A program made the translations under genes and the position numbers. The notes beneath the pieces are model-generated. The model saw nothing but the letters and a program-made list of their open reading frames with translations, was not told the DNA's origin and ran no database searches. A DNA stretch of 64,000 nt from positions 162,811 to 226,810 of the IMG/VR virus record IMGVR_UViG_3300046507_000773. One strand, 5' to 3'. Origin of the DNA: a virus. Of the stretch, positions 1-64,000 are shown in pieces (position 1 is the first letter of the stretch; every line of letters begins with the position of its first letter).

Positions 1-1
1 G

Positions 2-574
2 TTCAACGCATGGAACATCCTGACCAACGGCCGCTTCGCCATCAACTGGGAAAAAGCGCAGTACAACGGCCAGATCTGCACCGACGAGAACAACCGCATC
101 CACCTGGGTTACTACCTGGACGCGGAAGGCAACCGTCGCGACCTGCGCGAAATCGACTACCTGGCTGTGCTGAACCGTTTCGGCGGCGGCACCGACCACG
201 ACATCGTCAAGCGCTGGTCCGACTCGTTCATCGACGGTACCGATCCGCTGCTGAAGCGTCTGGAAAACCGCAAGAAGATCATCGACATGATGACGCAGAA
301 CACCGCGGTGTACACGGGCTTCGCTCGTCGCATCTCCTTCGCGCACGTCCTGATGCAAGTCGGCGCCAAGTCGGCCAAGGAAGCCGGCCTGGACTTCCGT
401 ACCATCTCGAGCCACGCTCAGCTGAAGACCAACGAACGCGCCTCCGGCAACTTCGACAACCTGATGATGTCGGGCAGCCAGAGCTCGGGCCTGTTCGGCC
501 GCACCTCGTTCGGTCAAGCGTCGAACAACTTCGGCTCGAACCGTTCGTTCGGCTTCTCGCGCAGCAGCTTCTAA
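2..574 (+). CDS. C-terminal part of an abundant phage protein; candidate chimallin (nuclear shell)
   Basis: The reading frame is open from the left edge, so the N-terminus lies outside the window; 190 residues are visible. Codons are almost all C- or G-ending, much more biased than in the polymerase genes, which suggests very high expression. The last 30 residues are a low-complexity tail with four FG dipeptides (LFGRTSFGQ, NNFGS, RSFGF) ending in SSF. It is followed by a strong terminator and then by the RNA polymerase beta' N gene. In phiKZ the shell protein gp54 precedes the polymerase gene 55, so chimallin is the best positional guess. That is inference from synteny; I cannot confirm it by sequence memory, and another abundant early protein is possible. 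Confidence 0.45.
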   Translation, partial: FNAWNILTNGRFAINWEKAQYNGQICTDENNRIHLGYYLDAEGNRRDLREIDYLAVLNRFGGGTDHDIVKRWSDSFIDGTDPLLKRLENRKKIIDMMTQNTAVYTGFARRISFAHVLMQVGAKSAKEAGLDFRTISSHAQLKTNERASGNFDNLMMSGSQSSGLFGRTSFGQASNNFGSNRSFGFSRSSF

Positions 575-605
575 GCGGCGACGCCACTGACGTGGTAACA
601 TGAAT

Positions 606-635
606 AAGGGGGGCTTCGGCTCCCCTTATTTTTTT
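606..635 (+). terminator. Strong intrinsic terminator
   Basis: Nine-pair stem AAGGGGGGC/GCTCCCCTT closed by a TTCG loop and followed by A and seven T. It separates the abundant upstream gene from the beta' gene and argues that the ATG at 600, just before the stem, is not the polymerase start. Confidence 0.9.
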
Positions 636-662
636 CTGTGTTTTAAGTTCAAGGAGGATATC

Positions 663-2144
663 ATCGGTATCTCACTAGAACTTGTCAATTTCAATACTTT
701 GTTTCGGCAAGGGTCTCGTAAAGAGAAGTTGATCATCAACGACTTCGACAATACGAGTACCGAGCAAAGGAAGATCTTCGACAAGATTATCTATACCGAG
801 TACGACAACGCTGACTTGCTGAGCAACCTGCCCACTTGCGAATGCGGTCACTTGTACGGACAGCACCTCGAACATGTAACGTGTACCGTGTGTAACTCCG
901 AAGTTCTTGCGCCGCTCGAGCAAGACCTAGAGCCTGTTGTGTGGATGCGTTCACCCAACGGTGTTGCAGACCTGATTAACCCGAGTGCCTGGGCGATGAT
1001 GTCCAAGCGCTTCGAACGACAAAGCTTTGACTTTGTACGCTTCTTCGCAGATCGCGATTATCGGCCGAATGTAAAAGATCCGGACGCGCTGCCTGAGGTA
1101 CTGAGTTGGGGCATCCCGCGCGGGTACAACAGTTTCGTCGAAAACTTCGACATCCTGATGAACCTGTTCTTTGAATCGAAGCACTTCCGTCTGCGTAAAG
1201 GCGAACGGGACGATTTCCGAATCCTTCTTGAGAGGTATCGGGATTGCTTCTTCTGCGAGTTCTTGCCACTACCTAATCGCTCGGTCCTCGTGATCGAGAA
1301 GACGAACGTGGGCAAGTACGTGGATGATACGATTCCTGGTGTGATCGACGCAATCTACACCATGATCGGCATCGACGCACCGATGTCAGGCCACAGCGTC
1401 CGTGTTAAGGAAAACCGGACGATCAAGACCATCATCCAGCTCAACGACTTCAGCGAACAGACCATTCGGAAGAAGCTGGCAAAGAAACCTGGCGTGTTCC
1501 GCAAACACGTCTACGGTACCCGAACGCACTTTAGCTTCCGTGCGGTCATCTCGTCGAACACCAACGCGCACGACTACGACGAGTTGCACTTGCCTTGGGG
1601 CGTGGCTGTCAACCTGCTGAACTTGCACCTGCGTAATAAGCTGGACAAGATGGGTTACACGCCGAACGAAGCCCTGGCATTCCTGAACGAGTATTCGCTC
1701 AAGTACCATCCGGTGCTGGATGCTCTGTTCCAGGAACTGATCGCCGAAAGCCCGTACGTCGGTCTGCCAGTCGTGTTCCAGCGTAATCCGTCGCTGGAGC
1801 GTGGCTCGATTCAGTTCATGTTCGTGACCAAGGTTAAGCCCGATGCCGGTGTTACTACGGTTTCGCTCTCGATCTTGTCGGTGGTTGGCTTTAACGCTGA
1901 CTTCGACGGCGACCAGCTGAACGGTACGCTGCTACTCGACAACTACACTGCGGAAGAAATGAAAGCTCTTGCCCCACACAAGAGCGTGTTCGACATGAAC
2001 ACTCCGCGTGCACCGTCGCGTAACTCGTCGATGCCGAAACCGGTTGTGGCCACCATCGCCCACTGGTATCATCTCGATGAGGACCACGTCTATGATCCGG
2101 AGAAGGCCCGGTTAATGGACGACATACCGACATTGTCGGATTAA
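663..2144 (+). CDS. DNA-directed RNA polymerase beta' subunit, N-terminal part (split, phage type)
   Basis: About 493 residues. It carries the beta' zinc ribbon (C59-x-C61 and C74-x2-C77) and the catalytic Mg-binding loop NADFDGD at about residues 411-417, which is diagnostic of beta'. It is the N-terminal half of a split beta'; a matching C-terminal half is at 14000-16153. Position after the candidate shell gene matches phiKZ gp55 of the non-virion polymerase, which transcribes late genes. The start is odd. AAGGAGG at 651-657 is followed at normal spacing only by in-frame ATC codons (663), and the nearest ATG (600) lies before a terminator hairpin. I chose the ATC at 663. A start at 600 would add MNKGGFGSPYFF and 9 further residues; TTG at 699 has no ribosome site. 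Confidence 0.88.
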   Translation: MGISLELVNFNTLFRQGSRKEKLIINDFDNTSTEQRKIFDKIIYTEYDNADLLSNLPTCECGHLYGQHLEHVTCTVCNSEVLAPLEQDLEPVVWMRSPNGVADLINPSAWAMMSKRFERQSFDFVRFFADRDYRPNVKDPDALPEVLSWGIPRGYNSFVENFDILMNLFFESKHFRLRKGERDDFRILLERYRDCFFCEFLPLPNRSVLVIEKTNVGKYVDDTIPGVIDAIYTMIGIDAPMSGHSVRVKENRTIKTIIQLNDFSEQTIRKKLAKKPGVFRKHVYGTRTHFSFRAVISSNTNAHDYDELHLPWGVAVNLLNLHLRNKLDKMGYTPNEALAFLNEYSLKYHPVLDALFQELIAESPYVGLPVVFQRNPSLERGSIQFMFVTKVKPDAGVTTVSLSILSVVGFNADFDGDQLNGTLLLDNYTAEEMKALAPHKSVFDMNTPRAPSRNSSMPKPVVATIAHWYHLDEDHVYDPEKARLMDDIPTLSD

Positions 2145-2160
2145 AAGAAAAGGAGTTCGT

Positions 2161-2787
2161 ATGGCACGCTTTTTCGTCGGCAGCGCCGATGAATTTGAAA
2201 GCCAAACATTTGCTCCACCGCACGCTGGTACGGTAGAGTACTTGCGCGGCCAAACGGAGCAAGCAGCACACGGATGGGGTGACAACATCACTCCATTCGC
2301 CCAGATGTTCATGGAGCGCGCTCAGCAGACATTCGACAAGTTCTACAGTTCGGATGCGCTCGCGAAAGCTCGTGCCGCACTTCGTAAGACCGCCAACCTC
2401 TTTAAGCGCGATATCATCGTGCCGATGGAGACCATGGAGGACTTTCAGAACGCTACGCCGCGAAACCAAAGAACCATCATGGCTTTTCCGCGTTTGCGTA
2501 AGCTGTATCAGGAACAGATGTGCGATGGCTTTGAAGGTCAGTACGTTGACCTTTATCCGGGAACCATTGGCGAAAGCCATCCGGATTATCGCCGCATCTA
2601 TACTGGCGAAGTGAAAGAGGACGCCGACGGCGATATCATGGTAACCCACTATATCGGCGACGAAGAAGATCTTGAAACGTATCCGGCTGATGAAATCCAT
2701 ATCGACCGGGCAAACCTCTCGATTCTCGATGTCCTCATGGACGTAAGCAACAAAGATCCGTCCAATTCCTCGGGCGGCTCGCTGTAA
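2161..2787 (+). CDS. Hypothetical protein, 208 aa
   Basis: Starts at ATG 2161 behind AAGGAG with good spacing, 16 bases after the beta' N stop, so the two are probably co-transcribed. It is a soluble, mixed-charge protein. The middle is helical and rich in Lys/Arg (ALAKARAALRKTANLFKRD) and the C-terminal third is acidic (GEVKEDADGDIM, IGDEEDLE), ending in a Ser/Gly tail. No motif is recognised. Its place directly after the polymerase gene could mean a transcription-linked role, but nothing in the sequence shows that. Confidence 0.8.
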   Translation: MARFFVGSADEFESQTFAPPHAGTVEYLRGQTEQAAHGWGDNITPFAQMFMERAQQTFDKFYSSDALAKARAALRKTANLFKRDIIVPMETMEDFQNATPRNQRTIMAFPRLRKLYQEQMCDGFEGQYVDLYPGTIGESHPDYRRIYTGEVKEDADGDIMVTHYIGDEEDLETYPADEIHIDRANLSILDVLMDVSNKDPSNSSGGSL

Positions 2788-2793
2788 TGAAAG

Positions 2794-2823
2794 GCACTCC
2801 GCCCATTGGCGGGGTGCTTTTTT
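2794..2823 (+). terminator. Intrinsic terminator
   Basis: Ten-pair stem GCACTCCGCC/GGCGGGGTGC (one T-G pair) with a four-base loop and six T. It closes the beta' N transcription unit. Confidence 0.88.
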
Positions 2824-2848
2824 ATCCCGGCTTTACTTTCTTTTCTTC

Positions 2849-2867
2849 TTTGCTTTGATGGTATGTT
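2849..2867 (+). promoter_or_regulatory. Candidate phage promoter with TATG core
   Basis: AT-rich stretch TTTGCTTTGAT-GGTATGTT between a terminator and the next gene. A very similar string (TTTTGCTTTAT-CGTATGTT) occurs at 56995-57013, also between a terminator and a gene. TATG is the short core reported for late phiKZ promoters, as I recall. No transcription start can be seen from sequence. Confidence 0.3.
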
Positions 2868-2897
2868 CAGTAAAATCCTACCAAAGTGAGGAATAGC

Positions 2898-3302
2898 ATG
2901 AGTGCTGTTGTCCCAACATTATCCCCAGTCGGCTGGGCACGAAGCCCGGAAGACAAAGCGTTCTTTTTGTTTTCGCATTTCTACGAGTCAGAGAAAAACC
3001 AAACGCGAGTCTACGGAAACAACGTTTCCAACTTGCAGTGGCTCAACGCCGAATACGGCACGGACATCCCTGAGTTCTGCGCACAATTGCGTAAGACTCT
3101 CACTGACTACCTGGGTCGTCATTTCGATAGCGTCAACGTTGACGTAACTAGCGATATGAACACCAACCCAGGGAGCCAGATCAACATCAAGGTTTCGTCC
3201 TCGGTCTTCGAGAACGGTATCAAGTATTCTTTTGGCCACCTCGTCCAACAGAACGGTAAAGTCGTAAAGCTTCTCACCCTCATTAACGGTAGTTATCAGT
3301 AA
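2898..3302 (+). CDS. Hypothetical protein, 134 aa
   Basis: ATG 2898 follows a GAGGAA ribosome site; the in-frame GTG at 2886 overlaps that site and is rejected as start. It is a small soluble protein with aromatic-rich N-terminal half (GWARSPEDKAFFLFSHFYES) and a beta-rich C-terminal half. No signal peptide, membrane segment or known motif. It begins a run of four closely spaced genes (to 5830) and is probably made early or middle with them. Function unknown. Confidence 0.78.
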   Translation: MSAVVPTLSPVGWARSPEDKAFFLFSHFYESEKNQTRVYGNNVSNLQWLNAEYGTDIPEFCAQLRKTLTDYLGRHFDSVNVDVTSDMNTNPGSQINIKVSSSVFENGIKYSFGHLVQQNGKVVKLLTLINGSYQ

Positions 3303-3313
3303 AAGGAAACACC

Positions 3314-3865
3314 ATGGCAGTTGACATCAAAAAGATCTTCGCCGACATCGAGCGCGCCACCGAAACCGAGACCCGCCGCATCTCGGAAGCTGCGTTCAAG
3401 ACCATCTTTTTGCCGATGTTCCAGAACCAGGACAGCAATCCGCACGGCATGGTCCTGATGAAATGGGCGCAATACGTGGGCAGCATCTTCCACAAGGCCT
3501 ACGTGGTCGACGAAAAGAACAACATCCTGTTCACGGTGCCGCCGGTCGTCAAACGCGACGCCATCGCTGAACTGGGCCGGACCGACGGTGACGGTCGTCC
3601 GCTGCAAAACGTGGCGCACATGATCAATACCTACAACCAGATGACCAACATCGGGCCGATTCCTGCGGAAAATTATCTCAATGAACAATTAACCAGGCGC
3701 CTTTCTATTATGAAAGGCGACCAGAACTATCTGGACGACCTCACGGCCTGGAACGAAATCTTCAAACGCTACGGCGTGGCGCCGATCAAAGAGGTCGACG
3801 GCGTGACCACCAAAACCGACACGAAAGGTATCGCATCGCAACATGACGAAATCGAGCCGCTCTAA
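3314..3865 (+). CDS. Hypothetical protein, 183 aa
   Basis: Starts at ATG 3314 behind AAAAGGAAAC, 11 bases after the previous stop. The N-terminal 60 residues look helical (VDIKKIFADIERATETETRR), and the C-terminus is polar and probably flexible (VDGVTTKTDTKGIAS). The end overlaps the start of the phosphoesterase gene by 23 bases, so translation of the two may be coupled. No recognised domain. Confidence 0.78.
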   Translation: MAVDIKKIFADIERATETETRRISEAAFKTIFLPMFQNQDSNPHGMVLMKWAQYVGSIFHKAYVVDEKNNILFTVPPVVKRDAIAELGRTDGDGRPLQNVAHMINTYNQMTNIGPIPAENYLNEQLTRRLSIMKGDQNYLDDLTAWNEIFKRYGVAPIKEVDGVTTKTDTKGIASQHDEIEPL

Positions 3866-4970
3866 AGTAAAGGGCGCATCGTTAAGTGATCTACACCTGT
3901 TACATCGACGTACTCCTACGTCACTCCTGATTAAGAATCTGTACACGTCCTTACCCGACAATCAGGAGACTGCCGACTTGGATATCATCTTCTTAGCCGG
4001 AGATGTGTTCGATGATCTGGCAACATTAGCAAACGAGAATCTGTGGGAAGTGAAGATCTGGATTGCGAACCTTCTGAGGATGTGCAAGAAACATGGCATC
4101 ATCTTGCGCGTCTTAGAAGGAACGCCCAGCCATGATTGGAAACAATCCTGGCTCTTCCCACTGATTAACGAGATAGCAGGCATTGGCGCCGACATCAAAC
4201 ACGTGAAAGAACTCTCCATCGAGTACATAGAGCCCATCGGTATATCCGTGCTCTATGTGCCCGATGAGTGGGGTCCTACCGACAAAACCTTAAGCCAAGT
4301 ACAAGAACTGCTGCAAGCCAAAGGGCTTGATAAGGTAGATCTTGCTATCATGCATGGACAGTTCGCACATCAGTTACCATCCCATGTGACGGCTCCCAAG
4401 CACGACGCTTCCGCGTATTTGGAACTGGTTCGCTTCTTTATCTTCATTGGCCATGTGCACACCTACAGCCGCTATGACCGCATCATCGCGCAAGGTAGTC
4501 ACGACCGTAACGGTCATGGGGAAGAGGAAGCTAAGGGACACGTGAGGTTTGAGATTGATCTGGAAAGCGGAGAACACACCGTCCAGTTCGTCGAGAACAA
4601 GGGTGCTCAGCGTTACCTGACTATTCAGTGTAACGGGCTCGACTTAGAAGAAACGCTTAACGAAATCGGACGACAGATCAAGGACCTGCCTGACTTGTCG
4701 TTTGTGCGCATCGAAGCTGATTATACCAACCCCATCCTGGCTAACTTGGATGCCGTGGCTCGCCGCTGGCCCATGCTAACCTGGTCAAAACTGGTACGAA
4801 AGGAAGAGAAGGAAGAAAAAGAAGAGTTAGAGAACGAAGAAGTACATTACACCCCGCTTACCATTACCCGCGAAAACGTTAGCGGGCTTCTCATGGACCG
4901 ACTTGTACGAGCCGGTTTGCAAGGTAGCCAACTTGGTACGGCTGATCGACTCTTAGGAGGGTTGCTATGA
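3843..4970 (+). CDS. SbcD/Mre11-like calcineurin-type metallophosphoesterase (putative nuclease)
   Basis: 375 residues with the ordered motifs of the calcineurin-like fold: SDLHLLH (15-21), AGDVFD (52-57), EGTPSHDW (92-99) in place of GNHD, MHGQF near 178 and GHVHTYS near 208. These supply the metal-binding Asp and His residues of Mre11/SbcD nucleases, which process DNA ends in repair and recombination. The second aspartate motif is GTPSHDW rather than GNHD, a divergence common in phage members. The C-terminal 150 residues hold a polar linker (KEEKEEKEELENEE, about 320-333) and may bind a partner. No SbcC-like ATPase is visible here; the next gene overlaps by four bases and may be functionally linked. 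Confidence 0.85.
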   Translation: MTKSSRSKVKGASLSDLHLLHRRTPTSLLIKNLYTSLPDNQETADLDIIFLAGDVFDDLATLANENLWEVKIWIANLLRMCKKHGIILRVLEGTPSHDWKQSWLFPLINEIAGIGADIKHVKELSIEYIEPIGISVLYVPDEWGPTDKTLSQVQELLQAKGLDKVDLAIMHGQFAHQLPSHVTAPKHDASAYLELVRFFIFIGHVHTYSRYDRIIAQGSHDRNGHGEEEAKGHVRFEIDLESGEHTVQFVENKGAQRYLTIQCNGLDLEETLNEIGRQIKDLPDLSFVRIEADYTNPILANLDAVARRWPMLTWSKLVRKEEKEEKEELENEEVHYTPLTITRENVSGLLMDRLVRAGLQGSQLGTADRLLGGLL

Positions 4971-5830
4971 ATCCGTATTTTGAAGGCATTGCGGCGCGTG
5001 CCGTTGGGGAATACGTTCCCATTTCGGTCGCGACCGCCATTGCAATTGAGAATGCTTGCGGTATCAATCCTGAGACCCGCTTGAAAAAGAACCCCATCGA
5101 AGGTGTTGATCAGTTCCACGTCAACATCCGAACTCTCTTCCGTAACTTCATGGGCGCTTTGGATACGGCAACGCTACGTGGCGTGCCGCCCGTATTCATC
5201 GCACCTGTACTAATAGAAGAGATGGACTATATCGAAAGCATCATTCGAGACTATTCCAATGGGGGCGCTAAGGTCGTCTTTTACTTCAGCAACTATAAGA
5301 ACCTGGAGTGGAAGTATCCGAAGGCTGTGATTCGCCGCGACAACACCGACAAGCAGAAAAGCTATCGGGCGACGATGAACGATACCATGGCTACCCTTTT
5401 CGACACCGTGCCTGAAAGGATTAAAGGCTATGATTTAAAGCTTGGCGATAAAGACACGCACTTGGCTCGAGCATTGATGTTGACGAATTACGCATACGAC
5501 TTGCTGTCGCATCGCGAGTTCCGAGACTTAAAGCTTATCGAATCCCACACGGGAGCGGTGAAAGAGCGAGCGCAGTGGTACACCAAGTACCACAACGGGA
5601 AGGACTTAGCGATGATTCCTTTCCGTGAGGATCTTATTCAAGTGTTTGGGGACTCCGAGACATTCGTGCCAATGGACATTAAGCTCCGTAAGCTCATCAT
5701 TGGGCTGGCCGAAAAGAATCGTTGGGGACCCTTGACGACGATGAGTAAGATCAGTGACAACTTGAAGCAGCTTGAGCAAACCAATGGCTTCGCTGCGGCA
5801 ATTGTCAAGAGCCTTTTAGTTGGACCCTAG
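4967..5830 (+). CDS. Conserved-looking hypothetical protein, 287 aa
   Basis: Begins at ATG 4967 inside the ATGA overlap with the phosphoesterase stop and is preceded by AGGAGG, so the pair is translationally coupled. Soluble alpha/beta protein with motifs such as VVFYFSNYKNLEWKYP and LIESHTGAVKERAQWY. Charge clusters and the DTVPERIKGYDLKLGDKDTH stretch recall a nucleic-acid enzyme, but no catalytic signature is certain. Its coupling to a DNA-processing nuclease suggests DNA metabolism; that is inference. Confidence 0.78.
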   Translation: MNPYFEGIAARAVGEYVPISVATAIAIENACGINPETRLKKNPIEGVDQFHVNIRTLFRNFMGALDTATLRGVPPVFIAPVLIEEMDYIESIIRDYSNGGAKVVFYFSNYKNLEWKYPKAVIRRDNTDKQKSYRATMNDTMATLFDTVPERIKGYDLKLGDKDTHLARALMLTNYAYDLLSHREFRDLKLIESHTGAVKERAQWYTKYHNGKDLAMIPFREDLIQVFGDSETFVPMDIKLRKLIIGLAEKNRWGPLTTMSKISDNLKQLEQTNGFAAAIVKSLLVGP

Positions 5831-5925
5831 CAGCATCGGCCAGGTTAATTTTTACTGAATCTTGGTAAAATAAACGGGCCGCTTTAATACAATGAGCCTA
5901 GTAATCTTACAACACGAGGACTAAC

Positions 5926-6693
5926 ATGAGTGACAACAATAACGGTGGTGGCAACGGTTTCGGCGCTCCGCCGCGCGTCAAGAACGCATTCGACATCACC
6001 AAGCTGAAGCTTACCGCCAAGGGTGCCGATGGCCAGAGCAAAGCCACGATCCAGCTGACCCTGCACCAGAACATGCCGCGCTTCGTCGTCTGGACCGGCA
6101 ACGCCGCCGAACGCGAAGACCGCAACAAAGGCTACGGCAAGATCATCGCCGCTCTGGACCCGGTCGTCCTCGCCGGTTTCTGGGGCATCCTGGACGAAGT
6201 GATCGACCATCAAGGCAAGACCAAGATGGCTGTGCAGAACAAGGGCCACAAGTTCTTCGGCGGCCAGCGCTCCGAGCGTCCGGAAGTGCTGAACACCCTG
6301 ATCGTCGGCAAAGACGAAGACGGCGTCATCTGGATGATGGTTTCCGAAAAGGGCCGCGACCAGATCCGCTTCGAGTTCCGCTTCCCGGAATACCACGTCA
6401 TGATGAATGGCGACGGCACCCCGGTCGACAGCGCAACCGAATGCCGCATGGTGGCCAAGGGCTACCGTGAACTCATGAGCCGCCTGATGGTGACCATGAT
6501 GGCCGACAACTACGTCGAACCGCCTCCGTTCGAGAAGAAGGGTGGCGGCGGTGGCAACCGTGGTAACTGGAACGGTGGCAACCGCGGCGGCAATGGCGGT
6601 AACGGTGGTGGCAACCGCGGCAACTACGGCGGCGGTAACGGCGGTGGCAATTCCGGCGGTGGCGGTGGCATGGACGACGACATCCCGTTCTAA
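5926..6693 (+). CDS. Nucleic-acid-binding protein with Gly-rich tail and acidic tip (ChmC/SSB-like)
   Basis: 255 residues: a short Asn/Gly-rich N-terminus, a folded region of about 200 residues, a 60-residue Gly/Asn/Arg-rich disordered segment, and the terminus MDDDIPF. An acidic tip ending in Ile-Pro-Phe is the hallmark of single-stranded DNA-binding proteins, where it recruits partners. The gene lies directly before the candidate gp68-like polymerase subunit. In phiKZ relatives that position is held by the shell-associated RNA-binding protein ChmC, which has a nucleic-acid-binding fold and a disordered tail. SSB and ChmC-type roles cannot be separated from sequence alone. Codon use indicates high expression; a strong terminator follows. 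Confidence 0.65.
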   Translation: MSDNNNGGGNGFGAPPRVKNAFDITKLKLTAKGADGQSKATIQLTLHQNMPRFVVWTGNAAEREDRNKGYGKIIAALDPVVLAGFWGILDEVIDHQGKTKMAVQNKGHKFFGGQRSERPEVLNTLIVGKDEDGVIWMMVSEKGRDQIRFEFRFPEYHVMMNGDGTPVDSATECRMVAKGYRELMSRLMVTMMADNYVEPPPFEKKGGGGGNRGNWNGGNRGGNGGNGGGNRGNYGGGNGGGNSGGGGGMDDDIPF

Positions 6694-6715
6694 GCCTTCA
6701 CCTTCTAAGTAAAGT

Positions 6716-6755
6716 AAGCCCAACTGTCCTTTGCGGGGCGGTTGGGCTTTTTTTG
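6716..6755 (+). terminator. Intrinsic terminator
   Basis: AAGCCCAAC/GTTGGGCTT stem with a 16-base loop (itself able to form pairs) and eight T. Confidence 0.88.
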
Positions 6756-6760
6756 GTAGT

Positions 6761-6816
6761 ACAATTCAAGTACGGGATGAAAAACATTTCAATCACATAT
6801 CACGTATTTGAATTGT
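6761..6816. repeat. Inverted repeat upstream of gp68-like gene
   Basis: Arms ACAATTCAAGTAC (6761-6773) and GTATTTGAATTGT (6804-6816) match at 12 of 13 positions, separated by 30 AT-rich bases. It lies between the terminator and the start at 6847. It could be an operator with two half sites or a long leader hairpin. Confidence 0.6.
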
Positions 6817-6846
6817 AAGCCAGATTCATTTATAAGGAGAAGAAGC

Positions 6847-8388
6847 TTGAAGCTTGCAGAGCCGGATGATCTCCTAAGTGAGAAGTCCACCGTGATCCTG
6901 TCGCACGGTAACGAACAAATCAGCTGGAACATTTCCATGCTGGCTCGCACGCGGAATGAAGAGAACCTCGACCGTTTCAAGGAATTAAACGGATACTGGG
7001 CTCGCCTGCCGGAAAAACGTCAGGACGAGATCTTCAAGGTGTACACCGATATCAAGGACGTACTCCATTCCTCGAGCGATCAAAACGCGGTAGCCTTGCG
7101 ACTGCAGCCGCTAGTTGCAAAGCTGTTTAAGCTTAACCCGATGGACGAGATGGCAACGTATCTCGCCATCTACGAGGATCTCAAGATCCCCTCGAATATC
7201 CACGAACACTACGACAGTAGCGGGGATTCGAGAAATAGCGAACAAGGTACTTACGTTACTAAGCAGTACCGTGACCTTGTTACCATGTCGGTAACGCTGC
7301 GCATCATGGTCCCAGTCTGGGGCGACTACATCGCAATTACTGAGCGTCTCGCGGGGACGACGTTCAAGGAATTCATCGCGATGCAGCTGTTGGCGCATGC
7401 GGCTATCTACAATTCGGACACGATGAACCGGCTGCGCGAATACATCCAAGCGCGTCTGCCACCGGAAACTCCGAAAGAAGTTATCTTCCAGGGCATCAGC
7501 TCGGAAGACTTCCCGGATTGGATTCTGGCCCGAATCCTCACACGTCGTCTGGTTGTTGCCGACTTGCGCGGTAACGACGTGAAGAAGTCCTTGATGCCTT
7601 TCCTGCATAGCTTCATCGAAGGCATGGTGAACCCGAAGCGTAACAACTTCACCAGCATGATCAAGGAAAAGACCTTGGAAGCCGGCGGGTCCACGGAAGA
7701 CAGCAACCTCTCCATCTTGGAGGGTTACCGTCCCCGAGCCGAGCTTACCGCAGGCAACATCGCGCACATGGCAACTTACACCCGCAATGCAGAGCGGATG
7801 GCCAAGCGCATCTGTCCCGATCTTCCCGAGGAATTACTGGCATACAGTCTGCGCTCTTCAAAAGCGCTGTTGACGCAGATGATCATGCCAGTCCAACTCT
7901 CGCTTGCATCGTGGATACTTCGTCCGGTTCTTCCGGTACGCGCCTTGCCGTACTTCCGTAAAGTCGACGTGGTTCGCTGCATCGCTGTAGCTCAAGCGCT
8001 GCTGTGGCACCGTGGGCATTACGAACTGGCAGGTCTGGTGAGTGGTGTCGCCCAGCAAAACCAAGGCGTACATCATCAACGCTCAACAGGCTCTCGTGGT
8101 CGCATCCCGACGGAACTGATCGACGAGATCCACCGGCTTTATCCGTACTCGGAAAAGCCAACAGGCAAAATCCGGGAAGGCCAGGATACCCGTGAACTCA
8201 ACATGGTAGTACAATCAATCAAGGAGATCGACGGCCTCTTTACGAAATTCGAGTGGACTCTCACCCTGCCGCCAGAGTGGGTCGAGAAGCTCACCAAAAA
8301 CAAGAACAACCGCAACTATTCCGTACCCCACGAAATGCGGGTCAGGTTAGCAAGCCTGATCGCTGCAATAGCAAAAAGGAGCTTTTAA
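6847..8388 (+). CDS. Candidate fifth subunit of the non-virion RNA polymerase (phiKZ gp68-like)
   Basis: 513 residues from TTG 6847, which has AAGGAG seven bases upstream; an earlier TTG (6808) has no ribosome site. Mostly helical, soluble, no catalytic motif. In phiKZ the non-virion polymerase has a fifth, sigma-like subunit, gp68 (about 520 residues), encoded before gp69, gp70 and the beta and beta' parts. The same order, with two intervening genes and then beta C and beta' C, is seen here, and the length fits. The assignment rests on synteny and size. The stop overlaps nothing but the next ATG follows immediately (TTTTAAATG), so it is co-translated with the next gene. Ends in KRSF. Confidence 0.5.
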   Translation: MKLAEPDDLLSEKSTVILSHGNEQISWNISMLARTRNEENLDRFKELNGYWARLPEKRQDEIFKVYTDIKDVLHSSSDQNAVALRLQPLVAKLFKLNPMDEMATYLAIYEDLKIPSNIHEHYDSSGDSRNSEQGTYVTKQYRDLVTMSVTLRIMVPVWGDYIAITERLAGTTFKEFIAMQLLAHAAIYNSDTMNRLREYIQARLPPETPKEVIFQGISSEDFPDWILARILTRRLVVADLRGNDVKKSLMPFLHSFIEGMVNPKRNNFTSMIKEKTLEAGGSTEDSNLSILEGYRPRAELTAGNIAHMATYTRNAERMAKRICPDLPEELLAYSLRSSKALLTQMIMPVQLSLASWILRPVLPVRALPYFRKVDVVRCIAVAQALLWHRGHYELAGLVSGVAQQNQGVHHQRSTGSRGRIPTELIDEIHRLYPYSEKPTGKIREGQDTRELNMVVQSIKEIDGLFTKFEWTLTLPPEWVEKLTKNKNNRNYSVPHEMRVRLASLIAAIAKRSF

Positions 8389-9873
8389 ATGTTTCAAGCA
8401 TCGAACATCCGCGTCGCCCGTTTCCTGATTTACGAAACCCTCGGCTACGACAACATGTACCGCCGCGCATACAAGACCACGGCTGATGGCGTTGCCTTCG
8501 ATACCCTGGCTGAGCGCATCTCGGCCCATGACCGTATTACGACCGACACTGTCGTCGGCCTGACCAACGGCTTCCTGGCACCGGACATCAATACCGAATC
8601 GCCCAATCCGATCTTCATCCCGGACGGCTGGGGCGCCAAGCGTTGCCGCTTCTTGCTGGAACTGGAATACGACTTCGGCGGCCTCGGCTCGAAGATCCGT
8701 GAAGCCTTCATGGGCTGGACCGATCACTACGGTTTGTCGCTGCAAAGCCAAGCGATCGACCGCGACATGGTGTTCCACCTGAACTCGGTGTCGCACATGA
8801 AGATCCAGGAAATCCCGACGCTCAACGGCATCGAGAAGCACTACAGCGTCCTGGACACGTCGCACATCCTCGCAGCCCAGCAACATCACGGCCAAAGCGG
8901 CGCCTTCAATAACGAGAAGCTGTTCCGCATGCGTCCGGACGATCTGTTCGCCACGATGCAGCTGTCGCACCTGGACACTGGCGGCACCTACGACGACCGT
9001 ACCCGGATCGGCACTGGCGCCCAAAAGGCATCGCGCTCGTCGAACATCACGACGAACTACATGACGAAGATCCTGGACTCGTACCTGACGGCCGCCCGCA
9101 CCCAGGGTGACCTCGGCCAAGACGCCCCGGACATCCTGGAATCGGCACGCAACCGTTCGTACCAGACCAGCTCGGCTTCGTCCGATCCATTCCTGCGCGA
9201 GATCTCCCGCCTGGAAAACGGTGGCAACTACATCCAGGACCACTTCACGTACGCGACGCTCTTGTCGATCGATCCGAACGCTGACAACATGGCCGAAGTG
9301 CAGGTGCTGCCGACCATGATGCGTGACAGCTGGGCAGGCAACACCTCGGAAGAAACCTGGGGTGGCCGCGACATCTACGCACAGTTCGCCACCATCCTGG
9401 CCCAGTCGGTCCCGTCGATCCTGATGGAAACCGGCCTGCAAGCGGTGAAGTTCCAGTCGACGAATCGCAAGATCGGCATGCAGATCGAAACCACCATCCA
9501 GGGCATCAAGTCCTTCAGCGAAGTGTTCTCCCTGGCGCAACAGGGCAACACTTTCATCGAGCGGGTCAACCGCGAGATCATGCTGGACCTGTCCTTCAAC
9601 GGACAGATGGACTACGGCCTCATCATGGAAATGTCGATCCACGGTGAATGCATCGTCGAGCTTTCGCTGAATGGCGACAACAACCTGCACCGGTTCGTTG
9701 CTCCGCTGTTTGCCGATGCGTTCTTCAGCCCGATCGTCACCAGCGATCAACAGCGCAGCCACATGAACGCGGAACACTTCGGTCAATTGGCCGGACGTCT
9801 CGCAGAAGTCAATCTCCTGGGCAGCGCTACGAGCACCAACATCCAGGTCGGCGCCGGCGGCATGGCGTTCTAA
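8389..9873 (+). CDS. Candidate nuclear protein-import factor (phiKZ gp69, PicA/Imp1-like)
   Basis: 494 residues, start ATG 8389 immediately after the preceding TAA, with AAAAGGAG in the end of the upstream gene. Strong codon bias suggests abundance. No membrane segment or catalytic motif. A polar low-complexity stretch lies around 215-265 (ARNRSYQTSSASSDP), and the C-terminal domain is beta-rich, ending GAGGMAF. In phiKZ-like phages the gene between the gp68-type subunit and the gp70 homologue is gp69, identified as a selective importer of proteins into the phage nucleus. Function here is inferred from gene order only. A hairpin follows the stop. Confidence 0.45.
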   Translation: MFQASNIRVARFLIYETLGYDNMYRRAYKTTADGVAFDTLAERISAHDRITTDTVVGLTNGFLAPDINTESPNPIFIPDGWGAKRCRFLLELEYDFGGLGSKIREAFMGWTDHYGLSLQSQAIDRDMVFHLNSVSHMKIQEIPTLNGIEKHYSVLDTSHILAAQQHHGQSGAFNNEKLFRMRPDDLFATMQLSHLDTGGTYDDRTRIGTGAQKASRSSNITTNYMTKILDSYLTAARTQGDLGQDAPDILESARNRSYQTSSASSDPFLREISRLENGGNYIQDHFTYATLLSIDPNADNMAEVQVLPTMMRDSWAGNTSEETWGGRDIYAQFATILAQSVPSILMETGLQAVKFQSTNRKIGMQIETTIQGIKSFSEVFSLAQQGNTFIERVNREIMLDLSFNGQMDYGLIMEMSIHGECIVELSLNGDNNLHRFVAPLFADAFFSPIVTSDQQRSHMNAEHFGQLAGRLAEVNLLGSATSTNIQVGAGGMAF

Positions 9874-9881
9874 ATAACAAA

Positions 9882-9903
9882 GGGGGTAGCCGCAACTACC
9901 CCC
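9882..9903 (+). promoter_or_regulatory. Hairpin without U-tract just before a ribosome site
   Basis: Perfect eight-pair stem GGGGGTAG/CTACCCCC with loop CCGCAA, ending four bases before the AAGGAG of the next gene. With no T run it is unlikely to terminate; it may protect the mRNA or tune translation of the downstream gene. Confidence 0.6.
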
Positions 9904-9918
9904 AACAAGGAGTAATGC

Positions 9919-11226
9919 ATGAAGTTGCTTGAACTGTACAACACCATAGCCGACACGGCTAACTGGGTGGTGTCTCCGGAAGGATTCATCTCCCAGAAAA
10001 CCATCGGCTCCAATAAGGTCGAACCGCTGCTCGTCAAGAAGCTGCGTCTCGCCATGCCGACCGATGAAATCCTTAAGAGCCGCGAGATGCGCGATGTGAT
10101 GGTCTTCCATCCGCTCAAGGAAGACGTGCTGAAGCCCGAGACCGACGTGTTGGACGCATTGCGTACTTCGCTGAACTCGCGCCTGAACGTTACGACCTGC
10201 TGGGTGGCTCTGTCGCTGCTCATCATCGCAGGTTCTTCGGAAGATCATGCCAAGCTCGATCCGGACCAGAGCGAATTCCTGTCGCATGTGAAAGCTGCGA
10301 ACCAGGATTGCGTGGACGACCTGAAGCGCATCTTCGATTCCATGAAGCTCAACGCCAAGGACAAGACCGCGGTGAAGATCTTCACGAAGAAGGGCGGCAG
10401 CATGGGCGGCCAGAAGTACACCTGCCTCGGTGTGGTCAAGTTCCCGCTGTACCAGGAACTGCTCGATTCCGTCGAGAACACCCCGAAGTCCGGCAAGCCT
10501 GAAGTCTTCGGCATCAAGCTCTCGAGCAAGAAAAGCCGGGATGCCCTGATCGCCCTGTTCCGCTACATCTTCCCGAAGATCGACACGCCGGAAGTGTACC
10601 AGTACGGCAGCAGCAGCCTCGTGGCAGCTTTCCTCGATGCGCTGCTGCAAACCACCGCGAAGATCGCGGCACCGATCAATACCGTGATCGACACCTTCTC
10701 GACGATCTTCACCGATCCCGATGAGATGCGCATTCCGGGCGATTGGCTGCCAGTCTTCATGGACCTGGGCACGATGGTCAACGAGATCCGCATGGTCCCG
10801 CAGCAAACGGCCAATGCCCTCGAAATGCCGGACGACGTGAAAGCCAAGCATGCGGTGGACGGCACCAAAGCAGCACCGGCAACGCAGGCCCCGAGCTCGG
10901 GCGCCTACGTGACGCCAGTGGCTGACACGGGACCGGCCAAGACCGAGCGTGGTCTGGACTTCGCCAAACTCGTCAAGGGTGGCGCACAGCCCCAGAAACC
11001 GGCGTTCGGCTTCGGCCAACCGCAACAACAAAGCCAGTTCGGCGGCAACAACACTCACCCGGCGTTTGCAGCGCTGCGTGGTGGTCAGACGCAGAACGCC
11101 AACAATCCGTTCGCACAGTTCCAAACCGGAAATGCGCAAGCTGGTCGTTCGGGCTTCGGCTTTGGTGGTAGCGGCGGCAACAGTGGCGGCGGCTTCGGCT
11201 TCGGCGGAAGTGGTCGCGGCTTCTAA
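9919..11226 (+). CDS. gp70-position protein with FG-rich disordered C-terminus
   Basis: 435 residues, ATG 9919 with AAGGAG. Residues 1-300 look folded, helical, without recognised motif. Residues from about 315 are low complexity: a Pro/Ala/Thr linker, then FGFGQPQQQSQFGG, a Gln/Asn stretch and SGFGFGGSGG followed by GGFGFGGSGRGF at the end, seven FG dipeptides in all. This composition resembles cohesive FG-nucleoporin segments. The gene sits between the candidate import factor and the polymerase beta part, the place of phiKZ gp70. A role at the phage nucleus is plausible but unproven; the tail could equally drive condensate formation with nucleic acid. Confidence 0.6.
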   Translation: MKLLELYNTIADTANWVVSPEGFISQKTIGSNKVEPLLVKKLRLAMPTDEILKSREMRDVMVFHPLKEDVLKPETDVLDALRTSLNSRLNVTTCWVALSLLIIAGSSEDHAKLDPDQSEFLSHVKAANQDCVDDLKRIFDSMKLNAKDKTAVKIFTKKGGSMGGQKYTCLGVVKFPLYQELLDSVENTPKSGKPEVFGIKLSSKKSRDALIALFRYIFPKIDTPEVYQYGSSSLVAAFLDALLQTTAKIAAPINTVIDTFSTIFTDPDEMRIPGDWLPVFMDLGTMVNEIRMVPQQTANALEMPDDVKAKHAVDGTKAAPATQAPSSGAYVTPVADTGPAKTERGLDFAKLVKGGAQPQKPAFGFGQPQQQSQFGGNNTHPAFAALRGGQTQNANNPFAQFQTGNAQAGRSGFGFGGSGGNSGGGFGFGGSGRGF

Positions 11227-11231
11227 GTTGC

Positions 11232-11285
11232 CGGCATAAGCGGCATAAAAGAACCATCCCCGTGTTTGGAGATGGTTCTTTTTTT
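11232..11285. terminator. Bidirectional terminator between convergent genes
   Basis: Stem GAACCATC/GATGGTTC with imperfect loop region, seven T on the + side, and on the - side an A-tract preceded by two copies of CGGCATA (11232-11238 and 11241-11247), which read TATGCCG on the - strand after its U-tract. Confidence 0.85.
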
Positions 11286-11303
11286 GTTTGTTTAGAAGTT
11301 GTG

Positions 11304-11639
11304 TTACGCGCGCTTTTTGGTCCGATAAGCCTGAAGGCGTTTGCTCACCACGGTTGCATCTGGCACCAGGATGACCTCCAGATCCTTGAAGGAATCAGTG
11401 GGACTGGTCAATCCCGCCAAGCGCATGGTGATGTAGTGCAGCTCACCGGAGATTTTCATCTTCGTGAGCATTCCGTAGAAATCAAACTCGAAGACTTCCT
11501 TGTCGATGGACTGAACAGCCATCGGTGCAGTCTGCGGGTGATTCCTAAAGTACGTAAGGTGGTCTTCTAATACAGTACGAAACCCTGCATCGTAATAAGA
11601 GAGATCAACCTTACTGATCATCAAATCTTCAATAGCCAT
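11304..11639 (-). CDS. Hypothetical protein, 111 aa
   Basis: Isolated - strand gene in a + strand region, with AAGGA at good distance from ATG 11639. Small soluble alpha/beta protein (EFDFYGMLTKMKISGELHYI) with a basic C-terminus (KRLQAYRTKKRA). It shares a bidirectional terminator with the FG-tail gene and a 112-base divergent control region with the polymerase beta gene. No recognised domain. Its placement opposite the polymerase subunit genes hints at separate timing. Confidence 0.75.
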   Translation of the reverse strand: MAIEDLMISKVDLSYYDAGFRTVLEDHLTYFRNHPQTAPMAVQSIDKEVFEFDFYGMLTKMKISGELHYITMRLAGLTSPTDSFKDLEVILVPDATVVSKRLQAYRTKKRA

Positions 11640-11751
11640 TGGAAAATCCTTAAATTATTTTCACTCACATATTACTAAAGTGTACCAAGTATAAGAGTAC
11701 ACAGCTTTAAACTGGTTTTCGTATTAGAAACAAGAAAAAGGAATCTTTGTG
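11640..11751. promoter_or_regulatory. Divergent control region
   Basis: AT-rich 112 bases between divergent genes. It holds a perfect inverted repeat GTGTAC (11680-11685)/GTACAC (11697-11702) around CAAGTATAAGA, a possible operator or overlapping divergent promoter. No sigma70-type promoter is convincing. Confidence 0.4.
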
Positions 11752-13953
11752 ATGAGTGTAGAAGCACCCGACACACACATGAGTGGGGTCGCGGAGGGCA
11801 ATTGGGATATCCTACCGCGAAAGTACGAACCTAACCAACTGTTCCGTGAGTTCCTGTCGATCAACGGACTGAATCCCTACGATGGTTACGACTCCTCTAG
11901 CCGCAAGCAGATGTTCTCGAGCCACCTGGGTCAAGCGCTGGTAATCCGTGGCGCAACGCGGCGCCGTATCCAAACGGGTATGGAACGCGAGTACGCGAAG
12001 TACACTTTCGGCGTTCGCATGCCGGAAGACGGACAAGTGTTGAAAGTGATCGACCGTTATCCCACGGCCAATGCTTTCAACGCGATCCGCATGAATCCGC
12101 AGTCGGTCATGATCTACGAGGAATACGGCACCAACCGCATTGGTGTTCTGAACATGCCTCGCTACTGTTCATACCATCAATACTTCGGATTCGAGCTCAA
12201 GTACGACAAGTCGCTCAAGCAAATGCTGCGGCGCGGCCAAGCGTTCTCGAAAGATACGGTGTTTGCGCAAACGCCCAACATCGATGACAACGGGGACTAT
12301 ACGTACGGCATCCAGCTGAACATGTGCTTGATGACGCACCCGGCGGTATCTGAAGACGGTGTGATGATTTGCCGTGACGTTTTGCCACGTCTGGCTTACA
12401 AAACCTACGAACGCCGTACTATCTCGTTCGGTGCCAAACGCTTCCCTGTCAATGCGTACGGCACCATCAACGAATACAAGCCGTTCCCGGACATCGGCGA
12501 TTATATCCATGAAAGCGGACTCATCATGGCCTTGCGTTCGTACAGCAAGGAACTCGCCCCGGTCGACCAAAGTATCCACGATCTCCTGGAAGTGGATCAC
12601 TTCTTCGACGAGTGCACGTACTCTGTGCCCGGCAAAGGTCGAGTGGTGGACATCATTATCCATCACGACGAGAACAGTCTCAACCCCTGCACGCCGCTGG
12701 GTATGGAGGCCCAAGCGAAGAAGTACGATGCAGCCACCAAGCAGTTCTTCAAGGCGATCTTGGGCGAGTACAACGACCTCAAGAAATCCCGCAAGGACAA
12801 TCTGGAACTCACGCCGCAGATGCAAAGTCTGGTGCGTGAAGCGATCTCGGTCGTTGGTGACCACAAGGAAGCCATCCAGAAGCTGAATCGCCAAGTTCCG
12901 ATGGACGACTGGACCATCACGTTCGTCATCGAATACGAGAACATCCCGGACGTCGGCAACAAGATGACCGACTGCCACGGCGGTAAGGGCGTGATCGTGT
13001 ACGTGGCTGAACCGCACGAAATGCCGTTCGATCCTGTGACTGGCAAGCGGGCTGATGTGGTCATGGACCCGTTGTCCACCTGGGGCCGCATGAATACGGG
13101 CCGTCTGTACGAACAGTTCACCAATGCTGCAGGTGACCACGTACAGAAAACTGTCTGCGAGATTCTCGGATTTACTCCTGGTGAGAAGGGCCTGGAGCCG
13201 AAGATCGCGAAGATGCAGCGGGACAATCCTGCGCTGTTCCACAGTGCATGGAGTTACCTGATCGAGTTCTATCGAACAGTCAGTCCGATCCAGGCATCGT
13301 GGTTTGACGATGGCACCTACGCACTATCGCCAGCGTACCACATGGCGCAAGTGATCGAGAACAACACGACGATCTTCAGTCCACCGGAGAACGATCTTGA
13401 AGGTCTCGACATCGTCGCTGACATCATCCTCAAGTACCGTCCGCATCTGGGGCCGGTATGGTACACTGGTTACTCCGGTAAGCGTGTACTGACGAAGATG
13501 GATATCCGCATTGCCGAGATGTACTTCATCGTCCTGGAGAAAACCGGTGACGACTGGACGGCAGTGGGTTCGGGTAAGGTGCAGCACTTCGGCGTTCTCT
13601 CGCAAGTATCGGGTATCGACAAGTATGCATTGCCGACCCGTCAGAATCCAACCCGTACCTTGGGCGAGGCTGAGCTTCGAATCCTGGAAGCATACCTGGG
13701 CGGTGAAGTGGTAGCCGAGATGATGGACCGTAACAACAATCCGTTGGCGCATCGTCACATCGTCGAAGAAATCCTGACGGCAGACGTTCCGTCGAATATC
13801 GAACGCATCGTGGATCGCGTGAAGATTCCATTCGGCGGCTCTAAGCCACTGCAACTGGTGAAGCACTTACTCGAGGGTGCTGGCCTTCGTTTCGTCCTGA
13901 GAGCTTGGGACTATGCGAAGAAACCATTTAACTTCCCGAGGAAGAGCAAGTAG
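11752..13953 (+). CDS. DNA-directed RNA polymerase beta subunit, C-terminal part (non-virion polymerase type)
   Basis: 733 residues. Clear beta motifs in order: VSEDGVMICRDVLP near residue 200, GDYIHESGLIMALR near 250, and NKMTDCHGGKGVIVYVAEPHEMPF from 403, equivalent to the beta GDKMAGRHGNKG-type loop, followed by DVVMDPLSTWGRMNTGRLYE. These bind the nascent RNA and active-site nucleotides. It corresponds to the C-terminal half of beta; no N-terminal half is in this window. In phiKZ this part is broken into gp71-73, whereas here it is one uninterrupted frame. Starts are GTG 11749 and ATG 11752 behind AAGGA; I use the ATG. The beta' C gene follows after a hairpin. Confidence 0.93.
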   Translation: MSVEAPDTHMSGVAEGNWDILPRKYEPNQLFREFLSINGLNPYDGYDSSSRKQMFSSHLGQALVIRGATRRRIQTGMEREYAKYTFGVRMPEDGQVLKVIDRYPTANAFNAIRMNPQSVMIYEEYGTNRIGVLNMPRYCSYHQYFGFELKYDKSLKQMLRRGQAFSKDTVFAQTPNIDDNGDYTYGIQLNMCLMTHPAVSEDGVMICRDVLPRLAYKTYERRTISFGAKRFPVNAYGTINEYKPFPDIGDYIHESGLIMALRSYSKELAPVDQSIHDLLEVDHFFDECTYSVPGKGRVVDIIIHHDENSLNPCTPLGMEAQAKKYDAATKQFFKAILGEYNDLKKSRKDNLELTPQMQSLVREAISVVGDHKEAIQKLNRQVPMDDWTITFVIEYENIPDVGNKMTDCHGGKGVIVYVAEPHEMPFDPVTGKRADVVMDPLSTWGRMNTGRLYEQFTNAAGDHVQKTVCEILGFTPGEKGLEPKIAKMQRDNPALFHSAWSYLIEFYRTVSPIQASWFDDGTYALSPAYHMAQVIENNTTIFSPPENDLEGLDIVADIILKYRPHLGPVWYTGYSGKRVLTKMDIRIAEMYFIVLEKTGDDWTAVGSGKVQHFGVLSQVSGIDKYALPTRQNPTRTLGEAELRILEAYLGGEVVAEMMDRNNNPLAHRHIVEEILTADVPSNIERIVDRVKIPFGGSKPLQLVKHLLEGAGLRFVLRAWDYAKKPFNFPRKSK

Positions 13954-13957
13954 CAAT

Positions 13958-13984
13958 GTCCGGCCCTCTTCGTGGGGGCTGGAC
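13958..13984 (+). promoter_or_regulatory. Intercistronic hairpin between beta and beta' genes
   Basis: GTCCGGCCCTC paired with GGGGGCTGGAC around TTCGT (two wobble pairs), no T run after it. It lies 15 bases before the start at 14000. Likely an mRNA processing, stability or partial termination element that sets the ratio of the two subunits. Confidence 0.55.
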
Positions 13985-13999
13985 TGAAAGGATAAAAAG

Positions 14000-16153
14000 A
14001 TGCAGCTTAAGAAGTATCTCCTTCGTACCTTCCTGGACTACAGTACCCAACAGCTGTGGGCCATGATGCAAGGGCGCATGATCGTGCGCTACGACGACGG
14101 GACTGAAGAAGAAGTCAGCTTCAAGGATATCGTCTACAGTTCCTACGCTTGGGAATTCCACCGGCGTTACCGCAAGACGCCGCTGTTGCCGAAACATCTG
14201 GCAAGGAATGTTCTGGGCAAGAATCGCATGGGACCGAGCACTCACCTGAAGTTGCTGGGCAATGCGATCAATGCGACGCACGATACCTACATCATGGATC
14301 GTACGCAAACTCACGTTCAGCTGGACGATGGCGAGGTCATCTCTGTCGATGACTTCAAAGACCGTCTGTCGGAACTGGAGTACCGCACAACCAACCAGCT
14401 CTACAATTACGCCGTCACGGGTTTGGAGGAATACGTGGTCGGCATCGACATGGTGCACATGTTCGAGGTGATGACCCATCCGCGAGTGCTGCAGGCAAAC
14501 AATGCCTTGCCGTACAAGTACGATGAGATCAAGGCGAAATACCGTGATCGCAATCGCCTGATGCGTGAAGGTCAGAAAATTATCAACGAGGCTCATGATG
14601 TAGTTAGCGATACGCTGCACAATGACCCCTCGCTCGATAACAATCCACTGGCTCAAGCTGTGCGCTCCGGCCTCGTGAACGAAAGCCAAACGCTGCAATG
14701 CGTCTCGGCTCGCGGTTATCTGACGGACATCGACTCGGACCTCTTCACCCATCCGATTCTGCGCGGCTATGGTCACGGCTTGCGCCTGATCCACGATTCC
14801 GGTATCGAGTCTCGCTCGGCATCGAAGTCGCTGCTGTTCACGAAAGATCCGCTGCGGGAAGCTGAATACTTCTCGCGTCGTTTGCAGCTGGTGTCCTTTA
14901 ACGTGCAGAACCTGCACCATGGCGACTGTGGTTCGGAAGACTACATGTACGTCACGATGCGGGACAAAGAAGTGGTGGATGATAAGGTCAAGCGTAAGTC
15001 TGACCTGAAGACCTACCAAGGCATGTTCTACATGGACGACGACGGGCAACTGAGGTCGATCAAGGAAGGGGACAAGCACCTCATCGGTCGACAGCTGAAA
15101 CTGCGGACCATCATGCATTGCCACCACGAAGATCCGGTGGGTGCGTGTAGTACTTGCGTGGGTGAACTGGCTACCTTCGTACCCAAGGGCTCGAACCTCG
15201 GCCACGCAGCTTGCGTGACGTTGGCATCGAAATCCTCGCAGAACGTGATGTCGGTCAAGCACAACGACGGTAACTCCGACGTTGACTCGATCATCCTGGG
15301 TCCGGAATATCGACATCTGTTCAAGGTATCGGCTGATGGTAACGCGTACATGCTGGACCCGAGTCTGAAAGACAAGAAGCCCAAGATCGTCATCCCTGGC
15401 GACAAAGCGTACAACTTGTCCGACATCTACCTGCCAAAGCGCGTGAACGAATTGCCGATCTCGCGCGTGACGCAACTGGAAGCCGTGTCGATCGAAACGC
15501 ATTGGGGCGAAGGTGATACCCCGCCGATGCGTGAAATCGTACCGGTGGCCATCGGTAATCGCTTAGCATCGTTCACCCATGCGATGCTGGACCACATCAA
15601 ACGTAAAGGCGCAAACGCCTGGACGGTGGATGCCAAAGGCTTTTACGTCATCGATCTCGAAGGCTGGGACTATCAGGATGCAATCATGTCCCTGCCGATG
15701 AAGCACTTCAACATGAGCGACCACTCGAAAGAACTGGCCGACATGCTCGAGTCGACCGTGAAAGAACTGGAACTGCGCGATAAACACGTGAGTCCTGAAG
15801 CATTCTTGCAGGAATTCCACGATTTGGTGAACCAAAAGCTGGACGTGAACTTTGCCGTGAATGCAATCGTGGTGTACGCCTCGATGATCGTCTCGGCCGA
15901 GAACAACAACTACAGCCTGCCAAAGCCGTGGACCGATTCCGGCCTGGGTGTCAAAGACATCACCATGCGCATGCGTTCGCTGTCTGCTGAGATGGCCCAC
16001 GAAAATCACCACTCGGTATTGCGTGATCCGGCAAGTTTCATCGACGACAACCGGATGCCACATCCGTTTGACGGCTTGCTGATGCCATTCGAAATGTATC
16101 AACATCGTTATGGCGCAGTCCCGAATCTGGAGGCTAGCCGGCAACAGTTCTAA
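14000..16153 (+). CDS. DNA-directed RNA polymerase beta' subunit, C-terminal part (non-virion polymerase type)
   Basis: 717 residues. The second beta' zinc site is present (C374, C383-x2-C386) and is followed by GELATFVPKGSNLGHAACVT and KSSQNVMSVKHNDG, equivalent to the bacterial segment that runs from the zinc finger through GxIAAQSIGEPxTQLTMRTFH, the trigger-loop side of the active centre. It complements the beta' N part at 663-2144. Start ATG 14000 with AAAGGAT. In order and type it matches phiKZ gp74. It ends in RQQF, one of several proteins of this block with terminal Phe. Confidence 0.92.
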   Translation: MQLKKYLLRTFLDYSTQQLWAMMQGRMIVRYDDGTEEEVSFKDIVYSSYAWEFHRRYRKTPLLPKHLARNVLGKNRMGPSTHLKLLGNAINATHDTYIMDRTQTHVQLDDGEVISVDDFKDRLSELEYRTTNQLYNYAVTGLEEYVVGIDMVHMFEVMTHPRVLQANNALPYKYDEIKAKYRDRNRLMREGQKIINEAHDVVSDTLHNDPSLDNNPLAQAVRSGLVNESQTLQCVSARGYLTDIDSDLFTHPILRGYGHGLRLIHDSGIESRSASKSLLFTKDPLREAEYFSRRLQLVSFNVQNLHHGDCGSEDYMYVTMRDKEVVDDKVKRKSDLKTYQGMFYMDDDGQLRSIKEGDKHLIGRQLKLRTIMHCHHEDPVGACSTCVGELATFVPKGSNLGHAACVTLASKSSQNVMSVKHNDGNSDVDSIILGPEYRHLFKVSADGNAYMLDPSLKDKKPKIVIPGDKAYNLSDIYLPKRVNELPISRVTQLEAVSIETHWGEGDTPPMREIVPVAIGNRLASFTHAMLDHIKRKGANAWTVDAKGFYVIDLEGWDYQDAIMSLPMKHFNMSDHSKELADMLESTVKELELRDKHVSPEAFLQEFHDLVNQKLDVNFAVNAIVVYASMIVSAENNNYSLPKPWTDSGLGVKDITMRMRSLSAEMAHENHHSVLRDPASFIDDNRMPHPFDGLLMPFEMYQHRYGAVPNLEASRQQF

Positions 16154-16178
16154 GAAAGGAAGATTATAGGTAGCGTTA

Positions 16179-17711
16179 ATGGCGACTGAACTTACCATCA
16201 GGATGCGGACTCACCATTTTGTGGTGAACCGCATCACGCCTCGTAGTCGTCCGTGCGTGACGGCATTTGCGAGGCAATATATCCAATATGGTTTTTCTCG
16301 AGGTAACGGTTTTGCACGCCCAGCCTTGAAGGTCTATGCAGCCGCCACGGATGATCGGAGTGAGTATCGCTTCCATATCAACCAATGGGCTCCGTTCCAG
16401 GAGTTCTTGCGACTGCACCGACTGGATGAAGCTCTCATTGAGCTCATTCACGATCCTTTGCATGAGGCGCTACCTGTAGAGCTTCCTGTGCTCCCGCAGT
16501 GGGTGCCACGGGAATCCCAGCCGCTGGCGATTGAATACTTGGTAAAGCCGCCTCCGCCGCATTCCAAGTTCGTCGACATGCAGACAGGTAAAGGGAAATC
16601 CTTTTGCGCCATGCAGGGCATGTCCACTGTCGGTTTCCGAACCGTCGGTGTGATGAAGCCTCAGTTCCTTGCAAAATGGATTGAGGACATGGGGAGAACT
16701 TACGATTTGCCACTCGATCAATACGTGGTGATTCGTGGGTCGGACCAATTGATTGCGCTGCTACATCTTGCCATGTCGGGGGAGCTCACACAACGGGTGA
16801 TCCTGATCAGTAACAAGACGATGCAGAACTACATCAAGCTCTACGAAGAGCATGGTGCCGCAATCGTTGACATGGGCTACCCATGCATGCCTGACGAGAT
16901 GTGGGCGATACTGCAAGCTGGTATTCGCTTGATCGACGAAGTTCACATGGACTACCATCTGAACTTTAAGCTTGACCTGTACACCAACATCTACTTGTCG
17001 TTCTCGCTGTCGGCCACCTTGCTGTCTAAGGATGCCTTCCAGATGAGGATGTACGAGCTCGGCTACCCGATGGTGCAACGCTATAAGGGGCCAGCTTACG
17101 ACAAGTACGCACGTACCCGTGCTGTCTTGTACGCGTTTAAAGAACCGGACAAGATCAAGTGCCGTGAACGTGGCTCGACGATGTATTCGCACAATGTGTT
17201 CGAGGACAGCATCCTCAAGAGTCCCAAGATGACCGGGAACTTCTTCGAGTTTGCCAACACGATCTTAAAGCGCGAGTACCTGGAAGAAGGTTTCTACAAG
17301 AAGGGCGACCGGGCGATCATCTATTGCAGTTCGATCGACATGTGTACGGCCCTATCGGATTACTTGAAGAAGCTCTACCCAGACAAAGTCGTCAACCGTT
17401 ACGTGGGTCTTGATCCACGTGAACACCTGATGGAATCTGAGATCGTGGTCACCACACTCGGTTCCGCTGGTACGGGTCACGACATTCCGGACTTGACGAC
17501 TGTGATTCTCTTGGTCGCTATCCGGGCAAGTGCTGGTAACTTGCAGGGCTTTGGTCGCTTACGTAAGTTGAAAGACGGACGCACGCCGCGTTTCGCTTAC
17601 GGTGTGAACGAGGACAACCTCAAGCACGTCGAGTACCACGAGGACAAGCGGGAGCTCTTGGAGAGCCGCAGTGTTTCGTACAAGCTCGAGTACTATGATC
17701 TACTGATCTAG
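16179..17711 (+). CDS. SF2 DEAH/UvsW-like helicase
   Basis: 510 residues with the ordered superfamily 2 motifs: Walker A-type QTGKGKS (135-141), DEVH (253-256) for Mg-ATP, SAT (near 279), GSAGTGHDIPDLTTV (motif V, near 428) and QGFGRLR (456-462, motif VI with the arginine finger). The N-terminal 110 residues form an accessory region as in UvsW-type recombination and replication-fork helicases. It probably unwinds DNA or RNA in the phage nucleus. It follows the polymerase beta' gene by 25 bases, so a transcription-linked role is also possible. Start ATG 16179 with a weak AGG-type ribosome site. Confidence 0.88.
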   Translation: MATELTIRMRTHHFVVNRITPRSRPCVTAFARQYIQYGFSRGNGFARPALKVYAAATDDRSEYRFHINQWAPFQEFLRLHRLDEALIELIHDPLHEALPVELPVLPQWVPRESQPLAIEYLVKPPPPHSKFVDMQTGKGKSFCAMQGMSTVGFRTVGVMKPQFLAKWIEDMGRTYDLPLDQYVVIRGSDQLIALLHLAMSGELTQRVILISNKTMQNYIKLYEEHGAAIVDMGYPCMPDEMWAILQAGIRLIDEVHMDYHLNFKLDLYTNIYLSFSLSATLLSKDAFQMRMYELGYPMVQRYKGPAYDKYARTRAVLYAFKEPDKIKCRERGSTMYSHNVFEDSILKSPKMTGNFFEFANTILKREYLEEGFYKKGDRAIIYCSSIDMCTALSDYLKKLYPDKVVNRYVGLDPREHLMESEIVVTTLGSAGTGHDIPDLTTVILLVAIRASAGNLQGFGRLRKLKDGRTPRFAYGVNEDNLKHVEYHEDKRELLESRSVSYKLEYYDLLI

Positions 17712-17716
17712 TGGAG

Positions 17717-17748
17717 TCCCTCCTTCGGGAGGGGCTTCTTTTATGCCG
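17717..17748 (+). terminator. Terminator followed by TATGCCG
   Basis: CCCTCC/GGAGGG stem with TTCG loop, then CTTCTTT and TATGCCG (17742-17748). The ATG inside TATGCCG creates a false upstream start for the next gene. Confidence 0.85.
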
Positions 17749-17763
17749 CAAGGAGAAAAAGAA

Positions 17764-18231
17764 ATGTATCTTACTTACCAACAGCACGTCGAAGGCTCCA
17801 AACACCTGATGCGCACTCTGCCTATTTTGGCAGTGGCTCCAGCGTTCGGTGAGCTTCTCAATACCCTGGGAAGGCTCTGGGAAGTAGACGAGGACCTTAC
17901 GCTCGGTGTTCGCCATCTGGAAACGCCTTACGGTTCCCATGGGCGCACGGGCGATCCGTACAGCGTCTTCTATCTGTACGAAGACGAGAAGGCACCGAAT
18001 GCCCATCCGCAAGGGCTCGGTCTTCCCTGGGTCAAGATGAGTCGCAACCACGAGGACAAAAGCCCGACGGCAGTTCACATCGAGTACTACGTTGGGTCGG
18101 ACAAGAAGCGTGACGACTACTGCGACTTCCATTCGATCTATCAGAAGGCGTTGGCGGCAGCCCACTTTCTGTTCGAAGGCAAGATCAGCATTGACCCCAA
18201 CGAGTATCAGGAATTTAGCCTGACGCCCTAA
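17764..18231 (+). CDS. Hypothetical protein, 155 aa
   Basis: Starts at ATG 17764 behind AAGGAG; the in-frame ATG at 17743 belongs to the terminator-linked TATGCCG element and lies before the ribosome site. Compact soluble protein with several aromatic and His residues (GVRHLETPYGSHGRTGDPYS, DDYCDFHSIYQKALAAAHFLF). No known motif. It forms a one-gene unit between two terminators. Confidence 0.75.
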   Translation: MYLTYQQHVEGSKHLMRTLPILAVAPAFGELLNTLGRLWEVDEDLTLGVRHLETPYGSHGRTGDPYSVFYLYEDEKAPNAHPQGLGLPWVKMSRNHEDKSPTAVHIEYYVGSDKKRDDYCDFHSIYQKALAAAHFLFEGKISIDPNEYQEFSLTP

Positions 18232-18233
18232 CC

Positions 18234-18281
18234 CGGCATAAACCCCCAGGCTTATCACCTGGGGGCTCATCTTATTTTTTT
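18234..18281. terminator. Bidirectional terminator
   Basis: Stem CCCCCAGG/CCTGGGGG (18243-18265). On the + side a T-rich run of nine T follows; on the - side an A-tract leads to CGGCATA (18234-18240), that is TATGCCG on the - strand. Confidence 0.85.
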
Positions 18282-18286
18282 TTGTT

Positions 18287-18739
18287 TCAATAGTTGTTGC
18301 CAGGCTCCAGAACAATCACTTCCATCTCCGTCTCACCCAGATACTCGGTAATGAGAGGACGCACCTCATCCCATTCCAATCCACCTTTGCCGCAACCAAT
18401 GGCAGGGATCGCGATGCTTGTAAGGTCATGCTCCTTGTATGTCTCGGCTAATTTCTTCAGTCCCTCTTTAATCCACTTTAGTTGTGAATCATGTCCCCAG
18501 TAACGCTTTGTGGGAAAGCAGACTATCTTTGTGCCGTACTTTTCCGTAAAGACAAAGTACCCGTCCTTTTCAAAGACACCCGTGTTACATGCTTTTTTGT
18601 AGGCATCGTATAGACCACCATAGCGATTACGAAACGCAGCAGCCAGGCCATTCCCCATGACGCCGACTGTGTTGACCGGACACACCAAAGCTTTGGCTTT
18701 CGAGAAGAAGATATTCTCGTCTTGATGAAAAGTGATCAT
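18287..18739 (-). CDS. Macrodomain protein (DarG-like ADP-ribosyl hydrolase candidate)
   Basis: 150 residues, the size of a single macrodomain. Characteristic motifs are CPVNTVGVMGNGLAAAF near residues 20-36 (ADP-ribose-binding loop) and SIAIPAIGCGKGGLEWDEV near 112-130 (second binding loop). Macrodomains bind or remove ADP-ribose; the TVGVMGNGLA and GCGKGGLEW loops resemble the DarG type that strips ADP-ribose from DNA. In a phage this would counter DarT-type defence toxins or reverse modification of phage or host proteins. Start ATG 18739 has AGAAGGA at good spacing. Solitary - strand gene with its own terminator. The family is confident; the counter-defence role is inference. Confidence 0.88.
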   Translation of the reverse strand: MITFHQDENIFFSKAKALVCPVNTVGVMGNGLAAAFRNRYGGLYDAYKKACNTGVFEKDGYFVFTEKYGTKIVCFPTKRYWGHDSQLKWIKEGLKKLAETYKEHDLTSIAIPAIGCGKGGLEWDEVRPLITEYLGETEMEVIVLEPGNNY

Positions 18740-18840
18740 AATCCTTCTCTTGTAAGTTCAACTACAAGATGAGGTTCTCCAATATAAACCACATAGGAGG
18801 CGTAGAACTCCAGGGGGAAAACAACTACCGGGAAACTATC

Positions 18841-19353
18841 ATGGCAATCATCCGACCGACTCGGAAAAACTCAGGAGTGGAAACACTCATCAAGATCTTA
18901 GCACTACTTACTGATGACATTACGCTCTTTAATGGGCAGATCCTAATGTCGCAGTTTAGCATCGGCTTACTCCAAGCCACCAAGATGAGCCTTTTCATCG
19001 ACCCAAGTCCTTTTGCGTACATCGGCCCGAGAAACGTGTGGCTCCAGGACTACAAAGATGGTGTCAGCGTGTATTACGCGAATGAAATAGAAGCCTGTGA
19101 GTTTCTAGGACGACTTGAGCTTAAAATCAGTTTGGAAGAAAGCTTTCCAGAAAAGAATCGCCAGCATTACCGATTGGACGATTTAGATACCGCAGCAGAA
19201 CACATCCGTAACTATCTTCTCATCGGGCTCTACCCAGGGCACAAGATTGAACCACCGACCAATGAGTGGCTCAACAAGTTTATTAAAGCACGAGAGTGGG
19301 ATGTACTGGCCACCTTTGAACCCTCCGACATCGCGCTACTTAAACCAAGATAA
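18841..19353 (+). CDS. Hypothetical protein, 170 aa
   Basis: I place the start at ATG 18841 (MAIIRPTRKNSG). The frame is open back to ATG 18769, but that start has no ribosome site and would leave only 29 bases to the divergent macrodomain gene. An AGGAGG at 18796-18801 has no start codon in range, so the start is uncertain. The sequence is soluble, with hydrophobic helix ETLIKILALLTDD and an acidic C-terminal half. No recognised motif. Confidence 0.65.
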   Translation: MAIIRPTRKNSGVETLIKILALLTDDITLFNGQILMSQFSIGLLQATKMSLFIDPSPFAYIGPRNVWLQDYKDGVSVYYANEIEACEFLGRLELKISLEESFPEKNRQHYRLDDLDTAAEHIRNYLLIGLYPGHKIEPPTNEWLNKFIKAREWDVLATFEPSDIALLKPR

Positions 19354-19394
19354 CGGCATACGGCCCCACCCTTTGGGGTGGGGCTTTATGACCG
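19354..19394. terminator. Bidirectional terminator
   Basis: GCCCCACC/GGTGGGGC stem between convergent genes, with CGGCATA (19354-19360) on one side and CTTTATGACCG on the other. Confidence 0.85.
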
Positions 19395-19395
19395 A

Positions 19396-19788
19396 TTACT
19401 TACCACTGTTCTTTCTTTTTTCTTCCTCGAGGCGATCCAGCTCTTTCTGCCGTGCTTCGACTTCTTCCTTCAAGAGCTGCAAGCAGCTTTGAATGTACAT
19501 CTCACCCACGTACCTAGGCATGTCGAGGAACCGATCAAACGTGATACCCGTGTACTTGAGTACTTGGGCAGCGTGATAGGCCTTCATGCGTTCGGGTGTG
19601 GGATCGAATAGGTCGATGTTCTCAGCAGGGCGATGGCGAATCAGTGACATGTCATCAGTCTGCCGCGCGTGATCATGGATGCCGTACGTTGTTTCGTACG
19701 CGTCACGCATCAGAAGCTGAGTTTCCACAGAACTAATTACTGGTGCCACCTTAAGCAAGGCTTTGATGGCGCTCTCTGACGAGACCAT
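19396..19788 (-). CDS. Probable -1 frameshift extension of the 519-aa gene upstream
   Basis: The ORF from ATG 19788 gives 130 residues, but there is no ribosome site before it. The frame is open upstream through the end of the 519-residue gene back to a slippery T TTT TTC. Reading through after a -1 slip adds 155 residues (25 before this ATG) and a total of 661. The extension ends in a charged coiled-coil-like helix (LLKEEVEARQKELDRLEEEK). Independent translation from ATG 19788 or TTG 19791 remains possible but is poorly supported. Function unknown; frameshifted C-terminal extensions in tailed phages are typical of tail assembly chaperones. Confidence 0.7.
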   Translation of the reverse strand: MVSSESAIKALLKVAPVISSVETQLLMRDAYETTYGIHDHARQTDDMSLIRHRPAENIDLFDPTPERMKAYHAAQVLKYTGITFDRFLDMPRYVGEMYIQSCLQLLKEEVEARQKELDRLEEEKRKNSGK

Positions 19789-19820
19789 CAAGCCAAAGCT
19801 GGACGAAGGAACCAGCTCTT

Positions 19821-21380
19821 TTAGCGGTTCCTGATCTGCTCGACCCTCTGCACGAGCAGGATGAAAAAAGTGTGGAACACGTCAATCGGCAGCAGGTGCG
19901 GATAGTTCGGGTTCATCACTTTCTCATCCACTGGCTCACCCGGCTCAACAGGCACTGCCACCAGGCAGACGGTCACGTCGTTGATGTACTTCTTCACCTC
20001 ACGGAAGTACACCTCGCTTGCCTCGTTATCGGCACTCATGTCGTCGAGCAGTGCGTCGATGACGTCCTGATCTTCGCCCGTAGTGTAGATGACGCCGTTG
20101 ACGTGGACAGCCTTGATCCAGTGGCCGAATTGGCGCATGTCGCTGGCTTTGCCGTGCTGGTTGATGAAGTCGTTGCGGGCATCGTCCGTCGGCGGCAGTG
20201 CAAATGCTTTGTCGACCATCGTGACGATGTTGTTGATCCAGCGCTGACCCGAGTTGAGGTACTCGTTGACAGTCGGGACCTTCAGCTCGATCGAAACGTT
20301 CTCGTTCAGGGGCACCATGCGCGGCTGACCGCGGGTGAACTCCTTGCGATACTTTTCCAGATCGTCGTCGGTGACGTTCATGCCGTAGCGCTGCGACAGG
20401 TGTGCGCGTTGCCATGGAGTGAACGCACGGTTGTCGAACCACTGCATCTTCGGGATCGACACGACACCATTGCGAGTCGGCGTTTGCGTGGCTGCATTGC
20501 TCAGCAGTGCGCGGCTATAGTTAAAGCCGTTCGGCCAGATTGCAGCGGCGCCGCCCAGAATGAACGATGGCAGATCGGTGATCAGCATCTTGTCGCCCAG
20601 GTTCTCGATACCGGATTTCAGCGTCGAGTCGTAGACCATGTTGGTCACGAACTGCGAGATACTGCCGGCGAAGAACGAGTTCATGTTCGAGAACGCCACA
20701 CCGGTGGTTTCACGGCCCATCTGGATTTTGTCTTCAGCCAGGTGACGCATGAGGTCGATGTAGTTGGCGTCGGAGCCAGCACGAACCGAAACCCAGAAGC
20801 CGCTATGGGGCAGCATCACTTGGCGCGGCGTGCCACGACCCATCAGGGCGCGCACTTGCAGAACAGCACGTTCGCCGGTCAGCTTTTCGCCTTCCTTGGC
20901 ACCGATCTTGACAGCGCCCATGCCGAGCTTGGCGCCTTCGTGGTCGATGAACTGTTTCCATTCGGCGTCAGCACGGGAAGCAGCGTCACCCAGTGCGTCT
21001 CCGTCGTACAGGTTGTTCAGGGACAGCTGGAGAACGTTCAGCCAACGAGCAGCCCGCGGGTCCTTTTCCAGGTCCAGCTTCGGGATCTGTTCGATGACTT
21101 CCTGGATACGCTCTTGCGTTTCCGGCGGCAGTGCCACGACAGGCAGCTTCTGGTTCAGATCCTTGAAAGGCTTTTCTTCCATCGGATTCGTGTCCATCAC
21201 AGCGTTGTCGGGCTGTTCACGCGGCGTGAGCTTGATGTGCGTTTGTTCGACGGCGACGACGTCTTCTTGCGTGGCGGGAGCCGCAGCCGGAGCAGGAGTT
21301 GCATCCGGTTGTGCGGTCATATCGGGCGCAGCTTGTGCGCCCGACTCCACCACAGGGTCTTTTTGATCCTGGGTATCCAT
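19821..21380 (-). CDS. Large phage protein, 519 aa (0-frame product of a -1 frameshift pair)
   Basis: Residues 1-75 are Pro/Ala/Gln-rich and disordered; the rest looks folded, with a mixed alpha/beta central region (MLPHSGFWVSVRAGSDANYI, MGRETTGVAFSNMNSFF) and an acidic segment near 455 (EDQDVIDALLDDMSADNEAS). No recognised domain. The N-terminal stretch and strong codon bias fit a structural or assembly protein. Near the end a slippery TTTTTTC plus hairpin should send some ribosomes into the -1 frame, giving a 661-residue form. It is the second gene of a - strand unit of two or three, after the 204-residue protein. The opposing + strand ORF is His/Val-rich and is rejected as shadow. Confidence 0.8.
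   Translation of the reverse strand: MDTQDQKDPVVESGAQAAPDMTAQPDATPAPAAAPATQEDVVAVEQTHIKLTPREQPDNAVMDTNPMEEKPFKDLNQKLPVVALPPETQERIQEVIEQIPKLDLEKDPRAARWLNVLQLSLNNLYDGDALGDAASRADAEWKQFIDHEGAKLGMGAVKIGAKEGEKLTGERAVLQVRALMGRGTPRQVMLPHSGFWVSVRAGSDANYIDLMRHLAEDKIQMGRETTGVAFSNMNSFFAGSISQFVTNMVYDSTLKSGIENLGDKMLITDLPSFILGGAAAIWPNGFNYSRALLSNAATQTPTRNGVVSIPKMQWFDNRAFTPWQRAHLSQRYGMNVTDDDLEKYRKEFTRGQPRMVPLNENVSIELKVPTVNEYLNSGQRWINNIVTMVDKAFALPPTDDARNDFINQHGKASDMRQFGHWIKAVHVNGVIYTTGEDQDVIDALLDDMSADNEASEVYFREVKKYINDVTVCLVAVPVEPGEPVDEKVMNPNYPHLLPIDVFHTFFILLVQRVEQIRNR
19836..19869 (-). promoter_or_regulatory. Programmed -1 ribosomal frameshift signal
   Basis: On the - strand the heptamer TTTTTTC (19869 to 19863) is in the required phase (act|ttt|ttc in the 0 frame). 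Three bases later a perfect seven-pair stem CTGCTCG/CGAGCAG with a ten-base loop begins. A -1 slip joins the 519-residue frame to the next ORF with no intervening stop. The 0-frame stop is at 19823-19821. Confidence 0.7.
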
Positions 21381-21398
21381 GGTTTCTTTCTTCAGGTA

Positions 21399-22013
21399 TT
21401 AAGCAGCAACCGGCTCTTCGATGACGCGCACCTTGGTACCCAGCGGTACCGGGTTGCCGTACTTGTCTTCTTGCACGGTGGCGCCGTTGTACTGCTTGAC
21501 GTAGACTTCGATCGGGTTCTCGTCGGTGGCAGCTGCGTAGCTGGCCAGGACTTGACGGGTGTGGGCTTGCTGACGTGCCTCGGCGTCCGACAGGTACTGG
21601 ATGATGTCCGCTTTGGTCGGCAGGATGAAGGCGTCGTATTCCGACTGCCAGGCGACGTACTTCTCGACCAGGCCGTAGGTCTTGAAGACTTCGTCGTAGT
21701 CGGCTTCACGGCCGGTGCGACCGGCGTGTTCTGCGCGGATCGGCTTGATCGATTCCAGCATGCGCAGCAGGTCGGTCTGCAGCAGGCGCACTTTCATTTC
21801 CAGGTCGCCACGCTCTTCCTGGGACAGGAACGCGATCAGCTTGTGGTTCTTCAGGGCGTCCTTGAATTCCAGCGGGATCACCAGGCTTGTCAGGCAGGCG
21901 GCCGAAATCTTCTCGACTTCATCCCAGCCTTTACGGCCTTCGTCTTTGAGGTTTTGGGCCTGTTGTGCAGCTTGCTGGTCGCGGAATTTGCGAGCGTCGC
22001 TCTTCTTGGTCAT
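21399..22013 (-). CDS. Hypothetical protein, 204 aa, probable assembly or structural factor
   Basis: Start ATG 22013 (MTKKSDARKFRDQQ) with GGAG upstream; the longer frame would add 36 residues of non-coding character. The N-terminal 40 residues are charged and helical (QQAAQQAQNLKDEGRKGWDE), then a compact helical domain, then a short beta-rich end (YGNPVPLGTKVRVIEE). It precedes the 519-residue frameshift gene by 18 bases in the same unit, so the two probably work together. A size and position like this suit a tail or baseplate assembly factor, but that is inference. Confidence 0.75.
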   Translation of the reverse strand: MTKKSDARKFRDQQAAQQAQNLKDEGRKGWDEVEKISAACLTSLVIPLEFKDALKNHKLIAFLSQEERGDLEMKVRLLQTDLLRMLESIKPIRAEHAGRTGREADYDEVFKTYGLVEKYVAWQSEYDAFILPTKADIIQYLSDAEARQQAHTRQVLASYAAATDENPIEVYVKQYNGATVQEDKYGNPVPLGTKVRVIEEPVAA

Positions 22014-22172
22014 GGTACATTTACTCCAGTGTGAACTATTATAGAAAGAGGGTGATGCCAAATCTTCTGACGATAGGAGAGCCAGTTGAGAAACTGTGGC
22101 ATTTCCGAGAAGTAACGTCAAGGCTATTAAATTTGACGTAACAGTATTTTTTAACTTTTACCTGGAGCACGC
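22014..22172. promoter_or_regulatory. Divergent control region
   Basis: 159 bases between divergent genes, AT-rich near both ends. It holds a perfect inverted repeat ACGTCAA (22115-22121)/TTGACGT (22133-22139) around an AT-rich spacer. No other feature is seen. Confidence 0.4.
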
Positions 22173-23003
22173 ATGCTCGACATTTTGGATAGTTACCTGG
22201 GATCGGCAACTACCCCTGAACTTCACAACATCCTTCGTGAAGCCCATGACTACTTGGAACAAGTCGGGCGTGATGACATCGGCAGTTATTTCGAGGAACT
22301 CCTCATGACTGACGGTGACCGCGATGACGGTGGTACTTTGCAGGCAATCGTTCAGGGGACGCAAGCGATTCTGCATCAGGTCTTACAACAACACGGCGTG
22401 ACCTTGTCTGCTGATACGCCACTTGAAACCTTGACCAATACGCTCAAGGTACTTGTCGCTATCCCCACATATGGTAATACGGGTGAAGTACTCGGTATTA
22501 TCTTGGCTGAACATTCGCCAGGCGTTACGTTTGCAGAAATCGCAGGCATCGTGGGTCACATCGAAGTCGAAACTTACCTCACCTACGTGACGGAAATCAG
22601 CTCGGCTTTGATCATGCGAATCAAAGAACTCGTTTCGGTGCAAGAAGAAGAAGTGATTACCGAAGAAGAACTCCTGGTTCGTCGACAGCACGTTGAGAAG
22701 CTGCGGTTCTACTGCACCTTCATCCAGCGCGAACAACTCGAAATCGCCAAGATGATCAAAGACGGCATGCCGGTTGGCTACCCGTTCAAGGTCTACGCTG
22801 ATGCGATTGGTCGTCGCTTTGAGACCTTCCCTATTGATAAGATCGCCTACGAGATGTACGGCATGGCTCTCGTTTCGGTCGATGGCACGAATAACCCCCG
22901 TGCCATTATTAATAGCAACATCAACCAATACATCGCTGACTTGAACGTCATCACGAAAGTGGACGTACTGGTAAGCGACCTTCTTTTGAAGCTCCATAAA
23001 TGA
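22173..23003 (+). CDS. Hypothetical protein coupled to virion RNA polymerase beta' gene, 276 aa
   Basis: ATG 22173 with CTGGAG. Mostly helical acidic protein; residues 150-180 form a charged helix (KELVSVQEEEVITEEELLVR), followed by RQHVEKLRFYCTFIQREQL. Its stop overlaps the ATG of the beta' C gene by four bases (ATGA), so the two are made together. It may be another piece of the split virion polymerase or an accessory factor: it lacks any recognisable beta or beta' signature, so I do not assign it. Confidence 0.75.
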   Translation: MLDILDSYLGSATTPELHNILREAHDYLEQVGRDDIGSYFEELLMTDGDRDDGGTLQAIVQGTQAILHQVLQQHGVTLSADTPLETLTNTLKVLVAIPTYGNTGEVLGIILAEHSPGVTFAEIAGIVGHIEVETYLTYVTEISSALIMRIKELVSVQEEEVITEEELLVRRQHVEKLRFYCTFIQREQLEIAKMIKDGMPVGYPFKVYADAIGRRFETFPIDKIAYEMYGMALVSVDGTNNPRAIINSNINQYIADLNVITKVDVLVSDLLLKLHK

Positions 23004-24304
23004 AACGTCGCGAATACTTACTCGCAGCGCTAAAGGCAGGAGAGTACCGCCGTCGTGCATGGCTTTACTCCACCTTCGCGCTGATCCAGGAAGCTCCGGA
23101 CGCATGGAAGAAAGAACCCTACGCTTACCGCGTGGTGCAAACCCCGACGGGGTACTTCTTCGTCGATCCGGAAAACAACAACGAGCTTACTCAAATCGAC
23201 GATGCGACGATTGGGCAACCTCTCTTCGCAGTGACGGAACACATCGATCTCAAAGCTGGTGACGTTCCAAACCTCACCAAGGATCTGGCGCCACGCGTTG
23301 GCAACCTTCTGTTTAATTACATCGTGGTTGTCTACGGCCTCAATTCCAAACTTCCTTTCCTGGAAGGCAAAGTCACTGCCGGTAAGATCGAGGACATGAT
23401 CTTGGCAAAGCTCAAGGACACTCCCGAGAATGAAGCTGACCGTAAGGATAGCGAAATCTACGTGGACGACTACTTGCGCTTTGCTGACGCCATGTTCTTC
23501 CTTACCTGCCTGTCGCAAATTTGCGTGCCAGCAGCGACGCCCAAATCCATGGTGCCGGCCCCTGGCATTTACGAGTACCGCGATAAGCTCATTGCCGAGC
23601 AACCTGACCGGCACAACGATCCTGCCTTCGTGGCAGAAGTCGATGCAAAACTTGTGGCTTACGATCGCGAATACCTCAAGGGTGATCGCTCGTCAGACTT
23701 CTACATTAGTGGCAAGTCGTTTGACATCGTGCGTAAAAAGCGTTTCGGTGTCATTGGTGCAGAAAAGGGCATCGAAGAAAACGTGAGCGTGAAGCTTATT
23801 CCGAAATCGCTCGAAGAAGGCTGGGACATCAAGCACTTCCCGGCGATGAACGATTCGCTCCGTACGGGTTCTTACAACCGTGGTGCACAGACGGTTCTGG
23901 GTGGTGAATCCGTGAAGTGGCTTTTGCGAGCTTCTTCGAACATCTACATCCGGGAAGACGACTGCGCTTCGGAAGTGGGCATCACTCGTCCTGTAACGAT
24001 GGACAACTACAAGCTGCTCATCGGCTACTACGGCATCATCGGTGGTAAGACGGTGTTGTTGGACGAAGAAAAGATTCGTCCCTTCATCGGGAAATACATG
24101 GTGTTGCGTTCGCCGCAATACTGCCACACCGAAGGCACCGGCTATTGCAAAACCTGCTGTGGCCCGATGCTCTCCAGTAATCCGACGGGCCTTTCGATGG
24201 CAGTGTCGGACTATGGTAATGCGTTCTTGTACATGTACATGTCTGCAGCGCACGCCAAAGCTACGAAACTGGCAGCGGTAGATATCGAAACAGCCTTTAC
24301 CTAA
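23000..24304 (+). CDS. DNA-directed RNA polymerase beta' subunit, C-terminal part (second, probably virion polymerase)
   Basis: 434 residues. Motifs in beta' order: ESVKWLLRASSNIYIREDDC near 310-329 (equivalent to the GYLTRRLVDVxQDxxIxxxDC segment), then LRSPQYCHTEGTGYCKTCCG (C375, C383, C386, C387; zinc site), then NPTGLSMAVSDYGN and an HAKATKL stretch where the SIGEP/TQL region would be. It differs from the beta' C part at 14000, so the phage carries two polymerases. By order it matches phiKZ gp80, a subunit of the injected virion polymerase that transcribes early genes. The other virion polymerase parts are not in the window. Confidence 0.88.
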   Translation: MKRREYLLAALKAGEYRRRAWLYSTFALIQEAPDAWKKEPYAYRVVQTPTGYFFVDPENNNELTQIDDATIGQPLFAVTEHIDLKAGDVPNLTKDLAPRVGNLLFNYIVVVYGLNSKLPFLEGKVTAGKIEDMILAKLKDTPENEADRKDSEIYVDDYLRFADAMFFLTCLSQICVPAATPKSMVPAPGIYEYRDKLIAEQPDRHNDPAFVAEVDAKLVAYDREYLKGDRSSDFYISGKSFDIVRKKRFGVIGAEKGIEENVSVKLIPKSLEEGWDIKHFPAMNDSLRTGSYNRGAQTVLGGESVKWLLRASSNIYIREDDCASEVGITRPVTMDNYKLLIGYYGIIGGKTVLLDEEKIRPFIGKYMVLRSPQYCHTEGTGYCKTCCGPMLSSNPTGLSMAVSDYGNAFLYMYMSAAHAKATKLAAVDIETAFT

Positions 24305-24368
24305 TAATCTGACTACGGCACTTTTGTAGACTAGATTTCTATTTATCACCTTTTAAGGAGAGCCACGC

Positions 24369-25250
24369 ATGGCCACCGAAGATCAGAAACAGCAGGAACA
24401 AGAACAAGGAGCCCAGCAAAATGACGCCACGCAACAACAAGGCGACGGCACTGCTGCTGGCAGCGACGCTGCTACCGCTGCCGCTAGCAAAGGCACCGAC
24501 GCTACCGGAACCGATACTGGCGCCACCGGAACTGCTGCTGGCGCAGATGCTGCCGGCACCGCTACCGGTTCGGCCACCGATTCGTCGGCAAGTGGCGACA
24601 ACGCCGCTGATCAGCAGCCTGCTCAAGCACCGGCTCCTCAAGAGCCCGCGGCTGCACCTGTCGTACCTGCGCCCGCCCCTGCCCCAGCTGTGAAGTCGGC
24701 GCCGGCACCGAAGGCAGCTCCTGCACCGGCTCCTGTCGTCGCAGCTCCGACCACCGTGGCAGATGCCATCAACGCAGCTGCACCGGGTAACAGCCCTGTC
24801 CCGTTCTACGAAACGCCCGGCCTGTCGCGCAACGGCTCGAACTGGCTGCGTCGCCTGAACGAGTACATGGAAGCCATGCGTGCCGGCCTGCCGGTCGACG
24901 TCGAAGAAGGCAAGGCATGGCAGAAGGTCCTGTACCGCACCCTGATGAACGTCATCCACAACTCGGACGACGCCGAATTCAGCGTGCTGCTCAAGATCAT
25001 TCTGGACCAGTTCGTCGTGCACAAGGACGGCGTCTTCCACCCGAGCCACTCGATGCGCTTCGCTGAGCACATCGAACTGAACGAAGCAGAACGCGCAACG
25101 TTCTTCAACCTGGTGGACCTGCTGACGATCTCGGCCGACGCCAAAGGTCGCGAACTGCGCCTGCGCCAGGTCGATCTGAACAAGAGCCTGACCTCGGAAT
25201 TCACCGAGCAAGGCAAACAGCGCATCCGCGCTTTCCTGGGCAAGAAGTAA
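24369..25250 (+). CDS. Protein with long Ala/Pro/Thr-rich disordered N-terminus, 293 aa
   Basis: Start ATG 24369 behind AAGGAGAG. Residues 1-135 are low complexity: Gln/Glu-rich, then Ala/Thr/Gly repeats, then an Ala/Pro stretch with EPAAAPVVPAPAPAPA. Residues 140-293 are folded and helical (NWLRRLNEYMEAMRAGLPVD, ELRLRQVDLNKSL). Strong codon bias suggests high copy number, as for a virion or scaffold-like protein. No motif is recognised. It lies between the virion polymerase gene and a terminator. Confidence 0.75.
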   Translation: MATEDQKQQEQEQGAQQNDATQQQGDGTAAGSDAATAAASKGTDATGTDTGATGTAAGADAAGTATGSATDSSASGDNAADQQPAQAPAPQEPAAAPVVPAPAPAPAVKSAPAPKAAPAPAPVVAAPTTVADAINAAAPGNSPVPFYETPGLSRNGSNWLRRLNEYMEAMRAGLPVDVEEGKAWQKVLYRTLMNVIHNSDDAEFSVLLKIILDQFVVHKDGVFHPSHSMRFAEHIELNEAERATFFNLVDLLTISADAKGRELRLRQVDLNKSLTSEFTEQGKQRIRAFLGKK

Positions 25251-25266
25251 TTCCCCTGGTCATATC

Positions 25267-25295
25267 GCCCCACTCCGCAAGGGGTGGGGCTTTAT
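25267..25295 (+). terminator. Terminator with TATG
   Basis: GCCCCACTCC/GGGGTGGGGC stem with a short loop, then TTTATG. A further TATG (GTATGTATC) 15 bases on may belong to the promoter of the nuclease gene. Confidence 0.85.
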
Positions 25296-25337
25296 GCTGC
25301 CTTACTGTATGTATCTTTTTTTCTTAAGGAAAGCATC

Positions 25338-25700
25338 ATGGCTAAGGCAATACCAAAAGAGGACTATGTCCGTAAAGCAGAAGTGATTCGCGTGATCGAT
25401 GGCGACACTGTGGAACTGCGTGTGGACCTGGGCTGCGACGTCAACGTCAACATGACTTGTCGTCTGAATGGCATCAATGCGCCGGAGAAGAACACGGCAG
25501 CTGGCAAAAAAGCCAAAGCCTGGATGGAACAAACGCTTCCACCTGGCCTGCCTGTTACCGTACAGACTTTCAAAGGCGACGAGAAAGAGAAGTACGGGCG
25601 CTACCTGGCAGCCATCTACGACGACACCAAGAAGCCAAGCATCAATGACCAGTTGGTAACTGGTGGTTTCGCCGTGCCTTACGATGGCGGCAAACGCTAA
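25338..25700 (+). CDS. Staphylococcal nuclease-like (SNase/thermonuclease) protein
   Basis: 120 residues, start ATG 25338 with AAGGA. The SNase OB-fold motifs are present: VIRVIDGDTVELRVDLG near 18-34 (metal-binding Asp of IDGDT), CRLNGINAPEK near 44-54 (catalytic Arg and Asp replaced by the INAPE form), DEKEKYGRYLAAIY near 80-93 (second catalytic Arg) and INDQLVTGGFAVPYDG near the end. The usual RLxGIDxPE reads RLNGINAPE, so the Asp is Asn here. No signal peptide, so the enzyme acts in the cytoplasm or the phage nucleus. It may degrade host DNA or process phage DNA. Convergent terminator follows. Confidence 0.88.
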   Translation: MAKAIPKEDYVRKAEVIRVIDGDTVELRVDLGCDVNVNMTCRLNGINAPEKNTAAGKKAKAWMEQTLPPGLPVTVQTFKGDEKEKYGRYLAAIYDDTKKPSINDQLVTGGFAVPYDGGKR

Positions 25701-25705
25701 ACGTA

Positions 25706-25747
25706 CAGCATAAAAGCCCCGCCCTTTTGAGGCGGGGCCGTATGCCG
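25706..25747. terminator. Bidirectional terminator
   Basis: GCCCCGCC/GGCGGGGC stem between convergent genes; CAGCATAAAA on one side and CGTATGCCG on the other, so both strands show the TATG-C-G ending after the U-tract. Confidence 0.9.
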
Positions 25748-25748
25748 C

Positions 25749-27668
25749 TTAAGCGGTCTCTTCAATACGCAGGTAGCTTTCCACTGGCAGCGTCTTCTCT
25801 GCTTCCATGTACGGATTGGCTTCTGCCAAGAGTGCTTCGTCTTCAATGAAGGAGTTGAGCATCTCTTCCATCGTAGGTAGGCCAAACATCTCGGTACAGA
25901 ACTCGACTGCGTTCGTGTGACCACCGGACAGGTTGATGCCTTGTGCCCGTTTGACTGGCTCTGGCACGCCTTCGATGACCAAGACTTCCCGGTACGTTGT
26001 CGCCTTCGAGATATTGAAGACGCCTTCGTTGGTCGGGTACGCTGCGGAGACGTCCAAGTCACCGACGTGAGCACGGATGTTGGTTCGCATCCATGGCATG
26101 TCCTTGATGACCCGTAGTCCATTGTCAGCCACAAGGTGAGCAGGCAGCGTGACAATCCAGCCGTCAAGACCCACAGTTTCCTTGTCGAAGTCCGTTTCCA
26201 TCTGGTCGGATGTAGAACCGAAGATGTGGTCGAACTCCATCACGAAGAAGTGCAGCTTGTCGACAAGACGACGCGGTTGCGAATTGTAGTTCGCAAAGTC
26301 CGAGTGCTCAGCGTTCAGTGGCATGGCGATCGCTAAGTCCGTCGTCTTCTCATCCAGTTCTTCCACCGAGACGCAGTCAAACAAGTTGTACACGGTGTAT
26401 TCAAACGGATGCTTCGCTTGCATGAACTGGTGCCATTCCAGTTTCACCAGGCCATCTGCTTCCACGAAGTTCAGCTTACGGATGCCGAGGATCTTGTCGA
26501 GGATCGCATCGAGGGCGTAAGACTGTTCTTCTGCTTTACCGGTACGCACCTGACGGTACACGCACATGGCGTCGATAAAGTAGAAGCTGGCCGGGCAGTA
26601 CGCCGTGTGCCACTGCGCTGCTGGTTTGATCGGTGTGATCTTGCCGGAGGCGGTGACCTTCTGCTTGGAGCCTTGCTTGTAGCGGAAGAAGCGGTAAGGC
26701 TTCGGTACACGCGGATCGGAGAACACTTCAGCTGGATCGATGCCTTCCTTTTCCAGGGCAGCCACGGAGCGAGGTAAGTCGAAGTCGATGTTCCAGATGG
26801 CGACGAAGTCCGGTTGCCATTCATGCGCACGGCGGAAGCACTCCACAACGACCTGGCCCGAAGTATCGACGAGCACGATTTCCCACTCGATCTTGCGCTT
26901 GTCGATGTAGGACTTCAGGTAGCGGTCAGCCGAAGCGCGCAGACGCTCGATCACGTCCACATAGCCCTGGAAGAAATCCTTACGCACGGCAGTGACCACT
27001 TTGTCGCCGAACGACAGCGTACCCATCATGATGTCTTGACTACCATCGAGCACATTCGTCTCAATGTCGAACACCGCTTTCGTGAAGGGCGTAAAGAGAT
27101 CCGGCCACTTCGTCATGTACTGTTGTTTCAGAATTGCAGTGGACGAGATGTCCGAGCCGTACAGGTACGGGCTACGCTGCAATTGACGCTGGTTGCCTTT
27201 GAACCAGGGCTCACCCAGTGCTTTGGCAGCGGCCGGGATGAGGTCGCACTGGCGGCACTCGTGCTTAACGAGATTGTCCTTGTGTTCCCATTCTTTCTTT
27301 TGCTTGTGGTTGCGACGGTTCTGGCGAGTGACCCAGAACGGACGCTTGTAGTCCCAGAAGAAGCGCAGGTTCGGTTTCTTCGTGCCGTCAGGATAGTGCA
27401 CCATTTCTTTGACGACATGCAGGTCTTTCGCTCCTGCACCGTAAGGCGCGCAATACGTTGCAAAACGCGCTTCGAACTTCGGTTTTTCTTTTGGCTCAGG
27501 AGCCGACAGTTCTTGCACCTGAACGTACGAAGTTTTTACCTCTTCCTTGACTTCGATGTACGGCGCAGGTTTTACTTCCTGCACAGGTCGCACGTTGTTA
27601 ATCTGGGAAAGATCATCGATGACAGTGACTGCATCGGCCCGTCCGTTATTTAATTCTACAAGTAACAT
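25749..27668 (-). CDS. Family B DNA polymerase, exonuclease and start of palm only
   Basis: 639 residues, ATG 27668 with AAGGAAAA. The 3'-5' exonuclease signatures are present: FDIETN (Exo I, D201/E203), IWNIDFD (Exo II, N293, D295-D297) and YNLFD (Exo III, Y427, D431). Motif A appears as GDLDVSAAYP (536-545), equivalent to DxxSLYP. I find no motif B (KxxxNSxYG) and no motif C (DTD) before the stop at 25749, and the protein ends naturally at a terminator. It is therefore the N-terminal part of a split polymerase, with the catalytic remainder outside the window, or a dedicated exonuclease. Residues 1-65 are a low-complexity N-terminal extension. Confidence 0.82.
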   Translation of the reverse strand: MLLVELNNGRADAVTVIDDLSQINNVRPVQEVKPAPYIEVKEEVKTSYVQVQELSAPEPKEKPKFEARFATYCAPYGAGAKDLHVVKEMVHYPDGTKKPNLRFFWDYKRPFWVTRQNRRNHKQKKEWEHKDNLVKHECRQCDLIPAAAKALGEPWFKGNQRQLQRSPYLYGSDISSTAILKQQYMTKWPDLFTPFTKAVFDIETNVLDGSQDIMMGTLSFGDKVVTAVRKDFFQGYVDVIERLRASADRYLKSYIDKRKIEWEIVLVDTSGQVVVECFRRAHEWQPDFVAIWNIDFDLPRSVAALEKEGIDPAEVFSDPRVPKPYRFFRYKQGSKQKVTASGKITPIKPAAQWHTAYCPASFYFIDAMCVYRQVRTGKAEEQSYALDAILDKILGIRKLNFVEADGLVKLEWHQFMQAKHPFEYTVYNLFDCVSVEELDEKTTDLAIAMPLNAEHSDFANYNSQPRRLVDKLHFFVMEFDHIFGSTSDQMETDFDKETVGLDGWIVTLPAHLVADNGLRVIKDMPWMRTNIRAHVGDLDVSAAYPTNEGVFNISKATTYREVLVIEGVPEPVKRAQGINLSGGHTNAVEFCTEMFGLPTMEEMLNSFIEDEALLAEANPYMEAEKTLPVESYLRIEETA

Positions 27669-27810
27669 AGTTTTCCTTATAAAGAAGCGGAAAATCGGTC
27701 ATCAATATGAGTTTCATTAAGGGGAGGGGTTTCTTTTCGTCCCTTTCTTTTCAAATTATCAGACGGGTCAGTTAATTAAAAACCGAGCCCTCATAGAGCG
27801 AAGGATTGTC
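27669..27810. promoter_or_regulatory. Divergent control region
   Basis: 142 AT-rich bases between the polymerase gene and the first head gene. It contains a pyrimidine run (GGTTTCTTTTCGTCCC) and ends with GAAGGATTGTC before ATG 27811. No clear operator. Confidence 0.4.
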
Positions 27811-29136
27811 ATGAAAGCACTGCGTGCAGCACTGGAAGATTTGGAGGTTGAAGACCCCACTTTGGCCAAACTCGAAAAGTCCATTCAGGGCTTGACGGAA
27901 CTGGCTGATTACGCCGAACAACAAGAAGAAGTCCCTGTCGGCATCTCGATGGAGTCGATCTTCGAATCGTTCCGACCGCGTGACTTCAACGTGCAAGGTC
28001 GCCCCATTGCCTCCCTCAAACTGGCGATGGAAGAAATCCACGACCATGTGTGGGCCATCATCGTGGCTGCCGCTATCGCAATCGCTGCAGCTGTTGCCAA
28101 GTTCATGAACTGGAGCTTCGGCGCTGCACCGGGTTCCTCCGGTGGTGGTGGAGGCGGCGGCAGCGGCCACATTTCAGTTGCGGTTACCAAGGTCAAGGCC
28201 ACGGCCAAGGTCATCGAGCAGCAGGAAGTCAAGGTCGTCGAACTCAACCAGGAATTGCAAAGTGCAGCAGTTTCTGTACCGGTCGAAGAAAACAGCTCGA
28301 CCACCGTTCGCATCAATACGCTGGATGATGCGCTCAAACTCCTGCCGGATAACGAAGCGCGGGTCAATCCCGCACTGCTCTGGCTGAAGAAGCCCGACAT
28401 GCTCTCGCTTGACGTGATCAACGAAGGTGAGTTCATGAAAATGATGGAACACGTCATGGAGCACCTGCAAACGGACGAGATGGCGGCCTTCGAGCAAGAA
28501 ATGGGCAGCGTCAAGGAACTCGTGCAGCATCCGGAAAAGCTCGATGATGCGACCATCGCCAAGATCGAAAAGATCTATCACGACCTCACCCAGAAACCCG
28601 TGGGGCCTGCAAACAAACCGTTGCCGGCTCTCATCCACGAAATCAACGAAAAGCATCAACAGTTGGCTTCGTCGCGTCATGAAGAAGGCATTAGCTTTGC
28701 CGACATCATGAAGAAGATGCACAAGGCAATGCAGGGTCCCATCAGCGAACTGGAGAAGATCGTCGAGGGTACCAAGGAAATCATGGGTCACGTGCAAACC
28801 GTCACCGAAGAAATCCAGAAAGCTGCCCAAGAAGTGGCGCACAAGGTGGAGCAATCCGCAGCCGGCTCGTCGGATAAGGAAACGGGCGATCGTCTGGCCA
28901 AGGTGCTGCACATGGTGGGTGAGACCACCCGCCTCATGGCATCGGCCCTTCGCATCACGTACATCGTGGCGAAATCCATGCTGAATGTTGCTCGTCACAT
29001 TCAACAAGCTGCTCGCATCGCGCTGCGCATGCTGAAAGAACGTGTCGTCTCGCGTCTGGAATCCGAAGAAACCAAGAAGCGCGTACAAGAACTCATCACC
29101 GAGCTCACCAACGACTTCAAGAAATACGAACTTTAA
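27811..29136 (+). CDS. Head/inner-body-type structural protein with propeptide, paralogue 1
   Basis: 441 residues. Residues 1-74 are acidic and end in ASLKLAME, an [S/A]-x-E processing motif (another candidate is ISME, 45-48), then DHVWAIIVAAAIAIAAA (79-95), a hydrophobic helix, then a Gly linker. Residues 130-441 are helical and coiled-coil-like (KKMHKAMQGPISELEKIVEG). The motif-plus-helix layout recurs in the proteins at 30887, 39301 and 40730. In phiKZ, inner-body and head proteins lose N-terminal propeptides by cleavage after S/A/G-x-E by the prohead protease. I infer a packaged inner-head protein matured that way. Confidence 0.72.
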   Translation: MKALRAALEDLEVEDPTLAKLEKSIQGLTELADYAEQQEEVPVGISMESIFESFRPRDFNVQGRPIASLKLAMEEIHDHVWAIIVAAAIAIAAAVAKFMNWSFGAAPGSSGGGGGGGSGHISVAVTKVKATAKVIEQQEVKVVELNQELQSAAVSVPVEENSSTTVRINTLDDALKLLPDNEARVNPALLWLKKPDMLSLDVINEGEFMKMMEHVMEHLQTDEMAAFEQEMGSVKELVQHPEKLDDATIAKIEKIYHDLTQKPVGPANKPLPALIHEINEKHQQLASSRHEEGISFADIMKKMHKAMQGPISELEKIVEGTKEIMGHVQTVTEEIQKAAQEVAHKVEQSAAGSSDKETGDRLAKVLHMVGETTRLMASALRITYIVAKSMLNVARHIQQAARIALRMLKERVVSRLESEETKKRVQELITELTNDFKKYEL

Positions 29137-29148
29137 CCTGGAACCATT

Positions 29149-30402
29149 ATGAAAAAACTTATCCCCAGCCTGATCGGGCAGATGGGACTGGAATCGATCT
29201 CCTTCCAGGCGTCGACGATCTTCCTGGACGAACTGGCCCTGGTCATCAGTGACCTGCGCAAGATCGGCAAGAAGAACATCGAAGGCCACGAAGACATCGT
29301 TCGCCTGTCGAATGTCGTCAAGCATCACACCGGCTTGCAGGTACTGTTCCTGATCGGCAACTACGACGCGTCTGTCCGCATCCCGGCTGTCAACAAGAAC
29401 AACGTCCTGGTGAACAACTTCGTTCGCAACTTCATCTCCAGCAACGACGGCTTGCGGATGATCCAGAACTCCGACAAAGCCATCTCGGGCTCGGTCGATC
29501 TGATCAAGGGTCGCGTCACCGGCGTCTTCTGCGATGTCAGTAACGAAATCTACATGCCCGCCGACATGTTCACTGGCGAGAAGTACACGCCGGAAGAAGT
29601 CGGCGCTGTCATCCAGCACGAAATCGGTCACCTCCTGACCTACTTCGAGTACATGGCAGAGCTCGCCTCGACCAATCAGGCTCTGGCAGGCCTTGCAAAG
29701 GGCCTGGACGGCTCTGGCGACATCAAGGAGCGGGAGACTATCCTCGTCGCTCTGAAGGCCAAGAAGGGCCTCTCCAAGCTCGACGTGGAGGAACTGGCCC
29801 GCTGCAATAACAACAAGGCTGTCGAAGTCGCCGTCCTCACCAACATCGTGCAGGAATCGCGCTCGCAACTGGAACGCAGCGTCTACGACATGTCGTCCTG
29901 GGAATACCTGGCCGACCAGTACGTCGCTCGTCAAGGTGGTTCGCGTCACCTCGCCACTGCCCTGTCGAAGATCTACAAGTCCTACGGCAACATCTCGTTC
30001 CGTTCCAGCATCGGCTACGTCGCCATCGAAGCCCTGAAGCTGATGATGCTCGTCATTCTTCCAGGTCTGGGTGCCTTGCTGATCATGATGGATGGCTCGG
30101 GCGATGGCACTTACGACGTTCCGGGTGCACGTCTGAAACGTGTTCGTAACCAGGTGATCGAAAACCTGAAAGACAAGAAGCTCGACAAAGACGACATCCT
30201 GCGCCTGGAAGACGACATCAAAGCGATCGACGTGTGCCTGGAGCAGATCAACGATCGTCGCCAGTTCGTCGAGGTCTTCTGGGACTTCCTGTGGCCGAGC
30301 GCTCGCAAGGATCGCAACTTCACCAATCTGCAAAAAGAACTGGAAGCAATTGCAACCAGCGACCTGTTCCGCCAAAGCGCCCTGCTGCGCAACATGGCTT
30401 AA
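29149..30402 (+). CDS. Membrane-associated HExxH zinc metallopeptidase
   Basis: 417 residues. The zinc-binding helix HEIGH (157-161) lies in VGAVIQHEIGHLLTYFEY, and a downstream SWEYLADQYV (250-259) offers the third ligand E252 or D256, the arrangement of M48/gluzincin peptidases. A hydrophobic helix near 300-320 (LKLMMLVILPGLGALLIMM) could insert in the membrane. The N-terminus has GLESISF, like the maturation motifs of its neighbours. It lies within the inner-body gene run, so it may be packaged and injected or act during head maturation. It is not the usual phage S-type prohead protease. Start ATG 29149, 12 bases after the previous stop. Confidence 0.82.
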   Translation: MKKLIPSLIGQMGLESISFQASTIFLDELALVISDLRKIGKKNIEGHEDIVRLSNVVKHHTGLQVLFLIGNYDASVRIPAVNKNNVLVNNFVRNFISSNDGLRMIQNSDKAISGSVDLIKGRVTGVFCDVSNEIYMPADMFTGEKYTPEEVGAVIQHEIGHLLTYFEYMAELASTNQALAGLAKGLDGSGDIKERETILVALKAKKGLSKLDVEELARCNNNKAVEVAVLTNIVQESRSQLERSVYDMSSWEYLADQYVARQGGSRHLATALSKIYKSYGNISFRSSIGYVAIEALKLMMLVILPGLGALLIMMDGSGDGTYDVPGARLKRVRNQVIENLKDKKLDKDDILRLEDDIKAIDVCLEQINDRRQFVEVFWDFLWPSARKDRNFTNLQKELEAIATSDLFRQSALLRNMA

Positions 30403-30419
30403 CGTAACTAGGAATCAAC

Positions 30420-30890
30420 ATGAACGCGCAACAATCTCTGAACTTCAGCCAAATCGCAAGCCGCGCTGTGGCCAACGCAACCGACCGTAGCAAGGTCGTG
30501 GCAAGCGCTGTCGCCCTGTCGATCGTCAAGGAACTGTCTCTGCCGACGGCTCCCGTCGAAGATCCGGCGATGCACTACATCCAGATGGTGCTGCCGCAGC
30601 TGCGCAACAAGCTGTCGGCTTTCAACGAAGGCGTGGTATTCGACATCCGCTTCTCGCTCGAAGTGATCCGTCAACTGTGGATGACCCGCTATTCGGCGGC
30701 CTTCGGTTCTCGCATCTCCATGTTCAAGCCCGAGTGCTCGTTCATCGAGAACTTCACCGGCGCCTCCCACGTCATCAGCGAAGACATCTGCACGGTCCTG
30801 AACGAACACCAGGTCGCCATCGGCCTGCTGTCGGCAGCGGCGAGCAACATCTTCCAGGAAATGAAAACCGAGGCAGGGAGTCTCCTGTGA
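30420..30890 (+). CDS. Hypothetical protein, 156 aa
   Basis: ATG 30420 follows AGGAATCA. Helical small protein with Ala-rich N-terminus (SRAVANATDRSKVVASAVAL) and C-terminal LLSAAASNIFQEMK. It sits between the metallopeptidase and the second inner-body paralogue, and overlaps that gene's GTG start by four bases, so it is co-translated with it. Probably virion or assembly related by context; no motif. Confidence 0.78.
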   Translation: MNAQQSLNFSQIASRAVANATDRSKVVASAVALSIVKELSLPTAPVEDPAMHYIQMVLPQLRNKLSAFNEGVVFDIRFSLEVIRQLWMTRYSAAFGSRISMFKPECSFIENFTGASHVISEDICTVLNEHQVAIGLLSAAASNIFQEMKTEAGSLL

Positions 30891-32368
30891 GCGGCCTGAA
30901 TGACGGCTTCGAACTGGAAGGCGATAAGACCCAGTTCGTCGAGGGAGCCGAACCACTCCTCGAACCGTTCTCGGTGGATGGCGACGCGATCGACATCGTC
31001 ACCCTGGAAAACCGGATCATCGATCTGCAAGACCTGGCCGACGAAATCCGTGACGTGGACGGCATGACCCAGGACTTCGCCATGGAAGCCTTGCGCATCC
31101 TGCCAGACGTCTTGTCGGCAAGCCCGAAGCACTTCTCCAAAGCGCCGTCGATGACGCGTCTGAAGATCTCCATGGAAGAGATCGAAAAAGGTGTGTGGGC
31201 ACTGATCGCTGCTGCTGTCGTGGCAGTCATCGCAATCGTCTACAAAATCTTCAAGTGGCTCTCCGGCGACAAGTCCAGCGATGGCGCAAGCGGCGGAGGT
31301 AGTGGCGGCGCAGGCGCTGCTGCAACTAAAGCGGAAGGTAAGCTCGATGAAAATGTTCGCACCGCAGAAGCAACAAGCAAAGCAGTCGAAGGCGCGGCCG
31401 AAGCAGTCCACGAAGGGACGCAACACCTCCACAGCAATCCGGTCTCGCTCACGGGAGCCGCGGTCAAAGGCAACAAGCCTGGTGCCAGTGGCGCAGGGGA
31501 CGACAAGCCCTACACCTACAACGACTTCGATCAGCTGATCGCCAAGTTCCTGACCGACGGCAGCAAGTTCGATCATGCCAAGAAGTTCCTGGAGTCGGAC
31601 GATCCGATCTTCCACGACATCATCTCGGCGGGCGAATACAGCAAGATGGCGGCCGATGCAGGCGATGCACTCCTGTCCCTGCAAGACGTGCTCGACACTA
31701 AAGTCAAGTTGCTGGAAGAAATCCTGCGGGAAGACATCCACAGCAACGAGATGGTCGACGAGTGGAAACACAACAAGGCACTGGACAACCCTGCCTTGAT
31801 GGAGCCCATCGAACTGAAGTTCCGTGGCAACAAGGTCTCGATGGAAGAGATCTCGCGTCAGCTGCGCAGCATGAAGGAAAAGATCCAATCGAAGAAAGCG
31901 CATGAGCGCATCAACTTCGATAAGCTTTTCCAGCGCATGCATGAAGTGTACAAGAAGCCGGTCAATATGAACATCTTCAATTCCTTGAAAGGCAGCATCC
32001 GTGTTGTCGCCAAGATGGAAGAGAAGATGGCATCGATGCAAAAGCTGACCGACAACCTGGCACACGACGGCAACGCAGGTTCTGCTTCCGCTGGTGGTGT
32101 GGCTGTGCGCATTCGTCAAGTGATCCTGACCCTCGGTAAGGACACCTACGCTTACGCCGTCCTTGCTCACGAACTGAAGTTCTACGCGATGCACTCCGAA
32201 TACCTGGCCAAGGAAGCACTCGGCTTTGGTACCGAAGTCGTTCGCAAGATCGTGCATGCCATGCGCATGGATGGTCAAGAGGTGCCGAAGGAGTGGGACA
32301 AACTCCTGAAGGACCTGGATAAGCAACTGCATACCCTGCGCGAAGCTTTCCGTTCCGGCCAGTCGTAA
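30887..32368 (+). CDS. Head/inner-body-type structural protein with propeptide, paralogue 2
   Basis: 493 residues from GTG 30887, in the GTGA overlap and behind GGGAG. Acidic residues 1-97 end in KISME (95-97 = SME), followed by EIEKGVWALIAAAVVAVIA, a hydrophobic segment, and a Gly/Ser linker. This matches the layout of the protein at 27811 (LAMEEIHDHVWAIIVAAA). A second candidate site is FAME (about 65-67). The C-terminal 250 residues are coiled-coil and Lys/Glu-rich. Inference: propeptide removal by the prohead protease and packaging in the inner body. Confidence 0.72.
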   Translation: MSGLNDGFELEGDKTQFVEGAEPLLEPFSVDGDAIDIVTLENRIIDLQDLADEIRDVDGMTQDFAMEALRILPDVLSASPKHFSKAPSMTRLKISMEEIEKGVWALIAAAVVAVIAIVYKIFKWLSGDKSSDGASGGGSGGAGAAATKAEGKLDENVRTAEATSKAVEGAAEAVHEGTQHLHSNPVSLTGAAVKGNKPGASGAGDDKPYTYNDFDQLIAKFLTDGSKFDHAKKFLESDDPIFHDIISAGEYSKMAADAGDALLSLQDVLDTKVKLLEEILREDIHSNEMVDEWKHNKALDNPALMEPIELKFRGNKVSMEEISRQLRSMKEKIQSKKAHERINFDKLFQRMHEVYKKPVNMNIFNSLKGSIRVVAKMEEKMASMQKLTDNLAHDGNAGSASAGGVAVRIRQVILTLGKDTYAYAVLAHELKFYAMHSEYLAKEALGFGTEVVRKIVHAMRMDGQEVPKEWDKLLKDLDKQLHTLREAFRSGQS

Positions 32369-32370
32369 GA

Positions 32371-32412
32371 CAGCATAAAAGCCCCACCCCAAAAGGGTGG
32401 GGCCGTATGCCG
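32371..32412. terminator. Bidirectional terminator
   Basis: GCCCCACCC/GGGTGGGGC stem between convergent genes, with CAGCATAAAA on one side and CGTATGCCG on the other. Confidence 0.9.
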
Positions 32413-32414
32413 GA

Positions 32415-35324
32415 TTACTTCTTCTCGTGCACGATGAAGTTGATGGTGACATCTTCTTCAACGATGAGCGTGTCGTCCGTCTGCGCCACAAGACGCTTAC
32501 GAAGACTCATGCGGTTCGCATCATCCACCAACGAGAGCAGCGGATAATTCGATGCCCCACCCAAACCACTGACGGTAACACTGATGACGTCTCCCGAGTA
32601 CAGGTCACGCATCTGGTCTTGTGCTTCATCAATGGCCAAGGTCGTACCATTGAACCATGCCGAGAGCGCCTGGACGGTTGTCGTCTTGAGGCGATCTTTA
32701 AGCGTAGCGTTGCTGTTGACCGCACTGGAGATGACGAGGTCGACTCGCAGCGCTTGACCTGCCTGCATGGAGATGACGGTGCCGTCTGCCAGCATGACAT
32801 CGATGTAGCCCATGTTGACCTTCGGATAGAAGAACAGACGGGTTTGTTCGAGCAAGCGTTTGGACAGCTGCTCCAGGTCCTGCGTGAGCCAGGTGACGAG
32901 CGTGTTGGTCAGTTCAGCGCGATAGCTAACAGCTGCCGCATCCGTTGCAAACCAGTACGCACCTTCAACCATCAGGAGATCCATCTGACGACCCAGGGAA
33001 GCCGAACCCAACGGAATCGGTTGCTGGTTCGCGTCAAGCATCACGTCGCCCTTACGGAACTTGATGACAGGTTGACCGTCAGCATCGAGAACCGTGTCGC
33101 CTTTGGAATGGAGCTTATTCATCACAGCTTTGCCGTCGATGATCTGCACCATCTCGCCATTGGCACCACGTTCGTAGACGTCTTGCTGATACGTCTCGAT
33201 CACGTCCACGTCGTACGTCTGGTACTGCGCCGCTTCCGACACCGTACGAGCGCTAGCCCAGAGTTTATCCAGGACTTCGCCGAACTTGATCTTCAGTTGC
33301 TCATGCGTGATACCAGTGATTTGCGACGGCAACAGGAAGTTACCGAGCACCGAATCAATTGGACCTGGCTTGTACGAATCACGCATCACAGCCGACGTCG
33401 AGAAGATCACGTCAAACGTGGTGGTAAGCGCAGCAGCCGTCACACGAGGCTCAGTCGTGTACATGAAGAACTGGGTGAGCTCCAGGTTATTCGCAGCATC
33501 CACGTTCATGTTCGATGCGAGATCAAACACGTAGACACGTTCACCATCGGCAGTCCGGTTGACCAGGGTACCGTTGAGGTAAGCGCGATCCTTTTCGCCA
33601 GCCGGAACGTACGCCAGTTGCACGTACACTTCGTCGTCTTGCAGATCCTTGAAGTCGTCGCTCGACTGGGTCACAATCGACAGACGGTATCCGGTGTCCA
33701 CTTTGTCGATGACGTAAGCTTGCGTTGCCACTTGCAAGAGCGTCGTGTCGTTTTCGCCCACGAAGATCTTCGCAGCCACACTCGGTGCTTCCAGGTAGTA
33801 AGGACGCAGTTCGAACGTCGCACCCGTCATGTCCATCACGTAGTGGAACGGCGTGTAGTAGTAGCCACCGTTGGTGACCGCCAGAGCACGCTGTTCTGCT
33901 GAGAGCGACAAGAGCGCCTTCAGCGTCGAGTCCGACACAGGCGACACCGCACCACCGGTGTTCTTGTAGAGCAGTTCCGGCGTGAGCGTAATCGACGTGC
34001 CGTTGTTGATGACGCCACTGTAGGACAACAAGTTCTCCACCGTAATTGCAAGCGTCTCGATCGAGGCAGCTGCCGGAGTGATGAGCTTCTTGTTCGAAGG
34101 CGTCGGCATCGGCTTGGTTGCCAGGAAGTCGCGGTTCGTGAGGTTGTCCACGTTGGCCACCACTTCGTAACCTTTGGCTTCGAGTGCCACTGGCAGTTCG
34201 ACATTGGTGATCACACGGTTACCCAGGCCCATCGTGCCATTGATGACGCGCTCACGCAGTTCTTCGAACGTCAATGCATCCGTACCACCACTTGTCGTGG
34301 TCGGCGAGAAGGCATGGAACTGACGCATGGATTTGAGCGGCGCCGTGAAAGCCGTGTCTTCGCTCTTGTCCAGGATCAAGAAATTCGTGACGCACGCATC
34401 CATCGAGTAGTCCACCATGTTAAGAGCGAGAGGCCCTTTGGTCTGGTAGATGTCGACACGGATCTTTTCAGACAGCTGACCCGTATTGACGTAGATCTGC
34501 GGGATGCGGACCAGGAGCAAACCTTCGAGCACTTGCAAGACGGCCGTTGGCGTCGTGATGTCGTAGATCTGGTCGGTGTGCGTGGTGTCGATTTCCTTCC
34601 AGCCCGTTTCTGCGCTACCGTGATAAACGCGAGCGTAGTAGTACTGGTCGGTGAACCCGACATTGAGCTTCGTCTCTTGTGCTTCGTTGATGTCCGTTTG
34701 CTCGGAGACGATGTTGAACTGCTGCACTTCCAGCTGGAAGAACATGTAGTCCTGGTTGTTAGCATCGCGCCGCGGTTCCCAGGGGATGAAGTTGCTCTCC
34801 AGCGTTTGCAGTGGCGACGGGTTCGAAACGTCGTACAGCACCGAATAGCCGCCGTGTTGCAAGAGACTGATAACGACTGGGTACTGAATGCTAAACGTGG
34901 TGTTCGCAATCGTGAAGTTGGTGTGAGGCGGAATCACCAGCTTCTTTGTGTTCGTTACCGGATCGAGAACGAGTGAGTTGTTAAGCTCATCCATTGCGAT
35001 CAGAATGTTGAACACCGTCGTCGAGGGCGTAGCGAAGCGGTCCGTGTAGTCCTTGTCGGACATGTGCGGATACAAGTCTTCGATCGTCTGCGCTGCGATT
35101 GGGTAATCACGGCGATTGAGAATCTCCATCTTTTCCAGACCAGCCGACACGGTGCAAGCACACGCTTCCAGGAGTGCGGTAAAAGGATTGGTGCAATCCA
35201 CGACGTCGATCAGACCGTCACTGGAGTCACGAATCAATTGGATACCCAAACCTTGCATGCGCGTGGGATCGAACTGATAAGCGAGGATGCCATCCTTGTA
35301 GGCACGGACAATATCTGTAGCCAT
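32415..35324 (-). CDS. Large virion protein, probable baseplate or tail component, 969 aa
   Basis: ATG 35324 (MATDIVRAYKDG) with TTAGGATAA. Beta-rich throughout with many Thr/Val strands, few Cys, no signal peptide or membrane segment. Late segments include VIDKVDTGYRLSIV and VYVQLAYVPAGEKDRAYLNG. Size and composition fit a wedge-type baseplate protein such as T4 gp6/gp7-like parts, but there is no decisive motif. It is second of a - strand pair with the 379-residue gene, which lies two bases upstream, so they are co-expressed. Confidence 0.72.
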   Translation of the reverse strand: MATDIVRAYKDGILAYQFDPTRMQGLGIQLIRDSSDGLIDVVDCTNPFTALLEACACTVSAGLEKMEILNRRDYPIAAQTIEDLYPHMSDKDYTDRFATPSTTVFNILIAMDELNNSLVLDPVTNTKKLVIPPHTNFTIANTTFSIQYPVVISLLQHGGYSVLYDVSNPSPLQTLESNFIPWEPRRDANNQDYMFFQLEVQQFNIVSEQTDINEAQETKLNVGFTDQYYYARVYHGSAETGWKEIDTTHTDQIYDITTPTAVLQVLEGLLLVRIPQIYVNTGQLSEKIRVDIYQTKGPLALNMVDYSMDACVTNFLILDKSEDTAFTAPLKSMRQFHAFSPTTTSGGTDALTFEELRERVINGTMGLGNRVITNVELPVALEAKGYEVVANVDNLTNRDFLATKPMPTPSNKKLITPAAASIETLAITVENLLSYSGVINNGTSITLTPELLYKNTGGAVSPVSDSTLKALLSLSAEQRALAVTNGGYYYTPFHYVMDMTGATFELRPYYLEAPSVAAKIFVGENDTTLLQVATQAYVIDKVDTGYRLSIVTQSSDDFKDLQDDEVYVQLAYVPAGEKDRAYLNGTLVNRTADGERVYVFDLASNMNVDAANNLELTQFFMYTTEPRVTAAALTTTFDVIFSTSAVMRDSYKPGPIDSVLGNFLLPSQITGITHEQLKIKFGEVLDKLWASARTVSEAAQYQTYDVDVIETYQQDVYERGANGEMVQIIDGKAVMNKLHSKGDTVLDADGQPVIKFRKGDVMLDANQQPIPLGSASLGRQMDLLMVEGAYWFATDAAAVSYRAELTNTLVTWLTQDLEQLSKRLLEQTRLFFYPKVNMGYIDVMLADGTVISMQAGQALRVDLVISSAVNSNATLKDRLKTTTVQALSAWFNGTTLAIDEAQDQMRDLYSGDVISVTVSGLGGASNYPLLSLVDDANRMSLRKRLVAQTDDTLIVEEDVTINFIVHEKK

Positions 35325-35326
35325 GT

Positions 35327-36466
35327 TTATCCTAACTTTTGTTGATTGTAAATAGTGACTCGTTGCTGATAGAGTTCATTTGGAACCCACCATTGCAACT
35401 CACCCGTTTCTGGCGCGATACGGGGATAGCCTTTGTTATTGAAAAGATCGAGTGCTTCCATGGGAACCATGGTGTAACGCGGGTGCCTGTACTCGTACTC
35501 GGGCGGAATCCCTGGTGTCGTCGATTGCTTCTTCAGTTTGGCCGAGAAGTTCGAACCTACCATTTCCGGATTGAACATCGCCACGGTCTTGTTGAACGTG
35601 TAGAAGAGATACGTATCCTGGTAAATGGCACCGACACAGCGAAACGTGAGCGAGAGCTGATCGTTCGAATGGTTAAACGGCGTCGTCGAATCGTACGCCA
35701 TTGCAGCACCAATCGGGGAGTTCAGTGGCACAGCTGCACCACAGGCACCGATCTTCTGGACGAACCGTTTATTCTTATCCAGGACCAGGCGATAGATCCT
35801 TGTTAAGTAGTCGATTTCGTTTTCGATGATCATATCCGGCTTCGGTACCAAGAGACCTTGATACACAAAAGAAGCGTAGTGCGCCCAGAAGAACGAGAGC
35901 GCTGTGATCGGATCGCCGTCGATGTTGCGGAAGTTCGCCGTTATATCGTATGTCGATAGATTTTGCGCAACGCTGTCTACCATAAACCAGGATTCTTTGT
36001 ATGCACCCTGGACGGACGTAAAGGTGTCTACTTCTACGTCGGGAAAGCCGGAGATAGAGAGCAGGTTGTTCGTCAGCACTGGGATGAACGCCATATCCGA
36101 ATCAACGAACGGGCACGCCAAGCCATCCTTCATCAGGTCGGGATCGAGTGTGCAGCGGATCACCCGTTGCAAAGACGTCTCGTTATTGGAGAGCAGTGGC
36201 AGCATGAGACGGTTCATGCGAAGATTATCAGCCTGCATGTTCATGCGAGGCTTGGTGAAAAACGTCAAACCATGACCGTCTTTGTTGATGGGTACAGCGT
36301 TTGGAGTCTGACGGTGATTGATACCGAAGAAGTTGTCGCCGATTGCAGTATCGAGGGCAAAGCCACCACCTGCCTGCGAAATGCGATTGACACCATCTTC
36401 GGTGTCGGATGCGCCGTTGGCCTTAAGCACTGTGGCAACATCAAATTTTTTATCGTTTTCTGCCAT
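35327..36466 (-). CDS. Virion structural protein, 379 aa
   Basis: ATG 36466 (MAENDKKFDVATVLK), with only a weak ribosome site; GTG 36472 in frame is an alternative. Beta-rich with many Phe/Asn/Pro, a common tail or baseplate composition (NFFGINHRQTPNAVPINKDG, YEYRHPRYTMVPMEALDLF). First gene of the unit with the 969-residue protein. Only 32 bases separate it from the divergent + strand gene at 36499, so promoters must lie within coding sequence or be very compact. Confidence 0.72.
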   Translation of the reverse strand: MAENDKKFDVATVLKANGASDTEDGVNRISQAGGGFALDTAIGDNFFGINHRQTPNAVPINKDGHGLTFFTKPRMNMQADNLRMNRLMLPLLSNNETSLQRVIRCTLDPDLMKDGLACPFVDSDMAFIPVLTNNLLSISGFPDVEVDTFTSVQGAYKESWFMVDSVAQNLSTYDITANFRNIDGDPITALSFFWAHYASFVYQGLLVPKPDMIIENEIDYLTRIYRLVLDKNKRFVQKIGACGAAVPLNSPIGAAMAYDSTTPFNHSNDQLSLTFRCVGAIYQDTYLFYTFNKTVAMFNPEMVGSNFSAKLKKQSTTPGIPPEYEYRHPRYTMVPMEALDLFNNKGYPRIAPETGELQWWVPNELYQQRVTIYNQQKLG

Positions 36467-36498
36467 TTTCACATTCTTTCATTTTTGAGGAACTCACC

Positions 36499-37596
36499 AT
36501 GTTTGACATTTCGGATATCGGATTGAATCTCGTCCGTCGCATCCAGGACCTGTGGCGGGGCGGTCGCTCCGAATCGCTGATCGACTACACCCGGCCAATG
36601 CGAGTTGAACCGATCGTCGTGATCGACAACTCGATCCTGTTTCACGATATGCTGCCGGATCTGATGCAGACCCTGCAGTCGCTGTTCTCGGGCTACTACG
36701 CTCAAGCAATCGCCATCTCGACCTCGATCGGCAAGATCGAAGTGCACCGCCACCTGGACCGTCTCAACCCGAGCCGTCGCCCATCGGACTCGGCTGTCGA
36801 TACTGCTGGCTGGTTGGTCGCCCAAGAAAACTACCAGATCGGCCTGCCGACGAAAGCCAAGCGCATTGCGCTGGAGTCGCTGTCGCAGATGATCGAAGAC
36901 GACCGTGAACGTGAAACCGCAGCTGGCTTTGGTCGTGATACGGCCAAGGAGCTGAAAGAGATCACGAACCTGTCGGTCGGTAAGATGCTGATGGTCGAAA
37001 TCACGGACGGCATGCACAAAGGCACGTTCCCGGTATCGATTCGCCTGCTGGCTTCCTCGATGCCTTCGACTGGCGTCATTCATATCTTGACGAACGAAAA
37101 GCAGGACACGAGCGTCAAAGAGCGTTATCACGCCTGGCGTTCGGGCCAGATCGAGTTCATGCGCGACTTCGTGTTCTGCATCGACCTCATCGAAGCTCGT
37201 CGCAAGAACCTGATGGCGGACAAGGATGGCCTGTACACCAAGATGCTGGAACGTCGTCGTAACAACCAGCTCTCGGCAATCGTCTCGGCCAATCCGTCGG
37301 TGGCAAACGCCTCCAACATGATCGTCGTGTCGGAAAACACGATCAAGGATGTCGAACGTGAAATCGGTGGCCGCTTCAGCGACTTCAAAACTCGCGAACG
37401 CCTGCTGGCTGAAACCACGGTGATGATCGTCGCCGTCGTCGATACCCAGTACGACCGTGTCACGTTCTACAGCCGTGGCATCCCCGAGACGACCGAGGTG
37501 TCGGCCCGCGACCTGAAGTCGGCAAACAAGGGCAATGGCCCGGACGTGTCCGACATCCTCAAGGCGTATCAAGTGGGGAACTCCCCGTCCCTGTAA
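36499..37596 (+). CDS. Hypothetical phage protein, 365 aa
   Basis: ATG 36499 with GAGGAA. Strong codon bias suggests abundance. Segments: hydrophobic VVIDNSILFHDMLPDLM near 42, polar REIGGRFSDFKTRERLL near 300, and a final region rich in Ser. It contains a repeat-like run of short helices; LEXSL-type ALESLSQMIE near 128 resembles neighbours' processing motif but is internal. No known family. Probably structural by position in the head/tail run, followed by a hairpin. Confidence 0.72.
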   Translation: MFDISDIGLNLVRRIQDLWRGGRSESLIDYTRPMRVEPIVVIDNSILFHDMLPDLMQTLQSLFSGYYAQAIAISTSIGKIEVHRHLDRLNPSRRPSDSAVDTAGWLVAQENYQIGLPTKAKRIALESLSQMIEDDRERETAAGFGRDTAKELKEITNLSVGKMLMVEITDGMHKGTFPVSIRLLASSMPSTGVIHILTNEKQDTSVKERYHAWRSGQIEFMRDFVFCIDLIEARRKNLMADKDGLYTKMLERRRNNQLSAIVSANPSVANASNMIVVSENTIKDVEREIGGRFSDFKTRERLLAETTVMIVAVVDTQYDRVTFYSRGIPETTEVSARDLKSANKGNGPDVSDILKAYQVGNSPSL

Positions 37597-37603
37597 TCTG
37601 CAT

Positions 37604-37625
37604 GCCTCGCCGTAACTGGCGGGGC
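37604..37625 (+). promoter_or_regulatory. Intercistronic hairpin
   Basis: GCCTCGCC/GGCGGGGC stem (one T-G pair) with a short loop and no T run, 16 bases before the next start. Confidence 0.5.
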
Positions 37626-37641
37626 TTCAACGAGAAAGAAC

Positions 37642-38568
37642 ATGAAACCATTCGATTACGTGGCATCCCTGCTGCCGACTTTCACCAAGAACCGTGTCAT
37701 TGAAGATGCTCGCGCTACCCGCGAAGAGCTCGACGATGTCGTGGCGCCTTCGTACGAGCAGGCCCTCAAGGTCTTCACCCGCTACAAGTTCAAGAGCGCT
37801 GAACTGGACGTGCTCGAAAACACGTTCCACCGCATGCACCCGCACGCTTCGGAGAACATGGTCGTCTCCATCGAAAAGGGCATGAAAGAGATCCTGAAGA
37901 ACATCAAGGAACTCGAAGAAGTCATCGAGCAGACCTACAACAACGAAGTGGCCGGCCTCGGTCTGTCGTATCGTAAGGCCAACCTGCTGCAACTGCTGGA
38001 AGCCTACACCTTCGTTTCGCGTTACGCTCGCAAGTTCCTGACCTACGCATACCTGTGCGAAACTGCAGTCCTCGACGCAGAAGGCCAGGGCGTGAAGCCG
38101 GAAGTGGCAAGCGAAATCATCAAGTCGCAAACCATCCCGGCAGACGTCGACTACCTGAAGCAGAACGTCGTCTACTTCAGCAGCTGCTTCCTGATCTGCG
38201 CCAGCCTTGGCAAGCACAAGGATCTGGCCAAGGTCATCGAAGAAGTGCCGGACGTTGTCATCACCAAGGACAACGAGCACACCCTGACCGCGACGCAAGG
38301 CATCGAGAAGGTCGACCCGTTCCGCATGGGCTTCATCCCCGTGTGGCTGAACCCGGTCTACCACGTCGGCATGCTGGTCGCTGAATGGCAAGCGGCCCGC
38401 TACAAAGCTGCGCAAGAAGAACTGCGCACCCTGCAACTGCGTAAGCTCAACCTCGAGAAGAAACTCGAAGGCAAGAGCGACGCCAAGATCGAACAACAGA
38501 TCAGCTACATGCAAAAGCGTGTGGACGATCTGGAGTACAAGATCGTGAAGATGGAAAAGAAAGGATAA
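37642..38568 (+). CDS. Hypothetical protein with C-terminal coiled coil, 308 aa
   Basis: ATG 37642 behind GAGAAAGAA. Helical N-terminal two thirds, an internal hydrophobic stretch near 185-210 (VVYFSSCFLICASLG) that is not clearly a membrane span, and a C-terminal coiled coil from about 250 (LRTLQLRKLNLEKKLEGKSD). Probably a virion or assembly protein; the next gene starts five bases after its stop, so they are coupled. No family recognised. Confidence 0.72.
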   Translation: MKPFDYVASLLPTFTKNRVIEDARATREELDDVVAPSYEQALKVFTRYKFKSAELDVLENTFHRMHPHASENMVVSIEKGMKEILKNIKELEEVIEQTYNNEVAGLGLSYRKANLLQLLEAYTFVSRYARKFLTYAYLCETAVLDAEGQGVKPEVASEIIKSQTIPADVDYLKQNVVYFSSCFLICASLGKHKDLAKVIEEVPDVVITKDNEHTLTATQGIEKVDPFRMGFIPVWLNPVYHVGMLVAEWQAARYKAAQEELRTLQLRKLNLEKKLEGKSDAKIEQQISYMQKRVDDLEYKIVKMEKKG

Positions 38569-38572
38569 CACC

Positions 38573-39193
38573 ATGACCGGTACTGCACCGTTGTTTCGCA
38601 TGTACCCTCGTGGCTTTCTGGGTGGCTTCCCGCCACCCTCCATCGAGCGTACCCAGCCGGTGATCGACCGTCCGCTTTTCGATCACCAATACCGCCTCAA
38701 CATCCTGCGTCCTGCAGACACTACCACGGTGCCGCATCCGATCGTGGAGTCGCTGTATTCCAAGTACATCAACCATGCACTGGAATCGGAAACCTTCGAG
38801 TTCCGTAAGCAAGTCTTGCAAACAGCGCTGGCAGCCTTTGGCACGGACCGTTTTGACCGCTGGTATGTTCAGCAGCTCTACAGCCCGGCTTTCGGCGACA
38901 TGCACAGCCGCTTCCTGGACGACACCTTCAACTTCATCTCCGGCAAACGTCGTGAGATGAGCACGATGACCTGGTCGCGCCTCATCGAAATGGGTGCCAA
39001 CGATGGCGTCAATGCGAAAGCATCCGACATCGCTACCCGCTTCTTCGACCTCAATCATCTGACGGGAAGTGACGAAGCGACCTGCGTGACGGTCAACGTC
39101 AATCTGGTCGACGCGCTCCAGACGTGGCTTTCCAACCCTGGCGGCTTTGAGGACCTCCTCATGACGCTGAACATTTTGTTCGGCAGCTACTAG
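38573..39193 (+). CDS. Hypothetical protein, 206 aa
   Basis: ATG 38573, four bases after the previous TAA, with AAGGATAAC. Begins with a Pro/Phe/Gly-rich segment (MYPRGFLGGFPPPSI), then an alpha/beta region. No signal peptide or motif. Coupled to the coiled-coil protein upstream; both end a unit before an AT-rich promoter-like gap. Likely structural by context. Confidence 0.72.
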   Translation: MTGTAPLFRMYPRGFLGGFPPPSIERTQPVIDRPLFDHQYRLNILRPADTTTVPHPIVESLYSKYINHALESETFEFRKQVLQTALAAFGTDRFDRWYVQQLYSPAFGDMHSRFLDDTFNFISGKRREMSTMTWSRLIEMGANDGVNAKASDIATRFFDLNHLTGSDEATCVTVNVNLVDALQTWLSNPGGFEDLLMTLNILFGSY

Positions 39194-39300
39194 GTACTTT
39201 TTATAGATAGTATAGTGACTACGCTATATCTGTCATCAAAAGAACCCTGCGCGGGATGTAGTACCCATCTTTTAAACTATTGCAATAGGAGTATCACCTC
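39194..39300 (+). promoter_or_regulatory. Intergenic region with possible promoter for abundant head gene
   Basis: 107 bases. AT-rich core TTTTTATAGATAGTATAGTG and a GCGGGATGTAGTACCC stretch, then AATAGGAGTATCACCTC before ATG 39301. It is the likely promoter site for one of the most biased (highly expressed) genes here; no consensus is certain. Confidence 0.35.
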
Positions 39301-40641
39301 ATGGCACGTCAATTCTTCAAGAAGGGCGCAGTCGCTCTGCTGGATAACGAAGACGAAAACCTCAATGCCGACGCAGCTGCTGCGCCTGCCGACAACGCGA
39401 ACTCGCTCGAGACCGACATGGTCGAAGTGGCCGACTCGGCCGCTGAAGGCGACGCCGAAGACGCGACCCTGGACGAAGCAGTCGACACCAAGGAAGCCCT
39501 GGAGCACTACAAGGCCGCCCTGGAAAGCTACATCGCCGAAGGCGGTATCGACCAGCGCGCTGCCCGCCTGATGAACATCGGCCTGGAACACCTGTCCGAG
39601 CGTCAAGGCTTCAAGGACAGCGGCGCCGGCAAGGTCTCGCTGGAATCGTTCAGCGGCGTCTCGAGCCGTGGCCGTGGCACCGCCCTGGCCCTGGAAGACA
39701 TCAAGGAACGCATCGCCAAGGTCTGGGAAGCGATCAAGGCCGCCATCAAGCGCGCCATCGACTGGCTGAAGGACCACTGGAACAAGATGTTCGGCGCCGG
39801 CGAAAAGCTGAAGAAGCGCGCTGAAGGCATCGTCGCCAAGGCCAAGGACATCACCGGTTCGGCCAAGGAAGCCAAGTTCGAAAACGAGCGCCTGGTCAAG
39901 GCCCTGCACGTCGGCGGCGCCGTCCCGGCACAACTGTCGGCAGCCCTGGCAGCAGCTGGCAAGGTCGGCCAAGACGTCTTCGGCCACACCGCTGACTTCG
40001 GCGCCAAGAGCGGCGAAGCTGCTCTGGAAACCCTGCAAAAAGCCGAAGGCAAAGTCGACGACATCGTCTGCATCGCCTACTCGAGCGGCGTCCTGAAAGC
40101 CCTGTCGGCGTCGGATGCGACCGCTGCTGGCTTCGAAGCTGCACCGGAAGGCCTGGAACTGTTCCGTTCGCCGGAACTGCCGGGCGGCAAAGCGATCCTG
40201 GGTCGCTACCCGACCAAGTCGGTGCAAGGTGAAGCCGCTGTCAAAGCCTTCGCTGGCACGACCGCTGCGCTGACCCCGTTCAGCAACAAGGCTTCGGAAG
40301 TTTCGAAGACCGAGCTGGCAACCCTGTCGGCTGCTGAAATCACCAAGGTCGCCGAGACCGTCATCGAACTGGCCGGCGAGCTGATCAGCTACCGCGCCAA
40401 GGCTGGCAAAGCCGGCGAGATGAAGGCGAAGATCGTGGCTGCCTGCGACAAGCTGGAAAAAGCGGCACCGAAGGAAGACGACAAAGAAAAGGCGGCCTAC
40501 ATGACCGCCCTGCAAAAGGTCGCCCAAGCTTCGGCATCGTCGCTGGACAAGCCGGCTCCGCAGTTCGCCCAGTACCTGCTGGTCGTCGGCAAGTCGGCTC
40601 TGGACTACGCCGAAGAGTCGATGAAGCAGTACACCAAGTAA
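39301..40641 (+). CDS. Head/inner-body-type structural protein with propeptide, paralogue 3
   Basis: 446 residues with very strong C-ending codon bias, so probably abundant. Acidic N-terminal region to about residue 112, then KVSLESFSG (SLE at 113-115), then LALEDIKERIAKVWEAIKAA (ALE near 130-132) and an amphipathic helix RAIDWLKDHW. The [S/A]-x-E sites and the Trp-rich helix after them match the proteins at 27811, 30887 and 40730. The rest is Ala/Lys-rich helices. I infer cleavage by the prohead protease. A hairpin (40660-40686) follows the stop. Confidence 0.75.
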   Translation: MARQFFKKGAVALLDNEDENLNADAAAAPADNANSLETDMVEVADSAAEGDAEDATLDEAVDTKEALEHYKAALESYIAEGGIDQRAARLMNIGLEHLSERQGFKDSGAGKVSLESFSGVSSRGRGTALALEDIKERIAKVWEAIKAAIKRAIDWLKDHWNKMFGAGEKLKKRAEGIVAKAKDITGSAKEAKFENERLVKALHVGGAVPAQLSAALAAAGKVGQDVFGHTADFGAKSGEAALETLQKAEGKVDDIVCIAYSSGVLKALSASDATAAGFEAAPEGLELFRSPELPGGKAILGRYPTKSVQGEAAVKAFAGTTAALTPFSNKASEVSKTELATLSAAEITKVAETVIELAGELISYRAKAGKAGEMKAKIVAACDKLEKAAPKEDDKEKAAYMTALQKVAQASASSLDKPAPQFAQYLLVVGKSALDYAEESMKQYTK

Positions 40642-40659
40642 TCGTCGCCCGGCGCCGCT

Positions 40660-40686
40660 GGGGAGCGGGCCAAGTGTTCGCTCCCC
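40660..40686 (+). promoter_or_regulatory. Hairpin between paralogous structural genes
   Basis: Perfect eight-pair stem GGGGAGCG/CGCTCCCC with an 11-base loop and no U-tract. It may allow partial read-through or fix the relative amounts of the two proteins. Confidence 0.5.
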
Positions 40687-40729
40687 TGTGATGTCTACCA
40701 TAACACCATTAACGAATAGGTTAAAACAA

Positions 40730-42076
40730 ATGCGTTCCATTCTGAACACTGCTCTGGAATCCTTCACCAACGGCATGGCCACCCAATACGGCAACCTGTC
40801 CCGCGAAGAAGAAGAAGTCATGGCCGCCGACGCGGCTGAAGCTTCGGACAACGCCGCTACCGGCCTGGACGAATCCGAGCGCATGCTCGGCCTGTCGGAC
40901 GGCCTGGAAGACCTGGCTGAAATCGCCGACGGCATCTCGGAAGCCTCGGAAACCGAAACCCAACTGCTGACCGTCGCCGGCAACATGGCCGTCGCTGGTT
41001 CGGAAGTCGCCCCGGAAGAAATCGTCCCGGCAATGGAAGGCTTCGTCGGCCGCCGTATCGCCACCGAATCGTTCCGTGAACGCGCTGCTGCCATCTGGCG
41101 CGCCATCCTGGCACAGATCAAGAAAGTCTGGGCCTGGATCGAGAAGTTCTTCTACAACATCTTCGGCACCATCCCTGGCCTGCGCAAGGAACTGAAGGCG
41201 CTGCGTTCGCGCATCGACGACACCTCGGCGAAGAAGCTGGAAGACAAGAAGATCACCATCTCGAGCGGCGTCAAGGCCGTGTCGGTCGACGGCTCGGTGC
41301 CGAAGTCCGACGGCGACCTGACCAAGGGCACCGGCGCCCTGCTGGACGCTGTGACCTTCGTGTACGGTCCGTACATCGACGGCCTGGCCAAACTGGGCGA
41401 AACCACCGCCGAGCACATCAGCGACTTCGACGCTGACAAGCCTGCCGAGTCGGTCAGCAAGTTCGTGACCTACCTGGAAAAGAACGACGGCAAGCTGTAC
41501 GACGTGCCGGGCGCCTCCAGCGCTTCGGGCTCGCGCTTCAGCGGCTACACCGCCAAGGCCGGCCACTCCCTGCCGAACAACGTCTCGCTGTTCGCCAAGA
41601 AGCCGAAGCTGGAAACCATCCGCCAGCACGCCAGCAAAGACCTGGCCGTTCTGGACATGTGCCGTCACATGGGCGTCGAGCTGCTGTCGACCTCCGAGAA
41701 AGAGAAGGACGTGCCGGACTCGTTCGAGATCAACACGATCTCGGTCGCGACCATGCACCACCTGATCGACGACATGGAAAAGGTCCTCGACAAGCTGGAA
41801 GACTTCAACCGCGGCAAGCGTACCGCCGAGATGAAGAAGACCCGCACCAAGCTGGAAACGGCTTCGGACAAGGCCACCAAGGCCGTCGAGAAAGCCGAGA
41901 AGTCGGAAAAGGCAGAAGATCGCGCCGTGATCGTGTACTACCGCGGCATGCTGAACTTCAACCAGGCGTACGCGCGCTGGTGCCAGAACCCGGCCGTGCA
42001 GCTGCTGAACAGCTCGCTGGCTTCGATCCGCGGCTACAAGTCCGTGATCGCCAAGGCCCTGACCGCGTACAAGTAA
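40730..42076 (+). CDS. Head/inner-body-type structural protein with propeptide, paralogue 4
   Basis: 448 residues from ATG 40730 with TAGG ribosome site; the earlier in-frame ATG 40691 lies next to the hairpin. Motifs: ALESFTNG near 8-15, PAMEGF (AME 101-103) and ATESF (ATE 111-113), then RERAAAIWRAILAQIKKVW and a Trp/Phe-rich helix. Same design as the protein at 39301. The C-terminal half is Lys/Glu-rich helix (KLETASDKATKAVEKAEKS). Probably matured in the head; the two are likely recent paralogues, since the Trp helix and motif spacing are conserved. Confidence 0.75.
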   Translation: MRSILNTALESFTNGMATQYGNLSREEEEVMAADAAEASDNAATGLDESERMLGLSDGLEDLAEIADGISEASETETQLLTVAGNMAVAGSEVAPEEIVPAMEGFVGRRIATESFRERAAAIWRAILAQIKKVWAWIEKFFYNIFGTIPGLRKELKALRSRIDDTSAKKLEDKKITISSGVKAVSVDGSVPKSDGDLTKGTGALLDAVTFVYGPYIDGLAKLGETTAEHISDFDADKPAESVSKFVTYLEKNDGKLYDVPGASSASGSRFSGYTAKAGHSLPNNVSLFAKKPKLETIRQHASKDLAVLDMCRHMGVELLSTSEKEKDVPDSFEINTISVATMHHLIDDMEKVLDKLEDFNRGKRTAEMKKTRTKLETASDKATKAVEKAEKSEKAEDRAVIVYYRGMLNFNQAYARWCQNPAVQLLNSSLASIRGYKSVIAKALTAYK

Positions 42077-42105
42077 TCGTCCGCCGGCAGTAGCCTGTAC
42101 TCTGT

Positions 42106-42143
42106 AAAAGCCACCTGGGGAAACCTGGGTGGCTTTTATGCCG
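42106..42143 (+). terminator. Terminator followed by TATGCCG
   Basis: AAAAGCCACCTGGGG stem with CCTGGGTGGCTTTT partner, then TATGCCG (42137-42143). The A-tract, stem and T-tract pair through, so a bidirectional design. Confidence 0.9.
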
Positions 42144-42190
42144 CTTATATCCTTTAATGTCGATTTTATGACTCGTATTAAGGAACCCAC

Positions 42191-43741
42191 ATGCCTAAAT
42201 TGATTTTGCCCATTCCAGAGACAGAGTTGAGTGTCACACGGCCAGTCGTACTGGAAGTGTCGCGCAAGCTCTTCAAGGCCATGGGATTGAACCCGAACAC
42301 GCAAATCTTCTATCCTGGTGACGGGATCGATAAAGTACCGCAAGCTGGCACCACGCTTGGCGTTACTGAAACTGATGAGCCGAACATGATGCCCTTCAAT
42401 CAGCGTATCAAGATTGAAGTGGACGAACAGTACGAAGCAGATCGCTTATCGGCTACTGCCATTCACCGGGCAGAGAACTTTCCAGTCTTCTTTGATGAAT
42501 CGCTCAACACGGTCATCAAGCCGATCTACTCGTCAACCGAATTCACACTGAACTTCAAGTTCCGTGCTGCAGACAAAACGATCGCCAAACGTTGGCGTGA
42601 TGAAATCCGGATTCGTTGCTCGGATCAGCGTGAACTCTTTGAACACAGCGCAAGCTTCCACTGGGAGCCGCCTGTTGCGTTCATGCGCATTCTGAACGAG
42701 ATCCATCGCTTACGTGAAAACGTGCTGCCTTACGGTGAAGACTTCGCGACGTACTTCCAGAAGTACTCCGATCCCCGTGCTTCTATCCTGACGACCTTAG
42801 CCGGTACCGATGGTGCCTGGGAAATCAGTGAGACGCAAGGAAACATCATTGGTTACTTCGACTTTACTGGTGGCCCGGAAGTCGGCTCCAAAGAAGACGA
42901 TGGCGATACCTGGACGACTTCGTTCTCGTACAAATTCCGTTTCGATAAGCCACTGGCTTGCACGATGCATTACCCGATCATTGTGCACAACCAGATCCTG
43001 GGTCAACAGTGGCGTCCAAATGCACAAGAACTCTGGACGGCGCAAAAGCTCAAGAGCTATAGCCTGTCGTCGCTGGCCAATCAGTTTTTCCGCGGTGGCC
43101 AGCTGCCACTGGCTACGCTTTCTTACAACGGTTACACGATCCCGGAATTTGACGAGTTCCTTCCTCGGAGTGTGCCGAGCGAAACATTGCGTGTCTTTAC
43201 CGCATTGGTTCGGTTGAACTTGGCTGACCGGTCAGACCTTATCAACCTTGGGCAACTGGGGAAGATCAAGTTCACCGATGTCATCACCGCCTTCCTGAAA
43301 AAAGAAGCGGCATACATGACGAAGCCTTACAACTCCGTCTTTAGTCTGTCTCTGTACGACGAGGTGGCTCTCCAAGGCGGCGAACCACTCACGGTGGATG
43401 CTGACCTCAATGTGCGTAGTAAAGTCGATCTGGACCCGCGTCGTCAATACCACGTGCGCTTGGCACTCGTGACCGACTGGAACCTTCTTCCAGCGACTGC
43501 CATTAAACGCATGCAGGAAAGCGGAGCTGCTACGCTTGAAATCATCAAAGCGATTAACGCCAATATCGCCCCAGGTGGTCAGCTCCCAGTATTGGTAGGA
43601 CCGGGCTTCATCAAGAGCACCGACATCGCCAAGACAATCGACATCATTAACGCTGGCCTTGATAACCGAGGACAAAGCTCACAGGCAGGAATGTTCACTG
43701 TGGGCACGCTCTTTATCAATGCCCATCACAAGGAATCGTAA
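42191..43741 (+). CDS. Virion structural protein, 516 aa, first of a coupled run
   Basis: ATG 42191 with AAGGAAC. Beta-rich with many Thr/Asp/Tyr, no membrane segment, no signal peptide (GYFDFTGGPEVGSKEDDGDT). Followed by three further genes with TAATG or adjoining overlaps (43741, 45067, 45696), the layout of a tail or baseplate module. No decisive family motif. Function unassigned. Confidence 0.72.
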   Translation: MPKLILPIPETELSVTRPVVLEVSRKLFKAMGLNPNTQIFYPGDGIDKVPQAGTTLGVTETDEPNMMPFNQRIKIEVDEQYEADRLSATAIHRAENFPVFFDESLNTVIKPIYSSTEFTLNFKFRAADKTIAKRWRDEIRIRCSDQRELFEHSASFHWEPPVAFMRILNEIHRLRENVLPYGEDFATYFQKYSDPRASILTTLAGTDGAWEISETQGNIIGYFDFTGGPEVGSKEDDGDTWTTSFSYKFRFDKPLACTMHYPIIVHNQILGQQWRPNAQELWTAQKLKSYSLSSLANQFFRGGQLPLATLSYNGYTIPEFDEFLPRSVPSETLRVFTALVRLNLADRSDLINLGQLGKIKFTDVITAFLKKEAAYMTKPYNSVFSLSLYDEVALQGGEPLTVDADLNVRSKVDLDPRRQYHVRLALVTDWNLLPATAIKRMQESGAATLEIIKAINANIAPGGQLPVLVGPGFIKSTDIAKTIDIINAGLDNRGQSSQAGMFTVGTLFINAHHKES

Positions 43742-45066
43742 TGCCTCTTTTTGACGATGAAACACCTCCAGTAGTAGCGCCACCGGAGGCTGTCGTTATT
43801 CAAGCAACTGCGCCGGAGTACGACGGGATCACGATTGATACTCGTTACGTTCCGGCAGCTTCGCTCTTAACGCACGTTGAGGGCATGTCCTGGACGCTGC
43901 GTGCTTACTTCAGCCAAGTACTGGGACTCGACACGCCGCTGTCTGGTCAACAGCTGAACCTCTCGCCCCGTCAGCAACAATACATCCGCATCAACGAACT
44001 GGAGGTGAAAGTCTCCTCTGACTTGAAGCCGACGATGGACCCGGATGCCAATGCGATGGTGGCCACGGGTTCGGCAAATGTCTTTGGTGGCTTGCGTCCG
44101 AATATCGGTGACATGTTCATCGCGACAGACAACGACGGTCGCTTGGTTATCTTCCGGGTGACGAACGTCGATAAGAAGTCGATGCTCAAAGACGCCGTCT
44201 ACTCGATGGACTACCAGGCAGCGTACTACGCACAAGACGTGTACATGCGCGACTTCGAAGCCAAGACGATCAAAACGCTCGTCTTCGTGTCGGACTACAT
44301 CAACTACGGTCAGAACCCATTCCTGCAAGAAGAAGTCTACAACGACATCTCGCGCTTGAATGGCCTGTACCAGTCGGTGATGCGCATGTGGTTCCGTTCG
44401 TTCCTGTCCAACGAATACACCACGCTCCTGTTGCCTGGCCAAGAGATCTCGATCTACGACCACTTCCTGACGATGGCTGTGCAAGCTGTCTTCAGCACCT
44501 GGGATACACCTGAGGTAGGTAAGATCCGTCGCCTGAATGTGGACGACGATGAAACCATGCGTGGCACGACGCTTTGGAACGTTATCCTTAACTGCGATCG
44601 TTTCATGATGCAAGAGTGCATGAAGCGCATGGGTGGTGTCTATACCAAGCGTTTTACCCAGGAACCGATGCTCGAAGGCATTCGTTACAGTGGCGTAACG
44701 GCAACCGTTTATCCGATCGAACCGGTTCTCTCGTTTGATTACCAGCGCACAGGTAAGGAAAAGTTCGTGGACCAAGACATCGTTGTCAAGTCCACGATGA
44801 CCGCAATCACTGACGACACGGTGCCTTTGATCAAGCCAGTCATGATTGACGACTATTACGTGCTCTCCCAGGCGTTTTACGATCAGGCTGAAACGGGGCA
44901 ATCGAAACTCGAACTCGAGGTGAACAAATTCCTGGATGACGAGGCACTGGACAACCGTGTTCTCATCGCTCTGGCAGAAACCTACACCGGGTGGGGAAGT
45001 CTGGAGCGCTTCTATTACGGCGCCCTTCTCATGATCCTCATCAAGGCAAACATAAGGAGCATCTAA
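43741..45066 (+). CDS. Virion structural protein, 441 aa
   Basis: Starts inside the TAATG shared with the previous stop, so coupled. N-terminal 30 residues are flexible (ETPPVVAPPEAVV), then a large beta/alpha body with DIINYGQNPFLQEEV-type segments. No motif recognised. Part of the coupled run; likely a tail or baseplate component by context. The long - strand ORF opposite is His-rich and rejected. Confidence 0.72.
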   Translation: MPLFDDETPPVVAPPEAVVIQATAPEYDGITIDTRYVPAASLLTHVEGMSWTLRAYFSQVLGLDTPLSGQQLNLSPRQQQYIRINELEVKVSSDLKPTMDPDANAMVATGSANVFGGLRPNIGDMFIATDNDGRLVIFRVTNVDKKSMLKDAVYSMDYQAAYYAQDVYMRDFEAKTIKTLVFVSDYINYGQNPFLQEEVYNDISRLNGLYQSVMRMWFRSFLSNEYTTLLLPGQEISIYDHFLTMAVQAVFSTWDTPEVGKIRRLNVDDDETMRGTTLWNVILNCDRFMMQECMKRMGGVYTKRFTQEPMLEGIRYSGVTATVYPIEPVLSFDYQRTGKEKFVDQDIVVKSTMTAITDDTVPLIKPVMIDDYYVLSQAFYDQAETGQSKLELEVNKFLDDEALDNRVLIALAETYTGWGSLERFYYGALLMILIKANIRSI

Positions 45067-45696
45067 ATGGTCGGGACTTACATCCCTGAAAACCAGCGTG
45101 ACCATCGCTACGGGATCTTTCACGTTGTCTACCTGTGCAAGATCCCGTACATCCACACTCGTTCGATCGAAGACCTGCGTCGCTTTGGCATGCCGTCCTC
45201 TGGCTACAAGGAATTTGACGTAGGCCAAGAACATCAACTGGAAGACCGTTACCTGACGATCAACCAGATGCTGCAGTTCTGGCTCGACGGTGTGACGGTA
45301 CGCGTTTCTAAGTACGAAGACACGGCAAAGATCTACAACGCCATCTCCGAGTACCTCCAGCACTGGCTGAACCACATCCGCAAAACCTTCTCGACGAACC
45401 ACGTCCCGGTGGATGACCTGCAAGTGCTGGACAATTTCGCCAACGTCGTGTACGACAAAGCGAAGTACAACTTCACGACTGAAATCGTGGAATCCGCAAT
45501 GCTCAAGAAGATCGACGAAGTCTCGATTGTCAACTTCGATACCATTCTCGCTCCTCCCAAGCCTGAGGTCAAAACCTACGGCGGCCAGGTCGAAGAAGAG
45601 GAACCGCAGGAACCAATCGAGATGTACCCGAAACGCGATGGCATGGGTCAGCTCTTCTCTGAAGTGCGGGCTAAACAACGTCGTAAGGCAATCTAA
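45067..45696 (+). CDS. Virion-associated protein, 209 aa
   Basis: Starts directly after the previous TAA (TAAATG) with AAGGAGC upstream. Middle is helical, with a charged C-terminus ending RAKQRRKAI and an acidic patch near 185 (VEEEEPQEPIEMYPKRD). Overlaps the next gene by one base (TAATG). Function unknown; co-expressed with the structural proteins on both sides. Confidence 0.75.
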   Translation: MVGTYIPENQRDHRYGIFHVVYLCKIPYIHTRSIEDLRRFGMPSSGYKEFDVGQEHQLEDRYLTINQMLQFWLDGVTVRVSKYEDTAKIYNAISEYLQHWLNHIRKTFSTNHVPVDDLQVLDNFANVVYDKAKYNFTTEIVESAMLKKIDEVSIVNFDTILAPPKPEVKTYGGQVEEEEPQEPIEMYPKRDGMGQLFSEVRAKQRRKAI

Positions 45697-47060
45697 TGGA
45701 AATCGAAACCTCGTCTCTTTGGGACCAGGTTCTCTCCGTAGTCAATAGCGATCAAAAGCCGATTCATCGCTATTGGGAAGCAGACATCCATGCCAACGGT
45801 AAAACCATTACCGCGTTCAAGGTTCTGAACATTGACACGGTGCGTGATTACGAAAATGATTACGCACCAGTTCTGATGCTAGACGTCATGATCCCGATGG
45901 GTGAATACACGTACCTTGTGTATCCCTTTCAGGATAAGCTTGAAATCACTCTGTACGGCACGCCTTTGAAAGAGACGGGCCAACAGGAGGATGAGGGGCA
46001 AGACCATAGTGCTGAGCGTTATACCGCAACGCTCATCGACAAAGGCAACCCCATGATGGCAAACAACGGGAAGAATACGCCGACTCAAGAGATCCTTGAT
46101 TTGACGAACATTGCTACCGTGACGTTTCAGCTGATGAACAAAACAGTGGAGCAGATGCGCACCATGTCTGTTGGCAACAACTTCCGCGATGAAACAGTTG
46201 AGAACGCCATTAAAAGCGTTTTGACGGTGGAATCGATGAAGGTGAAAGTCGATAGCGAATTCAAGCCTAAGGGCGTGGAGATGGTGGAAGCATCGAACAA
46301 AGCAGTCAAGCGGCAGATTGCGATCCCTCATGGGTTACCACTGGTTGATGTTCCGAACTACATCCACCTGCGTCAAGGTGGTGTGTACAGTGCTGGCATG
46401 GGTTACTTCTACGAGAAGGACTACTGGTACGTCTATCCCTGTTACGACACAACGCGCTTTACGAAGTCTGAGCGCACGTTGACAGTGATCAATGTCCCAT
46501 CCAACAAGTTACCGCAAGTGGAGCGTACCTACTTGCAAAAGGGTTCTTCGCTCATCGTCTTGGCAACAGGCGACTCGAAGTTCTCTGACGATTCAACCAC
46601 GAAGCAACTCACGCATGGTAACGGCGTGATGTTCTCGGACGCCTCCAAGTTCATGACGGACTTGGGCACTACCCAAGGAAATAAGCTGGTCGCTTCTCGA
46701 GGCGCACTGCTTAACCAATTCGTCGGGACCCAGCGCGATAACGGTGTGAACTATGTACCGCTCGCCAAGGACCACATTACTGCCAATCCGTTTGAGCAGT
46801 ATTCGCAGATCGCACGGCGCGAAGGTAGCGTGTACGGTTTTGTGTGGGACAACTCAGATGCAACCCTCCTCTTTCCTGGCATGCCCGTAAAGGTGCTCTA
46901 CCTGGAAGAGGAAGACGTCAAGGAAATCTACGGGGTGATTTTGAAGGTGCACGAGTACACTGAGCTATTTGGTCAAGGCTTTTCCAGTACGCGTCACATG
47001 ACGCGGACCATGGTTTCGGTCTTTACTCAGCGAATTGTGGAGGATGCGGCAACGTCGTAA
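45696..47060 (+). CDS. Virion structural protein, 454 aa, last of coupled run
   Basis: TAATG overlap with the previous gene. Beta-rich with VLKVHEYTELFGQGFSSTRH near the end, a composition seen in hub or tail proteins. An N-terminal hydrophobic/aromatic region (ETSSLWDQVLSVV) may interact with partners. No family recognised. Followed by a stem with an extended A/T design and TATGCCG. Confidence 0.72.
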   Translation: MEIETSSLWDQVLSVVNSDQKPIHRYWEADIHANGKTITAFKVLNIDTVRDYENDYAPVLMLDVMIPMGEYTYLVYPFQDKLEITLYGTPLKETGQQEDEGQDHSAERYTATLIDKGNPMMANNGKNTPTQEILDLTNIATVTFQLMNKTVEQMRTMSVGNNFRDETVENAIKSVLTVESMKVKVDSEFKPKGVEMVEASNKAVKRQIAIPHGLPLVDVPNYIHLRQGGVYSAGMGYFYEKDYWYVYPCYDTTRFTKSERTLTVINVPSNKLPQVERTYLQKGSSLIVLATGDSKFSDDSTTKQLTHGNGVMFSDASKFMTDLGTTQGNKLVASRGALLNQFVGTQRDNGVNYVPLAKDHITANPFEQYSQIARREGSVYGFVWDNSDATLLFPGMPVKVLYLEEEDVKEIYGVILKVHEYTELFGQGFSSTRHMTRTMVSVFTQRIVEDAATS

Positions 47061-47065
47061 TTGAG

Positions 47066-47107
47066 AATACCCACGCTGCATGCCGGGCGTGGGATTCTTT
47101 TATGCCG
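47066..47107 (+). terminator. Terminator followed by TATGCCG
   Basis: GAATACCCACGC paired with GCGTGGGATTC around a GC-rich loop, then TTTTATGCCG (TATGCCG 47101-47107). An in-frame ATG at 47080, inside this element, makes a false long start for the next gene. Confidence 0.85.
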
Positions 47108-47175
47108 GAAATTTAAAAAGTAAATGGATATTTTATGCTTTACCCCTAGTATTTCCCACCTTTGCAGGATTGCAC

Positions 47176-47811
47176 ATGGCAAACATCGACTATACCAAGG
47201 GCCCTGAAGACATTCTGATCGACCTGATCAACGACGCGAACCCGGATAATACCCTTACCCTGGCGCAGGTTGCTCTGTCGACCCCGTCGATTGTCACCGA
47301 CGGTACGGAAGTGGGGCCATCCTTCAACAATCGCAAGACGAAGCTGACTGTTTCGGCCATTCCGGGTTCGGGTTATTCCGAGTCCGTGGACGTGCAGTAC
47401 AATCGTCTGCACTACCGTGACGTGTTCCCGACGACCGATGCTGACACCATCAAGTATCCGGTCTCGACCCACACGTTCGATCTGGCAGATCACACCAAGC
47501 TGTCGGACCTCGTTCCGCAGATCAATCAGCGCTACGGCCTGACCCTGTCGGCTGACGACTTCTGGGAGATGCCTCTCCCGACGTTCGAAGGTCTGCCTCC
47601 CTACGACGACAAGTTCGTCAAGCTTGAAGCGTTGCCCGCCTCGAAGATCTTCATCGGTGGCGTGCAGTTGAAAGTCAACCCAAACCCGTTTGACCTGGCC
47701 AACATGCCGGTGACGACCCTGAACGGTCTGGTGTATCCGACCTGGCAGGTGAAGTTCACCAACTTCGTCACTGAGACGATGGATGGCGGCCCTGGCGTTG
47801 CCTTCTGGTAA
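47176..47811 (+). CDS. Paralogous virion/fibre-adaptor family protein A, 211 aa
   Basis: Start ATG 47176 (MANIDYTKGPEDIL) with AGGA; the upstream ATG 47080 is rejected. Family features: N-terminal DxLIxLIN-type helix, then GSGYSESVDVQYNR, then a helix LVPQINQRYGLTLSADDF and a Leu-rich beta sheet (IFIGGVQLKVNPNPF) ending in LNGLVYPTW. The same plan occurs at 47837, 48430, 57090 and 58991. Function unknown; location among fibre genes suggests a fibre connector, collar or decoration protein (inference). Confidence 0.7.
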   Translation: MANIDYTKGPEDILIDLINDANPDNTLTLAQVALSTPSIVTDGTEVGPSFNNRKTKLTVSAIPGSGYSESVDVQYNRLHYRDVFPTTDADTIKYPVSTHTFDLADHTKLSDLVPQINQRYGLTLSADDFWEMPLPTFEGLPPYDDKFVKLEALPASKIFIGGVQLKVNPNPFDLANMPVTTLNGLVYPTWQVKFTNFVTETMDGGPGVAFW

Positions 47812-47836
47812 AACGCTAGCGTACTAGAGAGAACTC

Positions 47837-48361
47837 ATGTCCACCTTACGACCATATGGCGGTACCAGTGCCTCGCGCTTGACCGCCATGGTCAATAGGG
47901 CGAACAAGAAGAACTTAGTGTACGGGGTCGACTTCATTTTCGGCATCCCCATCGCTGATTCTGGAGTAGACGGGCGTAATACCAAAGTTGACGTGATTCC
48001 TTTGCGTAACTTGAAAACGTACAAAGCAGCAGACGTGTTCTACCAACGACTGCCGCTTAACGTACTGAACTTGTTGCCTGAAGGGTTCACGAAACCCGTC
48101 CTCATCCATGCTGTTCCCTTCCGCATCCACCAGATCCTTCCACGGATTAATGAGGCATTAGGCCTTGACTTAATGCCGGAAGAGGTTGAGGATGCTTTGT
48201 GTGAGTCTGTGGATGAACTCTACACACTGACTGTAAAAGAAGGTAGCTTAGCTTGGCTGGCCTCCTCCGTTGAATTCGTTGCACAGCACGTCACAGACAT
48301 TCCTTTGGAAAGTATCCTGACGGTAACAATACTTAACGGGTTGCAATACAAGCCGAAGTAA
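47837..48361 (+). CDS. Paralogous family protein B, 174 aa
   Basis: ATG 47837 with GAGAGAAC, 25 bases after family A. Ends with ILNGLQYKPK like its relatives (TLNGLTY, LNGLVYP) and has the helix LPRINEALGLDLMPEEVEDA matching LVPQINQRYGLTLSADDF of family A. N-terminal half is basic and more divergent. Likely a paralogue; function unknown. Confidence 0.68.
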   Translation: MSTLRPYGGTSASRLTAMVNRANKKNLVYGVDFIFGIPIADSGVDGRNTKVDVIPLRNLKTYKAADVFYQRLPLNVLNLLPEGFTKPVLIHAVPFRIHQILPRINEALGLDLMPEEVEDALCESVDELYTLTVKEGSLAWLASSVEFVAQHVTDIPLESILTVTILNGLQYKPK

Positions 48362-48429
48362 AAAAATACTTCATCCTATGTGAGTGTCCCTCGATACTCC
48401 GATTTCAAAACCCACATTAAGGCAAAATC

Positions 48430-48951
48430 ATGGCAAACCGTGACTTCACCAAGAGCGACGTACAGATCCTCCTGGACCAAATCAACGAAGACAACACCTC
48501 GGCACTGACCATCGCGCTGGTGTCGTTCGGCGCAGTCGCTACCGACAACGGCGGCGTGCGCAACTCGAAGATCAGCGCAACCGCGCTGGCTGGCTCGGGC
48601 TACAGCGGCTCGGTCGACTTCCTGTACAACCGCGTGGACCTGGCGACCATTCCTGGCGCCCGTTCGACCGTGTTCCAGGCTGGCGATGCAACCAACCTGT
48701 CGGACCTGATCGACGAGATCAACGTCGCGTACCAGCTGAACCTGACCGCCGCCGACTTCGTCGACGCGCCGATCCCGGCTTTCCCTGGCGCTGAGCCGCA
48801 CGAAACCCAGACCATCGACCTGGTCGCCAAGGCTGGCTCGCTGATCTTCGTCGGCACGCTGACCCTGACCATCGACGCGAACGACATCCCGCTGAGCAAC
48901 GTCGTGACTACGACCACGCTGAACGGCCTGACCTACACCCAGCCGGCGTAA
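48430..48951 (+). CDS. Paralogous family protein C, 173 aa
   Basis: ATG 48430 with AAGGCAAA. Shares MANRDFTK start, helix LLDQINEDN, GSGYSGSVDFLYNR, DLIDEINVAYQLNLTAADF and terminal TLNGLTY with family A. Strong C-ending codon bias suggests it is the most abundant member. Beta-rich core. Followed by two hairpins. Function unknown; likely a repeated virion decoration or connector protein. Confidence 0.72.
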   Translation: MANRDFTKSDVQILLDQINEDNTSALTIALVSFGAVATDNGGVRNSKISATALAGSGYSGSVDFLYNRVDLATIPGARSTVFQAGDATNLSDLIDEINVAYQLNLTAADFVDAPIPAFPGAEPHETQTIDLVAKAGSLIFVGTLTLTIDANDIPLSNVVTTTTLNGLTYTQPA

Positions 48952-48960
48952 GCTAGGCAT

Positions 48961-49039
48961 CGGGGTGTTCTAACCAACACCCCGTAACGGTTTCAAGTCA
49001 TTGACCGCTACGAGGGGGCCTCCGGGCTCCCTCGTTTAT
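48961..49039 (+). terminator. Double hairpin, second one a terminator with TTTATG
   Basis: First hairpin CGGGGTGTT/AACACCCCG (48961-48984). Second CGAGGGGGCC/GGCTCCCTCG (49011-49034) with a TCCG loop, then TTTATG. The pair ends the small-protein unit before the fibre gene. Confidence 0.75.
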
Positions 49040-49105
49040 GTCAGCTGGGTAAGTTGTTCGCTTCATCCGTATCAACATCGATTCATTTAAGGAAAGAGAA
49101 AAGCA

Positions 49106-50224
49106 ATGGCTGACCTCGACACCCTCGAACAACAGTTCGAAGATTCCGTCAACATCATCAAGCAGGTTGCAAACGGTGACGAAACCACCACTGTCAACCT
49201 GCCGAGTGGCGGTACCGTACGTTCCCTGCGCAAACTGCAAAAGGACGCCCAAGACGAACTGGACACGGCAGTTGACCTGTTCGGCGCCAACAAAGTGGAC
49301 AAATCGTCCGCCAACGCAGCTGACGGCTTCGTCGGCCTGGTCGGCTTCAAAGCCGTGCTCATGAATGCAGCCGGCGCCTTCAAGGCTCTGCTGTCGTTCG
49401 CTGGCACCGCTGACCGTGCTATCGGCTTCCAGGACAAGGACGGCACCGTCGCCTTCGTCTCGGACATCACCGATCGCATGGGCGTGGCCAATGGCCTGGC
49501 AACCCTGGACGGCAACGGTCTCATCCCTGCAGTTCAGCTGCCGAGCTACGTCGATGACGTCATCGAAGTCGCTACCAAGGCAGCTCTGCCGGCGACTGGC
49601 GAAGCTGGCAAGATCTACATCGTGCTGGCCGACGAATCCCGTTCGAACACGCTGAGCCAATATCGCTGGGGCGGTTCCGCTTACAGCCGTATCGTCTCGG
49701 CTCCAGGTTCGACCGACGAAGTCGCTGAAGGCGCAAGCAACAAGTACTTCACCGAAAGCCGCGTGCTGGCCGCCATCCTGGCTGGCTTCTCGACTGCGAC
49801 CAACGCAGCCGTGACCGCCGCTGATTCGGTGCTGGTTGCCATCGGCAAACTGCAGGCACAAGTGACGGCAGTGCTGGCTTACGCCAAGACCTACGACTTC
49901 CATGGCTTCGTGCCGGGGAAGCCGACTGCTTCGGCTACGCTGCTGTTCGTCCGTGCTGGTCGTGCCTTTACGCTGCCTGCCGGTCTGACCGGTTCGCAGT
50001 TCAAGGCCAAGACCGCAGCTACCGCGTCGACCACCATCACGCTGTACAAGAATGGTGCGGCATTCGGCACCCTCGTGTGGGCTGCCGGTGGTGTTACCCC
50101 GACCGTTACCGCGGCTTCGGCAACTTCGTTCGCTGCTGGCGACGAGCTGACCGTCGTGGCTCCGGCTACCCAGGATACCACCCTGGCCGATGTGGCTCTG
50201 ACCCTGTTGGGCTCGCAGAACTAA
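49106..50224 (+). CDS. Tail fibre protein, 372 aa
   Basis: ATG 49106 with AAGGAAAG. N-terminal 70 residues are a helical attachment region (LEQQFEDSVNIIKQVANGDE, ending SLRKLQKDAQ), shared with the N-terminus of the 1189-residue protein. Then a fibre repeat: LPSYVDDVIEVATKAALP, GEAGKIYIVLADE, YRWGGSAYSRI, STDEVAEGASNKYFTESR. C-terminal Thr/Ala beta domain resembles the end of the 1189-residue fibre. Likely a trimeric receptor-binding or spacer fibre. Confidence 0.82.
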   Translation: MADLDTLEQQFEDSVNIIKQVANGDETTTVNLPSGGTVRSLRKLQKDAQDELDTAVDLFGANKVDKSSANAADGFVGLVGFKAVLMNAAGAFKALLSFAGTADRAIGFQDKDGTVAFVSDITDRMGVANGLATLDGNGLIPAVQLPSYVDDVIEVATKAALPATGEAGKIYIVLADESRSNTLSQYRWGGSAYSRIVSAPGSTDEVAEGASNKYFTESRVLAAILAGFSTATNAAVTAADSVLVAIGKLQAQVTAVLAYAKTYDFHGFVPGKPTASATLLFVRAGRAFTLPAGLTGSQFKAKTAATASTTITLYKNGAAFGTLVWAAGGVTPTVTAASATSFAAGDELTVVAPATQDTTLADVALTLLGSQN

Positions 50225-50241
50225 GCTTAATCGCCGATCAT

Positions 50242-50279
50242 AAAAGGGACAGGTAACCGAAAGGTGCCTGTCCCTTTTT
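50242..50279 (+). terminator. Intrinsic terminator
   Basis: AAAAGGGACAGG/CCTGTCCCTTTTT stem, 13-base loop, T-tract, symmetric A/T flanks. Ends the fibre gene. Confidence 0.9.
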
Positions 50280-50301
50280 ATTTGTCTCTTTAGGAAAAAC
50301 C

Positions 50302-51009
50302 ATGAGTTCCAATTTGATCCAATTGTTTTCCCAAGGTCTGTACGGACCTAGCGACCCTTACTGGGATAAGGTGATCGCTCTCCTGCACATGGACGGTGCC
50401 ATTGGTTCACAAAGCATCGTGGACCTGAAAGGGCATGCATTCTCCACTCCAGCGGGTACGGGAGTGAAAATGGTCGCAGATGCTGACGCTACTAATGGCG
50501 TTGCAGCAAACTTCGACGGCAGTGCCAACAGCTGGATTTCGAGCGCCACTGGTCTTGCAGACTACCAGTTCCACAAAGAAGACTTCACCATGGAAGCCTT
50601 CATCAATCAAAAACTGCGTTCGGCTGTCTCCCCAATCATTGCGATGGGTTACTCGCAAGCCAATGCGGGCCTGATCCTGTACGTAAATGCAAACGGCTAT
50701 CTGGACGGCTCATCCGGGCAATACAACTACCTCATCGCAAGCGGTTTGGTCGTACCACTTAACACGCGGGTTCACGTAGCCCTGACGCGTAAAGTCGGCG
50801 TTATGTCGTGCTGGCTTAACGGCCAGTTGGCAGGTCAGATTACGACCATGGAAAGTTTCGACATGTCCGATGGTCTTCTCGATATTGGCGGAACTCGTCC
50901 GGACGCTTATCGTTTCAACGGTACGATCGATGAGGTCCGTGTCACTCGCGGCGTGTCTCGTTATAACCAGCCATTCACGCCGCCTACTGGTCCGTGGCCG
51001 GAACACTAA
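50302..51009 (+). CDS. LamG/concanavalin-like lectin domain protein, cassette member 1
   Basis: 235 residues, ATG 50302 with AGGAAAAAC. Start MSSNLIQLFSQGLYGPSDPY, then the DPYWDKV-LLHMDG signature common to the cassette. A jelly-roll core follows with DFTMEAFINQK, NTRVHVALTRKVG and the closing YRFNGTIDEVRVTRGVSRYNQPF. Each member probably forms a trimer-tip or adhesin module that binds surface glycans. Part of a chain of similar genes spaced 8-26 bases; presumably one operon. Confidence 0.82.
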   Translation: MSSNLIQLFSQGLYGPSDPYWDKVIALLHMDGAIGSQSIVDLKGHAFSTPAGTGVKMVADADATNGVAANFDGSANSWISSATGLADYQFHKEDFTMEAFINQKLRSAVSPIIAMGYSQANAGLILYVNANGYLDGSSGQYNYLIASGLVVPLNTRVHVALTRKVGVMSCWLNGQLAGQITTMESFDMSDGLLDIGGTRPDAYRFNGTIDEVRVTRGVSRYNQPFTPPTGPWPEH

Positions 51010-51018
51010 GGAAAAAAC

Positions 51019-51762
51019 ATGAGCTCCAACACAATCATTTTAGGTGGTGGCTACCTTTTGGACTATGATCCTTTTTGGAGTTCGGTAGTTGCCCTATGTC
51101 ATTTCGACGGCACCAATGGCTCCAGGGTATTTACCGAGGAGAAGGGTCATGCCATGTACTATGCTGGTAACGCAGCCTTAAGCGCGAACCAGAGCCTTTA
51201 TGGCGATACTTCTGCATATCTGGCAGGTAGTGGCGACTACTTCGCCATCAGTGCCAGTAATAACGGCAACGGTAGCGACTTCTCGCTCGCTAGCGACGAC
51301 TTCACTCTTGAGATCGCTTACCGTCATGCTCCTAATACCTGGGGTAAGATTGTCGGCAACTATCAATGGCAGGCAGGCTATAGGGGCGGTTGGTACTTGG
51401 GTGCAGGTACTGACGGCAGTCTGGCCTTTGTTACTTCCACCACACTCGTTAGTGGCGGTGCAGGAACAATTAAAGATGGCCAGTGGAATCGCATCGCTGT
51501 GGTTCGTCGGGGTACCACCTTCTATCTCTACGTCGAAGGCGTTCTGGTGGCTCAGGCTGTTCCTGCTGCGCCGACCCAAAACATTCCTGATCCAGGTACT
51601 GCTTGGGCGAAGAACCTCCGCTTCGGTTGCAAGATCACTGATGGCGCCAGCTTCGATGATTTCCTTCCGGGCTATTACGACGAATTCCGTTTGACCCGCG
51701 GCGTTGCCCGTTATTTGGGAAATAGCTATTCCCTGGCAGCTGCGGGATTCCCTAACAAGTAA
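51019..51762 (+). CDS. LamG-like lectin protein, cassette member 2
   Basis: 247 residues, nine bases after member 1, with AAGGAAAAAAC. Starts MSSNTIILGGGYLLDYDPFW and shows VVALCHFDGTNGS, DFTLEIAYRH, GQWNRIAVVRRGTTFYLYV and YDEFRLTRGVARY. Same fold and order as its neighbours but divergent in the middle. Inferred adhesin. Confidence 0.82.
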   Translation: MSSNTIILGGGYLLDYDPFWSSVVALCHFDGTNGSRVFTEEKGHAMYYAGNAALSANQSLYGDTSAYLAGSGDYFAISASNNGNGSDFSLASDDFTLEIAYRHAPNTWGKIVGNYQWQAGYRGGWYLGAGTDGSLAFVTSTTLVSGGAGTIKDGQWNRIAVVRRGTTFYLYVEGVLVAQAVPAAPTQNIPDPGTAWAKNLRFGCKITDGASFDDFLPGYYDEFRLTRGVARYLGNSYSLAAAGFPNK

Positions 51763-51771
51763 GGAAACAGC

Positions 51772-52521
51772 ATGAGCTCTAACAGCATTCTCCTGGCCCA
51801 ACGGCCAAGCATTTTCGTGCCAGGTAAATCGGTACTGTTCGATGGTGCCGATCACATCCGTCTTGCTTACGATAGTCGCATTGGTGACTTCGGTAATGGC
51901 GAATGGACGATGGAAGGTTTCATCAAGTTCCTCGCAGCTCCAACTGACGATGAAGCGATTATGGCCTTCGGTAACGGTGGCGGTTCCCAGTCGCCCTACC
52001 TTCGACTCTGCTACAGTCCGAGTGGTAATTGCTTCTATGCTGATGAAGCCAATAGCGTTGTCGGTTTGTGGTCGGCAGTCGGTAACACCATCGGCCCGAT
52101 CGACTACAATCACTTCTACCACGTCGTCGCAGAGCGCTACAACGGGCAGATCACACTTTATGTGGACGGCAACTTCGATACGACCAAAGGCGCTTACCGT
52201 AATAGCTACGGTGGCTGGAACAGTGCCAGCTCCGTTCACCAGAGCGGCATGCAGTTGGTTGCAGGTTCACTCGTCTACGGTTCGCGTGGTTTCATTGAAA
52301 CTGCCAACGCTCTGCTCTCGAACCTGCGCGTCACCAAAGGCCGGGCAGTCTACAAAGGTAACTTCACGCCCCCGACTTCGAAACTCGAAGCTGGTGAGGG
52401 CACGACCGTACTGCTGTGCAATTCCGACACCCTCGTTGATGCAAGTCCTTACAACTGGCCGCTGATTCTGGACAACTCGACGCCAACCATCAGCGACGTG
52501 TCACCTTTTGTTTCTAACTGA
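51772..52521 (+). CDS. LamG-like lectin protein, cassette member 3
   Basis: 249 residues, nine bases after member 2, with AAGGAAACAGC. Starts MSSNSILLAQRPSIF; lacks the DPFW-LHFDG segment at the N-terminus but keeps the jelly-roll motif EWTMEGFIKF, YNGQITLYVDG and NLRVTKGRAVYKGNFTPP. Then a terminator interrupts the cassette. Inferred adhesin. Confidence 0.8.
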   Translation: MSSNSILLAQRPSIFVPGKSVLFDGADHIRLAYDSRIGDFGNGEWTMEGFIKFLAAPTDDEAIMAFGNGGGSQSPYLRLCYSPSGNCFYADEANSVVGLWSAVGNTIGPIDYNHFYHVVAERYNGQITLYVDGNFDTTKGAYRNSYGGWNSASSVHQSGMQLVAGSLVYGSRGFIETANALLSNLRVTKGRAVYKGNFTPPTSKLEAGEGTTVLLCNSDTLVDASPYNWPLILDNSTPTISDVSPFVSN

Positions 52522-52547
52522 AGCTTATCCTGAACAGTAACAAAGAT

Positions 52548-52578
52548 AGGGGTTTGCTCATAAGGCGAACCTCTTTTT
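52548..52578 (+). terminator. Probable terminator inside lectin cassette
   Basis: AGGGGTTTGC paired imperfectly (8 of 10) with GCGAACCTCT and followed by five T. It splits the lectin cassette into two transcription units. Confidence 0.6.
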
Positions 52579-52636
52579 CCAAACCAATAAGAAGAAGACT
52601 ACGCTAGTAGTCCAACTCAGACCCTAGGAAGATAGC

Positions 52637-52729
52637 ATGTCTAACAATTTTATTCAAGTACTGGGTACCCAGTCAGACCCCTTCTGGAACTTCGTCAACG
52701 TGCTGTTGGATTTTGATGGAGTGAAATAG
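52637..52729 (+). pseudogene. Truncated lectin cassette remnant
   Basis: Thirty codons from ATG 52637 (AGGAAGATAGC upstream): MSNNFIQVLGTQSDPFWNFV then VLLDFDGVK and stop TAG 52727-52729. This is the N-terminal signature (MSNN-x-I, DPFW, FDG) of the neighbouring lectin genes, then cut off. Its start region and spacer resemble full members. Most likely the stump left by unequal recombination or deletion; a small expressed leader is possible. Confidence 0.75.
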
Positions 52730-52731
52730 TC

Positions 52732-53535
52732 ATGAGTTCCAATAGCATCATTCTCGCAGCCATTATCGCTGCTTACCCAGGTTCCAATGAAACGAGCATT
52801 TCCGATCCTTATTGGCAAAATGTTGCTCTCCTGATGCATGCGGACGGAACAGACGCAGCAAATTTCTTTACCGATGCCACAGGTAAGTCGACTCTGACGA
52901 CAGTTGCAGTAGGGTCTTCCAAACCCTATACGAGTACACGAAAGAGTTTTGCTGGTCCCACCAGCGCTTATTTCGATGGCATGGGTGGTCACATCAACTC
53001 GAGTCTGAATCCTGACTTCAGCTTCCCGGCTGGAACAGACTTCACCATTGAGGCATGGGTCAACATGACCAGTCTTGTCGGTTCAGGTCAAGTTCCTCGC
53101 TCCTGTATCATTTTCGGTTTCGATGCCACAAGTGGCGATGGCAGCGGTCCCAGGACTTGGTCGATTTTTGTCAGTAACAATGGTGCTCTAATTTTCGAAA
53201 ATGCTGCTTCTGACGGATCGCGCAATTTTGCTATGTCCTCGGCGGCTGCGGCCATTAGGGTTAATAGCTGGCAACATGTTGCGATCGTTCGCAAGGGTAC
53301 TACGATGTACATGTTCATTGATGGCAGGTCCATTGCGTTCACGAAGAGCGGACCTGCCAGTGTGAATGTGGATGTATTAAGCTCTGGCTATATCCGCTTG
53401 GGACGCCTGTACACCTCTAGCGATTGGGATTATCGCCTCAACGGCTACATTGACGAGGTGCGCATTACTAAAGGCGTGGCTCGTTATAGTGCCGATTTCA
53501 CTCCTCCACCAGGGGCATTTGCCAACAACGCTTAA
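52732..53535 (+). CDS. LamG-like lectin protein, cassette member 4
   Basis: 267 residues, ATG 52732 two bases after the remnant's stop; ribosome site GGAG lies inside the remnant. Starts MSSNSIILAAIIAAYPGSNE, then SDPYWQNVALLMHADG, DFTIEAWVNMT, SWQHVAIVRKGTTMYMFIDG and NGYIDEVRITKGVARYSADF. Full-length member that may be translationally coupled to the remnant. Inferred adhesin. Confidence 0.82.
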   Translation: MSSNSIILAAIIAAYPGSNETSISDPYWQNVALLMHADGTDAANFFTDATGKSTLTTVAVGSSKPYTSTRKSFAGPTSAYFDGMGGHINSSLNPDFSFPAGTDFTIEAWVNMTSLVGSGQVPRSCIIFGFDATSGDGSGPRTWSIFVSNNGALIFENAASDGSRNFAMSSAAAAIRVNSWQHVAIVRKGTTMYMFIDGRSIAFTKSGPASVNVDVLSSGYIRLGRLYTSSDWDYRLNGYIDEVRITKGVARYSADFTPPPGAFANNA

Positions 53536-53560
53536 GTACTGTTTATTCTAGGAAGATATC

Positions 53561-54268
53561 ATGTCTAACAATAGCATCATCACCCCAGGCCTCTTTGCCA
53601 CGGCGTATGGTCCGAACCTGTTTGATCCCGACCATGACCCGTATTGGAATAAGGTTGCGACCCTTATGCATTTCGACGGAGCCCAAGGTAACTCCTCCTT
53701 CGTCGATGTGAAAGGTCGCCCCATCACCAACTACGGCGTAATTACCGATTTGGGAAATCCAGCAATTGCTCCATCAACAGCCTACTTCGGTGGTGCCGCC
53801 CAGGCTATGATCATTAGTCAGGTGGATGACAACCAGACCGGTGACTTCACGATTGAATGGTTCGGTAAGTGGGAGACCATCGGCAACTGTACCCTGTTCG
53901 ATACTCGCCCGCAGTCCACCAATGGTCCATACATGGACTTTTTCTACTCCAGTGGTGGTGTCGGTATCTGGTTTAACAATGCAACTGCAGTGTATGCTGC
54001 TTTTGTACCTGCGCAGAATAGGACCTATCACCTTGCATTGTCTCGTAAAGGTGGAATTATTCGCTTCTTCATCGACGGCGCGATCTACTTCACCTGGAAC
54101 TATGCTGGTGTCGTGGCCATCCCTCGTTTCTTCTTGGGTGGCAACGGATACAACCAGGCACAGGACTGGTACAAAGGCCGCATGAGTGAATTCCGTTATA
54201 CCAAAGGTGTCGGTCGTTATGAGAATTCGTTCATTCCAGTCTACGCACGCTTCCCAGCTTCACTGTAA
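53561..54268 (+). CDS. LamG-like lectin protein, cassette member 5
   Basis: 235 residues with AGGAAGATATC. Starts MSNNSIITPGLFATAYGPNL and DPYWNKVATLMHFDGAQGN; jelly-roll core with DFTIEWFGKWETIGNC, FFIDGAIYFTWNYAGV and RMSEFRYTKGVGRYENSF. Very close in sequence to member 6 throughout, with long identical stretches, so the pair is a recent tandem duplication. Confidence 0.82.
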   Translation: MSNNSIITPGLFATAYGPNLFDPDHDPYWNKVATLMHFDGAQGNSSFVDVKGRPITNYGVITDLGNPAIAPSTAYFGGAAQAMIISQVDDNQTGDFTIEWFGKWETIGNCTLFDTRPQSTNGPYMDFFYSSGGVGIWFNNATAVYAAFVPAQNRTYHLALSRKGGIIRFFIDGAIYFTWNYAGVVAIPRFFLGGNGYNQAQDWYKGRMSEFRYTKGVGRYENSFIPVYARFPASL

Positions 54269-54276
54269 GGATTTGT

Positions 54277-54981
54277 ATGTCTAACAATACCATCATTACT
54301 CCAGGCCTGTTTGCGCTGGGAGCTGCGAACAATCTTTTCGACCCCAACCACGATCCCTACTGGAATAAGGTAGCAACCCTGATGCACTTTGACGGCGCGC
54401 AGGGTAACAGCGTCTTCACGGATGTGAAAGGGCGTGGCGTTACCAACTCTGGCGTCATCACTGATCTGGGTAGCCCGGCAATTGCTCCTGCATCGGCGTA
54501 CTTCAACGGCAGTTCGGGCATGTCGATTGCCCAGGCAGATGACAACCAGACGGGTGATTTTACGGTCGAATTCTTCGCAAAATGGGAAACGATCACAAAT
54601 TGCTCGCTGGTCGATAGTCGACCCCTGAGCAACAATGGCGCGTTTTTGGACTTCTTCTACTATTCAGGGTCATTTGGTATTTACATGAATAGCACCACCC
54701 AAGCTGCGGCAGCATACGCAGTTACGCTCAATAAAACTTACCACGTTGCAGTGTCGCGTAAGAGTGGTGTCGTTCGCATGTTCCTGGATGGCGTGTTGCT
54801 CTTTACCTGGAACTATGCTGGTGTACTGTCGATGCCTCGCTTCTTCCTGGGCGGTAACGGTTATAATCAGTCCATCGAATTCTTCAAAGGGCGCATGAGT
54901 GAATTCCGCTACACCAAAGGCGTGGGTCGTTACGAAAATCCGTTCGTGCCGGTGTACGCACGCTTCCCAGCATCCCTCTAA
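54277..54981 (+). CDS. LamG-like lectin protein, cassette member 6
   Basis: 234 residues, eight bases after member 5 with AAGGATTTGT. Near-copy of member 5: shared FFLGGNGYNQ, RMSEFRYTKGVGRYEN and DPYWNKVATLMHFDGAQGN, differing mainly in residues likely to lie on the binding face (AQADDNQTGDFTVEFFAKWE versus SQVDDNQTGDFTIEWFGKWE). Recent duplicate with diversification. Inferred adhesin. Confidence 0.82.
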   Translation: MSNNTIITPGLFALGAANNLFDPNHDPYWNKVATLMHFDGAQGNSVFTDVKGRGVTNSGVITDLGSPAIAPASAYFNGSSGMSIAQADDNQTGDFTVEFFAKWETITNCSLVDSRPLSNNGAFLDFFYYSGSFGIYMNSTTQAAAAYAVTLNKTYHVAVSRKSGVVRMFLDGVLLFTWNYAGVLSMPRFFLGGNGYNQSIEFFKGRMSEFRYTKGVGRYENPFVPVYARFPASL

Positions 54982-54995
54982 ACAAAGGAATTACC

Positions 54996-55715
54996 ATGGC
55001 TTGCAATCTCATCCAAATTGCAGCAGTATTGTCAACTCTTGTCTATCCCGGCATTCAACCTACACTGAGTCAGCTCATGGTGTTGGCCCACATGGATGGT
55101 GCCAATGGGACATTAGCGAGCGGTAACATTGCCGAGCGTGGTGTGGTTACAGGCACCAATGCAGTCTATACAACGGCAACGAAAGCATTCGGTAGCGCCT
55201 CGATGGATTTTCAAGGCGGCGGTAGTCACTATCTGAGTGCTGACCTGAGCTCTAGTCTCATCGGCTCTGTTGACTTCACCTTAGAAATAATGGTGCGGCT
55301 AAAGTCGTACAACACGACGGCCGGCGGTTACTCCGGTATCATGGCGGGCGGCGCCGGTAACACGGGCCTGTGTCTTTACGTAAAGTCCGACGGTACCGTT
55401 GTATTGGCGGATGTTCAATCTGCTCGCCTTAGCACGGTTGCAGGTACTGTGAAACTGGGCGTTTGGACGCACATCGCTCTCACTCGCTCTGGCAGTACAT
55501 TCGTGATCTGGGTCGATGGCAAAACCGCGGCAACTGGTAACTTGGCCAATTGGCAAATTCTGACAAACTCCCTTGCTTTAGGCTTTACCGCAGTTGCGGG
55601 TTCGGGCTATTACATGGATGGCTTCATTGATGAATTTCGCTACTGTAAAGGACTGGCTGTGTATAGCCAGCCTTTTACGCCACCCACTCAGCCTTTCATT
55701 ATTCCATCCGCTTAA
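54996..55715 (+). CDS. LamG-like lectin protein, cassette member 7
   Basis: 239 residues, ATG 54996 with AAAGGAATTACC. Start MACNLIQIAAVLSTLVYPGI lacks the SSN motif but retains MVLAHMDGANG. Core motifs DFTLEIMVRLK, WTHIALTRSGSTFVIWVDG and MDGFIDEFRYCKGLAVYSQPF. Divergent N-terminus suggests recombination at the 5' end. Inferred adhesin. Confidence 0.8.
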   Translation: MACNLIQIAAVLSTLVYPGIQPTLSQLMVLAHMDGANGTLASGNIAERGVVTGTNAVYTTATKAFGSASMDFQGGGSHYLSADLSSSLIGSVDFTLEIMVRLKSYNTTAGGYSGIMAGGAGNTGLCLYVKSDGTVVLADVQSARLSTVAGTVKLGVWTHIALTRSGSTFVIWVDGKTAATGNLANWQILTNSLALGFTAVAGSGYYMDGFIDEFRYCKGLAVYSQPFTPPTQPFIIPSA

Positions 55716-55724
55716 GGACGCAGC

Positions 55725-56291
55725 ATGTCTAACAACAGTATCATCATTTCCGGTGCAGGAGTCGGCGTGAGCAAAAACGGTGCCATGGCACTGGGCGGAA
55801 CGTTCGATCCAGCATGGACTGCAAGCGGTGTGTCGTACTCTGCCGATCTCTTGACTGCCTCGATCGGTGGCAGTAAGACCACCGGTAGTACTCAGCACAT
55901 CACGGCCGGTAAGACCTACTTCGAAATGACAGTCACCGATTGGCCTACTCGCTATGGACCAATCATTGGTATTGCACCTGCAGCGACAGCTGTCGATGGT
56001 TATACTACACCGGGCGCGGTCGCTATCTGGCTGGTAGATGGAGGTTCAGTCAATCTCTACGACTCCGGCGGCCAAGTAGGCGCCTTCCCGAATGTCAACT
56101 TCGGCCTGAACGATACCGTTGGCTTCATGGTTGATTTGGATGGCGACGTTATCGCTATTTACAAGAACGGAGTCCCAACAGGCATTACTCATCCGATCAC
56201 GGGCAGTGATTATCTGGCATTCGCATCGTCAGCAGGCGGCGCTTATCCGGTAACAGTGACTGCCAACTTCGGCGCTAAGTCATTCTTGTAA
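55725..56291 (+). CDS. SPRY/B30.2-like domain protein in lectin cassette
   Basis: 188 residues, nine bases after member 7 with AAGGACGCAGC. The N-terminus keeps the cassette start MSNNSIIISGAGVG, but the fold differs: HITAGKTYFEMTVTD, IIGIAPA, then VGFMVDLDGDVIAIYKNGVP and YPVTVTANFGAKSF, the order of SPRY-type beta sandwiches. So a different binding module has been placed behind the same leader, evidence for module exchange within the cassette. Inferred adhesin. Confidence 0.75.
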   Translation: MSNNSIIISGAGVGVSKNGAMALGGTFDPAWTASGVSYSADLLTASIGGSKTTGSTQHITAGKTYFEMTVTDWPTRYGPIIGIAPAATAVDGYTTPGAVAIWLVDGGSVNLYDSGGQVGAFPNVNFGLNDTVGFMVDLDGDVIAIYKNGVPTGITHPITGSDYLAFASSAGGAYPVTVTANFGAKSFL

Positions 56292-56300
56292 GGAGACTCC

Positions 56301-56948
56301 GTGTCTAGTAATTCGATTATCCTGGCGCAAGCGCAACTTGCGGCAGATCTGAAAACTGTTTTGCTGATGCACTTTCAGAACACTTACGCTGACGATACCG
56401 GCAAAACTGTCACTGTAAGTGGCAGTCCCATCTTCAGTGGTGGTGCAACTGCCGGCACGCAGTGTCTGCGCCTCATTGGTTCTGAAAATCTTTCGGTCGG
56501 TCCACACAGTGATTTCATCTTCGGCAATGATGACTTCACGATGGAATGTTTCCTCTACAACACGCAGCAAACCTCTAGCGGTGTTGAGAATCTCATTAGT
56601 CTGTCTAACGGCACAGCCGGCATTGGGATGGGCTACTATCCAGGCAACAATCTCGTCTACCTGGCCAGTGGAACAACTGTACTGGCTACGGCAGCTTTGG
56701 GTTCAGCCACCAACTGGCCTCACGTTGCCTACAGCAGAAAAGGAAACGTGGGTCGTCTCTTCATCCGTGGCGTAAAGGTTGCCGAGGTTGCCGATAATTC
56801 ACCTATCAACAGTGGCATGTGTACTGTTGGTAAGGCGTCGGTCGGTGGTCCGTATAACTGGTACGGCTATCTCGATGAAGTGCGAGTATCGAAAGGTGCT
56901 CGTTACTGGGATAACTTCGCAGCACCCGTGGCTCCTTTGAGTCTTTAA
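56301..56948 (+). CDS. LamG-like lectin protein, cassette member 8
   Basis: 215 residues from GTG 56301, with AAGGAGACTCC. Starts MSSNSIILAQAQLAADLKTV, then VLLMHFQNTYADDTGK, DFTMECFLYNTQ, WPHVAYSRKGNVGRLFIRG and YGYLDEVRVSKGARYWDNF. Last of the cassette, followed by a terminator. Inferred adhesin. Confidence 0.82.
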   Translation: MSSNSIILAQAQLAADLKTVLLMHFQNTYADDTGKTVTVSGSPIFSGGATAGTQCLRLIGSENLSVGPHSDFIFGNDDFTMECFLYNTQQTSSGVENLISLSNGTAGIGMGYYPGNNLVYLASGTTVLATAALGSATNWPHVAYSRKGNVGRLFIRGVKVAEVADNSPINSGMCTVGKASVGGPYNWYGYLDEVRVSKGARYWDNFAAPVAPLSL

Positions 56949-56956
56949 GCATCTGG

Positions 56957-56982
56957 CCCTCCCTTCGGGGAGGGTTTTTATG
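56957..56982 (+). terminator. Terminator followed by TATG
   Basis: CCCTCCC/GGGGAGGG stem with TTC loop, T-tract and TATG (56979-56982). Confidence 0.88.
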
Positions 56983-56994
56983 CTCATCAGTATT

Positions 56995-57013
56995 TTTTGC
57001 TTTATCGTATGTT
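56995..57013 (+). promoter_or_regulatory. Candidate phage promoter with TATG core
   Basis: TTTTGCTTTAT-CGTATGTT, nearly the same as the string at 2849-2867, in the gap between the lectin terminator and the next gene. Only two clear copies are seen in the window. Confidence 0.3.
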
Positions 57014-57089
57014 GCTGGAACAGCTCCTTTTTATCCAGGTAAAAAAGTTGCTTTGGTGACATCTTTTTATAACCACGAGGAAATGCCGA

Positions 57090-57587
57090 ATGACTACGGC
57101 TAAAGACTTGCTGTTTCAGTTAATCAACGAGTCCAATCATTCCAAGCATCCTTTGAACAACAATGACGTGTCCTTCAGTGACCCACAATTGGATATCAGC
57201 ACAGCAAAGAATTCTAAAATCCAGCTCACTGCACGACCCGGCTCAGGTTACAAAGGAAGTATTTGGATATCCTACAGTCGAGAATCATTAGGGAATGTAC
57301 ATCTTCCGACCCAAATCCTGTCGGAAGTTACGTTCACCGTCGAAAGTATTTTGGCAGCCCTAAACGCAAAGCTGCTTGTCCCGATCACGCTTGAAGATCT
57401 GGAACCTTTCACACTCCCTCTCCTGAACGTCGGTGATATCCTCACCCTCGATCTCTCGGCCCGTAGTGGATCTTTGGCATGGATTGCCGCTACAACGATT
57501 TCGCTCTTGTACGGCCTCCCGCCCAACATTGACGATGTGTACACAATTTTCAATTCGGAACTACCCGTCAAATTTCCACCTAAATAA
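57090..57587 (+). CDS. Paralogous family protein D, 165 aa
   Basis: ATG 57090 with CGAGGAAAT. Shares the DLLFQLINESN helix, GSGYKGSIWISYSR and a Leu-rich beta core (SGSLAWIAATTISLLYG) with proteins at 47176 and 48430. The GSLAW motif also occurs in the 47837 protein. Function unknown; sits beside fibre genes. Confidence 0.68.
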   Translation: MTTAKDLLFQLINESNHSKHPLNNNDVSFSDPQLDISTAKNSKIQLTARPGSGYKGSIWISYSRESLGNVHLPTQILSEVTFTVESILAALNAKLLVPITLEDLEPFTLPLLNVGDILTLDLSARSGSLAWIAATTISLLYGLPPNIDDVYTIFNSELPVKFPPK

Positions 57588-57598
57588 CGAGGGAATAA

Positions 57599-58366
57599 AT
57601 GTCAACAGTGACACCTGACCCCACAGTAGTGGCTGTCATCGCGCGACTAAAAGCAGCCGTAGCACTGGCTGAAGCTTGGACGCAAGGTGACGTAGCCCTA
57701 GATGTGGTAGGTACAGCAGGCACGTACCCATCCCTAGCGAAGTTGATGAAGTCAACCCAAGACCAAATCAATGCGCTATTGACCAATCCCACTCTTCTTG
57801 GTACCGGTGGTTTCACGCCGCCCAAGGGAACAACTGCCCAGCGTGAAGCTGCCGCAGCAAAGGGGCGTGTTCGTTACAACACGACTCTTGACACAATTGA
57901 GATTTTGACGGCCAATGGTTGGCTCTCTTTACAGAACCTTGTGATCTCAACGTATCGTGGAAGTGTTGTGCCCTCCACTGGCACGACCAGGATTCCTTAC
58001 GACACGACGCCTCCGGCAGTAACGGAAGGCACGCAACTTTGGTCGGTCACAGTAGCGCCCAAGGTAATTGGCTCCATCATGTCGATTGACTTTGCAACAA
58101 TGGTCGATAATAGTAACAATGGAAATCTGTCGATGGCGATTTTCAAAGGCAATACGTTAATTGGTGTTACGGGTATTAACATTGCTGGTAACAAAGCAGC
58201 CGGCATGGCCATTAGCGTGAATGATCCAGTCACCTCTCTTACTCCTGTTACCTACAGCTGCCGATTCGGTAATACAGCCGGCACCTGGTATCAAGGTCGT
58301 GGTTCAACTACCACGTATGGCGGCGCCATTACAAATGGCTGGAAGATTGACGAGGTGCTGCCATGA
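57599..58366 (+). CDS. Tail fibre-like protein, 255 aa
   Basis: ATG 57599 with GAGGGAAT. N-terminal helix (ARLKAAVALAEAWTQGDVAL) followed by TYPSLAKLMKSTQDQINALL, the same stem start as other fibres here, then a short shaft (GRVRYNTTLDTIEILTANGW) and a beta C-terminal domain. Probably a short fibre. Overlaps the DUF4376-like gene by four bases. Confidence 0.75.
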   Translation: MSTVTPDPTVVAVIARLKAAVALAEAWTQGDVALDVVGTAGTYPSLAKLMKSTQDQINALLTNPTLLGTGGFTPPKGTTAQREAAAAKGRVRYNTTLDTIEILTANGWLSLQNLVISTYRGSVVPSTGTTRIPYDTTPPAVTEGTQLWSVTVAPKVIGSIMSIDFATMVDNSNNGNLSMAIFKGNTLIGVTGINIAGNKAAGMAISVNDPVTSLTPVTYSCRFGNTAGTWYQGRGSTTTYGGAITNGWKIDEVLP

Positions 58367-58908
58367 ACTACATTGATCTGATCGGTGAATTCTTCCCGAA
58401 CGTACAAGCGTGGTGCGAAGGCGATCCTTCGAATTACGACGACGTCCAAGTCCACGAAAATGGCGATCCGCTTCCAAGCAAGGAACAACTCGACATCATC
58501 GACTGGGCAAACCGTCAGCACCTGAAGTGGTTGGAAATCCGAAACGAGCGAGACCGTCGTTATTACCAGGGCGTTTATCTCGATGGCGTCGACGGTAATT
58601 TCTATTGGTTCTGGACCGATCTCGATACCCGCAGCAAATACGGGATGTACGACATCACAATTCGTAGCGCCAATCTTGGTCCCAACGTTGTCTTGGACAA
58701 CTGGAAAACCATGACGGGTGCTTTTACTCCCATGACGGTTCAACAGCTCTATCGTGTTATTGGAGCAGCAGTCATGAACGAGAAGGCCATCTTCAATACG
58801 GCCGAGGCAAAGAACGCCGAGATGATGTTGCTCGACGATCCGGATACCTACGACAATGTCTACGCTGGCTGGCCTACTTGCTACAGCGATACGCTTACCC
58901 AAGCGTAG
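58363..58908 (+). CDS. DUF4376-like protein, putative fibre assembly factor, 181 aa
   Basis: ATG 58363 in the ATGA overlap. Contains HLKWLEIRNERDRRYYQG followed by FYWFWTDLDTRSKYGMYDI, the pattern of DUF4376 (W-x-x-I-R-x-x-R-D, then a D-x-x-S/T-R step) found in many phage tail-fibre proteins and their assembly partners. N-terminal region is acidic (YDDVQVHENGDPLPSKEQLD). Coupled to the fibre gene upstream, so likely its chaperone or partner. Confidence 0.7.
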   Translation: MNYIDLIGEFFPNVQAWCEGDPSNYDDVQVHENGDPLPSKEQLDIIDWANRQHLKWLEIRNERDRRYYQGVYLDGVDGNFYWFWTDLDTRSKYGMYDITIRSANLGPNVVLDNWKTMTGAFTPMTVQQLYRVIGAAVMNEKAIFNTAEAKNAEMMLLDDPDTYDNVYAGWPTCYSDTLTQA

Positions 58909-58913
58909 TAACG

Positions 58914-58942
58914 TCCCTCCCTTCGGGGAGGGCTTTATGCCG
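58914..58942 (+). terminator. Terminator followed by TATGCCG
   Basis: CCCTCCC/GGGAGGG stem with TTCG loop, CTT and TATGCCG (58936-58942). Confidence 0.88.
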
Positions 58943-58990
58943 ACTCTAATCTTTTGACCTATAAAAGTAATTTTTTACTGCGAGCTTGCC

Positions 58991-59530
58991 ATGAAAATTA
59001 ATCCCAATCTGTCGGGGATGGGTAACGTCTTAGGGCTGATCAACTCGGCAAATCCGGGAAAAGATTTCACCACAGCCCAAGTCTACGTCAAGAGTGTCAC
59101 TCCCCGCACGCCTGATTCCAATCCCTACAACAGCACAGCAGTCGTCAGTGGAACCACCGACGGACCGTACAAGAACGACCAGGTAGTCTTCTACAACAGG
59201 AGGCCTATCACAGAAGCCGTAGAAAGCCCTGTGGTGAGTTATCAGGTCGACGAGCTCACAACCTTGGCCGACTTAGTACAAATGGTCTCCAGGGGCCTTA
59301 AAATCGTTTCTAGCGAAGTCGAGCTTGTTGGCTTCAAAACGGAAAAGGATAGCTCGGTTAGCACGATGACCTTGCAGCCCATTGCCAATTCTCTCCTCTA
59401 CGTTGATACGTTCGATATCGTTCTCGTGTGGTCAGGAGAAGAAGTACAAGAAGCCGTCCAAGTTCTCTGGGCTGAAGACGAACTCAACAAATTGATCAAC
59501 GTAACTATGCCCAGTCGCGGTTACCTGTAA
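58991..59530 (+). CDS. Paralogous family protein E, 179 aa
   Basis: ATG 58991 behind a weak GAGC-type site. Has the N-terminal VLGLINSANPGKDFTTAQVYV helix-strand start of the family and a C-terminal Leu/Val-rich beta part (SLLYVDTFDIVLVW), but lacks LNGLxY. Divergent member; assignment to the family is by plan rather than strong identity. It directly precedes the largest fibre gene. Confidence 0.6.
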   Translation: MKINPNLSGMGNVLGLINSANPGKDFTTAQVYVKSVTPRTPDSNPYNSTAVVSGTTDGPYKNDQVVFYNRRPITEAVESPVVSYQVDELTTLADLVQMVSRGLKIVSSEVELVGFKTEKDSSVSTMTLQPIANSLLYVDTFDIVLVWSGEEVQEAVQVLWAEDELNKLINVTMPSRGYL

Positions 59531-59539
59531 GGAAAAGCC

Positions 59540-62500
59540 ATGTCAATCATTTCGGATATCGTCGCAAGGCTGACTCGAAACGAGCAGCGGTTGAATGACG
59601 TCGTCAACGGAGACGATAAAACCGTCGTGCAAACCGATGGCGGGCCATTGCCTTCGCTTGCCAAGCTCATCAAGGACAAGCAAGACAAGATCGACCAATT
59701 TATTCCTTTGGTGGATCAAAAGGAAGACAAGGATCAAAAAGATGCTGAGAACGGTTACGCCGGTCTCGGTGATGATTTCATGCTGCGTGTTAAGAATGCA
59801 GCCGGTAGTGTCGCCTCGTTTATCACGAGCATCGCTACCGAAGCGCAAACGTTCATCCTCCCAGCGAAGGGTGGTACGTTTGCAATGACGAGCGACCTGC
59901 ATGACCCTGAAACAAAAGAAGGCATCCTGGAAAAACTGGGTGCGGATAAAGTCACCGGCTCGAACACTGGTGACCAGAGCCTGGAATCTTTGGGTGCACA
60001 ACCCAAGCTGGGCTACCCTCCTCTGGACGCGCGCCTTGCCGATATGCCAGGGGGCTTCCCTGTTCTGGATGAAGATGCAAAACTTCCTGTAAAGTACATC
60101 CCGGACACGACCAAGTCGATCCTCGAATACCCGACCATCGATGACTTCCCGGCTACCGGTCTGGAAGAAAAGTTCTATCTGGACAAGTCGACCAAGAAGG
60201 CGTACTTCTGGGACGGCAGTGCTTACCAGACCGTCGGTACTTCGACGGGCGACACGGACTCGATCGTCGAGGGTGACACCAACCTCTTCTTCACCGGTCA
60301 GCGTGTTCTCGATACGGTCCTGCAAGGCTTTAACCTGGTGGTCAACGGGTTCGTGACGGGTGCAGACTCGGTCATGACGGCAATTGCCAAGTTGCAGCTC
60401 CAAATCAACAACCTCACCACTTCGGACAACCTCAAAGCCCCGAAGGCCAATCCGACTTTCACGGGTAACGTGAATGTGCCGGATACCGATACGTCGGTCA
60501 GCGGCAACAACGCTGTCAACACGCGTTCGCTTAATCAGCGAGTCAGTGACTACGACACCGGTATCCAGATTGCGATGGGGCTGAAAGAAAACGTCATCAA
60601 CAAGGCAAGTAACTTCGCCACGGTGAACAACATCCTGTACCCGACGATCCAGGCTGTAAAGGCTTACGTCGACTCCCTCATCGTCGCCGTCTTGAAAGAT
60701 TGCGGCAGCTGGGACGCTAGCGGAAACGTGTTCCCGACAACGGGTGGCACTGGTGCAGGCGGCGCGATCCTCAAGGGTAACTTCTGGTACGTGAGTGTGG
60801 CTGGTATTTTGGCTGGTGGTCCTGTCAACGTGGGTGACTCGTTCCGTGCTCTCGTGGATAACCCTGGTCAAGATCCTGCGAAGTGGGATGTGCTCGAATC
60901 GAACATCGGTTACGTGCCGCTTAACAAAGCAGGTGACTCGATCGGCTTCCTGACTGTGCTGGGACAATTCATCGCCAATTCAGCGGCCACCTTCAAGGGT
61001 TTCGTTACCTTGAGCGGTACAGCAGGAGACAGCGGCGGTTATATCAAGATGAGCCGCCCTGGTTATCCACAGTGGATGCTGGAAGACTTGAACCAGCCAG
61101 TCGACCAGCGCATTTGGGGTAACTGGGTCAACCCGGATGGCACGCTCATCATGGGAACGCAAACCAATGCCGGTGTAGGCACCGCAGCTATGATTCTGGC
61201 GCGTTCTGGAAGTGGTGGTCGTCACATCGCTTACGCCCGAGGTCTTACGCTGAAGAACCCGATTGCCAACGTCGATGTCGACTTTGCTCTCGATGGTCAA
61301 GCTGGCTGGGGTCGTTACATCTCGTTCCATACGAGCGGCAAACCGCGCTGGTTCCTTGGCGCTAGTTCGGCAGCAGAAGGCGGCGCTAACGCAGGCAGCT
61401 ACTTCGAACTGTACCGCTACGACGATAACGGCAACTACATCGATTGCGTGATGTCGTTCTCGCGTTCGACTGGTCGTGCCACGTTCACTCTGGCTCCCTC
61501 GATCCCGACGGTGTCCAACGGTGACAACACGAATGCTGCAGCATCGACGCAGTGGGTACAGAACCAAAAGGGTATCGCTAACGGTCTGGCTCCTTTGGGT
61601 TCCGACTCGAAAATCGCTGCCATCTATCTGCCCAGCTACGTCGACGATGTGGTTGAAGCGGCTACAAAAGCAGCACTGCCTGCCACGGGTGAAACCGGCA
61701 AGATCTACGTTGTGTTCGCCGATGAAACGAATGGCGGCAAAACGTGGCAATACCGCTGGGGTGGTACGACGTACGTCTCGATCATCCCAAGTCCCGGTAC
61801 GACTGACAGCGTGGCTGAAGGTGCAGGTAACCTTTACTTCACGCAGAGCCGCGTACTGAACACGTTGCTGGCTGGTCTTAACGCTGGTCTCAGCGGCGCA
61901 GTTGCTGCAAGCGATACCGTGCTGCAAGCCTTCGGCAAGATCCAAAACACCTTGGCGGCATTGCAGGCAGTCGATGCGACCAAGGTCAATGTGCAAAATG
62001 CCACGATGACTGGCACCGTATCGATGAATACCACAGCGGTGAACATGGCATCCGATAGCGTCCCGGACAACATGCTCGTCGGTATCAGTGGTCAGGCTAA
62101 CTCCTATCGTTACATTCAGTGGCGTACGCTGGGAGTGAATCGCTGGTCGCTCGGTACCATTGCAGCGGCAGGTGAATCGGGTTCGAACGCTGGCAGTGAC
62201 TTTGCCATGTACAACTACGCCGATAATGGTTCCTTCCTCGGCACGGTGTTCACGATCGCTCGCGCCACGGGCATCATGTCGTTCGGTCAGGCACCGATCG
62301 TGGGTACCGTGCCTAGCACGGATGTCAGCGGCAAAGCTGTCTCGACACAGTGGATCTCGAACGTTCGTGGTTCGCCTAATGGATTGGCTCCTCTGGGCGC
62401 TGACTCCAAGGTGCCTGCTGCTTACCTGCCAAGCTACGTGGACGACGTGTTGGAATACGCTACGTACGCTGCTCTGCCAGGCGTTGGTGAAACCGGAAAG

Positions 62501-63109
62501 ATCTACGTGGTCATTTCGGATGCCAATAACGGTAACAAGACCTGGCAGTATCGTTGGACGGGTAGCTCCTACGCGGCGATCACGCCGAGTCCTGGTACGA
62601 CGGATGCGGTTCCGGAAGGCGCAACCAACCTGTACTTCACCAACAACCGAGCAGTCAATGCACCGGTGTCGAACTCACAAGGTGGCGTTCGTGCCAAAGT
62701 AGCAGATGGCGATGCGCTCAATACGGCCGTCGCCAAACTGCAGGCCAACCTCAACAAGTTGATCTACGACATCTCCGGCGGTTTCTCCGGTAAGGTAACG
62801 GCAGGTGACAAGACGTACATCCACGTCACGGCACGTTCTGTTATCTTTAGTGAGGCCCTGGGTGCAACTACCCAGGCGTACGCAGCCGTTGCTCCAACTG
62901 GCTCGGTCACGTTCACGATCTACGCTGGTACGACGGCTACCGTTCTCGGAACGATTACGTTCGCAGCTGGACAGACCGTGGGTGTTCCGTCAATGAATGC
63001 TTCGAGCATCAATCCTGGTGTTCCTATCTTCATCACGGCGCCTGCTGCAGCCGATGCAACGATCGCAGATGTGATCATTACGATTCCTGCCTACACGGCT
63101 AACTCGTAA
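59540..63109 (+). CDS. Large modular tail fibre protein, 1189 aa
   Basis: ATG 59540 with AAGGAAAAGCC. N-terminal LTRNEQRLNDVVNGDDKTVV and PSLAKLIKDKQDKIDQFI attachment region; a shaft repeat LPSYVDDVVEAATKAALPAT-GETGKIYV-YRWGGTTY-TTDSVAEGAGNLYFTQSR occurs twice (around 700 and 970) and in variant form near 200; two sugar-binding-like beta modules with similar sequence (GRYISFHTSGKPRWFLGASS and YRYIQWRTLGVNRWSLGT) lie before each repeat. The C-terminus matches the 49106 fibre. Duplicated internal module. Likely the main receptor fibre. Confidence 0.85.
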   Translation: MSIISDIVARLTRNEQRLNDVVNGDDKTVVQTDGGPLPSLAKLIKDKQDKIDQFIPLVDQKEDKDQKDAENGYAGLGDDFMLRVKNAAGSVASFITSIATEAQTFILPAKGGTFAMTSDLHDPETKEGILEKLGADKVTGSNTGDQSLESLGAQPKLGYPPLDARLADMPGGFPVLDEDAKLPVKYIPDTTKSILEYPTIDDFPATGLEEKFYLDKSTKKAYFWDGSAYQTVGTSTGDTDSIVEGDTNLFFTGQRVLDTVLQGFNLVVNGFVTGADSVMTAIAKLQLQINNLTTSDNLKAPKANPTFTGNVNVPDTDTSVSGNNAVNTRSLNQRVSDYDTGIQIAMGLKENVINKASNFATVNNILYPTIQAVKAYVDSLIVAVLKDCGSWDASGNVFPTTGGTGAGGAILKGNFWYVSVAGILAGGPVNVGDSFRALVDNPGQDPAKWDVLESNIGYVPLNKAGDSIGFLTVLGQFIANSAATFKGFVTLSGTAGDSGGYIKMSRPGYPQWMLEDLNQPVDQRIWGNWVNPDGTLIMGTQTNAGVGTAAMILARSGSGGRHIAYARGLTLKNPIANVDVDFALDGQAGWGRYISFHTSGKPRWFLGASSAAEGGANAGSYFELYRYDDNGNYIDCVMSFSRSTGRATFTLAPSIPTVSNGDNTNAAASTQWVQNQKGIANGLAPLGSDSKIAAIYLPSYVDDVVEAATKAALPATGETGKIYVVFADETNGGKTWQYRWGGTTYVSIIPSPGTTDSVAEGAGNLYFTQSRVLNTLLAGLNAGLSGAVAASDTVLQAFGKIQNTLAALQAVDATKVNVQNATMTGTVSMNTTAVNMASDSVPDNMLVGISGQANSYRYIQWRTLGVNRWSLGTIAAAGESGSNAGSDFAMYNYADNGSFLGTVFTIARATGIMSFGQAPIVGTVPSTDVSGKAVSTQWISNVRGSPNGLAPLGADSKVPAAYLPSYVDDVLEYATYAALPGVGETGKIYVVISDANNGNKTWQYRWTGSSYAAITPSPGTTDAVPEGATNLYFTNNRAVNAPVSNSQGGVRAKVADGDALNTAVAKLQANLNKLIYDISGGFSGKVTAGDKTYIHVTARSVIFSEALGATTQAYAAVAPTGSVTFTIYAGTTATVLGTITFAAGQTVGVPSMNASSINPGVPIFITAPAAADATIADVIITIPAYTANS

Positions 63110-63110
63110 A

Positions 63111-63138
63111 GAGAGGGGCTTCGGCCCCTCTCTTTTTT
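63111..63138 (+). terminator. Intrinsic terminator
   Basis: Perfect nine-pair stem GAGAGGGGC/GCCCCTCTC with TTCG loop and six T. Confidence 0.93.
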
Positions 63139-63152
63139 ATTTCAGGATTTTT

Positions 63153-64000
63153 ATGCCACTCATGCGCTCTGCGGTAAGACGAAAGCCGTCCCGTCCCACA
63201 ATCCTTGGGGAAAGTTTTCAAGGCGGATTCTGGGGCGGTGACATTACCTTTGGCGGTGACACTTACGCCATCATTGTAGCACCTAAGGCTGTCGGAGAAA
63301 AGACAGCAACCAAACTTGTCGGTCAAGCGGTCAACACCCCAGGCGCCGCTTCTTTCACCGACGCAGTCGCTAACACCACTTATCTTGCGTCTCTCACCAG
63401 TACAAGCGCGAGTGCAGCTGCAGCTTTCGTAAAGGGGCTTAACGTAGGTGGGTTTAACGATTGGCAAATTCCTTCCAAAAATGTCTTGGAGGCTTTGCAA
63501 ACAAAACTCCGTCCAAACGGAGCAAGTACACCTGCGATTTACAAGACAGGTGGCAGTGAGGCATTCGCTACGAATGTGTATTACTGGTCGTCCACAACGT
63601 ACGACTGGAGTCAGCAAGGAAGTTATACGACAGGCGGTGATCCGATTTACGGAGAAAGCACTTCTACCACAAGCGAAAACCATTCGTTCAACTATGGTCC
63701 CACCGGTGAATCGGTTGACTACAGTGGCTACATTACCTGTGGTTCGGATGATGGGCCTTACAATGTGAGTGGGCCAAACTTTAGTCCATCTGGCAATAAC
63801 ATCGGCGACGATAGGATCGGTTACTACAGTGCTAGCTGGACCTGTCGAGTCACTAAAACAACAACCACCGTGGTTGGTTACACGCCAACGGAAACCCATT
63901 ATTACACGGATTACTACTACCAAGCGTATTCGGTGAACTTTGCCGGAAACGGATCTGTTGTTCAAGACAAAATCACAGCGCTTAACATTCGGGCCGTTCG
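63153..64000 (+). CDS. DUF1566/Lcl-type tail adhesin, partial at window end
   Basis: Open from ATG 63153 (AGGA five bases upstream) to the right edge, 282 codons with no stop. Contains GLNVGGFNDWQIPSKNVLEA and VYYWSSTTYDW, then an IRAVR-type end near the window edge. DWxIP..., YWSST and xxIRAVR are the signature of DUF1566/Lcl C-terminal (FGE/C-lectin-like) domains. Long Tyr/Ser/Thr-rich insert between. Likely a receptor-binding tip, also a fold used by retroelement-diversified proteins. The C-terminus is outside the window. Confidence 0.78.
   Translation, partial: MPLMRSAVRRKPSRPTILGESFQGGFWGGDITFGGDTYAIIVAPKAVGEKTATKLVGQAVNTPGAASFTDAVANTTYLASLTSTSASAAAAFVKGLNVGGFNDWQIPSKNVLEALQTKLRPNGASTPAIYKTGGSEAFATNVYYWSSTTYDWSQQGSYTTGGDPIYGESTSTTSENHSFNYGPTGESVDYSGYITCGSDDGPYNVSGPNFSPSGNNIGDDRIGYYSASWTCRVTKTTTTVVGYTPTETHYYTDYYYQAYSVNFAGNGSVVQDKITALNIRAV

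Follow-up and report, generated by a model that had tools for sequence, protein, structure and literature searches.

A cassette of lectin-type genes in a phiKZ-like jumbo phage carries a shared N-terminal leader peptide, a candidate docking module for small adhesion heads

Results

Nine lectin-type genes between virion protein genes

The DNA analysed here (the window, 64 kb) spans positions 162811-226810, i.e. the end, of a 226,810-base virus record, which we assign to a phiKZ-like jumbo phage on three features: the record encodes parts of a multisubunit RNA polymerase as well as an internal head protein of the phiKZ type, and the structural block in the window is of the type found mainly in such phages. 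A DNA polymerase is also encoded. By its structural block the nearest named relative is Burkholderia phage FLC9, at about 40% protein identity.

The window contains, at 50302-56948, the nine consecutive ORFs that an earlier note on this DNA had described as a lectin cassette. Each encodes a protein of 188-267 residues with a single LamG or SPRY-like domain, and nearly all are preceded by a GGA-type ribosome site. The intervals between them (9, 9, 210, 25, 8, 14, 9 and 9 bp) confirm the tight packing reported, 8-25 bp with a single wide exception. All eight LamG members exceed the Pfam cut-off of Laminin_G_3 (PF13385; 31.9-72.7 bits versus 27.6), while the match of member 8 (55725) to SPRY (PF00622) remains below it (23.9 bits versus 26.3, E 4.8e-5) and its single-sequence model (pLDDT 39) is too poor to judge the fold; its reading as a different domain behind the common start agrees with the note at the level of a SPRY-like assignment. 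In a Pfam search of the whole 226.8-kb record, all eight LamG matches and the sole SPRY match fell within the cassette, whose features are as follows.

50242..50278, + strand: terminator-like hairpin upstream of the cassette (RNA fold of 50228-50285, -26.2 kcal/mol, z -6.05, then a T run)
50302..51009, + strand: member 1, leader MSSNLIQLF and LamG (PF13385, E 5.6e-14)
51019..51762, + strand: member 2, leader MSSNTIILG and LamG (PF13385, E 3e-11)
51772..52521, + strand: member 3, leader MSSNSILLA and LamG lacking the DPYW strand, with a C-terminal extension (PF13385, E 4e-8; alignment)
52548..52574, + strand: terminator-like hairpin between members 3 and 4 (RNA fold of 52545-52582, -14.8 kcal/mol, z -3.60, TTTTT tail)
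52637..52729, + strand: orphan leader of a truncated tenth member, MSNNFIQVLGTQSDPFWNFVNVLLDFDGVK* (translation; leader pattern match)
52732..53535, + strand: member 4, leader MSSNSIILA and LamG (PF13385, E 5e-20; AlphaFold pTM 0.78)
53561..54268, + strand: member 5, leader MSNNSIITP and LamG (PF13385, E 2e-7)
54277..54981, + strand: member 6, leader MSNNTIITP and LamG (PF13385), 70% identical to member 5
54996..55715, + strand: member 7, variant leader MACNLIQIA and LamG (PF13385, E 2e-14)
55725..56291, + strand: member 8, leader MSNNSIIIS and SPRY-like domain (PF00622, below cut-off)
56301..56948, + strand: member 9 (GTG start), leader MSSNSIILA and LamG (PF13385, E 1e-12)
56955..56976, + strand: terminator-like hairpin closing the cassette (56949-56985, -21.1 kcal/mol, z -3.78)

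Because strong hairpins followed by T runs flank the cassette on both sides and interrupt it between members 3 and 4, it probably consists of two transcription units; sigma-70 promoter matches were not above chance. The larger gap noticed around 52.6 kb does exist and measures 210 bp, but it contains the middle hairpin and a truncated tenth ORF. The latter comprises a leader and the first LamG strand, after which it is cut short, and its appearance is that of a remnant left by a tenth member since lost. Several of the genes surrounding the cassette encode virion proteins or tail-protein-like products.

47080..48951, + strand: three DUF7941 (PF25613) phiKZ-type virion proteins (47080, 47837, 48430) upstream of the cassette (Pfam, PHROG)
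49106..50224, + strand: tail-fibre-like protein directly upstream of the cassette (PHROG tail fibre matches)
57090..59530, + strand: DUF7941 proteins 57090 and 58991, with 57599 and the tail-protein-like 58363, downstream of the cassette
59540..63109, + strand: 1189-aa tail-fibre/peptidase-like protein, downstream of the cassette (PHROG)

Five paralogous DUF7941 virion proteins (window 47080-48951, 57090-57587 and 58991-59530) therefore flank the lectin genes. No T4gp10-like anchor or branch domain was recognised by HMM (Pfam/PHROG) among the neighbours scanned.

A short leader conserved as a peptide

The start common to the cassette proteins is confined to residues 1-8 or 9, with the consensus MS[SN]N-x-I-I-L. 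As had been noticed, MS[S/N]N is nearly universal (8/9 members) and the N-terminus of member 7 is different (MACNLIQIA), retaining N4 and I6. Mean pairwise identity among the members is 65% in the leader, falls to 14.5% in the adjoining linker, whose length varies, and is 51% in the DPYW..HFDG segment and 25.5% in the remainder. In the AlphaFold model of member 4 the LamG domain is folded (pTM 0.78) and residues 1-22 are unordered (pLDDT about 35). The leader is thus a module separate from the two unrelated domain families that carry it.

A degenerate DNA pattern for the leader matched 10 sites in the 226.8-kb record, nine of them cassette starts (counting the orphan, member 7 not being matched), and its reversed control none. 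In 29 related records it occurred 0-3 times each, near control level, and in IMG/VR it gave 26 single matches, among which were neither arrays nor clear LamG proteins. The tenth match in the record (L049:1485; G000 31984) starts a protein without evident lectin features, MSTNVIATIPF..., and is probably due to chance. Comparison of the cassette with phages by megablast and of the SPRY-like member (55725) by tblastn returned no match, and the collections searched yielded no second phage with the MS[SN]N-x-I-I-L leader. The leader hence appears as a short conserved N-terminal peptide specific to this phage group.

Its DNA is no more alike than the peptide requires, with the exception of the orphan and member 5. 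Where two members share a residue in leader columns 2-8, they share the codon in 83 of 184 pairs (0.451), the value predicted from genome codon usage being 0.465 +/- 0.059; serines are encoded by AGY in some members and by TCN in others, and most pairs of leaders are identical at only 10-19 of 27 bases. Since synonymous codons of the leader are randomised, selection acts on the leader peptide and not on DNA homology.

DPYW...HFDG is part of the LamG fold

The second shared signature, which the earlier note had placed with the leader as common to nearly all members, fared differently: DPY/FW..H.DG is present in five of the nine (1, 2, 4, 5 and 6) and in the orphan, and it forms strand 1 of the LamG fold (residues 31-37 in the model of member 4). 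It belongs to the LamG module, not to the leader. The motif is frequent among the LamG modules of viruses: a scan with a pattern set including it retrieved at least 411 confirmed viral relatives. The eight LamG proteins themselves diverge too strongly for their joint alignment to be used in scanning contigs. The best viral structural matches are phage LamG proteins, one of phage RSL2 among them. Against the PDB, the top Foldseek matches were receptor-binding lectin domains of clostridial toxins (TM about 0.5-0.6, 11-20% identity); we reject a reading in terms of toxicity, the likeness being that of a generic ConA-like sandwich.

Lectin heads at the same slot in related phages

In FLC9-type phages the slot following the homologue of window gene 45696 is occupied by fibre-like proteins that combine DUF7941 and LamG in one chain, as in FLC9 gp307, gp308, gp310 and gp323 and in L019. 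The DUF7941 part of these fusions is the domain of the window neighbours 47080, 47837, 48430, 57090 and 58991. FLC9 itself carries a long run of DUF7941 family proteins, some of them fused to LamG. In the record L014/G001, whose 45696 homologue is the closest (49% identity), no LamG match occurs over 224 kb, G-records being possibly fragments. The variable heads therefore sit at a break of structural-gene synteny, and lectin-type heads are accessory. Identical gene content in all relatives without breakpoints at the leaders, which the earlier note regarded as fatal to its idea of interchangeable receptor modules, is not what we observed, since gene content differs among relatives. The cassette products may plausibly be receptor modules.

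Other leaders on the same domains in other phages

Leaders of different sequence, each specific to its lineage, precede overlapping selections of domains in related phages. Jumbo phages of the FLC6/RSL2 type carry M-x(3-4)-LLKKK on stand-alone LamG, SPRY, F5/8C (discoidin) and glycine-rich proteins encoded at scattered loci. In SURPRISE13 the stand-alone LamG genes form two clusters, the SPRY gene is separate, and all of them begin with this leader. A six-frame scan of that genome yielded 12 ORFs, of which 11 are credible members and one is chance-like.

SURPRISE13 ORFs with the LLKKK leader and a domain match: LamG 001, 002, 062, 063 and 064; SPRY 195; F5/8C 090 and 091
SURPRISE13 further ORFs with the leader: glycine-rich 103 (just under cut-off); gp104, without domain match; 186219-186908

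All eight LamG, SPRY and F5/8C proteins from the Pfam search of SURPRISE13 bear the leader, 090 and 091 being the only F5/8C proteins in its genome according to the F5/8C search. Two leader-bearing ORFs have no Pfam match, namely gp104 (L064:33501-34178) and the unannotated 186219-186908 on the minus strand (L011:2911-3600), and possibly represent further adhesion folds. In G016, G017 and G018, too, LamG and SPRY genes start with this type of leader, two LamG proteins of G017 departing from it. Its codons are likewise randomised, and in SURPRISE13 they are AT-rich. At one locus, where flanks are 70-88% identical, SURPRISE13 has three leader-LamG genes and FLC6 and FLC8 have one. The annotated starts of FLC6 gp61 (L067:2941-3600) and of FLC8 gp62 at the same locus (L068) lie too far downstream; the upstream start restores the leader MQTAMLLKKK.

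A third leader, LGxNGGLxGxR, precedes heads of the LamG and F5/8C types in unrelated environmental contigs (L077, L073, L076 and L106), with four stand-alone LamG ORFs in L077, and starts of the [NS]PYRF type recur on LamG proteins. Since the motifs of these other lineages were defined post hoc, from examples already seen, the counts given for them are descriptive.

Discussion

We consider it fairly probable that the cassette encodes small adhesion heads that are mounted on one type of virion site through a shared N-terminal docking peptide, in keeping with the shared anchor that the earlier note offered as one of two readings. Several lines of evidence favour docking: the leader is nearly confined to the cassette, is carried by LamG as well as SPRY-like bodies and lies outside the modelled fold; it is conserved as a peptide next to a linker that is not; other phages bear different leaders on LamG, SPRY, F5/8C and glycine-rich proteins; DUF7941-LamG fusions in relatives follow directly on the structural block shared with the window; heads turn over among relatives; and docking peptides of as few as 7 residues are known from other phages (PMC6872550). 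The leader would act as a plug that docks the heads onto the phiKZ-type virion, a flexible linker of variable length would join it to the LamG or SPRY-like head, and the heads would bind glycans on the host surface. As suggested by the fusions in relatives, a DUF7941 protein or the adjoining fibre proteins may provide the socket. The set of heads, whose members would come and go, may widen or tune adsorption, with a possible effect on host range. The leader could nonetheless serve another role common to these proteins, and several such explanations deserve to be weighed.

The leader might be residual homology, the nine genes being plain tandem duplicates that have diverged least at their start. 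Members 5 and 6 are indeed clear duplicates, near copies as had been recognised, and all eight LamG bodies are homologous. The SPRY-like protein bears the leader too, however, the linker next to it is unrelated (14.5% identity), synonymous sites within it are saturated, and in SURPRISE13 a parallel leader is attached to four domain families encoded at dispersed sites. This explanation, already strained by the use of leaders on several domain families, seems to us unlikely.

The other reading of the earlier note, in which short DNA homology at the gene starts serves as a recombination site for the exchange of heads, turned out to be mostly unsupported. Head content does turn over among relatives, and one pair of starts fits well: the orphan, with its resemblance to a deletion scar, and member 5 agree in 24 of the 25 bases spanning -13 to +12 while their bodies have diverged, the upstream part being more alike than in any of 741 background pairs. 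Elsewhere DNA homology is what such a site would need and what the leaders lack, given that in both leader families codons are shared just as often as neutrality predicts, that serine codons switch boxes and that base identity between most leaders is low. We regard a recombination site as quite unlikely.

In phage T4, shared N-terminal peptides are found on varied internal proteins. By this precedent the leader could be a capsid-targeting signal, with the lectins packaged and injected, and a gene for an internal head protein lies close by. LamG, SPRY and F5/8C are surface-adhesion folds, however, and just one of the nine members has the motif of the phiKZ prohead protease, S/A/G-X-E (PMC13282480), among its N-terminal 60 residues, which makes capsid targeting very improbable. 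That the leader helps late operon genes to initiate translation is more improbable still: the GGA ribosome sites are regular and the SURPRISE13 leader codons AT-rich, yet such a function should have kept the nucleotides alike, which is not the case, and other genes of the window do without a leader.

Docking of the heads by their leader finds its closest known counterpart in the secondary receptor-binding proteins (RBPs) that Latka et al. described for the K1E/K1-5/SP6, KP32, KP34 and phiK64-1 groups. These are attached through a peptide at the extreme N-terminus, which is 7-11 or more residues long, has hydrophobic positions (MALxxLV in KP34) and varies between phage groups, and they provide several variable heads encoded at breaks of structural synteny (PMC6872550). 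The cassette leader is likewise short, lies at the very N-terminus and has a hydrophobic core. The heads of the secondary RBPs are large, beta-helical depolymerase tailspikes on a T4gp10-like branch (PMC6872550), whereas the cassette heads are single LamG or SPRY-like domains. What is new with respect to secondary RBPs is the lectin-type single-domain heads of several families, their number per cassette and the occurrence of different peptides in several lineages. The branched complexes of CBA120/Ackermannviridae and RaK2 likewise bring many heads onto each particle via common N-terminal parts (PMC10253068), as would the cassette, but they do so with folded XD and D domains instead of a short peptide.

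LamG, SPRY and discoidin domains are known adhesion domains of jumbo-phage virions, described, in the part of the survey drawn on here, without a shared leader or cassette (PMC7824862). The DUF7941-LamG fibre proteins of FLC9 and relatives use the same genomic slot and a homologous LamG module, the latter in one chain with the virion protein and not free-standing behind a leader. The M..LLKKK proteins of SURPRISE13, FLC6/FLC8 and G016-G018 share with the cassette the short lineage-specific leader joined to LamG or SPRY heads and differ in leader sequence, in their dispersed loci and, in SURPRISE13, in having F5/8C and glycine-rich heads too. The SURPRISE13 paper, in the sections relevant here, names flagella as the receptor and gives the lectin genes no role (PMC11898562), and the virion proteomics of phiRP31 is published in a main text without lectin assignment (PMC5468394).

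It is tempting to speculate, on a balance that we judge to fall slightly short of even, that N-terminal plugs, each specific to its lineage, form a general means of display, with unrelated short peptides used in at least three lineages to mount the same adhesion toolbox (LamG, SPRY, discoidin and glycine-rich domains) onto one virion socket. Were this so, any fold could gain a place on the virion by acquiring the peptide, and the peptide alone would identify unknown adsorption proteins from sequence. Docking by the leaders would also explain how one virion could hold a large number of unrelated lectin heads and exchange them with no need for recombination within large fibre genes, and a peptide of about nine residues would mark adsorption proteins of giant phages, mostly annotated as hypothetical. 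The leader search already picks out SURPRISE13 gp104 and 186219-186908, both without an assigned domain.
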